Shown here piece after piece: positions 1-43,259 of a stretch of DNA of 43,259 nt. Each line of letters opens with the position of its first letter. Position 1 is the first letter of the stretch. The stretch lies in assembly GCA_030532425.1 (NCBI GenBank), contig JAUNLD010000019.1:1-43259 (forward strand), read 5' to 3'. The position numbers and the translations under genes are program-made. The notes beneath the pieces were generated by a model that was not told the origin of the DNA, made no database searches, and was given only the letters and a program-made list of their open reading frames with translations. The stretch is from Lautropia sp. GTDB taxonomy: Bacteria; Pseudomonadota; Gammaproteobacteria; Burkholderiales; Burkholderiaceae_E.

Positions 1-82
1 TGGCGACCATCGTTTCGACAAAAGCCTCGGAAGGCGTCATCTTCTGAACGCCTTCCACCACTTGCCGCTTGTCCTCTCCCAT
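1..82 (-). CDS. xsc: Thiamine-diphosphate enzyme, probably sulfoacetaldehyde acetyltransferase (5' end only)
   Basis: Only the first 27 codons lie in the window; the gene runs off the left edge. The ATG at 82-80 is preceded by a strong ribosome binding site, AAAGGAGAG, on the minus strand. The peptide begins MGEDKRQVVEG and continues QKMTPSEAFVETMVA. That segment matches the N-terminus I know from betaproteobacterial Xsc proteins, which cleave sulfoacetaldehyde with phosphate to acetyl phosphate and sulfite in taurine/sulfonate degradation. Acetolactate-synthase-like enzymes of the same TPP superfamily start similarly, so the exact substrate is inferred. It is divergent from an IclR regulator, its likely controller. 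Confidence 0.6.
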   Translation of the reverse strand, partial: MGEDKRQVVEGVQKMTPSEAFVETMVA

Positions 83-119
83 GTGCCTCTCCTTTGATGA
101 CATCGTTGATGGCAAGAAA

Positions 120-143
120 ATAAAACGTTTTGTTCCGTTTTAT
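120..143. promoter_or_regulatory. Inverted repeat in the divergent xsc/iclR intergenic region, candidate IclR operator
   Basis: ATAAAACG at 120-127 and CGTTTTAT at 136-143 form perfect 8-base arms around an 8-base spacer. A shorter TTCC/GGAA pair overlaps the right arm. This AT-rich palindrome stands out in GC-rich DNA and lies 38 bases upstream of the xsc-like ATG and about 150 bases upstream of the IclR start. IclR-family regulators (for example KdgR) bind A/T-rich palindromes of this kind. Operator function is inferred. Confidence 0.45.
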
Positions 144-289
144 GGAATTTGAAGTTATTCTTAGGGACAGGACAGCGCTTGTCAAGCAGATTGACACTCC
201 GCATGGGGGCAGGGTTTCCCCGGTCAGCCCGCTTGCCGGCCACCCACCCCGGCCTTGCCTGCCCTTGCCGGCCAGTCGCACAATCAGGC

Positions 290-1132
290 ATGCCTCCAGA
301 AAAATCCGACCTTCCGCCCAGCCCGATGGATGATCTGCAGAACCACTCCGACGACCAGGACCCGACCGCCTCGCAGCTGGCCACCCCCACGGTACGGCTG
401 TTTGCCATCCTGGAGGCGATGAGTCGCGGCCACTGCCATTTCACCCTGCAGGAAATGGTCCAGGAAACGGGCATCCCCAAACCCACCGTCTACCGGATGC
501 TGCAACAGCTGGAATCGGCCGGCATCCTGCAACGCGATGGCGACGAGCGCCATTACGGCCTGGGCAGCCGGCTGCGGCAGATCGCCAACGGCCTGCTGCT
601 CAACGACAGCCTGCACGGTGCCCGCCACCGCATCCTGCAGCAGCTGCGCGAGGCCGTCGGCGAAAGCTGCAACCTCACGGCCCTCAGTGCCGGCGAGGTC
701 GTCTACCTCGACCGGGTGGAAACCTCGGCGCCCCTGCGCTTCTACCTGCACCCCGGCTCACGGGTGCCGGTGCACTGCTCGGCCACCGGCAAGCTGTTCC
801 TGAGCCAGATGCCGCCCCGGCAGCGCCACCAGCTGCTGGGCAGCGGCCCGCTCGAAAAGCTCACCACCAACACCCTCACCGAGCTGTCGGCACTGGATGC
901 CGAGATCGAACGCTGCCGCCGCGACGGTTATGCCGTCGACAACGAGGAATTCCTGCCCGGCCTGGTCTGCCTGGCCGTCCTGGTGCCCAGCCCCCGCGGC
1001 AAGTCGAATCTGGGGGTGGCCATGCAGGGGCCGGCCCTGCGCCTGTCGGTCGGCCAGGTCGAACGCTACCTGCCCCACCTGCGCCGGGCAGCCGACGCCC
1101 TGGCCCGGCTGGAGGCCGAACAGCCCGACTGA
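290..1132 (+). CDS. IclR-family transcriptional regulator
   Basis: A 280-residue protein with an N-terminal winged helix-turn-helix (about residues 33-90, including FTLQEMVQETGIPKPTVYRM) followed by the IclR effector-binding domain (SAGEVVYLDRVETSAPLRF, HCSATGKLFLSQM, DGYAVDNEEFLPGLVCLAVLV). Size and domain order are typical of the family, which acts as DNA-binding dimers or tetramers controlling a neighbouring catabolic operon. The start at 290 was chosen because residues encoded further upstream do not look like family sequence; ATG 326 is an equally possible start and neither has a clear ribosome binding site. Divergence from the xsc-like gene suggests control of sulfonate use and autoregulation, but the effector is unknown. 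Confidence 0.9.
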   Translation: MPPEKSDLPPSPMDDLQNHSDDQDPTASQLATPTVRLFAILEAMSRGHCHFTLQEMVQETGIPKPTVYRMLQQLESAGILQRDGDERHYGLGSRLRQIANGLLLNDSLHGARHRILQQLREAVGESCNLTALSAGEVVYLDRVETSAPLRFYLHPGSRVPVHCSATGKLFLSQMPPRQRHQLLGSGPLEKLTTNTLTELSALDAEIERCRRDGYAVDNEEFLPGLVCLAVLVPSPRGKSNLGVAMQGPALRLSVGQVERYLPHLRRAADALARLEAEQPD

Positions 1133-1356
1133 GCCTCAGTGGCCTGCTGATGTTCCGGCGGCTGAACGGGGCGGCGGCATCCTCGTGGCCGGCCTCCCGG
1201 CCGCGCATGCTGCCCCCAGCCCTGCCCCGGCCTGCGGCATTGCTGGCAGCCAGCACCGCCGGCATGCGATCATTGCGCTTTCCCCGCAGGCTGCGGCCCC
1301 ACCATCCGGGCCGCCCCTGCGCCACGGCCCCCGGTCGTTTCCTGCTCCTGATTGCC

Positions 1357-2793
1357 ATGCTGATCCCCGTCATCCTGTCCGGCGGTGCCGGAACCCGTCT
1401 GTGGCCCGTCTCCCGCGAGGGGCACCCCAAGCCCTTCATGAAGCTGCCCGACGGACAGAGCCTGCTGGCCAAGACCTACCAGCGTGCCGCCCGGCTGGCC
1501 GATCCCGGCGAGATCCTCACCGTCACCAACCGCGACTACTTCTTCCTCTCGCGTGACGAATACGCACTGGCCCTGCCCGACAGCCCGCATCGCCCCACCT
1601 ACCTGCTGGAACCTGTCGGCCGCAACACCGCACCGGCCATCGCCCTGGCCGCCCTGCAGGTGCAGGCCCAGCACGGCCCCGACGCCCTGATGCTGGTACT
1701 GGCCGCCGACCACCTCATCAGCGATACCGACACCTTCGTGGCCACCTGCCGGCAGGCCGCCGCCCTGGCCAGGCAAGGGCACCTGGTCACCTTCGGCATC
1801 CAGCCCAGCGCCCCCGAAACCGGCTATGGCTACATCGAGGCCGGCGCCCCCATCGGCAACGGCCCGGGCCAGCAGGTGCAGCGCTTCATCGAAAAACCCG
1901 CCCTCGACAAGGCCCACGCCTTTCTGGCCGCCGGCAACTTCCTGTGGAACTCGGGCATGTTCTGCTTCTCGGCCGGCACCATCATGGCCGCCCTGCAGCA
2001 GCACGCCCCCGAGGTGCTGCAAGCCGCCCAGCGCTGCCTGGCCAGCGCCCGCCACGACGACACCCGCAGCGCCTCGCTGATCGAGATCGGCGCCGACGAC
2101 TTCCAGACCGCCCCCGACATCTCCATCGACTACGCCGTGATGGAAAAGTCGGCGCAGGTGGCAGTCGTGCCCGGCACCTTCGGCTGGAACGACATCGGCA
2201 GCTGGGATGCCGTGCGCAGCCTCTCGCCGGCCGACGCCGACAACAATCGCAGCACCTGCGAGACCGTCTTCGTCGACAGCCACGATGTCTACGTCCACAG
2301 CGAAGACCGGCTGGTGGCCACCGTGGGCCTCGACAACCTGCTGATCGTCGACACCCCGGACGCCCTGCTGGTGGCGGCCGCCGACAAGGCCCAGCAGGTC
2401 AAGGAAGTCGTTGCCCGCCTCAAGGACCGCAACCACGAATCGGCCCGGCTGCATCGCACCGTCGCCCGCCCCTGGGGCACCTACACCATCCTTGGCGAAG
2501 GCCCGCGCTACAAGATCAAGCGCATCGAGGTGAAACCCGGCGCCAGCCTCAGCCTGCAGATGCACCACCACCGCAGCGAGCACTGGATCGTCGTCAATGG
2601 CACCGCCCGGGTCATCAACGGCGACCAGGAAATCTTCGTCGGCACCAACGAATCCACCTACATCCCCGCCACCCACCGCCACCGGCTGGAAAACCCCGGG
2701 CTGCTGCCGCTGGTGATGATCGAAGTCCAGAGCGGCGACTACCTGGGCGAAGACGACATCGTCCGCTTCCAGGATCACTATGGCCGTACCTGA
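1357..2793 (+). CDS. manC: Mannose-1-phosphate guanylyltransferase / mannose-6-phosphate isomerase
   Basis: A 478-residue type II PMI-GMP protein. The N-terminal nucleotidyltransferase domain has the signature GGAGTRLWPVSR at residues 9-20 and KPF shortly after; FIEKP occurs further on. The C-terminal cupin PMI domain starts at RPWGTY (residue 371) and carries the metal-site stretch QMHHHRSEHW (401-410). It makes GDP-mannose from mannose-1-phosphate and GTP, and the cupin domain can interconvert fructose-6-phosphate and mannose-6-phosphate. The ATG at 1357 starts the conserved MLIPVILSGG; the frame is open further upstream but that stretch is not family sequence. It overlaps the next glycosyltransferase gene by 14 bases, so both are probably co-transcribed. 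No gmd/rmd genes are in view to say which GDP-sugar is finally used. Confidence 0.94.
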   Translation: MLIPVILSGGAGTRLWPVSREGHPKPFMKLPDGQSLLAKTYQRAARLADPGEILTVTNRDYFFLSRDEYALALPDSPHRPTYLLEPVGRNTAPAIALAALQVQAQHGPDALMLVLAADHLISDTDTFVATCRQAAALARQGHLVTFGIQPSAPETGYGYIEAGAPIGNGPGQQVQRFIEKPALDKAHAFLAAGNFLWNSGMFCFSAGTIMAALQQHAPEVLQAAQRCLASARHDDTRSASLIEIGADDFQTAPDISIDYAVMEKSAQVAVVPGTFGWNDIGSWDAVRSLSPADADNNRSTCETVFVDSHDVYVHSEDRLVATVGLDNLLIVDTPDALLVAAADKAQQVKEVVARLKDRNHESARLHRTVARPWGTYTILGEGPRYKIKRIEVKPGASLSLQMHHHRSEHWIVVNGTARVINGDQEIFVGTNESTYIPATHRHRLENPGLLPLVMIEVQSGDYLGEDDIVRFQDHYGRT

Positions 2794-3724
2794 TCCCGCC
2801 GCACACGCCGACACCACCGCCGTCGTCGTCACCTACAACCCCGATGTCGCCCGCCTGAAGGCGCTGTGCGAGGCCACCCTGCCCCAGGTGGGGCAGATCG
2901 TGCTGGTGGACAACGGCTCGACCACCGAAGCCCTGGCGGCCATCCGCCCGCTGTGCCAGGCGCGCGTGCACCTGCTGGCCCTGGGCGAAAACCGCGGCAT
3001 CGGCGCAGCCCAGAACGCCGGCATCACCCAGGCACGCCAGCAGCAGGCCGATTACGTGCTGCTGCTCGATCACGACAGCATCCCCGCCCCCGACATGGTC
3101 AGCCGCCTGCGTGCGGCACTCGACGAGCAGCCCCCTGGAGCCGCCCCCGTGGCCGCCGTCGGCCCCCGCTATGCCGACGGGCGCCAGGCCCACAACCCTT
3201 CACCCTTCGTGCAGCTGCAAGGCCTCAGGCGCGTGCGCTGCCCCTGCCAGCACCCCCGGCAGCGCATCGAGGTCGAACACCTGATCGCCTCGGGCAGCCT
3301 GATCCCGGTGGCCGTGCTCGACACCATCGGCGACATGAACGAAGACCTGTTCATCGACTATGTCGACATCGAATGGTGCCTGCGCGCCACCGACGCCGGC
3401 TACCGGGTACTGGGCGCGTGTGACGCCCACATGCAGCACGAACTGGGCGACACCCCCATCGCCTTCATGGGCAAGCACCTGCCCGACCACAGCCCGCTGC
3501 GCCATTACTACCTGTTTCGCAACGCCCTGCTGATGTACCGGCTGCCCCACGTCAGCCTGCGCTGGAAGCTGGTGGACTTCTACCAGCTCATCATGAAATA
3601 CGGCTTCTACGCCCTGGTGGCCACACCGCGCTGGCCCCGCATCCGCATGATGAACCGGGGCCTCTGGCATGGCCTGCTCGGTCGCGGCGGTCGCCACCCC
3701 ACCCCCTCCTCCCGCCCCTCATGA
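2780..3724 (+). CDS. GT2 glycosyltransferase, rhamnosyltransferase-like
   Basis: A 314-residue GT-A fold glycosyltransferase. Visible family motifs are the N-terminal VVVTYNPD, the nucleotide-binding VLVDNGSTT, the metal-binding LLLDHDS (the LLDxDS form is typical of L-rhamnosyltransferases) and the acceptor-side NEDLFIDYVDIEWCLRA. It probably transfers a sugar from a nucleotide donor to a growing surface glycan at the cytoplasmic face of the membrane. The ATG at 2780 lies inside the end of manC, with CCAGGA just upstream, and its stop overlaps the next gene at ATGA, which indicates translational coupling. Donor identity is inferred from motif similarity only. Confidence 0.85.
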   Translation: MAVPDPAAHADTTAVVVTYNPDVARLKALCEATLPQVGQIVLVDNGSTTEALAAIRPLCQARVHLLALGENRGIGAAQNAGITQARQQQADYVLLLDHDSIPAPDMVSRLRAALDEQPPGAAPVAAVGPRYADGRQAHNPSPFVQLQGLRRVRCPCQHPRQRIEVEHLIASGSLIPVAVLDTIGDMNEDLFIDYVDIEWCLRATDAGYRVLGACDAHMQHELGDTPIAFMGKHLPDHSPLRHYYLFRNALLMYRLPHVSLRWKLVDFYQLIMKYGFYALVATPRWPRIRMMNRGLWHGLLGRGGRHPTPSSRPS

Positions 3725-4461
3725 AGATCACCCTCTCCATCGTCAGCCACGGCCAGCAAGAGATCGCACTGCGCATGCTGCACGACCTGGCCCGCCTGCG
3801 TCCGCCCGACGTGGCCGAGATCATCTACATAGCCAACATCCCCGAACCCGACCTGCCCGCCATCGACACCGGCCACATGCGCCTGCTGGTAATCCGCAAC
3901 GAACAGGCCAAGGGCTTTGGCAGCAACCACAACACCGCCTTCAAGCACTGTCGCACGCCCTGGTTCTGCGTGATGAACCCCGACCTGCGCTTTGAAAGCG
4001 ACCCCTTTCCGGCCCTGCTGCAAGGCTTCAGGGAACCCGGACGAGGCCTGATGGCCCCCCAGATCTACAGCCCCGACGGCCGGCTGGAAAACACCGCGCG
4101 CAAACTCTACACCCCGCGCGAACTCATCCGGCAAAAACTGCACCCCCGCAACCACGGCGAGCACCCCGACTGGATTGCCGGCATGTTCCTGCTGTTTGAC
4201 AGCCGCGCCTACCGCAAGATCGGCGGCTTTGACGAAGGCTACTTCCTGTACATCGAGGATGTCGACATCGGCACCCGCCTGTGCCTGGCCGGCTGGAGCC
4301 TGGCCCAGAGCGACCAGGCACGCGTCATCCACGACGCCCGCAAGCAAAGCCACCGCTCACTGCGCTTCACCCTCTGGCACATCAAGGGCATGCTGCGCTA
4401 CTGGACGCGCCTGAGCTTCTGGCGCTATCGACGGCAGCTGAAAAAGGCGGGTCGGCACTGA
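3721..4461 (+). CDS. GT2 glycosyltransferase, WbbL-like
   Basis: A 246-residue GT2 protein with ISIVSHGQ-type start (LSIVSHGQ), GFGSNHNTAFKH, the DxD-like VMNPDLRF and the C-terminal acceptor motif GGFDEGYFLYIEDVDIGTRL. These are the landmarks of WbbL/RfbF-type rhamnosyltransferases. The family is usually about 250-300 residues, so this is a compact but complete member. The start overlaps the previous gene by 4 bases. It is the last gene of the tight manC run. The role in O-antigen or capsule assembly is inferred from its partners; sugar and linkage cannot be read from sequence. Confidence 0.83.
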   Translation: MKITLSIVSHGQQEIALRMLHDLARLRPPDVAEIIYIANIPEPDLPAIDTGHMRLLVIRNEQAKGFGSNHNTAFKHCRTPWFCVMNPDLRFESDPFPALLQGFREPGRGLMAPQIYSPDGRLENTARKLYTPRELIRQKLHPRNHGEHPDWIAGMFLLFDSRAYRKIGGFDEGYFLYIEDVDIGTRLCLAGWSLAQSDQARVIHDARKQSHRSLRFTLWHIKGMLRYWTRLSFWRYRRQLKKAGRH

Positions 4462-4473
4462 GCAGCCCCGAAA

Positions 4474-4504
4474 GCCTGCCTGGACAGCGAACAACGCGGC
4501 AGGC
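4474..4504 (+). terminator. Hairpin after the glycosyltransferase pair, possible terminator
   Basis: GCCTGCC at 4474-4480 pairs with GGCAGGC at 4498-4504 over a 17-base loop, 12 bases after the glycosyltransferase stop. There is no T-run, so intrinsic termination is doubtful. The remaining bases to 4743 (about 240) show no gene, RNA or clear promoter. Confidence 0.3.
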
Positions 4505-4743
4505 GCCATCCGTGCGCCCCAAACACGGCCTCCCCAACCGCGTCATGGCCGTATTCCGGTGAACGTGAACGCCCGTCCACTGGTCGGCCACCCTTGGCGC
4601 CTTGCCCGTTCTTCCCCTACCTTGCGTGTACATGCACCGCGCTGTGCCCCGATCACTGGGTATTCACCCCATACACCGGCCGAGGCCTGCCAGCGGCATG
4701 TCAAAACCCATATCCCCATATCAAGCGCACACAAGGTTGGATC

Positions 4744-5553
4744 ATGGCCAGATTTTTCGCCATAGACGGGTTCTACCGGGCAACACGCCTTCGTCATTAC
4801 ATGAAGCTGGCGTTCTGCCTGGCGACAGCATCCTTGGTGAGCGGGTGCCTGACGTTCTACCACGTGGACGTGGTATCCCAACACCAACCCCGCGAACAAT
4901 GGGCCGGACTGTCGTACCGCTTCCAGCCGCGGCCAGAACTGGAGGCCGACCCCCATTTCAGCTCATACCAGGATCTGGTGCGGGCAGAACTGACTCAGCT
5001 GGGCATGGTGGAAGCAGCGGCCGATCATCAACCCGACCTCAGTGTGGCGATGGACTACCGCAGCGTCATCACGGGCCGGAGTATCCGGCGTCATGACATC
5101 CGGGAAACCGTACAGACCGGCTACCGCACCATCCAGCGCCAGCGGCAAGAGGCCAACGGAGACCTTGTCACCACCGTGGAACAGGAGCCCATCTACAGGG
5201 AACAGGTGGTAGGCCATGAAACCCGTGTTCATTTTGACTACCAGCACAAATTCCACGTAGTGTTCCGCGAACCCCGGAGCGGCGCCGTGAACACCTGGCC
5301 CATCGTGTTTGAAGGCACCGGTTTCAAAACATCCAGCGGACAAGTGAACGAGGCAGCCGCCCAGCACCACACCGCGCCCACCGGCAAGCTGCATGAAGGC
5401 ATGCCATTCTTCATCCGGGCCGTATTCCGGGATTTTCCTGGCCCCAAACGTGGCACCCGGTTGGTGAAAGTGATGCATGACAAAGACCGGCACTCGATGC
5501 CGGCCCCCTACTGGGAAGACCTGACTGAAGCACGCAGACTGGCCGGCAAATAG
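4744..5553 (+). CDS. DUF4136-like lipoprotein
   Basis: A 269-residue predicted lipoprotein. The N-terminus is basic (RATRLRH), followed by a hydrophobic stretch and the lipobox VSGC, so signal peptidase II would cleave before the Cys. The mature part has the DUF4136 pattern: an early YRF strand, an alternating region ending in QPDLSVAMDYRS, and a C-terminal strand-rich half. Function is unknown for this family. I chose ATG 4744 because AAGG lies upstream; ATG 4801 would give a shorter, more typical signal peptide. It sits between glycosyltransferases and a methyltransferase, so a role in envelope or polysaccharide biology is possible but unproven. Base composition is somewhat less GC-rich than its neighbours. 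Confidence 0.7.
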   Translation: MARFFAIDGFYRATRLRHYMKLAFCLATASLVSGCLTFYHVDVVSQHQPREQWAGLSYRFQPRPELEADPHFSSYQDLVRAELTQLGMVEAAADHQPDLSVAMDYRSVITGRSIRRHDIRETVQTGYRTIQRQRQEANGDLVTTVEQEPIYREQVVGHETRVHFDYQHKFHVVFREPRSGAVNTWPIVFEGTGFKTSSGQVNEAAAQHHTAPTGKLHEGMPFFIRAVFRDFPGPKRGTRLVKVMHDKDRHSMPAPYWEDLTEARRLAGK

Positions 5554-5753
5554 TCACCGCCATCGGAACCTCCCTGGACGCATCGCCTGCTCCCGGCCGT
5601 CATCGCCGGGACACGCCCTGGCTGGTACCGCAGAAAGATCACCACCGGCGCACGGTCCCTCCTGGTCGGCAACGCCAGCTGGGCACCATGGATGTGCCAA
5701 AACCCCTGTGCACCTGATGACACGGAACATGAAAATTGGGCATGCTGGTGCAG

Positions 5754-5778
5754 AACAACCCTTTCCCCCTGGGTTGTT
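5754..5778. promoter_or_regulatory. Inverted repeat beside a promoter-like CATAAT
   Basis: AACAACCC (5754-5761) and GGGTTGTT (5771-5778) are perfect 8-base arms with a 9-base spacer, followed at once by GGCATAAT, which resembles a -10 box. It lies about 95 bases upstream of the methyltransferase start, in a 322-base gap that otherwise shows no gene. It may be an operator or the hairpin of a weak terminator; no T-run follows. Confidence 0.35.
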
Positions 5779-5875
5779 GGCATAATCCTTCCGCGCCGTC
5801 GACACCGGCAAGAGCATGCAAGCCGCCACCAACAGACGGACACAAGAAAGACAGTCCCCGGAGACCGCCCCGACC

Positions 5876-6757
5876 ATGAGTGCCGCTGCCCTTCAAGCGT
5901 GCCCCGCCTGCCAGTCACCACTCAGGACCGGACTGCACCCCTGGCACCTGGTCTGCACCGCCTGCTCCTACGAAGGCAGCAACCTGCAAGTGGACATCGA
6001 CGTGCGTGGCGATCACGAAGTGCTGAATGAAGCGCTGCGCGAAGAAGGTCTCAGCGACCTGCGCCAGAGCAACTTCCGTACCCTGGCCGCCGAGCTGGAT
6101 GACACCCTGAACCCGCCGGCCGGCACATCCCCCTCCCTGCTGGATGTGGGATGCGGCCACGGCTGGTTCCTGAAAGCCACCTCGCCGCGCTTCACCGGGC
6201 TTGGCATCGAGCCCGACGCCCGGATAGCCGAGATGGCCTCCGCCCAGGGCGTGCAGGTCCGCAAGGGCTTCTTTCCCGACGTGCTTGCGGCCGACGAGCG
6301 CTTCGACGTCATCAGCTTCAATGACGTGATGGAGCACATCCCCAACGTCAACGCAGCCTTCGACGCCTGTGTGAAGCACCTGAAGCCAGGCGGGCGCATC
6401 CTCGTCAATTCACCGGCACGCACCGGCGTGCTCTACCGCATCTCGAAACTGATGAACCGTCTCGGCATGCGCGGCAGCTTTGAACGGATGTGGCAAAAGG
6501 GTTTCCCATCACCACACATCCATTATTTCGATGACGACAGCATCCGCGCCATCGGCCAGCGGGCCGGACTGATGCTGGAAAAGACCAGCACCCTGCCCTC
6601 GATCAGCACCCACGGCCTGTACGCGCGCATCCGCTACGACCGAAACATGCCCGCCGCCAAGGCGGCCCTGATCGCGGCCACGCTGACGGTGCTCAACCCG
6701 GTCCTGAAGCGCATGCCGGCGGACATCAAGGTCTGGACGCTGCGGGCACCGGGCTGA
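5876..6757 (+). CDS. Class I SAM-dependent methyltransferase with N-terminal zinc ribbon
   Basis: A 293-residue protein. Four cysteines (C9, C12, C27, C30 as CPAC and CTAC) form a rubredoxin-like knuckle. A Rossmann methyltransferase domain follows, with motif I LLDVGCGHGWFL at 88-99, the acidic IEPD after the next strand, and NDVMEHIPN and LKPGGRILV further on (Methyltransf_23 type). Such enzymes methylate sugars or other small molecules in polysaccharide loci. ATG 5876 was preferred over an in-frame ATG at 5816 because GGAGA lies about 11 bases upstream. It ends 64 bases before a converging operon. The substrate is unknown. Confidence 0.82.
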   Translation: MSAAALQACPACQSPLRTGLHPWHLVCTACSYEGSNLQVDIDVRGDHEVLNEALREEGLSDLRQSNFRTLAAELDDTLNPPAGTSPSLLDVGCGHGWFLKATSPRFTGLGIEPDARIAEMASAQGVQVRKGFFPDVLAADERFDVISFNDVMEHIPNVNAAFDACVKHLKPGGRILVNSPARTGVLYRISKLMNRLGMRGSFERMWQKGFPSPHIHYFDDDSIRAIGQRAGLMLEKTSTLPSISTHGLYARIRYDRNMPAAKAALIAATLTVLNPVLKRMPADIKVWTLRAPG

Positions 6758-6821
6758 TCCAACGAAGGGAAGTACCTCAACCAGAGCTTCCAGGACGCAG
6801 CGCCAACCTGTTCCCCGGAAC

Positions 6822-8615
6822 TCACTGTTCTTGCCGGGCCTTGTCTACAAAGGCCGATGCCGGCACTTCGACATGATCGCCCGCCACGAGTCGTGGTGTC
6901 TTCCCCTCTCCCACCGAGATATGGGCATAGCGGTTGAACAGCTCGTTGAACGAGATCGCCGGCAGATCGGGGAAATAATTGCGGAAAAAATGTTGCTGCG
7001 GGTAATAAAGCGTGTGATTCACCGTCCTGAATCCCATGCCAGCCAGCAACGCCCCGTAATGACCGGGGACCACCATCGTGCCATCATCAAGTATCCGCGC
7101 CCCACGGGCTACCAGAATGTCATTCACTGCTGCCGTATCCATAGCAAAAATGGGCTTGGTCGACTGCACTGGATTGAAGAAACCATAGGAGAGGGAATTA
7201 CCCAGCGCCGCGATAGCCAGTATGGCCACCACCTGCGCCCGCCCGTTCGCCACCCACCGAGCCACCAGCACCACGAGCCCCAGGCAAAAAAAGGGCACCA
7301 CGTCCATCCACCCGTATAGATCCCGTGCGCCCTCGCCCCCGAAAGCCTGCTTCAGCAGCAAGCCCACCACCGTGATGCCCGCCAGGACGCCAAGCCGCAC
7401 AGGGTTGAGCCGAATTCCACAACAACACAGGGCAATGGCACAGCCGATGTTGACGATCAGTCCGAAGCCCAGTACAGCCCGGCTGGGCGGCACCATGGTA
7501 AGGCCCGTCAGACGAGCAACAACATCTGGCATGGTGAAGAATAGCCAGCTACAGAGGAAGGCCAAGCCGACTGCCATGAGCAGAACGCTGGACCGATTGC
7601 GGGCCAACCACGGCCCCAACCGGCGTCCATCCAGCAGCACCAGCGTGTACAGGGGCAAAAAGCTCGACAACACGGCAATTTCGCAGGCGTTGAGATAGGC
7701 CCATGGCGCCAGTGGTTCAAACTCGTAGGTCGTGATGCCGGGGAAAACATGCGCCAGCAGCTTGCCCAACTCCACGTCCCCAGGTGCACTGACGCGCTGA
7801 CCAGGATAGACCGTGGCGCGCATGACCGCGATCAGATCCTGGAAATAGAGCACGAACAGCCCCCCAGCCAGCACGGATGCCAACACTGCATCGATGAGAC
7901 GAACCGGTGTAAACACCGGACGTCGCACGACCAGCACCATCAAGGCCAGCGCAAAGCCACAGGCGTAGAGAAAGGGGGGATAGGCGCAGGCAAGTACCCA
8001 AGCCAGCAGCGCATAGGTGCAGGCAAGGATGCGCAACACGCGGCGCTCGATCAGCAGCCAGGTCAGCACCGGCCAGGGCGCCAGCGCGAAAGCCCCTCCA
8101 GTCGTCGTCCACCACACCTGCACGATGGGAGAAAAGAACAGCAGAGCGGACACCACCCACGCAGCCGCTGGCGACAGACGCAACTGTTGCAACAACCAGG
8201 CCCAGCCCAGCATGAAAGCGGCCGCCAAAACCAGAAAATAGAGGGAATAGGCATGAGCCGGTGGTAGCGCCCAGAAGCCCCAGAGCTGAGGTTTGAACAG
8301 CAGACTCCAGTCAAGGATGGGCAATGGCTGAAAACTGCGCAGGACTTCCTGATAGGGAGACATCATGTTGACTCCCTTCAGGCCATTGGCCACTGCTATC
8401 TGAAAATATGGGGTCAGGACAAACCACTCGTCCGAACGGATGCCCCTGGGAGTCCCCAGCAACAGCCCCTGCTTTTCCAGGCCCAGCCACTCGAAGGCCA
8501 TGGCATAGGATGAGGGCGACAGCGCCAGACACACGTACAGACAGCCACCGAGGACTGCCAGGGTAGCAAGCCAGAACCGCCAAGTCCTGCACTGGAGAAA
8601 AGATAAGAACGACAT
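6822..8615 (-). CDS. Large polytopic membrane protein, GT-C-like, uncharacterised
   Basis: A 597-residue protein rich in hydrophobic helices (roughly ten or more). A first helix near residues 13-32 is followed by an extracytoplasmic-type segment with GTPRGIRSDEW (residues 54-64), then helices throughout the middle and a soluble C-terminal tail. The overall shape resembles GT-C polyprenyl-phosphate-sugar transferases or YfhO-like proteins, but I do not recognise a named family with confidence. The ATG at 8615 has AAGG just upstream; a TTG at 8660 would add 15 residues. It is the last gene of the minus-strand polysaccharide operon, about 80 bases after the DUF2142 gene, and probably modifies or extends the exported glycan on the periplasmic side. 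Confidence 0.7.
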   Translation of the reverse strand: MSFLSFLQCRTWRFWLATLAVLGGCLYVCLALSPSSYAMAFEWLGLEKQGLLLGTPRGIRSDEWFVLTPYFQIAVANGLKGVNMMSPYQEVLRSFQPLPILDWSLLFKPQLWGFWALPPAHAYSLYFLVLAAAFMLGWAWLLQQLRLSPAAAWVVSALLFFSPIVQVWWTTTGGAFALAPWPVLTWLLIERRVLRILACTYALLAWVLACAYPPFLYACGFALALMVLVVRRPVFTPVRLIDAVLASVLAGGLFVLYFQDLIAVMRATVYPGQRVSAPGDVELGKLLAHVFPGITTYEFEPLAPWAYLNACEIAVLSSFLPLYTLVLLDGRRLGPWLARNRSSVLLMAVGLAFLCSWLFFTMPDVVARLTGLTMVPPSRAVLGFGLIVNIGCAIALCCCGIRLNPVRLGVLAGITVVGLLLKQAFGGEGARDLYGWMDVVPFFCLGLVVLVARWVANGRAQVVAILAIAALGNSLSYGFFNPVQSTKPIFAMDTAAVNDILVARGARILDDGTMVVPGHYGALLAGMGFRTVNHTLYYPQQHFFRNYFPDLPAISFNELFNRYAHISVGEGKTPRLVAGDHVEVPASAFVDKARQEQ

Positions 8616-8695
8616 CAGCCTTCGCACAAGGGTATTGAACTTCACGAAGAGCGTACACAAAACTGGCCCTGTTGGCAGAAACGCTCAGACCCTCT

Positions 8696-10150
8696 TCAAA
8701 GATGGTAAAAAGCCGACAGAACCCCCTTGATGCTCAGCACGCTCGACACCAGCGCCAAGATGACCATGGCCAGACGCTGTCCAAAGGCTACCCGGCTGCC
8801 AGGGACTTGCCATGACACCACCCCCATCAGTACCAATATCACCGGAATCAGCAGATAGCGGCCTTGCACTCCCTCCACCACCTGTGCGGGATGTGGGGTC
8901 CAAGTAAATAACATGGCCAGAAAGGCCAGCAGTCCTGCGCTCAACCCCGTCACGATGAGCATCGCTCGTGCCAGCGCGTCCTGGCGCATCTGCCGCCATC
9001 CAGGCAAGGACATCACCAGCACCACGCCCAGCAGCACGACCAGCACAAGATACGAATCCCGGGACAGAAAGGTTTCACCAAAAGCGCCCAGGAAGGAATT
9101 ACGGTAAAAGTTGAGCCGCCCAGAATCCGTCAACGTATTGGCAAGTACGGCGAACAAGTGGCCCGGCTCCTGCAGATAGAAGCGAACGACCTCACCAGTG
9201 CTGACGCTGCGCACGATGCGGAAATCCACCGTAGCAGGCAGGGCCGTGGCCATCCAGGCGGCCACCGCCAGCACAGTCAGCCCCAGGCAGACCCACAGCA
9301 CCGGGCGACGCTCCCACCAGGCCAGTAACAGGGGCAACAGCAGCATCGGTGCAAAATGGGCACGGGCTGTGATGGCCACGAACAGTGCCACACACAACAG
9401 GATGAACAAGGGCACAACCCGTGGGTCCAGCGCGGCCACAGGCTGATCCGGAACCCGGCGCAGGCGCATGAAACAGCTGAGCGCCAGCAGTGCCAGTGCC
9501 GTGGCCAGCAGATCGATGCTGGCCGAGACGGCCTGAAACAGGCTCATCGGCAGCAACAGAGTTGCCAGCACGCTCAATGGCAAACGATGGATGCTCACGG
9601 CCAGTGCCACCACTGCCACCCCCGCCAGCAGATTCAGGAACCGCACCAGGCGATAACTGTGCTCCACGCTGAAATGGAGCAACTTTCCCAACTTGAGACC
9701 GACGGCCTGCGGCAGATAGATCAGGGGAAAGTAGTAACCCGTACCCGGTGTAATACCGAAATCCTCAGTACCCGTCCAGTCCAGCGCCTGTGTGCTGCGC
9801 ACGACTTCCTCAGATTCCTTTCGCACCCTGCCATAATCACGCCGCAAGAGATAGTCCTGCAGCCCCTGATCCACCGGCCCACCGGACATCGTCCGGTTCT
9901 GACGGCAAAAGGTGTTCTCTCCCTCACAGGACTGGGTATGCAACAGCCACTGCCCCTGGGACAGCATGTAGGCACGGCGGAGGTGATCGGCCTCATCCGG
10001 CGACTTGAGAGGAGGCACGAAAAACGAGGCCAGGGTGCCCAACACGAGCGCCAGCGCCACCCAGCAGCCAATAACGGTCAAGGACACCGGCACGTGTACA
10101 CGTTGACGGGCAACCCTTTCAGGGGCGGATGACGAAAAGTTCTGCTTCAT
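8696..10150 (-). CDS. DUF2142 family membrane protein
   Basis: A 484-residue multi-spanning protein. The N-terminal helix is followed by the DUF2142 hallmark FVPPLKSPDEADHLRRAYML, a loop containing two Cys (SCEGENTFC), and then about ten further helices. DUF2142 proteins are predicted GT-C-fold glycosyltransferases found in surface-polysaccharide clusters; no reaction is assigned. It starts at ATG 10150, after a 142-base gap from the upstream glycosyltransferase, so it may have its own promoter. Together with the next membrane protein it forms a pair of periplasmic-facing candidates for glycan decoration. Confidence 0.82.
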   Translation of the reverse strand: MKQNFSSSAPERVARQRVHVPVSLTVIGCWVALALVLGTLASFFVPPLKSPDEADHLRRAYMLSQGQWLLHTQSCEGENTFCRQNRTMSGGPVDQGLQDYLLRRDYGRVRKESEEVVRSTQALDWTGTEDFGITPGTGYYFPLIYLPQAVGLKLGKLLHFSVEHSYRLVRFLNLLAGVAVVALAVSIHRLPLSVLATLLLPMSLFQAVSASIDLLATALALLALSCFMRLRRVPDQPVAALDPRVVPLFILLCVALFVAITARAHFAPMLLLPLLLAWWERRPVLWVCLGLTVLAVAAWMATALPATVDFRIVRSVSTGEVVRFYLQEPGHLFAVLANTLTDSGRLNFYRNSFLGAFGETFLSRDSYLVLVVLLGVVLVMSLPGWRQMRQDALARAMLIVTGLSAGLLAFLAMLFTWTPHPAQVVEGVQGRYLLIPVILVLMGVVSWQVPGSRVAFGQRLAMVILALVSSVLSIKGVLSAFYHL

Positions 10151-10230
10151 TCATGGCCCCTTGGCTTTGACCGGTTGAGGCGGCGCTCACGGCCCCCATC
10201 GAACATCTCCATGACGCGCGGACGGCGCAT

Positions 10231-10262
10231 CTTATATTTCTGAGACGCGTCTGTCCTGCCAA
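10231..10262 (-). promoter_or_regulatory. Possible promoter for the DUF2142 gene
   Basis: On the minus strand TTGGCA (10262-10257) is followed, with non-ideal spacing, by an A/T-rich block AAATATAAG. Between them lies the perfect palindrome AGACGCGTCT (10243-10252). This is the AT-rich part of the gap before the DUF2142 gene. The call is weak. Confidence 0.25.
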
Positions 10263-10292
10263 TATGTCGCCATTTTCCGCCAACTTACAATA

Positions 10293-11468
10293 TTAGGTAG
10301 ACAGCAATGCCCTGACCGCTTCGCCGAAGTTCTCGTATGAGAAACGCTCGAGCGAATCCCGTCTGGCCTCGGAGGCAATACGGCCATATTCGCCAGGCTC
10401 TTGCATCAGCGCGAGAACCTTGCGCACAACGGTATCCCACTCATGGTCTCGGGCCAGAAAACCGTTCTCGCCATCACGGATGGCACGCGCATAGGTGTAG
10501 GTGGGCGAAGCAATGCTGACCGTCCCCACCGCACCGGCCTCGAAATACTTCAATTCCGATTTGCAATGGGTGAACAGATTGTTCTGCAAGGGCATCAGGT
10601 TGATGTCGACACTGGCCACCTTGCATTGAAGATTGACGAAGTCCTGAAACGGTATGTAAGTAACCCGATCAGCATGAGGTTGCAGGTCGGGTGTCAGCTC
10701 GATATAGCCGGCAATGGCCACACGCAGCCGTTCTTCCTGCGCCAACAACCTGGCCAACATGCCACTGACCAGATCAAAGTCCTTCTTGTGCGAGGGAGAT
10801 CCGCTGAAATAGCCCAGCGTGACGTGCTCACCCTGCGCAAAACCGGCCTCCTGCTTTTCCTCGAAGAGCGTCTGAGAAATCGCCAGCTGCTCGCGGTTCA
10901 TGAAGTTGGGGATCACGGTACAGGGATTGCCGCTGACGGTCTCGATCAGGCTGGCCAGGTGCTGATTGGTGGTGATGGCCCCATCACAATGCTGAAGCGT
11001 GGCCTGCAATCTGCCCACATAGGCATACCACCAGTCCAGCACCACCGGATCACGGGTATCGGCATTGAGGGTATCCATGATGAGGTGGATGCGCCGGGTA
11101 TCGATGACGAGATCATCGACATCGAACAACACCCGCCGCCCCTTGCGACGCGCACGAAGAATCAGGCTGGCCAACGGCGCAGCATAGCGGCACCGACAGA
11201 TAACGACCACATCGGCCTGGTCGATCAGATGACCGATCCGGTCATACTCGGCAGCCCGGAAGAAACTGGCCGAAACGTCGTTCTGCCCAGAGGCCTCCAG
11301 CGCCTGGATCATGTTGTAAACCCGGTAACGGAAGGTACTATTGTCGGGTTCGTCATACAGATAGGCTATGCGCTGCCGGCCCCGCAGAAACTGACGGATC
11401 CGCTCGCTGAAAGGGATCAGCCACGGATCCCGGTACGCCACCGCAGGCGTGCTCAGCTCGATCATCAC
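10293..11468 (-). CDS. GT4-like glycosyltransferase
   Basis: A 391-residue GT-B type glycosyltransferase. The N-terminal half contains YLYDEPDNSTFRYRVYNM and the conserved FDVDDLVID (115-123). The C-terminal half has LGYFSGSPSHKKDF, a beta-alpha nucleotide-sugar-binding region, and the KSELKYFEAGAVG segment that takes the place of the EX7E motif. It resembles GTs found next to WsaF-like proteins in surface-polysaccharide loci. It starts at an ATGA overlap with the preceding gene, showing tight coupling. Donor and acceptor are not predictable. Unlike its neighbours it has no coiled coil or membrane helix. Confidence 0.82.
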   Translation of the reverse strand: MMIELSTPAVAYRDPWLIPFSERIRQFLRGRQRIAYLYDEPDNSTFRYRVYNMIQALEASGQNDVSASFFRAAEYDRIGHLIDQADVVVICRCRYAAPLASLILRARRKGRRVLFDVDDLVIDTRRIHLIMDTLNADTRDPVVLDWWYAYVGRLQATLQHCDGAITTNQHLASLIETVSGNPCTVIPNFMNREQLAISQTLFEEKQEAGFAQGEHVTLGYFSGSPSHKKDFDLVSGMLARLLAQEERLRVAIAGYIELTPDLQPHADRVTYIPFQDFVNLQCKVASVDINLMPLQNNLFTHCKSELKYFEAGAVGTVSIASPTYTYARAIRDGENGFLARDHEWDTVVRKVLALMQEPGEYGRIASEARRDSLERFSYENFGEAVRALLST

Positions 11469-12835
11469 GTCCTCCGCGCCAGGATGAAATCGACGGCCTC
11501 TGCCAGGTTGCTTCCCCAGCTGGTGCTCAAGCCAGCCTGTTGCAGGTTCTGCTCACGCTGTGCCCGGTCACGGCTCAGTTCCACCCCATCGGCAAGCCGT
11601 CTGACCAAGGCATCAACATTGACATCAGCACACAGGATGTTGCGGCTATAGTGATCGAGGCTCTGCTTGAGACCGCAGCGATTAGTGACGGCAACGGCAC
11701 CGCTTGCAGCCAGATCCAGTGGGGGATAGCTTGGATGCGGCGTATACATCAGGCTCAGACCCAGATCCATCGTCTTCATCAGCTTCAGATAGCTGGCCCA
11801 ATCGAGCGTGCTGTAAGTCTTGACCGACACCCCATCGCCCAGGCTCAGGTTCGGTATCGAGACGCCCACAAAGTGGAAATTCCATTCAGATGGCTTGAGC
11901 ACATCACGGTCAATGGCCGTCTGCACGACATCGATGCCACGATAGAACAGATTGCGGGCATGATTGGGCCGTGCGTAAAAGAAGAAATCGCCGCGCTGCT
12001 TGGCAACGCCCTCTTCTGGCAGACGGCGCAACGCATGCGGAAAGGCAGGCTCGAACCAGATGCCTCGTTCGGGCAGATCAGACAGGCCCGACTGCTGAAG
12101 ATGTTCAAACAGCAAGCGCGAATTGATGAGCACCGTGATCGAAGGGTCCGCCAGCAGCTCCGAGCAGCGCAGGTGCTCATCACTCAACGGATAGAACATG
12201 CGTTCGTCTTCCTGCAACAGATAGAAGACGTTGCGTGTCCCCAGACCATTCCTGACACTCTCGGTCGTCCACCAGCTGGTGGTGATGATGATATCGTGCT
12301 CACCGATGCCAACCTTCGCCAGGTTGTCGCGGATAGGCACATAGGAAAAATGCACCGCCCCATCAAACTGGATACCGGCATTCTTGAGAATGACGGCGAT
12401 GTTTTCTTCGACGGCCGGCTCTTCACGCGTAACGATACGCAGCGGCAACCCCGCCTTACGGGCCACCAAAGCAGACAGGATGATGGACGTGGCCACGCCC
12501 CCGAATAGGCTCCCCTTGCCGATGCTGTCCGTCACCATCACCACCTGTGCGGTACCTGGCTGCGCCGGATAGCTGCCCAGCGCCTTCTGTCGAAAGAACA
12601 CCCTATCGACCAGATCATCCCGCGTGACCCCTTCCTTGCTGGCCAACGCCACGGCAGCCGCAACTGGATCTGGGCGCTCGCCACGCAGCACCTGGCCGCC
12701 CTTTAGCAGCAAGGCACGAACCCCACGATGCTTCAAATACCACCGGCAATCACGCAGGACCTCTCCTCCCTTGGCGAACAAGGCGCGCCAGCCTTTGTGT
12801 TGCAAGTACCAGCTGATCTTTTGCCACAACGTCAT
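11465..12835 (-). CDS. WsaF-like glycosyltransferase with duplicated N-terminal amphipathic repeat
   Basis: A 456-residue protein. Residues 9-28 and 32-51 are two copies of a 20-residue basic/hydrophobic segment (14 identical), which may bind membrane. A GT-B glycosyltransferase follows, with VMVTDSIGKGSLFGGVATS, IIITTSWWTTESV, YLLQEDERMFYP, FFFYARPNHARNLFYRG and a C-terminal PPLDLAASGAVAVTNRCG donor site. The order matches the WsaF rhamnosyltransferase family. ATG 12835 was chosen; an in-frame GTG at 12946 would add 37 residues with no family look. It lies 120 bases after the WbdD-like gene. The rhamnosyl donor is an inference from family resemblance. Confidence 0.78.
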   Translation of the reverse strand: MTLWQKISWYLQHKGWRALFAKGGEVLRDCRWYLKHRGVRALLLKGGQVLRGERPDPVAAAVALASKEGVTRDDLVDRVFFRQKALGSYPAQPGTAQVVMVTDSIGKGSLFGGVATSIILSALVARKAGLPLRIVTREEPAVEENIAVILKNAGIQFDGAVHFSYVPIRDNLAKVGIGEHDIIITTSWWTTESVRNGLGTRNVFYLLQEDERMFYPLSDEHLRCSELLADPSITVLINSRLLFEHLQQSGLSDLPERGIWFEPAFPHALRRLPEEGVAKQRGDFFFYARPNHARNLFYRGIDVVQTAIDRDVLKPSEWNFHFVGVSIPNLSLGDGVSVKTYSTLDWASYLKLMKTMDLGLSLMYTPHPSYPPLDLAASGAVAVTNRCGLKQSLDHYSRNILCADVNVDALVRRLADGVELSRDRAQREQNLQQAGLSTSWGSNLAEAVDFILARRT

Positions 12836-12955
12836 GGATGTCAAAACTCTCGTCTGAAAACAATCGGAAGAATGGTCAACAGGGAACAGCCTGACACATC
12901 CCTGATGGAGCACCGACCGCCACGACTGACGGTCAGACACTCGCACATAGCCGAA

Positions 12956-15052
12956 TCAGATCCGGCTGCGCCGCCGAATCTCGCGCAGCCAGCGTGACCA
13001 ACGCCAACTACGTGACGCCAGCAAGGTGTCTCTTTCCTGTTCCAGCGCCTGAATCCGTGTCTGGTACTGATCGATCCGCGTCAGGTTCTCGATGTTCTCC
13101 TGGTCGCGCAAGCTTACATGCCGCTGCGCGTCCGCCAGCTGTGCACGCACCCCGCCCAGCTCATGCTGAAGCCGTGCCACCTCTTCGGCACGCTTCTGCT
13201 GCAAGCCCGCAAAGTCTGCCCGAAGCTGCGCCACGGTTTCGTTCACCAGCAGAAAAGGCATCCGCGTTCCACCATTCAGATGATGGCCATCCCTGCGAGA
13301 CGCCAGGGTCCGGGAAAATTGTGCCTCCAGACCGAACCAGGCCTGCACATCCTGCTCGGAAGCCTCGAAACCACAGGCCTCGGCCAGCGCCACCACCACA
13401 TCAACCAGCGCAATCGCGGGCTGTTCTGGCACCACACCCAACTGCAGGGTATGCAATACGCCACGTGTCAGTACCCATCCCGCAGGCACCGGGCAGGAAA
13501 CCACCCATTCCTGGTCGATGAGCTGACACTGGTCATCAGCACCCACCATCAGGTTGAAGGGAGCGTGATCGAGCCGGTTGCCCGGCAGACAGTAGAGGCG
13601 CAGCAAGCGCCCGGCTGTTGCGGATGGCACTCCGGTGCTGACGGCAGTCACAGGAGCATCAACTTCCGTCGAGACACCAGCCTCCGCCTCTATCCCCCCA
13701 GCTTTCGACGCATCATCCGCCAACGGCAACAGCGGTGAAACACCTTCTTCGGCCTGTTCCAGCAACAGCCGGGCCCAAGGCAAGAGCGCCTGTACCAGAC
13801 TCGTCACATCAGCTTGCCTGGCATGGACGCGCAGCACCTCCCAAGCCTGTTGCCAACCCGGAAAATAATCTGCATCACCCAGTTCCACTCCAAGGGTCTG
13901 CCCCTGCACAAACGGGAGCCACCTCTCCGGGCCAGGCAGCAGCGCGCGCTTGTGTACATGCACGGCGCTGTTCTTTCCTGCTTCCAGGCGTGTTTCGGTG
14001 CACCACAGAGGCTGGCGATGAACTGCAAAGGTCCAGGCCAGCGCCTGCGGTTGCCACGGCGTGGCCCCTGCACCGGCCTTGCTCTCATCCATTGCCGAGG
14101 CCTCTGCCGAAGCCACAACCAGAAAGGAATTGGCCAAATCAGCTAACAAGCCGTTTTCTTCCAGCACGCGGTTGACCAGCGCCTCGTCAAAGACGCGCAG
14201 CATGTTGCCGCTGTAGTCTTCGCTGAAATTGCGCAACAGCAGATCCGCCGCATTGAATCCGGGATGCGCCAGCGCGGCATCGGTCAGCACCACATTGGGC
14301 ACCTTGTAATCTGGGTAAGGGTACAGCCACTGCTGCTGCTCCAGCCCGGCCTGCGTCAGCACCCGGCCCAGCGCCTTGCGCCCAAAGGTGCGCACGCCAC
14401 CGCTGGGCAGGTAAAGATCCTGCACACCGGCAAAGGGCTTGCCCAGATGGTCTTCACCGCAGCCGTTGAAGTACTTGAGGCCCAGCTGGTTCTCGATGGC
14501 GATGACCACCCGCCCGCCCGGCCTGAGATGCCGAATGGCGGACTGAAGGTAGGCCTGGTACGGGTCTTGGGCACCCGAATAGGCACCGGCGTACTCCAGC
14601 ACACCGATCAGCGTCACCCAGTCGTAGGCGCCTTCCACATTGACCGTCTGCAGGTCGTCGGCAATCACCTGCACATTGGGCAGGTCGTGGCAGCGAGCGG
14701 CAGCCACGCGGGCACGGGCCAAGCTGCCTTCGACGGCCGTCACCTGAGCGCCGGTCTCGCCCAGGTAACGGGTGATGGCACCGGTGCCGCAGCCCAGCTC
14801 CAGCACACGATCGCCCGGGCCGATACCCAGCGGGCGCAACAGGCAGTGGCGCGAGCGGCTGAAGTGATAACGCGTGGACCAGTCGTCGATGCTGTCCACG
14901 AGCCCCTGAGAAAAGGTGCTGCAATCGCCCAAGCCTTCAATCACGCGTAGCAGGCGTCCCTCGGCCTCCTGACCTTCGCTGTAGCCAAAAGCCTCGGCCT
15001 CGGGACGAAAGTACAGGTTGTAGACAGCATCTTTCTGATATTTGGTATTCAT
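12956..15052 (-). CDS. WbdD-like chain-terminating protein: methyltransferase, kinase-like domain, coiled coil
   Basis: A 698-residue multidomain protein. Residues 60-200 are a class I SAM methyltransferase (motif I VLELGCGTG at 83-91; LRPGGRVVIAIEN at 176-188). Residues about 335-580 look like an atypical kinase: LDHAPFN (494-500) has the D-x4-N catalytic-loop pattern and LIDQEW (511-516) the metal-binding Asp 13 residues after N500. A low-complexity linker (about 445-480) interrupts this region. Residues 600-680 form a heptad-rich coiled coil, ending in a basic-aromatic tail (WRWSRWLREIRRR). This is the architecture of E. coli O9a WbdD, which caps the O-antigen and measures its length. The gene overlaps wzt by 4 bases, which fits a cap recognised by the transporter. 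The kinase assignment is the least certain part. Confidence 0.75.
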   Translation of the reverse strand: MNTKYQKDAVYNLYFRPEAEAFGYSEGQEAEGRLLRVIEGLGDCSTFSQGLVDSIDDWSTRYHFSRSRHCLLRPLGIGPGDRVLELGCGTGAITRYLGETGAQVTAVEGSLARARVAAARCHDLPNVQVIADDLQTVNVEGAYDWVTLIGVLEYAGAYSGAQDPYQAYLQSAIRHLRPGGRVVIAIENQLGLKYFNGCGEDHLGKPFAGVQDLYLPSGGVRTFGRKALGRVLTQAGLEQQQWLYPYPDYKVPNVVLTDAALAHPGFNAADLLLRNFSEDYSGNMLRVFDEALVNRVLEENGLLADLANSFLVVASAEASAMDESKAGAGATPWQPQALAWTFAVHRQPLWCTETRLEAGKNSAVHVHKRALLPGPERWLPFVQGQTLGVELGDADYFPGWQQAWEVLRVHARQADVTSLVQALLPWARLLLEQAEEGVSPLLPLADDASKAGGIEAEAGVSTEVDAPVTAVSTGVPSATAGRLLRLYCLPGNRLDHAPFNLMVGADDQCQLIDQEWVVSCPVPAGWVLTRGVLHTLQLGVVPEQPAIALVDVVVALAEACGFEASEQDVQAWFGLEAQFSRTLASRRDGHHLNGGTRMPFLLVNETVAQLRADFAGLQQKRAEEVARLQHELGGVRAQLADAQRHVSLRDQENIENLTRIDQYQTRIQALEQERDTLLASRSWRWSRWLREIRRRSRI

Positions 15053-16662
15053 GCGTGCCCTTCAATCTCTACGCGCATATCGAAATCGGCAAGCCCCTGG
15101 CAGCGCGACTGCCGTCTGACATTGATGAGAAGACTGTCGTACCGGCGATCCAAAGGTTCGACTTCCCCACCTCCGACCTCCTGCGCCACCCCCAGTGAAA
15201 CCAGGAAATCACCGGCACCAATGCGGAGATCCATCTGAAAGACCACACGCACGATCTCTCCCGCCTGCACCGCGCGCGTAATCGGACCGCCCGGAAAATC
15301 GCGCGAGTTGCTGCCGTAGACCGTCACACCATCCGGCGTCTTGATGGTAAGGCCAAAAATGGGGGCCAGCACATCAACGCGAAACCGCACCCAGGCGACG
15401 ACCAGCACCTGCTGTCCCGTGGCCAGCCTCACCTCGTGATCCACACCATTGGTCGTCACCATGCAGTCGATGATCTCGACTTCCCGGCTTCCCCAGCGGA
15501 ATTCGTCCTTGTTGTACCCTGCCCTGTCCTCGAAACGCCCTGGTGGTCGCGTGATGACCCGGCCTGCCAATGCGCTGAAATCGGGAAAGACAGATTCGTG
15601 CAGCGTCCCTGCCGACGGGTCGGCCGTCTTGTCTGCCGCAAATCCCGCAGCCCCGGCCGTGCCATCAGCGCCCTCCACGCCTGCGGCCTTGCTACCGGTC
15701 GCACCGGGTGAAGCAAGGCTCGCAGACGGTGCCAACGGCACGCTGACCTGCGAGGCTGTTGTGGCAGAGGACGAAGACGTGTCAGCCCGCTCAACCCCGA
15801 ACATCAGGTCCAGATAGGTATTGGCCACATCCTTGGGCGGGCCGATCTGGTGGACGACACCGCCATCGAGCAGGATGGCACGGTCGCAGTGGCGGGTGAT
15901 CTGGTCGATGGAATGGGTGACGAGCAGGATGGTGGTGCCGCGCGCCACCAGCTCTTCGAAGCGGCGAAAGCACTTGGCCTGGAACTTGGCGTCGCCCACT
16001 GCCAGTGCCTCGTCGACGATGAGGATATCGGGGTCGATGCAGGCCGAGACGGCAAAGGCCAGGCGCACGTACATGCCCGAGGAATAGGACTTGACCGGGC
16101 GCTCGATGAATTCGCCGATGTCGGCAAAGGCGGCGATGTCGTCGAAGCGGCGGTCGATCTCGGCCCGGCTGATGCCGAGGATGGCGCCGTTGAGATAGAC
16201 GTTTTCGCGGCCGGTGAATTCGGGGTTGAAGCCGGCCCCCAGCTCCAGCAGGGCCGCCACCCGGCCGCGCATCTCGACGGTGCCGCCGGTGGGCGCCAGT
16301 GTGCCGCAGAGGATTTGCAGCAGCGTGGACTTGCCCGCGCCGTTGCGGCCGACGATGCCGACGACCTCGCCGCGGCGGATGGTGAAGTCCAGCCCCTTCA
16401 GGGCCCAGTATTCGCGGAAGTAACGTGGCGGCTGACGGCCCAGCAGGCGCGCAGCCCGCCCCACCAGCATCTGCTTGAGCATGTGGCCGGGGCGGTCATA
16501 GAGCAAAAAGCACTTGGTGAGCCCCTGCACGCGGATGGCGATGTCGTCAGGCGCATGCGGGACCGGATCGGCCCCCAGGCCGGGCGGCGCTTCGGCCGGG
16601 TGGTGGGCAGGCACGGACGGCACTGGCGCCTGGCCAGCAGGGTGCAGGTGTTCAGAGGACAT
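15049..16662 (-). CDS. wzt: Polysaccharide ABC transporter ATP-binding protein with C-terminal carbohydrate-binding domain
   Basis: A 537-residue Wzt. The ABC domain (about 40-290) has Walker A GRNGAGKST (105-113), signature YSSGMYVRL, Walker B ILIVDE (213-218) and the switch His at 250. An Ala/Ser/Gly-rich linker (292-356) leads to a C-terminal beta-sandwich-like domain (about 380-537) with the Wzt CBD pattern EFRWGSREVEIID followed by alternating strands. Such domains bind the modified non-reducing end of the polymer before export. The ATG at 16662 overlaps the wzm stop by 11 bases; a longer in-frame start would sit deep inside wzm. It is followed at an ATGA overlap by the WbdD-like gene that would make the cap. 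Confidence 0.93.
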   Translation of the reverse strand: MSSEHLHPAGQAPVPSVPAHHPAEAPPGLGADPVPHAPDDIAIRVQGLTKCFLLYDRPGHMLKQMLVGRAARLLGRQPPRYFREYWALKGLDFTIRRGEVVGIVGRNGAGKSTLLQILCGTLAPTGGTVEMRGRVAALLELGAGFNPEFTGRENVYLNGAILGISRAEIDRRFDDIAAFADIGEFIERPVKSYSSGMYVRLAFAVSACIDPDILIVDEALAVGDAKFQAKCFRRFEELVARGTTILLVTHSIDQITRHCDRAILLDGGVVHQIGPPKDVANTYLDLMFGVERADTSSSSATTASQVSVPLAPSASLASPGATGSKAAGVEGADGTAGAAGFAADKTADPSAGTLHESVFPDFSALAGRVITRPPGRFEDRAGYNKDEFRWGSREVEIIDCMVTTNGVDHEVRLATGQQVLVVAWVRFRVDVLAPIFGLTIKTPDGVTVYGSNSRDFPGGPITRAVQAGEIVRVVFQMDLRIGAGDFLVSLGVAQEVGGGEVEPLDRRYDSLLINVRRQSRCQGLADFDMRVEIEGHA

Positions 16663-17491
16663 CGGCAAACCCCTTGCGGGTGCTCTGGAACCAGGCAAAG
16701 CCCAGCCAGGCAAAGATTGCCACCGCCAGGGTGTACAGGCCCCAGGCACCCCAGTCGGGCATGCGCCCCCAGATCAGCACGTCGCGCGTCTGCTCCATCG
16801 GCAGGGTGAGCGGATTGAGCCGCACCCACGGGCGCAGCGACTCGGGCAGCGCCTGCAATGAGAAGAAGGCCGGCGAGATGAACAGCAGCACCGTCAACAC
16901 CACGCCGATGGCCTGGCCGATGTCGCGGATGTAGACGCCCAGCGAGGCCAGCCACCAGCTGGTGCCCAGCGCCAGCAGGCACAGCGGCAGCCAGACGATG
17001 GCGATGAGCGGCACGGTGAGCGGTATGGCCCCGGTGGTGAGCAACAGCGCCACCAGCAGCACCAGCAGGCTGATGGCCGCCTGAAACAGCGCCGACAACA
17101 GCGTGACGGCGGGCAGCACCTCCAGCGGAAACACCACCTTCTTGACGTAGCTGGGGTTGCTGAGGATGAGCGAGGGCGCCTTGCCCGCCACCTCGGCAAA
17201 GAAGCTGTGGACGATGACCCCGGCAAAGAGGATGACGGCGAAGTCGGCGTGGCTTTGCTCGCTGCCCATGTGCCAGCGCGCCTTGAACACCACCGAAAAG
17301 ACGAAGGTGTAGACGGCCAGCATCAGCAGCGGATTGAGCAGCGACCAGAAGACGCCCATGACCGAGCCGCGATAGCGGGCGGCAATGTCGCGCCAGGCCA
17401 TCTGCAGGATCAGCGAGCGGTGCCGCAGCAGCGTCGACACCAGAAACCCCGGTGACACGGGGGTGGCAGCATGAGGATTCAATTCGTGCAA
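16652..17491 (-). CDS. wzm: Polysaccharide ABC transporter permease
   Basis: A protein of up to 279 residues of the ABC-2 / Wzm type. MAWRDIAARYRGSVMGVFWSLLNPL near the N-terminus is the conserved interface and first-helix region (residues about 31-55), followed by about five more helices and a final basic end. It forms the membrane channel with Wzt. There is no in-frame ATG near the N-terminus; the start is most likely the TTG at 17491, with a GTG at 17458 as alternative, and no clear ribosome binding site is seen. It is the first gene of the minus-strand operon, whose promoter should lie in the AT-rich 17492-17560 stretch. Confidence 0.9.
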   Translation of the reverse strand: MHELNPHAATPVSPGFLVSTLLRHRSLILQMAWRDIAARYRGSVMGVFWSLLNPLLMLAVYTFVFSVVFKARWHMGSEQSHADFAVILFAGVIVHSFFAEVAGKAPSLILSNPSYVKKVVFPLEVLPAVTLLSALFQAAISLLVLLVALLLTTGAIPLTVPLIAIVWLPLCLLALGTSWWLASLGVYIRDIGQAIGVVLTVLLFISPAFFSLQALPESLRPWVRLNPLTLPMEQTRDVLIWGRMPDWGAWGLYTLAVAIFAWLGFAWFQSTRKGFADVL

Positions 17492-17627
17492 ATATTATGG
17501 ATTATCATCCGTTTGAGCGGCATTCTACTGCCAGCCGAGGGCGGCAGATACCGCAATAGCCTTCCAGCATGCCCAGCTATAAAGCCGGCCGACACCCCGG
17601 CGCTGGCCGGATACTGCGCCGCCGCCG

Positions 17628-19166
17628 ATGACCCACGCCCCGCCTCCTGCTCCGTCCGCCCCGCCGTCTGGCCCAGCCTGCGCGCCGGTGCCCGAGACCC
17701 CCGTGACGCTCGCGACCACGCCCGCAGCGGCTGCCCCAGCGGCATCGGCCCTGCACGCCTCGCTGCGTGCCGCCTTTGCCGGCCGGATGCTGACCGACCC
17801 GGCCGATACCGCGCCCTTTCTGAAGGATTACCGTCGCCGCTGGGGCGACGAGGCCCTGGCCGTGGTGCAGCCCGACAGCACCGCCGATGTGGCGGCCGTG
17901 GTGCGCTGGTGCCGCACGCACGGGCATGCCGTGGTGCCCCAGGGGGGCAACACCGGCCTGACGGGGGCCGGTGTTCCGGGGCAGCCCCCCCGTCCTACCG
18001 TGCTGCTGTCGCTGACCCGGATGCAGCATGTGCGGCAGGTCGACCCGATCAACAACACGATGGTGGTGGATGCCGGCTGCACGCTGCTGGCGGCCCAGCA
18101 GGCGGCCGAGGCGCACGGACGCCTGTTTCCGCTGTCGCTGGCCTCGGAAGGCGCATGCACGGTGGGGGGCAATCTGGCTACCAATGCCGGCGGGGTGCAG
18201 GTGCTGCGCTATGGCAACATGCGCGAGCTGTGCCTGGGGCTGGAGGTGGTCACCGCCGATGGCGAGATCTGGGACGGGCTGACGGCGCTCCGCAAGAACA
18301 ACACCGGCTACGATCTGCGTGACCTGTTCATCGGTTCGGAAGGCACCCTGGGCGTGATTACCGGGGCCGTGCTGAAGCTGTTTCCGCGCCCGGCAGGGCG
18401 GGCGGTGGCCATGGCCGGCCTGGATTCGCCCACGCAGGCGCTGGCACTGCTGGCCCATGCCCAGAGCCGGCTGGCGGGCGAGCTGACGGCCTTCGAGCTG
18501 ATCTCGTCGGCCGCGATGGCGCTGGTGCTGAAGCACATCCCCGGCAACCGGCCGCCACTGGCCAGGGCCTGCGACTGGTATGTGCTGCTGGAAACCAGCA
18601 GCCTGCACAGTGACATGGCCGCCCGTGCCGGCCTGGAAGCGATGCTGGCCGAGGCGCTGGAACAATCCCTGCTGAACGATGTGACGGTGGCCACCTCGAT
18701 CACCCAGGCCCGGCAGTTGTGGGCGCTGCGCGAGAACATCTCGGCCGCACAGACGGCCGAGGGACGCAACATCAAGCACGACATCTCGGTGCCGGTCTCG
18801 GGCATCGACGATTTCATCCGCCAGGCCGACGAGGCGATCCACGCGGCCCATCCGCAGGCCCGGCTGATCGTGTTCGGCCACCTGGGCGACGGCAACCTGC
18901 ATTTCAACGTGGCACCGGGCGCACACCATGCCAGCGCCTATGATGAAGATTTTGTCCGGATGGAGGCCCGCATCAACCGCATCACCCATGATGTGGTGGC
19001 GGCGCACCGGGGGGCGATCTCGGCCGAACACGGCATTGGCGTGCTGCGCCGCGACGAGCTGCCGCGCTACAAGCAACCGGTGGAAATGCGCCTGATGCGT
19101 GCGATCAAGGCCGCACTGGACCCGGACAACCGGATGAACCCTGGCAAGCTGCTGGCGGCTGACTGA
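17628..19166 (+). CDS. FAD-linked 2-hydroxyacid oxidoreductase (GlcD / D-2-hydroxyglutarate dehydrogenase type)
   Basis: A 512-residue flavoprotein. After a Pro/Ala-rich N-terminus, the PCMH-type FAD-binding domain shows VPQGGNTGLTGAG (103-115), LASEGACTVGGNLATNAGG and GSEGTLGVIT. The FAD-oxidase C-terminal domain has the substrate/metal motif GHLGDGNLHFN, EHGIGVLRRDEL and the terminal LDPDNRMNPGK. The family oxidises D-2-hydroxyacids (D-lactate, glycolate, D-2-hydroxyglutarate) and passes electrons to quinone or ETF. The single-chain form with no GlcE/GlcF neighbours favours a D-2-hydroxyglutarate or D-lactate dehydrogenase. The true start may be later than 17628, because the first 40 residues look unconserved. 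Confidence 0.9.
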   Translation: MTHAPPPAPSAPPSGPACAPVPETPVTLATTPAAAAPAASALHASLRAAFAGRMLTDPADTAPFLKDYRRRWGDEALAVVQPDSTADVAAVVRWCRTHGHAVVPQGGNTGLTGAGVPGQPPRPTVLLSLTRMQHVRQVDPINNTMVVDAGCTLLAAQQAAEAHGRLFPLSLASEGACTVGGNLATNAGGVQVLRYGNMRELCLGLEVVTADGEIWDGLTALRKNNTGYDLRDLFIGSEGTLGVITGAVLKLFPRPAGRAVAMAGLDSPTQALALLAHAQSRLAGELTAFELISSAAMALVLKHIPGNRPPLARACDWYVLLETSSLHSDMAARAGLEAMLAEALEQSLLNDVTVATSITQARQLWALRENISAAQTAEGRNIKHDISVPVSGIDDFIRQADEAIHAAHPQARLIVFGHLGDGNLHFNVAPGAHHASAYDEDFVRMEARINRITHDVVAAHRGAISAEHGIGVLRRDELPRYKQPVEMRLMRAIKAALDPDNRMNPGKLLAAD

Positions 19167-19255
19167 GCGGCCCGACCATGGCATCATCGGGACAGCGGCT
19201 GCTGGCACCCGTCCCGCCAGCACCCGGATGTCCAACCCGCCTGCCCCCGTGACCC

Positions 19256-20080
19256 ATGCCACTGTCGGCCCCAGCCCCTTCTGCCCCAGCCGCCCGCCCG
19301 GATGACCCCACGTTGCACGGCGGGCCCACGTCCCCACCCGGGGTGGCGATCATCACCGGTGCCGGCAGCGGCATTGGCCGCGCGGTGGCACTGGCCTTCC
19401 TGCAGGCGGGCTACCGGGTGGCGCTGGCCGGGCGGCGAGAGGCGCCCCTGCACGACACGGCCCAGGCCTCGGCCCACCCGCAACACGCGCTGGTGGTGCC
19501 CACCGACGTGACCGACCCGGAGGCGGTGAATGCGCTCTTCGATGCCACGGTGGCCCACTTTGGCCGGGTGGACGTGCTGTTCAACAATGCCGGCATCGGC
19601 GCACCGGCCGTGCCGCTGGAAAACCTCACGCCCGCGCAGTGGCAGGCGGTGGTCGACACCAACCTGAACGGCCCCTTCTATTGCATCCAGGCGGCCTTTC
19701 GGGTGATGAAGGCGCAACAGCCCAAAGGCGGGCGCATCATCAACAATGGCTCGATCTCGGCGCAATCGCCCCGGCCGATGACGATGCCCTACACCGCCAC
19801 CAAGCACGCGATGACCGGGCTGACCAAGGCCGCCTCGCTCGACGGCCGTGCCCACGACATCGCCTGCGGCCAGATCGACATCGGCAATGCCGCCACCGAG
19901 ATGGCGGCGCCGATGATGGCAGGCATCCTGCAGGCCAACGGCCAGGTGATGGCCGAGCCGGTGATCGACGTGTCGCTGGTGGCAGAAGCCGTGCTGAACA
20001 TGGCGCGACTGCCGCTGTCGGCCAACGTCCAGTTCATGACCCTGATGGCGACCAAGATGCCCCTGATCGGCCGCGGCTGA
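19256..20080 (+). CDS. Short-chain dehydrogenase/reductase
   Basis: A 274-residue classical SDR. The cofactor motif TGAGSGIG is at 34-41, NNAG at 110-113, the catalytic Ser is probably S166, and YTATK gives Y179 and K183. The full catalytic set is present, so it should be an active NAD(P)H-dependent oxidoreductase. Arg residues after the second strand (GRRE) suggest NADPH preference. A 28-residue Pro/Ala-rich extension precedes the first strand. It follows the FAD oxidase by 89 bases and may be co-transcribed. The substrate cannot be read from sequence. Confidence 0.9.
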
Positions 20081-20142
20081 AGCCGCGGCCGGTGTCCGCC
20101 CAGCGCCGGCAGAGGCACACCGCAGGCCCCCGCCCGCCACAC

Positions 20143-20173
20143 GCCCCCGGGCCGGATCCCCCGGCCCGGGGGC
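20143..20173 (+). terminator. Very strong GC hairpin after the SDR gene
   Basis: Perfect 13-base arms GCCCCCGGGCCGG (20143-20155) and CCGGCCCGGGGGC (20161-20173) flank the loop ATCCC. It lies 62 bases past the SDR stop. No T-run follows, so it may act as an mRNA end-protecting or attenuating structure rather than a classical terminator. Confidence 0.55.
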
Positions 20174-20192
20174 TCTCTGCCAGCGGGGCCAG

Positions 20193-20224
20193 GCAAAGCC
20201 CTTTTGGGCCTTTCGGGCTTTTGC
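20193..20224 (+). terminator. Second hairpin after the SDR gene
   Basis: GCAAAGCCC (20193-20201) pairs with GGGCTTTTGC (20215-20224) with one bulged base. The T-rich right arm and position just after the first hairpin fit a tandem terminator. From 20225 to 20546 (about 320 bases) I see no gene; there are only small inverted repeats such as CACCAC-AAG-GTGGTG near 20402 and no convincing promoter for the tolC-like gene. Confidence 0.4.
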
Positions 20225-20546
20225 AAACTCCACACAGTGTTGCGTAGCAACCATCGACGGCCCGTTGAACCCGCCAAAACCACCAGGCAGGCAGCGGGTG
20301 GCTTTACGACCGGCAGCCAGGCAGACAATCCCTACAGACGGACGACGGAACGGCCCCGGACGGTCATGCACGGAGGGGCGGCACGAAGGGATCTGCGGGC
20401 CGGCACCACAAGGTGGTGTCGGCACGGCCGTGTCGGCTGCCGGCATCGTCATGGGCCCGCATGCCAGCACGCTCGTGCCGGCTGAGGCAAGATTGCGGGT
20501 TTACCCCTGATGCCGTTGTCCCTGCCTGCCCCCCTGATTCAACCCG

Positions 20547-21953
20547 ATGCCAACCCGACCTGCTCCCGAGATGCCTGACACTCCTGCCCCAACGCCAGCC
20601 TCCCGCCCGGCCCCCCGCTGGCTGACCCACACTGCGGTGGGTCTGGCCTGCCTGGCCCTGCATGCCGGCACCCAGGCCGAAAGCCTGCCGGAAGCCATCA
20701 GCGTGGCACTCACCCTGCATCCGCAGGTGCTGGGTGCCCGCCGCAATGCCGAAGCCATCCGCCACGAGGTGACCGGCGCCGCCAGTCAGATGAACATGCG
20801 CTTCGGCATCATCGCCGAACCCGGATACGGTTACCAGCGTGGCCAGGGCCGCAACCGCAACAGTGGCGACCTGGGCGTGCAGGCGCTCAAGCCGATCTAT
20901 GACGGCGGCCGCACCGACAACGAAACCGATCGCCAGCGCGCCCGTCTGGACAGCGCCAACTTTGGCACCGAAGCATCACGGGACGACATTGCGATGCGGG
21001 TGGCCGATGCCTACATCGAGGTGGTGAAGCAGCTGGAGCTGCTGCGTCTGGCCCACGATTATGTGAACGGCATCCAGGCGCTCCAGAAGCGCGTGCAGCA
21101 GATCGTCAAGTTCGACAAGGGCCGTGGCTACGACCTGCTGCAGACCAACTCACGCCTGTCGCAGGCGCAGATCACCCTGGCCGACCGCGAGGGCCAGCTG
21201 GCCGAAGCCCGCGAGGCACTGAACCAGCTGGTGGGGCAGCCCGTGCGCAGTGTGAATGCGCCCACACCCCCCGGGGCCCCCATCCGCACGCTGAAGGAAG
21301 CGATGGAATTGCTGAACGACCATCCGGCCATCCGTGCACGGCAGGCCGAAGTGAACGCAGCCCGCAAGGCGGCCGCCGTGGCCAATGCCTGGACCAAACC
21401 CACCATCAACGTGCGTGCCCGCGTGACCAGCCCGCATGACATCAATGGCCAGCGGCAATGGTTTGGGGGTTATGACGTGGGGCTGGTGACGGACTGGAGT
21501 CCGTTTGACGGTGGCGTGGGTGCCGCGGCCGCCGCGGCTGCCAATGCACAGGTGCTGACGGCCGAGGAAGCCGTGGCCAGCACCCGCCAGCAGTTGCAGA
21601 CCGATGTGGCCAGACACTGGACGCAGATCAAGGCACGCGAGGGCCGTGTGGATACGCGCACCGGGCTGGTGGAGGACACGCGCCGGGTGCGCGCTGCCTA
21701 CTGGGAACAGTTCCAGATCGGCAAACGCAGCATCATCGATCTGCTGAATGCCGAAAACGAGATTTACGCCGCCCGCCTGGGCGCAGCCACCGAGAAACAG
21801 GAGCTGAACCAGGCACGCTACCGGCTGCTGGGCAGCACCGGCCAGCTGCTGCCACGGCTGGGCATTGCCCCACTGCCGCCGATCACCGACAAAGAACCCG
21901 ACAACCGGCCCACAACCAGCAACGGCATCCCGCCGCTGCCGGAATTGCGCTGA
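20547..21953 (+). CDS. TolC-family outer membrane protein of a type I secretion system
   Basis: A 468-residue protein. A signal peptide is visible (PRWLTHTAVGLACLALHAGTQA, cleavage before ESLPEA). The mature part has the two OEP repeats: SLPEAISVAL with helices to about residue 240, then LKEAMELLNDHPAI onward, and the family DWSPFDGG and KRSIIDLLNAENEIY motifs. It forms a trimeric outer membrane channel-tunnel. It resembles LapE/AggA-type proteins that serve adhesin exporters. An ATG at 20571 gives a more usual signal peptide length than 20547. The ABC transporter gene starts 27 bases downstream. Confidence 0.9.
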   Translation: MPTRPAPEMPDTPAPTPASRPAPRWLTHTAVGLACLALHAGTQAESLPEAISVALTLHPQVLGARRNAEAIRHEVTGAASQMNMRFGIIAEPGYGYQRGQGRNRNSGDLGVQALKPIYDGGRTDNETDRQRARLDSANFGTEASRDDIAMRVADAYIEVVKQLELLRLAHDYVNGIQALQKRVQQIVKFDKGRGYDLLQTNSRLSQAQITLADREGQLAEAREALNQLVGQPVRSVNAPTPPGAPIRTLKEAMELLNDHPAIRARQAEVNAARKAAAVANAWTKPTINVRARVTSPHDINGQRQWFGGYDVGLVTDWSPFDGGVGAAAAAAANAQVLTAEEAVASTRQQLQTDVARHWTQIKAREGRVDTRTGLVEDTRRVRAAYWEQFQIGKRSIIDLLNAENEIYAARLGAATEKQELNQARYRLLGSTGQLLPRLGIAPLPPITDKEPDNRPTTSNGIPPLPELR

Positions 21954-21980
21954 TCCTGCCCGCCCCCTGACCTGAACGCG

Positions 21981-24218
21981 ATGGACAACCAAGACGCCAC
22001 ACCCCAACCCCAGGCCGGCCAGGCGCCGGCAGCCCCGTCTGCGGTCGAACAGGCCCGTGCGCACCCACCCGGCACGGCACAGCCCGGCCCCACCCTGAAG
22101 CAGCCGCTGCCCGACCCGCTGCTGACGGCGCTGTCGCAGATGCTGGCGCGCTTCGACATCCACAAGAGCGAGGAAGCGCTGGCCACCGGCATCCCGCACG
22201 AGCGCCCGCTGCAACCGGCAGGCATGATGCGCATTGCCGAGGCGCATGGCTGCAAGGTGCGCATCCAGCACCGCGACCTGTCGCAGATCAATCCGTTGCA
22301 GCTGCCCGTGGTGCTGCTGCTGAAGGACATGCGCGCCTGCCTGCTGCTGGAGCGGCGCGGTGACACGGCGGTGATCCTGCCCTGCGAACCCGATGCCCTG
22401 GAGATGGAGATAGCGCAGGCGGAACTGGCGGCACAGTACATCGGCACCTGCCTGCTGATCCGCCCGGCCATCGCCGACGACAAGCGCAGCCCGATCGAGA
22501 TCCGCAAGTCGGACGGACACTGGTTCTGGAGCACGCTGTGGCGCTATCGCGGCTATTACATGCAGGCGGGGCTGGCAGCACTGCTCATCAACGTGCTGGC
22601 ACTGAGCGGCACCTTCTTCACCATGAACGTCTACGACCGGGTGATTTCCAACCAGGCGTATGTGACCTTGTGGGCGCTGGCCAGCGGCGTGATGGTGGCG
22701 ATGATCTTCGAGTATCTGGCCCGCAACCTGCGCAGCTGGCTGCTGGACAATGCCGGCAAGAAGGCCGACCTGCTGCTGGGATCGATGCTGTTCCGGCAGG
22801 CGATGATGTCACGGCTGGAAAACCGCCCGCAATCGGCCGGCGCCTTTGCCAACACGATCCGCGAATTCGAGTCGGTGCGCGACTTTGCCACCTCGGCCAC
22901 ACTGGCCACCATCACCGACCTGCCCTTCGTGCTGCTGTTCGTGTGGGTGATCCACCTGATCGCCGGCCCACTGTTTCTGGTGCCGCTGGCCTGCATCCCG
23001 ATTCTGGTGATCGTGGGCGCACTGGCGCAGATTCCGCTGTCGCGCTATGTGAAGGAACATCTGCGCGAAGGCTCGATCAAGCAGGGGATTCTGGTCGAGA
23101 CGCTGGAAAATGCCGAGGCGATCAAGGCGCTGCGCATGGAAAGCCAGGTGCAGACCCGCTACGAGCGTGCCGCCGCCCTGACGGCCCGCACCTCGATGAA
23201 GAGCCGCTCGATCACCGCCATGGTCACCAACTTCACCGCCCTGCTGCAATCGCTGTGTACCGTGGCGATGGTCTGTTGGGGCGTCTACCTGATCGGCGAT
23301 GGCACGCTGACGATGGGTGCGCTGATCGGTGCCGTGATCCTGGCGGGCCGCACGATTGCGCCCGCCGCCAGCATCACCAGTCTGGCCGTGCGCTATCAGC
23401 AGGCGCGCACCGCGCTGCAATCGCTCAACCGCGTGATGAACACCCCCACCGACCGTGACGCCGAGCGCAACTATCTGCGCAAGTCGACGGCCCTGGGTGC
23501 ACTGACGGCCGAGCACGTCAGCTTCCGCTACGGACCACAGGCCCCCGAATCGGTTCGCGACCTGAGCATCAACCTGAACCCCGGTGAACGGGTGGCGGTG
23601 CTGGGCCGCATCGGCAGCGGCAAGTCGACGATGCTGAAGGTGCTGGCCGGGCTGTATTTTCCCAAACAGGGTTCGGTGAAGCTCGATGGCATCGAGCTGC
23701 AACAGATCGAACCGGCCGACGTACGCCGCCACGTGCTGTACGTGGGCCAGGAAGCGCGCCTGCTGTTCGGCACGCTGCGTGAAAACCTGAAGGCCGGCAA
23801 TCCGCATATCGACGACGAATCGATGATGCGCGTGGCCGATGCCTTTGGCGTGCACCAGATGGCCAGCGCCCACCCCAACGGCTACGACATGCCGATTGGT
23901 GAAGGCGGTGCCGGCCTGTCGGGCGGACAGCGCCAGGCGGTGGCCCTGGCTCGCGCCGTGATCGCCAACCCGGCGGTGATGCTGCTGGATGAACCGACCA
24001 GCGCAATGGACAGTGCCACCGAAACGATGGTGATGCAGGCCCTGAGCCGCCTGTGCAGCCGTCAGACGATGGTGTTCGTGACCCACAAGCTGCAACTGCT
24101 GGATTTCGTCAATCGCATCGTCATCATGGATGGTGGCGTGCGTGTGGCCGATGGCCCGAAAGAAGCCGTGTTGCAGGCGTTGAAAGAAGGCAAGATCCAG
24201 GGAGTGCGTCGTGTCTGA
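21981..24218 (+). CDS. Type I secretion ABC transporter (LapB-like, degenerate C39 domain)
   Basis: A 745-residue exporter. A disordered Pro/Ala-rich N-terminus (1-45) is followed by a C39-like domain (about 46-170) lacking the catalytic Cys, then six membrane helices (about 190-470), and an ATPase domain with Walker A GRIGSGKST (542-550), signature LSGGQ (646-650), Walker B VMLLDE (666-671) and H702. A non-peptidase C39-like domain is typical of transporters for RTX proteins and large adhesins, whose C-terminal signal is not cleaved. Its stop overlaps the start of the membrane-fusion gene by 8 bases. The subgroup (LapB/RtxB) is inferred from architecture. Confidence 0.93.
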   Translation: MDNQDATPQPQAGQAPAAPSAVEQARAHPPGTAQPGPTLKQPLPDPLLTALSQMLARFDIHKSEEALATGIPHERPLQPAGMMRIAEAHGCKVRIQHRDLSQINPLQLPVVLLLKDMRACLLLERRGDTAVILPCEPDALEMEIAQAELAAQYIGTCLLIRPAIADDKRSPIEIRKSDGHWFWSTLWRYRGYYMQAGLAALLINVLALSGTFFTMNVYDRVISNQAYVTLWALASGVMVAMIFEYLARNLRSWLLDNAGKKADLLLGSMLFRQAMMSRLENRPQSAGAFANTIREFESVRDFATSATLATITDLPFVLLFVWVIHLIAGPLFLVPLACIPILVIVGALAQIPLSRYVKEHLREGSIKQGILVETLENAEAIKALRMESQVQTRYERAAALTARTSMKSRSITAMVTNFTALLQSLCTVAMVCWGVYLIGDGTLTMGALIGAVILAGRTIAPAASITSLAVRYQQARTALQSLNRVMNTPTDRDAERNYLRKSTALGALTAEHVSFRYGPQAPESVRDLSINLNPGERVAVLGRIGSGKSTMLKVLAGLYFPKQGSVKLDGIELQQIEPADVRRHVLYVGQEARLLFGTLRENLKAGNPHIDDESMMRVADAFGVHQMASAHPNGYDMPIGEGGAGLSGGQRQAVALARAVIANPAVMLLDEPTSAMDSATETMVMQALSRLCSRQTMVFVTHKLQLLDFVNRIVIMDGGVRVADGPKEAVLQALKEGKIQGVRRV

Positions 24219-25632
24219 CAAGAACCAGCAAAATCAGGGCACAGCCAGCCAGCCGGCCGCGGCAGCGGCGCACCCGCCGTCTGCCCTGGGGCAGGCGGGC
24301 GGTGTCCAGCGTCCGCCGGCGGGCAACGACCGGGGCAACGGCGGCATCGTGCCAGGCGCACGGGGCGTGCCGCCCCAGGCCCAGGCACGTGCCGTCCAGC
24401 CGCGCGACACCTTTGCCCACCCGGTGTATGCCGGCAGCGGCAGCGATTTCGATTTCATGCGCGACATGCAGCAGGCCATGGTGAACGACCGCCAGAAAAG
24501 CAGCTTCCTGCTGCTGGCGCTGATCGTCAGCCTGCTGGTGGCGGCCGGGGTCTGGGCCTATTACAGCCGGCTGGAGGAAATCACCCGCGGCGATGCGCGC
24601 ATCATCGCGTCCAGCCGCGAGCAGGTCATCCAGTCGCTGGAAGGCGGGATTCTGGCCGAGATGCTGGTGCGCGAAGGCGCCACCGTGACGCAGGGCCAGC
24701 CACTGCTGCGCATCGACGAGACCAAGGCCCGTTCGTCGTACAAGGAAGGCTACAGCAAGCTGATCGGCCTGAAGGCCTCGGCCGCCCGCCTGCGCGCCGA
24801 ATCGCGCGGCACGCCGCTGCGCTTTCCCGAAGACGTGATGGCCGATGCCGAGGTGGTGGACAACGAGACCGACACCTACAACGCCCGGCGCGAATCCCTG
24901 CAGCAGGCCATTGCCACGTCGAAATCGAGCCAGGCGCTGGTGGCCCGCGAGATCGCCATCACCAAGCCGATGGTGGCCAAGGGGCTGGTGGCCGAGACCG
25001 AGCTGCTGAAGCTGCAACGCCAGTACAACGACCTGCAGATGGCCATGCAGGAGCGCATCAACAAGCACCGTGTGGACGCCGCCAACGATCTGTCCAAGGT
25101 GGAGTCCGAGCTGGCCCAGGTGCAGGAAGCACTGACGGCCCGACAGGACCAGGTGACGCGCACGGTACTGACAGCGCCGGTGCATGGCATCGTCAAGAAC
25201 ATCCGGGTCAACACCCGCGGCGGGGTGATCCAGCCGGGCCAGGACATCATGGAGATCATCCCGCTGGAAGACCAGCTGCTGGTCGAAGCCAAGATCCGCC
25301 CGCACGAAGTGGCTTTTCTGCGGCCCGGCCTGCCGGCCACGGTGAAGATCTCGGCCTACGACTATGCCATCTACGGCGGCCTGAAGGGCGAAGTGGAACT
25401 CATCAGCCCCGACACCCTGCGCGACGACGAGCAGCGTGCCGCCCCCGGCAGCAACCGCTACTACCGGGTGCTGGTGCGCACGCAGAATTCGTCGCTGTCG
25501 GCCGGGGGCAAGGAGCTGCCAATCATCCCCGGCATGACGGCCTCGGTCGAGATCCGTACCGGCGAAAAGACGGTGATGGATTACATCCTGAAGCCGATCC
25601 TGAAAATGCGTGAGGCGATGCGCGAGCGCTGA
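24211..25632 (+). CDS. HlyD-family membrane fusion protein
   Basis: A 473-residue periplasmic adaptor. A membrane helix lies at about 98-116, preceded by an unusually long Pro/Gln/Ala-rich cytoplasmic tail of about 95 residues. After the helix come the lipoyl half-motif (VIQSLEGGILAEMLVREG), a long coiled-coil hairpin (about 170-300), the second lipoyl half (VLTAPVHGIVKNIRVNTRGG) and the beta-barrel domain ending in IRTGEKTVMDYILKPI. It links the ABC transporter to the TolC-like channel. No terminal substrate gene follows. Confidence 0.92.
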   Translation: MSDKNQQNQGTASQPAAAAAHPPSALGQAGGVQRPPAGNDRGNGGIVPGARGVPPQAQARAVQPRDTFAHPVYAGSGSDFDFMRDMQQAMVNDRQKSSFLLLALIVSLLVAAGVWAYYSRLEEITRGDARIIASSREQVIQSLEGGILAEMLVREGATVTQGQPLLRIDETKARSSYKEGYSKLIGLKASAARLRAESRGTPLRFPEDVMADAEVVDNETDTYNARRESLQQAIATSKSSQALVAREIAITKPMVAKGLVAETELLKLQRQYNDLQMAMQERINKHRVDAANDLSKVESELAQVQEALTARQDQVTRTVLTAPVHGIVKNIRVNTRGGVIQPGQDIMEIIPLEDQLLVEAKIRPHEVAFLRPGLPATVKISAYDYAIYGGLKGEVELISPDTLRDDEQRAAPGSNRYYRVLVRTQNSSLSAGGKELPIIPGMTASVEIRTGEKTVMDYILKPILKMREAMRER

Positions 25633-25701
25633 TGACGCCACCGGGGCCTGAACGGGCGCTGAACAGCTCCGCGTGCCTCCCTGCCCCAACCCTTACCCCG
25701 C

Positions 25702-25733
25702 CCCCGGCCGGCTCCCGCCCGCCGGGGTTTTTT
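25702..25733 (+). terminator. Rho-independent terminator after the type I secretion operon
   Basis: CCCCGGC (25702-25708) pairs with GCCGGGG (25721-25727), followed directly by six T (25728-25733). It lies about 70 bases after the HlyD-family stop and closes the operon before ccmI. Confidence 0.85.
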
Positions 25734-25875
25734 GTGCCTGCGGGTGCTGGGGCCCCGGGGGGCCAGCGATGCGGCCCGCCTCCCGGGCATCTCCCCGGGC
25801 ATGCGGGATAATCGCCCTTTCCTTTGATCTGGGTCTTGTCCGGCCGCGGCAATTGCGCGGACAATCGCGAGCACC

Positions 25876-27237
25876 ATGCCCGATATCTCCTCCTTATTCC
25901 TTCTGGGGCTGCTGGTGGCCGCCCTGCTGACTGCATTGATCGTCGTCTGGCCGCTGCTGCGCCGTCCGCAGCCGGGGGCCGACACCACCCCTGCGCCTTC
26001 GGCGGGGGACGAGGCTGCCCGTCTCAACCAGGAAATCATCCGCGAGCGCCGGGCACGGCTCGACGAGGAACTGGCCGAGCTGCCCGCCGACTCACCCGAG
26101 CGGACGGCGCTGATGCAGGCCTTTGCCAGTCAGGCACTGGCCGACCTGAAGGCGGACGCGGCCCCGGTTGCCGCCGCTGCCCCCCGGTCACGTCAGCGCC
26201 TGCTGCTGGCGGCGGTGCTGGCCATGCTGGTGGTGGCGCTACCGCTCGCCTTTTACCGCAGCACCGGCATGCCCGAGGCCGCCGACCCGGCCTTTGCCCA
26301 GCGTGCCCAGCGCCCCGACATGCACACGCTGCTGGCCGAACTGGAGCAGCGCCTGGCCCAGCAGCCCGAGCTGGTGGAAGGCTGGCTGATGCTGGGCCGC
26401 TCGCGCATGAGCCTGGGCGAGCGGGACAAGGCCATCGCCGCGCTGGAAAAAGCCCTGCAACTGGACAGCCCCGATCCGGCCCTGGCGGCGCAGATCCGCA
26501 CCGACCTGGCCGATGCACTGGGCCAGCAGGCCGGCTCCAACCTGCGCGGGCGCCCATGGGAACTGCTGCAACAGGCCCTGCGGCTGAAAGCCGACAACCC
26601 GAAAGCCATGGCGCTGGCGGGCGCCTACCAGCTCAGCCAGAACCAGCCACAGGCAGCGCTGCAATACTGGGAGCCCCTGCTGGCACAGCTGCAACCGGGC
26701 ACGGCCCAGCATCAGCAGGTGGCGGGCTACATTGCCAATGTCCGCGCACTGGCGGGCCTGCCCGAAGGCACGACGGCCGATACGCCGCCAACGGCCCCCG
26801 GAGCGGGTGCGGCCTCTGCCCCCCCATCAGCCAGCCGTGCAGCCAAGGCTGCCGGCACAGCGGATGCGGCCGGCACGGCGGTCCAGGGCCCGGTCCTGTC
26901 CGGCCAGCTGGCGATCAGTCCGGCACTGGCGTCGGCCACCCGGCCCGACGACACGGTGTTTCTGGCCGTGCGCGCCGTGGATGAGCACGGTGAACCTGCC
27001 GGGCCGCCGCTGGCGGTACGCCGGCTGACGGTGGCGCAGCTGCCCCACCGTTTCACGCTGAGTGACGCCGATGCGATGCTGCCGGCGGCACGCCTGTCGC
27101 AACACCCGCGCGTGCAGGTGATTGCCCGCATCGGCCGTGATGCCAGCCCGCAACCCGGTGATCTGGAAGGCCGCAGCCCGGTGGTCGCGGCCGATGCCGA
27201 CGACGTGCAGCTGCTGATCGACCGGCGCCTTCCCTGA
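25876..27237 (+). CDS. ccmI: Cytochrome c maturation protein CcmI
   Basis: A 453-residue inner membrane protein with two helices (about 6-27 and 109-127) flanking a cytoplasmic segment containing RERRARLDEELAELP, then a periplasmic TPR region (about 150-300: LVEGWLMLGRSRMSLGERDKAIAALEKAL and following). A C-terminal beta-type domain (about 330-453) has VFLAVRAVDEHGEPAGPPLAVRRL. CcmI chaperones apocytochrome c and delivers it to CcmF/CcmH. In many genomes ccmI is last; here it leads the operon, 9 bases before ccmA. The linker between the TPR and the C-terminal domain is Ala/Pro-rich. Confidence 0.92.
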   Translation: MPDISSLFLLGLLVAALLTALIVVWPLLRRPQPGADTTPAPSAGDEAARLNQEIIRERRARLDEELAELPADSPERTALMQAFASQALADLKADAAPVAAAAPRSRQRLLLAAVLAMLVVALPLAFYRSTGMPEAADPAFAQRAQRPDMHTLLAELEQRLAQQPELVEGWLMLGRSRMSLGERDKAIAALEKALQLDSPDPALAAQIRTDLADALGQQAGSNLRGRPWELLQQALRLKADNPKAMALAGAYQLSQNQPQAALQYWEPLLAQLQPGTAQHQQVAGYIANVRALAGLPEGTTADTPPTAPGAGAASAPPSASRAAKAAGTADAAGTAVQGPVLSGQLAISPALASATRPDDTVFLAVRAVDEHGEPAGPPLAVRRLTVAQLPHRFTLSDADAMLPAARLSQHPRVQVIARIGRDASPQPGDLEGRSPVVAADADDVQLLIDRRLP

Positions 27238-27246
27238 GCCCACGCC

Positions 27247-27903
27247 ATGTCCAGCCGCCCGTCGATGCCCCCACCCACTGCTGTCCCCTGGTTTCAGGCG
27301 CGGGGCATCAGCCTGGCGCGCGGCAACGTGCAGCTCATCACCCACCTGGACTTTGAGATCCGGGCCGGCAGTGCGCTGCTGCTGCGCGGTGCCAACGGCA
27401 GTGGCAAATCCACGCTGTTGCGCGCCTTGCTGGGGCTGACGCCGGTGCAGGCCGGCTCGCTGGATTTTGCCGGCCAGCACTTTGCACCGGGCACTGGCCG
27501 GCTGCGCCCCCACGCGCTGTGGCTGGGCCATGCCCACGGCATGAAGGCCGAACTGACCGCCATCGAGAACCTGGCGCTGGTGGCCGGTCTGGATGGCAGC
27601 CGACCTGCACGGCCCGCCCTGCGCGAGGCACTGGCGCGGGTGGGGCTGGGCCGCAAGCTCAATGTCGAGACGCGGCGCCTGTCGCAAGGGCAGCGCCAGC
27701 GGCTGTCGCTGGCCCGGTTGCTGCTGGCGCCACACCGGCCACTGTGGCTGCTGGACGAGCCCACCGCCGCGCTCGACCAGGAAGGCAGCCAGCTGCTGGA
27801 TGCCCTGGTGGCCGACCATCTGGCTGAGGGCGGCGGCGCCCTGGTGGCCACCCACCTGCCCGTGCTGACCGGGCTGCCCACCACCGAGCTGTCGCTGACA
27901 TGA
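27247..27903 (+). CDS. ccmA: Heme-exporter ABC ATPase CcmA
   Basis: A 218-residue ABC ATPase with Walker A GANGSGKST, signature LSQGQRQRLSLARL, Walker B LWLLDEPTAALD and a switch His in ATHLP. Size and order with ccmB and ccmC identify it. With CcmB it uses ATP to release holo-CcmE from CcmC. The first 14 residues are Pro-rich and nonconserved. It ends at an ATGA overlap with ccmB. Confidence 0.94.
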   Translation: MSSRPSMPPPTAVPWFQARGISLARGNVQLITHLDFEIRAGSALLLRGANGSGKSTLLRALLGLTPVQAGSLDFAGQHFAPGTGRLRPHALWLGHAHGMKAELTAIENLALVAGLDGSRPARPALREALARVGLGRKLNVETRRLSQGQRQRLSLARLLLAPHRPLWLLDEPTAALDQEGSQLLDALVADHLAEGGGALVATHLPVLTGLPTTELSLT

Positions 27904-28583
27904 GCCCCCCCCATGCCCCTTCCACCTTCGGCTGGGCCTTCGGACGCGATCTGAAGATCGCCCTGCGCCGTCGCGCCGACACGCTGAACCTGATCGGCTT
28001 TTTCGTGCTGGCCTGCCTGATGGTGCCCTTTGCCATCGGCCCCGAAGCCGAATGGCTGTCGCGCATCGGCCCCGGCATGATCTGGGTGATGGCCCTGCTG
28101 GCGCAGCTGACGGCCCTGCCGATGCTGTTTGCGGCCGATCATCAGGATGGCAGCCTGGAGCACATGCTGGCCAGCGGCCGATCACCGACGATGCTGGTGG
28201 CCGGCAAGCTGCTGGCCACCTGGACGGTGTCGGCCCTGCCGCTGATCGTGGTGACACCGCTCCTGGCACTGGCGCTGTCGATCGACCTGCCACGCACCGC
28301 CCTGCTGATGCTGACGCTGCTGCTGGGCACGCCGACGCTGCTGATCCTGGGCGCGGTGGGCGCAGCGCTGACGCTGGGCCTGCGGGCCGGCGGGGCGCTG
28401 GTGGCCCTCTTGTGCCTGCCGCTTTATGTGCCGGTGCTGATCTTTGGCAGCGGCACGCTCGACATGTATAGTGCCGGCCTGTCCTTTGGCTCACACCTGG
28501 CCCTGCTGGCTGCGGGCATGCTGGCCGCCGTCTGGGCCGGCCCTGCCGCAGTTGCCCTCGCCCTCAAGACCTCACTCGAATGA
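27900..28583 (+). CDS. ccmB: Heme-exporter permease CcmB
   Basis: A 227-residue, six-helix protein. Family marks are FGRDLKIALRRRADTLN near the N-terminus, EAEWLSRIGPGMIWVMALLAQL and DHQDGSLEHMLAS. It is the membrane partner of CcmA. The start overlaps ccmA by ATGA and the end overlaps ccmC the same way. Directly after the start codon an eight-C run (27905-27912) encodes part of SPPH, a possible slippage site. Confidence 0.94.
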   Translation: MSPPHAPSTFGWAFGRDLKIALRRRADTLNLIGFFVLACLMVPFAIGPEAEWLSRIGPGMIWVMALLAQLTALPMLFAADHQDGSLEHMLASGRSPTMLVAGKLLATWTVSALPLIVVTPLLALALSIDLPRTALLMLTLLLGTPTLLILGAVGAALTLGLRAGGALVALLCLPLYVPVLIFGSGTLDMYSAGLSFGSHLALLAAGMLAAVWAGPAAVALALKTSLE

Positions 28584-29320
28584 ACCTGTTCAGCTACGCT
28601 GCCCCTCAGCGCTTCTATGCCCTGACCGGAAAACTGATCCCCTGGTTTGCCGTGGCCGCTGCCCTCACCTGCGCGGTCGGCCTGTGGCTGGGCCTGGTGC
28701 AGGCCCCCGCCGACTTCCAGCAGGGCGAGGTGTACCGCATCATCTTCATCCACGTGCCCGCAGCCTGGGTTGCCATGTTCGTCTATCTGGTGATGTCGGT
28801 CTATGCCGTACTGAACCTGGGTTTTCGCACCCGCATGTCGGCGATGATGATTGCGGCCCTGGCCCCCACCGGCGCATTGATGTCGGCCATCGCGCTCTGG
28901 ACCGGCTCGCTGTGGGGCAAGCCCACCTGGGGCACCTACTGGGCCTGGGATGCGCGGATGACCTCGACGCTGATCCTGCTGTTCATGTACTTTGGCTATA
29001 TGGCGCTCACCCGCGCCATCGAGGACCAGAACCGCGCCGACCGCGCCGGCTCGATCCTGGTGCTGGTCGGCTCGGTCAACGTGCCGATCATCTATTTTTC
29101 GGTGTACCTGTGGAACACCCTGCACCAGGGCTCCAGCGTCAACCCTGTCGAAGGCTCGAAGATGGCCAGCATCATGCTGTCGGCGATGCTCGTCATGTCC
29201 GTGTCAGCCTGGTGCTACACGGTGGCCGTGACGCTGCATCGTGCCCGCAGCATCATCCTTGAGCGTGAGGCCCACACCCAGTGGGTGCAACAGCTGCGCC
29301 AGGACGGCGCCCTGCGCTGA
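28580..29320 (+). CDS. ccmC: Heme handling protein CcmC
   Basis: A 246-residue, six-helix HHP-family protein. It has the periplasmic His in FIHVP (H58), the WWD motif WGTYWAWDARMTS (117-129) and the second His in LHQGSS (H182), the set needed to bind heme and attach it to CcmE. It overlaps ccmB by 4 bases. Unlike the rest of the operon it is followed by a 337-base gap. Confidence 0.95.
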   Translation: MNLFSYAAPQRFYALTGKLIPWFAVAAALTCAVGLWLGLVQAPADFQQGEVYRIIFIHVPAAWVAMFVYLVMSVYAVLNLGFRTRMSAMMIAALAPTGALMSAIALWTGSLWGKPTWGTYWAWDARMTSTLILLFMYFGYMALTRAIEDQNRADRAGSILVLVGSVNVPIIYFSVYLWNTLHQGSSVNPVEGSKMASIMLSAMLVMSVSAWCYTVAVTLHRARSIILEREAHTQWVQQLRQDGALR

Positions 29321-29497
29321 ACCGCCGCCACACCGGATCACCGCCTCCCCGGGATCAGCGCTGTCCACCGCAACGGCCGATCAAGCGTTGGATGCCGGAT
29401 CGTGCCCCGGCTGTTGCCGGTGGCCGGGCCAGCCACGAACGTGGTGCAGACACGACGGCGCCGCCAGACAGGTGGCCGACCCCTGCGGCCGGCTTGC

Positions 29498-29511
29498 TTG
29501 ACCTCGATCAA
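29498..29511. promoter_or_regulatory. FNR/ANR-like box in the ccmC-ccmD gap
   Basis: TTGAC-CTCG-ATCAA matches the FNR/ANR consensus TTGAT-N4-ATCAA at nine of ten positions. TATCGT at 29533-29538 lies where the -10 box of a class II FNR promoter would fall (box centred near -41.5). The gap, 29321-29657, has no credible gene. The box may drive an oxygen-responsive internal promoter for ccmDEFGH. Confidence 0.55.
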
Positions 29512-29657
29512 CGCCCCGCCGCCTGCCTCCGGTATCGTCTGCCTGCATGTCCGGGGCGTGCCTGCCGTTATCCTGCCCCTGGCGCGCTATCCCTGGCGCG
29601 GGCGGCTGCATTGGGCACGACCGCACCTCCTTTCCTTAACTGTCTCTGCCAATCGCC

Positions 29658-29783
29658 ATGACGCATTGGGATTACGTACTCATCGCCTACGGCCTGACGG
29701 CCGCCGCCCTGGCACTGGAACTGGCGCTGCTGTTTCTGCGCCGCCGCCGTGCCCTCACTGCCCTGGAAGACCTCGACGCATGA
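29658..29783 (+). CDS. ccmD: Heme exporter small subunit CcmD
   Basis: A 41-residue single-helix protein reading MTHWDYVLIAYGLTAAAL, then a hydrophobic stretch and RRRR, with the acidic C-terminus LEDLDA. The WxYVxxAYG start and the basic cluster after the helix are the CcmD signature. It stabilises the CcmABC-CcmE complex. It overlaps ccmE by ATGA. Confidence 0.9.
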   Translation: MTHWDYVLIAYGLTAAALALELALLFLRRRRALTALEDLDA

Positions 29784-30229
29784 CGCCCCGCCAGAAACGC
29801 TTTGCGTGGATTGCCTCGGGCATCGTCACGCTGGCAGCCGTGGTTTCACTGCTGCTCTACGCCCTCAACAGCAACATCGTCTTTTTCTACACACCCACGC
29901 AGGTCCAGGCCGGTGAAGCCCCGGCAGGCCGTGCCTTCCGCATTGGCGGGCTGGTGGAACCCGGCTCGCTGCACCGGGAAGGCACCCGCGTGCGGTTTGC
30001 CGTCACCGACGGTGACCACGCGCTGCACGTGCAGTACACCGGCACCCTGCCCGACCTGTTCCGTGAGGGCAAGGGCGTGGTGGCCCAGGGCCGCCTGGAT
30101 CAGCAGGGCCTGTTCACTGCCCAGGAGGTGCTGGCCAAGCACGACGAGAACTACATGCCGCCCGAAGCGGCCGAAGCCCTGGAAAAGGCCGGCCATCCTG
30201 CTTCCGTCAACACGCTCAGCCAGCCATGA
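29780..30229 (+). CDS. ccmE: Periplasmic heme chaperone CcmE
   Basis: A 149-residue protein with an N-terminal anchor (about 10-28) and an OB-fold beta-barrel. The heme-binding motif LAKHDENYMPPE gives H121, which forms the covalent bond with the heme vinyl, and Y125 as axial ligand. The start at 29780 is set by the overlap with ccmD and the family N-terminus MTPRQKR; the frame is open further upstream but not coding. The end overlaps ccmF. Confidence 0.95.
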   Translation: MTPRQKRFAWIASGIVTLAAVVSLLLYALNSNIVFFYTPTQVQAGEAPAGRAFRIGGLVEPGSLHREGTRVRFAVTDGDHALHVQYTGTLPDLFREGKGVVAQGRLDQQGLFTAQEVLAKHDENYMPPEAAEALEKAGHPASVNTLSQP

Positions 30230-32274
30230 TCGCCGAAACCGGACATTACGCCCTGTGGCTGGCCCTGGCCCTGGCCCTGGTGCAGACCTGTGCCGGCATC
30301 TGGGGCGGCAGCCGCAACGACGCCCGGCTGATGCAGGTGGCCAGCCGGGCAACGCTCGTTCAGGCCAGCCTGATGCTGCTGGCCTTCTTCTGCCTGGCCT
30401 GGTCCTTCGTGCACCATGATTTCAGCCTGAAGAACGTCGCCCACAACAGCAACCTGCAACTGCCGCTGGCCTACCGGATCGCGGCCACCTGGGGCTCACA
30501 CGAAGGGTCGATGCTGCTGTGGGCGGTGATGCTGGCGGTGTGGACGGCAGCGGTCGCCTGCTTTGGCCAGACACTGGGGGCTGTGGTGCGCAGCCGGGTG
30601 CTGGGCGTGCTGGGTGGCATCTCGATCGGCTTCCTGCTGTTCCTGCTGCTCACCTCCAACCCCTTCGAGCGCAGCCTGCCGGCGCCCCCGGATGGCCGCG
30701 ACCTGAATCCGCTGCTGCAGGACCCCGGCATGGTGCTGCACCCGCCGATGCTGTATCTGGGCTATGTGGGCTTTTCGGTGGCCTTTGCCTTCGCCATCGC
30801 TGCCATGCTGGGCGGCCGTGTCGACGCGGCCTGGACCCGTTGGGCACGTCCATGGACGATCGCCGCGTGGTCCTTCCTCACGCTGGGCATCGCGCTGGGC
30901 AGCTGGTGGGCCTACTATGAGCTGGGCTGGGGTGGCTGGTGGTTCTGGGATCCGGTCGAGAACGCCTCCTTCATGCCCTGGCTGGTGGGCACGGCCCTGA
31001 TGCACTCGCTGATCGTCACCGAGCTGCGCGGTACCTTCCGAAGCTGGACGCTGCTGCTGGCCATCGCGGCCTTCAGCCTCAGCCTGGTCGGCACCTTCCT
31101 GGTCCGATCGGGCGTGCTGACCTCGGTTCACGCCTTCGCCACCGACCCGACGCGCGGCGTGTTCATTCTCGGCTTTCTGGTCGTCGTGATCGGCGGCTCG
31201 CTGCTGCTCTATGCCTGGCGGGCCCCTTCGCTGGCCGGCAACCAGACACCCGCCGTGTTTTCGGCCAGTTCGCGCGAAAGCCTGCTGCTGGCCAACAACC
31301 TGCTGCTGGTGGTGGCCTGCGCCGCCGTCTTCCTGGGCACCATGTACCCGCTGCTGGTCGACACCCTGGGCATGGGCAAGATCTCGGTCGGTCCTCCCTA
31401 CTTCGAAGCCGTCTTCGTGCCGGTGATGGCCCCCGCCATCTTCCTGATGGGCATCGGCCCCATCGCCCGCTGGCGTCACGCCCCGGTACCCGATCTGGGC
31501 CGGCGCTTGCGCTGGGCGATGGGCATCAGCCTGGTCACCACCGTGCTGGTCGCCCTCACCTCGGGCCGTTTTGCCGCCGAGCGTCTGGCCTCGCCGGCCG
31601 ACGGAGGGGTAGGTGTGGGCGGTGCGCTGCTGTTTGCGCTGGGCGTGTTTCTGGGCGTGTGGTCCATCATCGCCTCGCTGGCCGTGCTGGCCGAGCGGCT
31701 GCGTGCACCTGCCGATGCCCGTCATGCCCGCAGCCTGTGGCGGCGCCTGTCGGCCCAGCCCTCGTCCTTTCTCGGCATGGTGCTGGCGCATGTCGGTGTC
31801 GGCGTCTTCATCATCGGCGTGGCCGGCGTCACGACGCTGGAGCGCGAGGCCGACGAGGCCCTGGCGCCCGGCCAACGCATGCAGCTGGGCGCCTTCGACT
31901 TCCGGCTGGATGGTGTCGGCGAGTTCCAGGGCCCGAACTATCGGGCCGTGCGTGCCCGCATCGAGGTGCGTCACGAAGGCCGCTTCCACGCCATGCTGGA
32001 ACCCGAAAAACGGGTCTACGCCGCCAGCGGCATGACCCAGACCGAAGCGGCCATCGACTCCGGCCTGACCGGTGATGTCTATGTGGCCATGGGCGAGCTG
32101 TTGCCCGACGGCCGCTGGACGGTACAGGTCTGGATCAAGCCCTTCGTCGACTGGATCTGGTCTGGCTGCGTGCTGATGGCCCTGGGCGGCCTGGTGGCGA
32201 TGGCGGACAAGCGTTATCGTCGCAAACGCAGGGCACGACCCGAGGAGCTTTCGCGGGTGCAAACAAGTTCATGA
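30226..32274 (+). CDS. ccmF: Cytochrome c heme lyase subunit CcmF
   Basis: A 682-residue protein with about 15 helices. It shows WGSHEGSMLLW (89-99), the WWD motif WGGWWFWDPVENASF (235-249) and candidate heme-ligand His residues in LHPP (H172) and LMHS (H260). It performs the final heme ligation to apocytochrome c with CcmH and CcmI. It starts at ATGA with ccmE and ends 16 bases before ccmG. Confidence 0.95.
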   Translation: MIAETGHYALWLALALALVQTCAGIWGGSRNDARLMQVASRATLVQASLMLLAFFCLAWSFVHHDFSLKNVAHNSNLQLPLAYRIAATWGSHEGSMLLWAVMLAVWTAAVACFGQTLGAVVRSRVLGVLGGISIGFLLFLLLTSNPFERSLPAPPDGRDLNPLLQDPGMVLHPPMLYLGYVGFSVAFAFAIAAMLGGRVDAAWTRWARPWTIAAWSFLTLGIALGSWWAYYELGWGGWWFWDPVENASFMPWLVGTALMHSLIVTELRGTFRSWTLLLAIAAFSLSLVGTFLVRSGVLTSVHAFATDPTRGVFILGFLVVVIGGSLLLYAWRAPSLAGNQTPAVFSASSRESLLLANNLLLVVACAAVFLGTMYPLLVDTLGMGKISVGPPYFEAVFVPVMAPAIFLMGIGPIARWRHAPVPDLGRRLRWAMGISLVTTVLVALTSGRFAAERLASPADGGVGVGGALLFALGVFLGVWSIIASLAVLAERLRAPADARHARSLWRRLSAQPSSFLGMVLAHVGVGVFIIGVAGVTTLEREADEALAPGQRMQLGAFDFRLDGVGEFQGPNYRAVRARIEVRHEGRFHAMLEPEKRVYAASGMTQTEAAIDSGLTGDVYVAMGELLPDGRWTVQVWIKPFVDWIWSGCVLMALGGLVAMADKRYRRKRRARPEELSRVQTSS

Positions 32275-32290
32275 CACGCGCTGAAAACTG

Positions 32291-32950
32291 ATGGAAAAGA
32301 AATCCTCGTTCCCTGCCCTGCGCTTCCTGCTGCCTGCTGCTGCCTTTCTGGCGCTGGCCATCTTCCTGTTGCTTGGGCTGGGCCGCAACCCCAACGAGAT
32401 CCCCTCGCCCCTGATCGACAAGCCAGCACCGGCCTACCGATTGCCCCTGCTGACAGGGGCACCGCCGTCGGTACGGCAGCAGGCCGGCCATGGCCAGCCT
32501 GCCTCCGGTACCACAGCAGCCACCACCGCCTCGCGCGTGACGACCGCCCCTGCGGCATCGTCCGCCGATGTACTGGATGCGGCGGCACTGCGTGGCCAGC
32601 CCTATCTGCTCAACGTCTGGGCCTCGTGGTGCCTGCCCTGCCTGCAGGAGCACCCGCAGCTGCTGGCCCTGGCACGTCTGCAGCAGATCCGGCTGGTGGG
32701 CATGAACTACAAGGACAAGGCCGCTGATGCCATTGGCTGGCTGCGTCAGCACGGCAACCCCTACGATGACATCATCGCCGACACGCGCGGCCGGGTGGGC
32801 ATCGATTTTGGTGTCTATGGTGTCCCCGAAACCTTCCTGATCGACGGCGAAGGCCGCATCCGCTTCAAGCACACCGGTGTCATCACCCCCGAGGTGCTGC
32901 AACGGCAATTGCTGCCCGCCATGGCCGCATTGAAAGAGCAGACCCCGTGA
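32291..32950 (+). CDS. ccmG: Thiol:disulfide interchange protein CcmG (DsbE)
   Basis: A 219-residue membrane-anchored thioredoxin-fold protein. The anchor is at about 11-30, the active site WCLPC has C114 and C117, and the cis-Pro loop GVPETFLID is present. It reduces apocytochrome CXXCH motifs or CcmH. Residues about 56-93 form a Thr/Ala/Ser-rich insert between the first strand and the active-site domain, which is not usual in this family. It overlaps ccmH by ATGA. Confidence 0.93.
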   Translation: MEKKSSFPALRFLLPAAAFLALAIFLLLGLGRNPNEIPSPLIDKPAPAYRLPLLTGAPPSVRQQAGHGQPASGTTAATTASRVTTAPAASSADVLDAAALRGQPYLLNVWASWCLPCLQEHPQLLALARLQQIRLVGMNYKDKAADAIGWLRQHGNPYDDIIADTRGRVGIDFGVYGVPETFLIDGEGRIRFKHTGVITPEVLQRQLLPAMAALKEQTP

Positions 32951-33879
32951 TGATGAAGCCGATCGCTCCCCCCCGGCCCGCTGCCCCCGGCTGCCGGCCG
33001 GCCCTGACCTGGACGCTGGCCCTGATGATGGCCGGAGCGCTGATCGGCCCCGCAGGGGCCGCCGCCCCGCTGCCCCACCAGGATTCCAGCGGACACACCG
33101 CCGGCCAGACCGCCTGGCACGACGCTCCTGCACGGCCTGATGGCGTGGCAGCAAGCGCACGGCCTCCTGAAGCCTCCCGCGGGCCAGCACGATCGATGCA
33201 CCTGGCGCAGGCAGCCCCCAATCCGGCCACGGTGCAGTCCGATGCTGCCGTGGGCGGCGATCCGGCGCGTTTGCCCTCCGAAGATGACGCGCTGCCCCCC
33301 AATGCCGAGGCCATCATGCGCTCGCCGCGCTTTCGGCAACTGGCGCACGAGCTGCGCTGCCTGGTCTGCCAGAATCAGACTCTGCTGGATTCACATGCCC
33401 CACTGGCACAGGATCTGCGGCACGAGGTGGTGCGGCTGGTGGCCAGCGGCATGGACGATGCGCAGGTGAAGCAGTATCTGGTCGACCGCTATGGCGAGTT
33501 CGTGCTGTATCGGCCCTCCTGGTCGTGGCGCAATGCCGTGCTGTGGCTGGGGCCGGCGCTGATGCTGCTGCTGGCCGGCGGGGTGGCCTGGCGGATCCTG
33601 GCACAGCGCAAGCGCGCGCTGGCTGCCGCGACGAGGTCGACGGCACCGGACGGCAAGGCGCCCCGTGCCCCCCAGCCGGTCACGACAGCCGAGTATGCCG
33701 CCAGTGTCGGGGCCGAGGCTGCCACCGATCACCGTGATGATGCCAGCATGGCCGCCCCGACCGGCCCCACGGCCGACACCGAAGCTCGTGCCCAGGCCCA
33801 CGACGCGCTGCGGCAGGTGGACGCGCTGCTGGCACGGGGCGCGCAGGGCCCGCAGCGCCCTGATCGCAGCACGCCCTGA
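32947..33879 (+). CDS. ccmH: Cytochrome c maturation protein CcmH, with long extensions
   Basis: A 310-residue protein, about twice the usual CcmH length. The core (about 115-220) has SPRFRQLAHELRCLVCQNQ with redox cysteines C138 and C141, the LVDRYGEFVLYRP segment and the C-terminal helix (197-218). An extension of about 110 residues, Ala/Pro-rich, separates the signal peptide from the core, and about 90 residues of low-complexity cytoplasmic tail follow the helix. It reduces apocytochrome thiols with CcmG. No CcmI-like TPR is fused; ccmI is separate. The start could be any of three adjacent ATGs. Confidence 0.9.
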   Translation: MMMKPIAPPRPAAPGCRPALTWTLALMMAGALIGPAGAAAPLPHQDSSGHTAGQTAWHDAPARPDGVAASARPPEASRGPARSMHLAQAAPNPATVQSDAAVGGDPARLPSEDDALPPNAEAIMRSPRFRQLAHELRCLVCQNQTLLDSHAPLAQDLRHEVVRLVASGMDDAQVKQYLVDRYGEFVLYRPSWSWRNAVLWLGPALMLLLAGGVAWRILAQRKRALAAATRSTAPDGKAPRAPQPVTTAEYAASVGAEAATDHRDDASMAAPTGPTADTEARAQAHDALRQVDALLARGAQGPQRPDRSTP

Positions 33880-34057
33880 TCGCAGCGCCCCCGGCATCCA
33901 CGGCAACGTCTGACATCGGCCGAGTCACCCCAGGCCGGAGGGCACGGATCCGGGGGCCGGGCACGACACCCTGGATCACCCGGCCGCTACCTCCAGTGCC
34001 GTGGCCGCCCACAGGGAGTAGGATACGGTCAGGAACCGCGCCCTCCAGGAGACCGCC

Positions 34058-35218
34058 ATGCCATCCGGTGCTGCCCCAGCCGCCGCGGCCGATGTCGACA
34101 TCGGCCTGCCTTTTGCCCAGCTCGACCCCCACACGGTGCTGGACGCGCTGGAGGCCATCGGCCTGCAATGTGATGGCCACCTCCAGGCCCTGAACAGCTT
34201 CGAGAACCGTGTCTACCTGGTGGGGCTGGACAACGGCGAAAGCCGGGTGGCCAAGTTCTACCGGCCCGGCCGATGGCAACGAGCACAGTTGCTGGAAGAA
34301 CACCGCTTTGCCCGCGAGCTGGTGGCGGCCGAAATCCCGCTGGCAGCCCCGCTGCCCCGCAGCGCCCTGATGGCCAGCAGCGACGAGCTTCAGCAATGGC
34401 AGGACGCCATGCTGGAAGCCGACCATGATCCTGCCTTCATGAGCCAGGATGCCGGCGACACGCTGTTCGAGAGCCACGGATTCTTCATCGCCGTACACCC
34501 GCGGCACGGCGGCCGGGTGCCCGAGCTGGACAACATCCGCAACGGGCCGGCGATGCGCCGGCGCATCGGCCAGTTCATTGCCCGGATCCATCAGGTGGGG
34601 GCCCGCCATGGTTTTGCCGCGCGCCCCCCCATCGACTGTCGTCAGGATGGCTGGGATTCGATCGACACGGTGCTGGCCAGCGGCTGGCTGCCGGCCGATC
34701 TGCGCGAGGGCTGGGAGGCCGTGACCCGCGCCTGCTGCACGCTGATCGAGCAGCAGCTGCATCCCCGGGACATCACCCTGAACTGGATCCGGCTGCACGG
34801 TGACTGCCATCTGGGCAACCTGTTGTGGACCGAGGCACACGGCCCGCACTTCGTGGACCTGGATGACTGCCGGGCAGGACCGGCAATTCAGGATCTGTGG
34901 ATGATTGCCGATGCCGCCGGCAGCCCGGCCGCTGCCACGCAGGCCGAGGTGCCCTTTGGCGCGGCCTCTCAGGCGATGCACGAGCTGCTGGAAGGCTACG
35001 AGCAGATTCGCCCCTTCGACCACCGCGAGCTGGTGCTGGTCGAGGCGCTGCGCACGCTGCGGATGATCCGCCACAGCGCCTGGCTGGCGGCACGCTGGCG
35101 CGACCCGGCCTTTCCGGCGGCTTTTCCGTGGTTTGGCACGCAGCCCTACTGGCAGGGGCAGATCCTGCATCTGCGCGAGCAGCTGACGTTGTTGCAGCAG
35201 CATCCCATGCCTGTCTGA
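34058..35218 (+). CDS. srkA: Stress response kinase SrkA (YihE/RdoA)
   Basis: A 386-residue aminoglycoside-phosphotransferase-fold Ser/Thr kinase. The ATP-binding Lys lies in VAKFYRPGRW (K66), the catalytic loop is LHGDCHLGNLLW (D249, N254) and the metal-binding FVDLDDC is at 265-271. AGPAIQDLWM and HSAWLAARWRDPAFP are further family marks. AGGAG lies 8 bases before the ATG. Residues about 104-135 look like an insertion relative to E. coli SrkA. The protein protects against envelope and redox stress. It is monocistronic, following ccmH after 178 bases. Confidence 0.93.
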   Translation: MPSGAAPAAAADVDIGLPFAQLDPHTVLDALEAIGLQCDGHLQALNSFENRVYLVGLDNGESRVAKFYRPGRWQRAQLLEEHRFARELVAAEIPLAAPLPRSALMASSDELQQWQDAMLEADHDPAFMSQDAGDTLFESHGFFIAVHPRHGGRVPELDNIRNGPAMRRRIGQFIARIHQVGARHGFAARPPIDCRQDGWDSIDTVLASGWLPADLREGWEAVTRACCTLIEQQLHPRDITLNWIRLHGDCHLGNLLWTEAHGPHFVDLDDCRAGPAIQDLWMIADAAGSPAAATQAEVPFGAASQAMHELLEGYEQIRPFDHRELVLVEALRTLRMIRHSAWLAARWRDPAFPAAFPWFGTQPYWQGQILHLREQLTLLQQHPMPV

Positions 35219-35278
35219 CCCCCTCCACGGCCATCAGCCCTGCGCCCGCCCTGCCCGTCCGCGCACGATCGCAGCAAC

Positions 35279-35318
35279 AAAAAACCCACCCTCGACGCAA
35301 CAGCGCCTGGGGTGGGTT
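35279..35318 (-). terminator. Rho-independent terminator of the HU gene
   Basis: On the minus strand AACCCACCC (35318-35310) pairs with GGGTGGGTT (35291-35283), followed by a T-run (complement of 35284-35279). The loop is 18 bases. It could also serve srkA from the other side. Confidence 0.8.
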
Positions 35319-35397
35319 GTCTGCCGGAACCTTGAGGCCATCGTGAGCCTCGATGCCATCAGGAAACCGGGCAACGGGCACAAGGCCCGGACAGGAA

Positions 35398-35679
35398 TCA
35401 GCCGCGCTTGTTGGCAGCGTCCTTGAAGGCAGCGCCCGGCGTGAACTTGGGCACGTAGGCCGCAGCGATGCTGATCTTTTCGCCGGTACGCGGGTTGAGG
35501 CCGCTGCGCTCGCTACGCTTGCTGGCGTGGAAGGTGCCAAAACCCACCAGCGTGACGCGATCACCATTGGCCACGGCCTTCATGATCGCACCCATGGCCG
35601 ACGTCAGGGCGCGCTCGGCAGCGGCCTTGCTGATATCGGCTTCGCTGGAGATCGTGTCGATCAGTTCACTTTTGTTCAT
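35398..35679 (-). CDS. hupB: DNA-binding protein HU
   Basis: A 93-residue protein of HU size. MNKSELIDTIS, VTLVGFGTF and the DNA-inserting arm with RSGLNPRTGEKI match HU-beta. AGAGGA lies about 8 bases before the ATG. It is a nucleoid protein that bends DNA as a dimer. It is a single gene with its own terminator. The upstream stretch 35680-36108 (over 400 bases) holds no gene; its promoter must be there but I see no clear -10/-35 pair. Confidence 0.95.
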   Translation of the reverse strand: MNKSELIDTISSEADISKAAAERALTSAMGAIMKAVANGDRVTLVGFGTFHASKRSERSGLNPRTGEKISIAAAYVPKFTPGAAFKDAANKRG

Positions 35680-36108
35680 TCAATCCTCTGTTCCTGTAGG
35701 CTGCACGACAAACACCGTTCTGCCAGAGCCGTGTTGGGCGATGCAGGCAACTGCCGCAACGGGGCAGACGCCAATTGCACCGGAACACCGGCCGGCAAGC
35801 ATGCCCGTGCAGCGGCTTGTCGAATAAATCTCTGATTCTCGATGGCCCGGGGCAAGCCCGAAGCTCGTGTGATGGAGCACCGGCGGCAGCGGCCATCCCT
35901 GCACCGGAAAGACAGGCAGCGCCCGGCCCCATGACGGGACGGACGGCCTGGCCTCCCCTGGCGGTCCCGGTGATGAAACCGGGCTGGCTGCCGCATCGAT
36001 GCGGACATTACCGGCGGATTCTACCCTGATTCATTGCCTCGTATCGGCCACAAGACTGCGGATGCGGCCGGGATTTTCCTGCATGCCGCAGTCGTTGTGC
36101 CAGACCCG

Positions 36109-36148
36109 AAAAAAATTCCATCATGTGGCACGGTGCACCACGTGATGG
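36109..36148 (-). terminator. Rho-independent terminator of pyc
   Basis: On the minus strand CCATCACGTGG (36148-36138) pairs with CCACATGATGG (36128-36118) with one wobble, followed after AA by seven T (complement of 36115-36109). It is about 115 bases past the pyc stop. Confidence 0.8.
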
Positions 36149-36170
36149 TTGTTTCCGGACCCCATCAGGG

Positions 36171-36203
36171 CCATCGGCAGACCCGGCTGATGTCTGCCGA
36201 TGG
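36171..36203. repeat. Perfect 12-base hairpin between pyc and its terminator
   Basis: CCATCGGCAGAC (36171-36182) and GTCTGCCGATGG (36192-36203) are perfect arms around a 9-base loop. With no T-run it may protect the pyc mRNA 3' end or be a protein site. Confidence 0.5.
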
Positions 36204-36262
36204 GCACCGCCGCACCAGGCCAGGGCACGATGCGGCGGCGCCTGCGATATGGCCCTCGCCGG

Positions 36263-39200
36263 TCAGCTTGCGCCGAACTCGATCAGCAGATCATGCGCAG
36301 CCACCGTCTCGCCGGGGTTGACGCATACCCGTGCCACCACGCCATCGCGCTCGGCCCGGATCTGCGATTCCATCTTCATGGCCTCGATCGAGACCAGCGG
36401 ATCACCGGCCTTGACCTTCTGGCCCGCCTTGACCGCCACGGTGCCGATCATGCCCGGCATCGGCGCACCCACCTGCAACGGGTTGCCCACCGCAGCACGC
36501 TCACGCTGGCGCGTCGCCACCTTCGAGGCCGCATCCAGCACCCGCACCGTGCGCGGCTGACCGTTCATCTCGAAGAAGACCTTGACGTAGCCCTCGGCGT
36601 CGGGGGCCGTGCTGCCCTGCAACGAGATCAGCAGCGCCTTGCCCTGATCCAGCTCGACGGAGATTTCCTGCTGCTCCCGCAAGCCGTAGAAATAGGCAGG
36701 CGTCGGCAACAGGCCCACGTCGCCATAGCTGCGCTCATGTGCCCAGTAGTCCTTCATCACCTTCGGATACATCAGCCACGAGGCAAGCTCGCGCTCGGCC
36801 AGCGGCTTGCCGGCCACATCTTCAGCCTGCTCGCGCACGGCCGCGAAATCCACCGGTTCGATACGGTCGCCCGGCCGATACATCGAGGGCGGCTCGGCCT
36901 TCAGCACCTTGCGGCTCAGCTCGGCCGGAAAGCCGTCGGGCGGGAAACCCAGCTCACCCCGGAACAGCGACACCACGCTTTCGGGGAAAGCCACCTCACG
37001 GCTGGGATCGGTCACGTCTTCGGGTGTCAGGTCGTTGGCCACCATCATGATCGCCATGTCTCCCACCACCTTGGAGGTGGGCGTGACCTTGACGATGTCG
37101 CCGAACAGCTTGTTGACTTCGGCATAGGCGCGCGACACCTCGGGCCAGCGGTGTTCCAGACCGATGGCCCGCGCCTGCTCGCGCAGGTTGGTGTACTGGC
37201 CACCAGGCATCTCGTGGTGATAGACATCGGCCGTGCCGCTGCGGATGTCGGACTCGAAGGGTGCATAGAAGCGGCGCACACCCTCGAAATAATCCGCCAG
37301 TTCGCGCAGTGCCGACTGATCCAGCCCCGGATCGCGGGCATCGCCCGCCAGCATCGCCACGATGGTGTTGAGACTGGGCTGGGAGGTAAGGCCGCTCATC
37401 GAATCGAGCGCACCATCGACGGCATCGACGCCGGCAGCCACCGCCGCCATCACCGTGGCCACCGAGGCACCGCTGGTGTCGTGGGTGTGAAAGTGGATGG
37501 GCAGGCCGGTTTCTTCACGCAGCACGCGCACCAGCTCGGCAGCCGCGCGCGGACGGCAGACCCCTGCCATGTCCTTGATGCCCAGCACGTTGCAGCCGGC
37601 AGCCTCCAGCTGTTTGGCCAGCCCAACATAGTAAGCCAGACCATATTTCGGCCGCGATGAATCGAAAATGTCGGCCGTATAGCAGAGCGTGCCTTCGCAG
37701 ATGGCGCCGCTTTCACGCACCGCGTCGATCGCCACCCGCATGTTGTCGACCCAGTTGAGCGAATCGAACACCCGGAAGACATCGATGCCATTGCTGGCGG
37801 CCTGCTGCACGAAGTGCCTGACGACGTTGTCGGCATAATTGGTGTAGCCGACGGCATTGGAGGCACGCAGCAGCATTTGCAGCAGCATGTTGGGCATGGC
37901 CTCGCGCAGTTTCTGGAGGCGATCCCAGGGGTCTTCGTTCAGGAAGCGGTAGGCCACATCGAAGGTGGCGCCGCCCCAGCATTCCAGCGACAGCAGCTGC
38001 GGCAGCCGGTGTGCATACACGGGAGCGGCCGGCAGCATGTCGTAGGTCCGCATCCGGGTGGCAAACAGCGACTGGTGCGCATCGCGCATCGTCGTGTCGG
38101 TCACGAGCAGCTGTTTCTGCTCACGCATCCAGCGGGCAAAGCCCTCGGCCCCCAGCGCCTGCAGGCGCTGGCGCTGGCCGGCAGGTGGCTGGGCGTTGCG
38201 GTCGGGCAAGGCAGGTTTCACCACCCGCACATGGCTCAGATCGGGCGCAGCCCGGCCCTTCATGTCGGGCTGGCCATTGACGATGACCTCGCCCAGATAT
38301 TGCAGCAGGCGGGTGGCACGGTCGCGGCGTGCCGAAAAGTCGAACAGCTCAGGGGTGCTGTCGATGAAGCGGGTGGTGACGCGGCCTGCGGCAAAGTCGG
38401 GATGATTGATGACGTTTTCGACAAATTGCAGGTTGGTGGCCAGCCCGCGAATGCGGAATTCGCGCAGCGAGCGGTCCATGCGGCGGATCGCCTCGGTGGC
38501 CGTGGCGCCCCAGGTCGTCACCTTCACCAGCAGCGAATCGTAGTACGGCGTGATGACTGCACCGCTGTAGGCCGTTCCGCCATCCAGGCGCACGCCAAAA
38601 CCGGCAGCACTGCGGTAGGCGCTGACACGGCCGTAATCGGGAGTGAAACCGTTTTCAGGGTCTTCGGTGGTGACACGGCATTGCAGCGCATGGCCATTGA
38701 GGCGGATGTCGGCTTGCGCCGGCACGCCCGAGCCCAGCTCGACCAGACGGCCATCGGCATCGAAGCGGTCTTCACGCTGGCCGATGCGGGCCCCCTGGGT
38801 GATGAGGATCTGGGCCTTGACGATGTCGATGCCGGTGACTTCCTCGGTCACGGTATGCTCGACCTGGATGCGCGGATTGACCTCGATGAAGTAGAACTGG
38901 CCGCTGTCGGCATCCATCAGGAATTCGACCGTGCCGGCATGGGTGTAGCCCACCGCACGGGCCAGCTTCAGGGCGGCATCGCACAGGCCCTGGCGCTGTT
39001 CATCCGTCAGGTAGGGCGCGGGCGCGCGCTCGACCACCTTCTGATTGCGCCGCTGCACCGAACAGTCGCGCTCGAACAGATGGACGACGTTGCCATGCAG
39101 GTCGCCCAGAATCTGCACCTCGACGTGATGCGCGCGACGCACCAGCTTTTCGAGGTACACCTCGTCATTGCCGAAGGCAGCCCGGGATTCGCGCCGGGCC

Positions 39201-39769
39201 ACCGGCAGCTGCACCCGCAGGTCGTCGGCATTCTCGATGGCACGCATGCCGCGGCCACCTCCGCCCCAGCTGGCCTTGAGCATCAGCGGATAGCCGATCT
39301 TCCCGGCCAGCGCCAGACACTGGTCGATGTCGTCGGGCAGCGGATCGGTGGCAGGCATCACCGGCACACCGGCCGCGATGGCGGCCTCGCGCGCGGCCAC
39401 CTTGTTGCCCAGGCGTGTCATCACCTCGGGCGAGGGGCCGATGAAGGCGATGCCGGCCGCGGCGCAGGCACGGGGCAGGTCGGGGTTTTCGGACAGGAAG
39501 CCATAGCCGGGGTGGATGGCATCCGCGCCCGACTGCCGGGCGATGCGGATGATCTCGTCGATGTCGAGATAGGCTTGCAGGGGCTTCTGCCCCTTGCCCA
39601 CCAGATAGCTCTCGTCCGCCTTGGTACGGTGCAGGGCCAGCCGGTCTTCATGAGAGTAGATGCCGATGGTGCGCAACCCCAGCTCGGCAGCCCCGCGCAT
39701 GACGCGAATGGCGATCTCGGAGCGGTTGGCCACGAGCACTGATTTCAATCGTTTGACTTGCCCATCCAT
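36263..39769 (-). CDS. pyc: Pyruvate carboxylase, single-chain
   Basis: A 1168-residue protein. It contains the biotin carboxylase domain (about 5-455, with KASWGGGGRGMR and FIEVNPRIQVEHTVTEE), the carboxyltransferase TIM barrel (about 540-810, with TTMRDAHQSLFATRMRT), the tetramerisation/PycB region and the C-terminal biotin domain with EAMKMES (biotinyl K1132). It converts pyruvate, ATP and bicarbonate to oxaloacetate. ATG 39769 was chosen because GGGAGG lies 8 bases upstream; an in-frame start at 39805 would precede this site. The alpha4-type single chain is complete and no regulator gene is adjacent. Confidence 0.96.
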   Translation of the reverse strand: MDGQVKRLKSVLVANRSEIAIRVMRGAAELGLRTIGIYSHEDRLALHRTKADESYLVGKGQKPLQAYLDIDEIIRIARQSGADAIHPGYGFLSENPDLPRACAAAGIAFIGPSPEVMTRLGNKVAAREAAIAAGVPVMPATDPLPDDIDQCLALAGKIGYPLMLKASWGGGGRGMRAIENADDLRVQLPVARRESRAAFGNDEVYLEKLVRRAHHVEVQILGDLHGNVVHLFERDCSVQRRNQKVVERAPAPYLTDEQRQGLCDAALKLARAVGYTHAGTVEFLMDADSGQFYFIEVNPRIQVEHTVTEEVTGIDIVKAQILITQGARIGQREDRFDADGRLVELGSGVPAQADIRLNGHALQCRVTTEDPENGFTPDYGRVSAYRSAAGFGVRLDGGTAYSGAVITPYYDSLLVKVTTWGATATEAIRRMDRSLREFRIRGLATNLQFVENVINHPDFAAGRVTTRFIDSTPELFDFSARRDRATRLLQYLGEVIVNGQPDMKGRAAPDLSHVRVVKPALPDRNAQPPAGQRQRLQALGAEGFARWMREQKQLLVTDTTMRDAHQSLFATRMRTYDMLPAAPVYAHRLPQLLSLECWGGATFDVAYRFLNEDPWDRLQKLREAMPNMLLQMLLRASNAVGYTNYADNVVRHFVQQAASNGIDVFRVFDSLNWVDNMRVAIDAVRESGAICEGTLCYTADIFDSSRPKYGLAYYVGLAKQLEAAGCNVLGIKDMAGVCRPRAAAELVRVLREETGLPIHFHTHDTSGASVATVMAAVAAGVDAVDGALDSMSGLTSQPSLNTIVAMLAGDARDPGLDQSALRELADYFEGVRRFYAPFESDIRSGTADVYHHEMPGGQYTNLREQARAIGLEHRWPEVSRAYAEVNKLFGDIVKVTPTSKVVGDMAIMMVANDLTPEDVTDPSREVAFPESVVSLFRGELGFPPDGFPAELSRKVLKAEPPSMYRPGDRIEPVDFAAVREQAEDVAGKPLAERELASWLMYPKVMKDYWAHERSYGDVGLLPTPAYFYGLREQQEISVELDQGKALLISLQGSTAPDAEGYVKVFFEMNGQPRTVRVLDAASKVATRQRERAAVGNPLQVGAPMPGMIGTVAVKAGQKVKAGDPLVSIEAMKMESQIRAERDGVVARVCVNPGETVAAHDLLIEFGAS

Positions 39770-39805
39770 CGACAGGAACCTCCCTAGCACACCACAGAAA
39801 AGCAT

Positions 39806-40238
39806 TCACCAAAAATGTCAGGGACCATTGAAGACCCTTGAGGCACCGATTATGCCCTGATCGTGTACCTTCTCCTGCCAAAGGCCGGGGTAGCCCGCCT
39901 CCACGCCTTCAGCCCGTTTTTTGCTACTTCCTCCCGCTTGACCCCTCAAGCCACCCAAAAAACCCGGCAGCAGGCGAGGACATGCTCCAGAATAGCGGGC
40001 ATGACGCCAGCCCCCGGCACCGCAAGACCCTCGTCAGGCTGTGTCGATCGTGCAACCGATGAGGCGTTCAATCAGGCACCCTGTTGGCTGCAAACCCGCA
40101 TGAAACGCCAGATATCTGCCACCACGACCTGTCTGCCCCGGTGCGGCCCTACCCCCAGGAGTCCCCTGTACCCGGTCCGCCCGGCGATCCGGCCGACCAT
40201 CGGGCCGGGTTTGCCTGTGCCCTCGCCTGCTCGCAGGA
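39806..40238. other. Intergenic region upstream of pyc and the protease gene
   Basis: About 430 bases with no credible gene. It must contain the divergent promoters of pyc and the lipoprotein protease, but no clear -10/-35 pair is seen. CCGGCC and GGCCGG around 40190-40207 form a small hairpin. Confidence 0.4.
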
Positions 40239-40261
40239 TGCCTGCCTGTCGTTGGCAGGCA
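40239..40261. promoter_or_regulatory. Inverted repeat upstream of the S8 lipoprotein gene
   Basis: TGCCTGCC (40239-40246) and GGCAGGCA (40254-40261) are perfect arms around TGTCGTT, 49 bases before the protease ATG. The same core occurs at 42866-42889 upstream of the second lipoprotein gene. Confidence 0.5.
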
Positions 40262-40310
40262 GGTCTCTGACACCTTGCCATTCACATTCACCACGAGAAT
40301 CAGAACCATC

Positions 40311-42101
40311 ATGCCTTCCGCCCGTCCACGCCATGCCACCCGATGGTCCACGCCCCTGTTGCTTGTCCTGCTGGCCGCCTGCGGTGGCGGAGGCGGGGGC
40401 GGCAGCAACAGCAGCAGTGGTGACAGCTCGCAAGGCGGCAGCACGACCCCCCCCTCACCACCGCCGGCCGTGGGCACCCTGCTCAACTCGGCCAGCTGCG
40501 AGCTGAAGTTCTATGCCCGCGAGGCCACGACGCCGCGTGTGGGCACCGATCCACGCCAGCACCGGCTGTGGCATCTGAACAATACCGCTTCGTTCGCCGG
40601 TGCCGTCGCCGGTGAAGACCTCCGGCTGGGCAGCGTGCGGGCAGCCGACGGCAAGGGTCAGGGCATCCGGGTGGCCGTCATCGACGATGCGCTGGACATC
40701 ACCCACGAAGACCTGATGCCCAATGTGGTCAGCGGCAGCTTCAACTACAACGTGAAGGCCGACTGGAAGCGGGGCAGTGCCTATCCGCTGCCCTGCCTGC
40801 GCACCAGCAGCCACGGCACCGAAGTGGGTGGCGTCATCGCCGCGCGTGATGGCAACGCCGTCGGCGTGGCAGGCGTCGCCCCACGGGCCAGCCTGGTGGG
40901 CCTGAACGCCCTCTCGGGTGGAGAGGACCGCGACGTGCTGGATGCCCTCACCCGCGACCTCAGCCTGAATCATGTCTTCAACAACAGCTGGGGAGCCGAC
41001 GACATCGGCCACTTTGCCGATCCCACCCCCAGCCCGGACATCTACAAGGCGGCCATCGACTCTGGCCTGCGCAATGGCCGCGATGGCCTGGGATCGATCT
41101 ACGTGTTTGCCGCCGGCAATGGCGCCCACCAGTCGGACTACTCGGTCTACGACGGCAACGTCTCGCTGTACGGAACGATTCCGGTGTGCTCGTTCAACGC
41201 CGCGGGCAAACGCGCCTTTTACAGCGAACCGGGGCCGAACCTGCTGGTCTGCGGCCCCTCGGGCGATGTGGGCCCCGGTGGGACAAACAGCAAGCTGCCG
41301 GCCATCGACACCACCGAGCCGCAAAACACCTATGCCGACAACAGCTTCAACGGCACCTCGGCGGCCGCACCGATGGTGTCGGGCGTGGCCGCGCTGATCC
41401 TGCAGGCCAACCCCAGGCTGAGCTGGCGCGACATGCGCCTGGTGCTGGCCCAGAGCGCCCGCAAGGTCGACCCCACCGACGCGGGCTGGACCACCTTCGG
41501 CAGCTACCATTTCAACCACAAGTATGGTTTTGGTGCCGTGGACACCGACGCAGCCGTGCGCCTGGCCCGCAGCTGGAGCAGCGTGGGCGGCAGCAACACG
41601 GTCAAGACCTGTGGCCCCTACACCGCCACCGTGGATCAGCCGATCCCCGAAAACAACCTGATGACCATCGATCAGGCCTACCTGGACACGATGTACGACA
41701 CGCTGACGCTGGACAAGCCGGTATCGGGCGGCCTCAGCAGCAAGATCACCATCCCGGCCGACTGTGCCATCACCCACATCGAGCACGTCGAGGTGAAGAT
41801 GACCGTCACCAATGCATCGGGCACGGCCGAACACCCCGATTCGGGCCACCTCCAGACGACCCTGACCAGCCCCTCCAACCAGACCAGCACGCTGACCGTG
41901 CCGCACCTGTGCCAGAACCCGCAGACCGATGGCCTGGCTGCCTGCACCGGCCTGGTCAACTTCAACTTTGGCATCAATCGCCACCTGGACGAACCGGCTG
42001 CCACCAACGCGCTGCGCGACTGGACGCTCGACGTGGTGGACCGCATCGCCCAGAAAAGCGGCAAGCTGAAGTCGTGGAGCATCACCCTGCATGGGCGTTG
42101 A
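40311..42101 (+). CDS. Kexin/ASP-like S8 serine protease, lipoprotein with P domain and no propeptide
   Basis: A 596-residue predicted lipoprotein. The signal ends in the lipobox LAAC with lipidated C24, followed by a Gly run and a Ser/Pro linker to about residue 55. The subtilisin domain begins near RLWHLNN (85-91) and has Asp in VAVIDDALD (D125), His in SSHGTEVGG (H168), the oxyanion Asn in FAAGNG (N270) and Ser in NGTSAAAPMVSG (S350). Residues about 445-596 match the proprotein-convertase P domain (LRDWTLDVVDR, GKLKSWSITLHG). No inhibitor-I9-type propeptide lies between the lipobox and the catalytic domain. ATG 40311 gives a proper lipoprotein signal. The downstream gene encodes a likely external chaperone. 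Confidence 0.88.
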   Translation: MPSARPRHATRWSTPLLLVLLAACGGGGGGGSNSSSGDSSQGGSTTPPSPPPAVGTLLNSASCELKFYAREATTPRVGTDPRQHRLWHLNNTASFAGAVAGEDLRLGSVRAADGKGQGIRVAVIDDALDITHEDLMPNVVSGSFNYNVKADWKRGSAYPLPCLRTSSHGTEVGGVIAARDGNAVGVAGVAPRASLVGLNALSGGEDRDVLDALTRDLSLNHVFNNSWGADDIGHFADPTPSPDIYKAAIDSGLRNGRDGLGSIYVFAAGNGAHQSDYSVYDGNVSLYGTIPVCSFNAAGKRAFYSEPGPNLLVCGPSGDVGPGGTNSKLPAIDTTEPQNTYADNSFNGTSAAAPMVSGVAALILQANPRLSWRDMRLVLAQSARKVDPTDAGWTTFGSYHFNHKYGFGAVDTDAAVRLARSWSSVGGSNTVKTCGPYTATVDQPIPENNLMTIDQAYLDTMYDTLTLDKPVSGGLSSKITIPADCAITHIEHVEVKMTVTNASGTAEHPDSGHLQTTLTSPSNQTSTLTVPHLCQNPQTDGLAACTGLVNFNFGINRHLDEPAATNALRDWTLDVVDRIAQKSGKLKSWSITLHGR

Positions 42102-42159
42102 ACACCGCTTCCCGACGACATTCCACATCCAACCTCTTCCGTCTTTGGAACACCTCATC

Positions 42160-42699
42160 ATGTTCAAGAAAAGCGTAGCCCAGCCCCTGGCCCTGGCGGC
42201 CGCCCTGCTGCTGGGAGCCCAGCCCGCCCTGGCCGCCGATGACGGCAACACCGTGGCGCTGCATGGTCCCGATGGCAGTGTGCGCACCTTCACGATCGAC
42301 AGCGACCACGTGCTCCAGAAAGGGAGCGACGGTGCGGCCGGCACGCAGGTCCGCAAGGCCAGCGCCACCGAAAGGAAGGCCCTGAAAAGCCTCAGGAGCA
42401 AGGCCCTTACCGCCGACCAGGACAGTGCCGTGATCCCGGTGCTGCGGGATGCAGCCGGCCGTGCCTGGGGCTTGCCGGGCGGCCTGATCGTGACGCTGCA
42501 CACGGCGGTCAGTGAGGAAGAAGGCCGTGCCCAGCTCGAAGCCGCTGGCCTGGTGCCCGAGCAGCGGATCGCCCCCAATCTGTGGGTGGTGCAAAGCCCC
42601 GCCGGCCTGCCCAGCATCGAGCAGGCCAACGCGCTCAATGCCAGGGGCCTCTTTGCCGACGTGGTGCCCAACTGGTGGAACAAGCGCACCCTGAAGTAA
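42160..42699 (+). CDS. Secreted propeptide-like protein, probable external chaperone/inhibitor of the S8 protease
   Basis: A 179-residue protein with a Sec signal (MFKKSVAQPLALAAALLLG, cleavage after ALA near residue 25). The C-terminal half reads like an S8 propeptide: GLIVTLHTAVSEEEGRAQL, then EAAGLVPEQRIAPNLWVVQ, then IEQANALNARGLFADVVPNW. That is the beta-alpha-beta-beta-alpha-beta pattern of propeptides ending in a tail that would occupy the active site. It starts 58 bases after the protease stop. Aeromonas sobria ASP, a kexin-like protease lacking a propeptide, needs the downstream-encoded ORF2 as chaperone; this arrangement is the same. Homology at sequence level was not computed. Confidence 0.68.
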   Translation: MFKKSVAQPLALAAALLLGAQPALAADDGNTVALHGPDGSVRTFTIDSDHVLQKGSDGAAGTQVRKASATERKALKSLRSKALTADQDSAVIPVLRDAAGRAWGLPGGLIVTLHTAVSEEEGRAQLEAAGLVPEQRIAPNLWVVQSPAGLPSIEQANALNARGLFADVVPNWWNKRTLK

Positions 42700-42771
42700 T
42701 GACCAGGGGCTGCAACATGGGCCGCTGAGGCCACCTTGCTGTCCACGACTTTTCTGCCGTCACAGGCCCCC

Positions 42772-42802
42772 GCCCGAGCCGCTGCGCCCGGGCTTTTTTT
42801 TG
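42772..42802 (+). terminator. Rho-independent terminator after the protease-chaperone pair
   Basis: GCCCGAG (42772-42778) pairs with CCCGGGC (42787-42793) with one mismatch, followed by nine T (42794-42802). It ends the two-gene unit. Confidence 0.85.
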
Positions 42803-42865
42803 GCCCTGATCCTCTTCCCTTCAGCGCAGGCATGGCGGTCTGAGCGGGCGGCTCAAGGGCGGCGC

Positions 42866-42889
42866 TTGCCTGCCGTCCCAGGCAGGCAA
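42866..42889. promoter_or_regulatory. Inverted repeat upstream of the second lipoprotein gene
   Basis: TTGCCTGCC (42866-42874) and GGCAGGCAA (42881-42889) are perfect 9-base arms around GTCCCA. The TGCCTGCC/GGCAGGCA core is the same as upstream of the S8 lipoprotein gene. It lies 108 bases before the ATG at 42998. Confidence 0.5.
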
Positions 42890-42997
42890 CCGTATGTCAT
42901 GCGCAACAGCACGATGTCTTGGCGCAACGATCGGGCGTCGTTACCCTGCAACAGCTGTGCAGAGTCCCGACCCCGACACGACATCCCATCGCCCCTC

Positions 42998-43259
42998 ATG
43001 CGCGCCTTCTCCCGCCCTCCGTTTGCTTCACGCTGGACCACCTCATTGCTGCTTGGCCTGCTGGCCGCCTGTGGCGGTGGAGGCAGTGGTGCCGAGCTCT
43101 CCTCACCGGGCCAGACCTCCGACAACCCCGGTACGGACCTGCTGCTGAGCGTGCAGGTACTGGAGGCACTGAGCCGCGAAGCACAGGACGGCGAAGCGCC
43201 ACGACATGAAACGCCGGGCACCGCCCCTGGCATCACCGGGCCGGCCTCCGGTACGGGCA
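42998..43259 (+). CDS. Lipoprotein, 5' end only; leader closely similar to the S8 protease lipoprotein
   Basis: The frame is open from ATG 42998 to the window edge (87 codons). It starts MRAFSRPPFASRWTTSLLL and has the lipobox LLAAC at residues 21-25, then GGGGSG and a Ser/Pro/Gly-rich linker. The leader matches the S8 lipoprotein (RWSTPLLLVLLAACGGGG against RWTTSLLLGLLAACGGGG), and DNA around the lipobox is also alike. It may be a second secreted protease or another surface lipoprotein; the catalytic part is outside the window. The residues after the linker (about 46-87) show no recognised domain. Confidence 0.7.
   Translation, partial: MRAFSRPPFASRWTTSLLLGLLAACGGGGSGAELSSPGQTSDNPGTDLLLSVQVLEALSREAQDGEAPRHETPGTAPGITGPASGTG

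Follow-up and report, generated by a model that had tools for sequence, protein, structure and literature searches.

The prodomains of S8 proteases generally fold first, dock, speed the folding of the enzyme and hold its active site with their tail. The S8B enzymes Kex2 and furin/PC1 release their prodomain by self-cleavage. The exported lipases of Pseudomonas and Burkholderia are served by the foldase Lif, a separate steric chaperone whose gene lies immediately behind the lipase gene. Among subtilases, the N-terminal propeptide is described as an intramolecular chaperone, with ASP excepted, in a 2022 survey (PMC9549277). ASP of Aeromonas sobria (PDB 3hjr; with its chaperone ORF2, 3wqb) is a freely secreted kexin-like S8 enzyme with a P domain and no propeptide of its own, and ORF2, which has a propeptide-like fold, is encoded just downstream of it. 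According to a report on this pair (PMC5638518), ORF2 ends in Gln-Pro-Lys, the Lys apparently touching the catalytic centre, and inhibits ASP with an IC50 of 84.3 nM; asp-orf2 operons are found in five genera (Aeromonas, Vibrio, Shewanella, Chromobacterium and Pseudoalteromonas).

Here we describe a comparable pair of genes in a 43,259-nucleotide stretch of Lautropia sp. DNA (the window; contig JAUNLD010000019.1). An earlier note, made from the letters of this stretch, had read the pair as a split protease with a separate propeptide, and that interpretation is supported by the analysis below. The note had also named ASP and ORF2 as the precedent, an analogy that extends to the C-terminal Lys and is strengthened by the adjacency of this protease type to the propeptide in all 40 fetched family loci. 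The domain order of the protease, its lack of an internal propeptide and the position of the partner gene are shared with ASP/ORF2. In contrast to ASP, the Lautropia protease is predicted to be a stalked lipoprotein, a difference that the note had anticipated and that is borne out by the lipobox Cys24 in 30/30 aligned Lautropia proteases. The Lautropia propeptide also scores below the Pfam ORF_2_N cut-off and ends in R-x-L-K rather than Q-P-K (PMC5638518), and in the tandem arrays of Lautropia the proteases outnumber the propeptides. Kex2 and furin/PC1 share the order of catalytic and P domains, acids at the S1 positions and the predicted prodomain fold, but their prodomain is covalently part of the chain, whereas in Lautropia it is encoded by a separate gene. 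Lif differs in fold, which is unrelated to that of the Lautropia propeptide, and in arrangement, since Lif is membrane-anchored and the lipase free, the reverse of the situation predicted here. We judge the kind of system to be known from ASP/ORF2 and the lipid anchor, the wider spread and the multiplication in Lautropia to be new; among the open-licence papers listed by the literature searches, none dealt with Lautropia kexin-like proteases or with a lipid-anchored split pair.

A predicted kexin-like lipoprotein without a built-in propeptide

The protease gene (40311..42101, + strand; ATG at 40311, stop at 42099-42101) encodes an S8/kexin-like protein of 596 aa. Its predicted lipoprotein signal peptide (40311..40382) was recognized by eye from the lipobox LAAC, which ends at Cys24. 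It is followed by a stalk of 55 residues (40383..40547) that reaches Asp80, where the kexin-like part begins in the alignment, and that is rich in Gly, Ser and Pro in its first part. This stalk is too short and too simple to be a propeptide. The Peptidase_S8 catalytic domain (40656..41534; residues 116-408, E 1.8e-44) carries D125, H168, N270 and S350, and a P domain (P_proprotein, 41814..42089; residues 502-593, E 3.4e-9) lies near the C-terminus; no other Pfam domain was found above the cut-off in the window protease. Among chains of solved structure, those most similar in sequence are Kex2, furin and then ASP (3hjr). Both traits of S8B kexins, the P domain and an acidic S1 pocket, are present: by furin/Kex2 numbering we take D231 and D281 to be the S1-pocket acids, and they are spaced like the S1 acids of furin.

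These features are conserved across the genus. Thirty Lautropia proteases were aligned; the alignment omits a protease whose 5' end is missing (contig C110 of the window genome), a truncated one from G003 and a disrupted L. dentalis copy. C24, D125, H168, N270 and S350 are invariant in 30/30, and D231 and D281 are each D or E in 29/30. A domain scan identified S8 in 30/30 and the P domain in 29/30, and propeptide models at E 0.01 matched 0/30 of the same proteases. The domain architecture described in the earlier note (lipobox, linker, catalytic domain and P domain, with no propeptide) thus agrees with both Pfam and the alignment. Covariation of the S4 pocket with the P4 Arg of the partner was also sought, and no pattern was found, position 237 being unconserved. 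Because the residue at +2 is Gly, the protease is probably tethered to the outer membrane through its predicted lipidated Cys24.

The partner gene starts 58 bp further on (gap 42102-42159), on the same strand and in another frame. Scanning 39700-43259 revealed neither a promoter-like site nor a terminator on the + strand. By eye only, an inverted repeat followed by a T run can be seen near 42771-42801.

Homology and predicted fold of the separate propeptide

The partner gene (42160..42699, + strand; ATG at 42160, stop ending at 42699) encodes 179 aa. A signal peptide of 25 aa with an AxA-type cleavage site (42160..42234) was predicted by eye. Alignment and the predicted structure divide the mature protein into an N-terminal module (42235..42468), which opens with a YWYDG...RR-like motif in many non-Lautropia relatives, a putative S8 propeptide domain of beta-alpha-beta-beta-alpha-beta order (42469..42672) and a C-terminal tail (42673..42696). 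The tail ends in Arg-Thr-Leu-Lys, resembles a cleavage product and is predicted to lie in the protease cleft. The last residue is Lys in 52/52 family propeptides examined, and the fourth-last is Arg in 44/52 and Lys in 2/52.

Searched alone, the 179-aa protein gave no credible match in Pfam, NCBIfam or PDB sequences, so its identity is read only from family-level evidence and fold. It likewise found no related loci, and PDB sequence searches returned chance matches or none, whether run with this protein alone or with either of two profiles. A profile (A2) was built from 34 of the 52 family propeptides and compared with 340 genomes of the class, where it matched in 13 genomes, the window's own included. 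Three of the proteins recognized were fused S8 proteases, in which the profile matched the N-terminal prodomain (E 1.1e-6, 2.1e-6 and 5.4e-4 per genome). The matched regions sit right before the catalytic domain and overlap the Pfam model Fervidolysin_NPro-like (PF22148). The prodomain of these fused subtilases thus shares ancestry with the C-terminal half of the separate propeptide, but it is joined to its protease and the N-terminal module of A2 is unmatched there.

Neither of the two relevant Pfam models, Fervidolysin_NPro-like and ORF_2_N (PF18492), reached its curated cut-off on the window propeptide. Across the 34 relatives, PF22148 gave weak matches in 4 (best E 0.0022). One standalone relative, L192, clears the PF22148 cut-off (25.0 vs 21). 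ORF_2_N scored 16-18 bits in 2/34, against a cut-off of 29.2. At E 0.001 the same model found 0 matches in 369 class genomes, a zero that does not mean absence; at E 1 it gave only matches below the cut-off, in 23/74 family genomes and mostly away from the protease-propeptide locus. A2 was also compared with three ORF2-like proteins, one each of Pseudoalteromonas, Vibrio and genome G212. None of these comparisons was significant, though the G212 protein aligned collinearly with A2 over 82 columns. ORF_2_N is passed by the Pseudoalteromonas and G212 proteins among these three, and the C-terminus is not basic in two of them, those of Vibrio and Pseudoalteromonas. The profile comparison proposed in the earlier note therefore came out in two parts: N-terminal S8 prodomains are recovered with the family profile, whereas the window protein fails the Pfam ORF2 family.

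The predicted structure of the 179-aa protein (pLDDT 78, pTM 0.70) shows the beta-alpha-beta-beta-alpha-beta arrangement in residues 109-170, with block-mean pLDDT of 90-97, against 67 for the final nine residues. By E-value, ORF2 in the ASP complex (3wqb_B) was the first of 971 Foldseek matches in the PDB, with probability 1.00, a weak E of 0.036 and a TM-score by target length of 0.58. Lower in the ranking came the furin-bound PC1 prodomain (9fid_E, probability 0.96), pro-subtilisin E (3whi_B, probability 0.95) and a further PC1 prodomain (9fic, probability 0.91); the remaining ones, among the matches listed, had probabilities of at most 0.69. No PDB match among the 971 reached E <=0.001. 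The fold check suggested in the note thus returned ORF2 ahead of PC1 prodomains and pro-subtilisin E, the latter at probabilities of at least 0.91. Taken with the family profile, these results indicate that the C-terminal half of the 179-aa protein is a predicted S8 propeptide domain, in agreement with the note's description of a signal-peptide protein with such a half 58 bp downstream of the protease.

Conservation of the locus and tandem arrays in Lautropia

In 74 genomes of the family, the propeptide was found in 58 and the protease (at 1e-40) in 65; 56 genomes have both, 2 the propeptide only, 9 the protease only and 7 neither. The propeptide-only genomes are G033, in which the protease is cut by a contig end, and G023. 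In the nine protease-only genomes, the propeptide is cut by a contig end in 2 and none is adjacent in 7, so that an adjacent propeptide is absent in 7/65 protease-bearing genomes. We fetched 40 of the 54 non-Lautropia family loci, and in 40/40 the propeptide is immediately preceded by a protease match. In 4/40 the protease is truncated where the contig stops, and locus L062 carries two proteases. A lipobox was seen by eye in 37/37 fetched family proteases with a complete N-terminus; judging from this motif, a lipid-anchored protease is the usual predicted form among the relatives found here.

The flanks of the locus recur as well. Upstream of the window protease, on the - strand, lies a gene (36263..39805) that we take from general knowledge of its sequence to be pyruvate carboxylase, a flank that tblastn of the loci found to be common to many relatives. 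In the 40 non-Lautropia loci (tblastn, E 1e-20), pyruvate carboxylase is divergently upstream in 23 and PepN is downstream in 30, with both in 16 and neither in 3. For 11 Lautropia loci searched, the corresponding numbers are 6 for pyruvate carboxylase, 8 for PepN and 3 for neither; several loci in these counts are too short to show both flanks. Genus g15 has no carboxylase flank, even in long stretches. Since the flanks and the upstream protease recur across the family loci, the data suggest that the locus is old, was inherited vertically as a single pair and has grown into arrays in Lautropia. A mirror-tree comparison of protease and propeptide distances at 21 loci gave no covariation beyond the species signal (partial r -0.02, p 0.56), and a plasmid search with a family propeptide gave no match.

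Similar pairs were also seen outside the family. The propeptide was matched in 12 of 399 genomes of the order, 11 of them within the family; the other, G404, has a propeptide that ends in Arg-Gln-Arg-Arg and may, by its sequence, itself be a lipoprotein. In G212, also a member of the order, an S8 lipoprotein is followed by a protein ending in Arg-Thr-Pro-Lys. Because this partner passes both ORF_2_N (29.8 vs 29.2) and Fervidolysin_NPro-like (24.5 vs 21), it ties ORF2, the S8 prodomain and the lipoprotein arrangement together. The class sample contains 12 standalone copies in 9 genomes outside the order, from 6 families. An S8 protease adjoins 11/12 of these copies, in 5 gammaproteobacterial families, with the propeptide downstream in 10; in G654 the order is reversed and the propeptide precedes the protease, and in G506 no protease was found within 12 kb of the propeptide. 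All 12 copies end in Arg or Lys. A lipobox was seen by eye in 9/11 adjacent proteases, the displayed stretch stopping short of the N-terminus in the other two, and, again by eye, about half of these standalone propeptides also resemble lipoproteins. Genome G311, from another family, has an S8 lipoprotein without an adjacent propeptide.

In the oral bacterium Lautropia, the locus has been multiplied unevenly. A second S8 lipoprotein gene, not mentioned in the earlier note, begins near the end of the window (42998..43259, + strand) and is cut by the contig end. The window genome (88.8 % complete) has only two S8 matches, the window protease and one on contig C110 that lacks its 5' end. C110 then leads on to PepN, which fits an adjacent position of the two contigs. 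The second protease is thus probably split over both contigs, and its catalytic part is probably G000:C110:1-1870, a joining made by synteny. Counted in this way, the window genome has two proteases and one propeptide (2:1). The propeptide was found in 9/9 genomes of the genus, in 12 copies in total. The ratio of proteases to propeptides at the locus is 5:1 in G001 (plus one disrupted copy), 4:1 in G002 and G005, 4:2 in G004, G006 and G008, 2:1 in G007 and 1:1 on the truncated contig of G003, and G001 and G004 each have one extra protease elsewhere in the genome. Overall, the Lautropia arrays hold 2-5 intact proteases with 1-2 propeptides, and a search of 11 array loci with the wider-family profile found no further copy of this propeptide family.

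Members of an array differ in their stalks. From Cys24 to Asp80, the stalk measures 41-100 residues in the 11 proteases that adjoin a propeptide and 68-256 residues in 17 array proteases that do not, a comparison that omits two remote copies besides the proteases left out of the alignment. The Mann-Whitney p of 1.7e-5 is not a true probability, because the compared genes are related. In a protease tree, made by a quick method and with many open forks, the second pair of G006 and G008 traces to one duplication of protease and propeptide together. The tree suggests that duplication was partly parallel in two species groups, and many unpaired array proteases have longer end branches, a feature that depends on sampling. 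The window pair is the old core of the tandem array.

Proposed maturation in trans and its alternatives

We consider it highly probable that the two genes form a split system, in which a lipid-anchored protease is matured by a separate propeptide chaperone acting in trans. The neighbouring genes would yield protease and propeptide as two proteins. The protease would be exported, lipidated at Cys24 and left hanging from the membrane on a flexible stalk. The 179-aa protein would be exported by its ordinary signal peptide, fold first, as S8 propeptides do, and dock on the catalytic domain, where it would speed folding as a steric chaperone. Its R-x-L-K tail would then occupy the cleft much as a cleavage product does, placing the Lys in the acidic S1 pocket, and would inhibit the protease until the propeptide is degraded or gone. 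In a Lautropia array, one propeptide would most likely mature several proteases.

Chance adjacency of the protease gene to an unrelated secreted protein could account for the failure of the single sequence to find a credible database match. However, the two genes adjoin in 40/40 fetched loci, the fold matches ORF2 and the PC prodomains, and the family profile matches S8 prodomains; a chance neighbour is hardly credible. A functional partner could instead be chiefly an inhibitor, like the standalone I9-type inhibitors, which keeps the lipoprotein protease silent until needed while the protease folds unaided. S8 propeptides do inhibit as well as fold, and S8 lipoproteins stand without an adjacent propeptide in the 7/65 family genomes mentioned above and in G311. 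Against this, 0/30 aligned Lautropia proteases have a built-in propeptide, and the first structural match is ORF2, which itself both folds and inhibits and which is reported to be required for maturation (PMC5638518). We therefore regard a mainly inhibitory role as unlikely.

How far a propeptide reaches beyond its immediate neighbour is a closer matter. Each propeptide may serve only the protease just upstream, with the other array members folding alone, using another helper or being inactive. The shorter stalks of propeptide-adjacent proteases (41-100 vs 68-256 aa), the longer, sampling-dependent end branches of many unpaired ones and the placement of a second propeptide after a second protease in G004, G006 and G008 all fit such a one-to-one arrangement. 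In contrast, the catalytic D, H, N and S are identical in 30/30 proteases and the S1 acids nearly so, and the 11 array loci searched hold no further family propeptide. One-to-one service is thus a serious contender, but on balance we find it rather doubtful. Sharing is the simplest reading, since the catalytic residues of the unpaired proteases are intact and no further propeptide of the family was found in the arrays; a free chaperone could move among several enzymes because the enzymes are the lipid-tethered partners. In its broadest form, this reading would have one freely diffusing propeptide mature up to five stalked, lipid-anchored kexin-like proteases, with stalk length setting their reach from the membrane. 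The pairing of an S8 lipoprotein with a detached propeptide would then be a design general to gammaproteobacteria, and secreted ASP would be a side branch of it. We put this forward tentatively, with slightly more doubt than confidence.

With the trans-acting scheme, the ASP exception becomes a broader class with an old locus. With natural ratios of protease to propeptide from 1:1 to 5:1, one can examine whether many clients can share one steric chaperone. It can also be asked what is gained by detaching the propeptide, such as control of a membrane-anchored enzyme or repeated use of one propeptide, and whether the substrate preference of each enzyme can be read from the basic residue at the C-terminus.

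Additional proteases in Lautropia

A second S8 lipoprotein gene is probably split over two contigs, occupying positions 42998-43259 of the window and 1-1870 of L003, a locus on another contig of the same genome (G000:C110). On either side of the contig gap, the flanking sequence is the gene's low-complexity stalk, the segment between the lipobox cysteine and the catalytic domain.

In the L. dentalis array (locus L024), the first protease (14463-16246), which is the member closest to the pyruvate carboxylase side, is disrupted and reads in two frames. Three array proteases without an adjoining propeptide, all on the minus strand (starts at L024 8888 and at L026 7608 and 5092), carry signal peptides that by eye resemble the one on the propeptide. 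The pattern in this signal region looks as if sequence had been exchanged inside the array.

Protease variants in other genomes

By eye, the gammaproteobacterial split proteases of L188, L190 and L191 have repeated Ig-like-looking segments ahead of the catalytic domain, replacing the simple stalk. No propeptide was seen adjoining the S8 lipoproteins of loci L157-L163 and L167 (genera g13 and g14; genomes G012 and G311).

Separate propeptides outside the family of Lautropia

In G654 (L187 2584-5186), gene order is reversed, with the separate propeptide gene preceding the protease gene. The standalone propeptide of G506 (L186) ends in a C-terminal lysine, and no protease was found within 12 kb of it. 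On inspection by eye, the propeptide itself seems to have a lipobox in other families, at L123 (9168-9662, minus strand), L186 and L192-L196, so that both partners, protease and propeptide, may be lipid-anchored.
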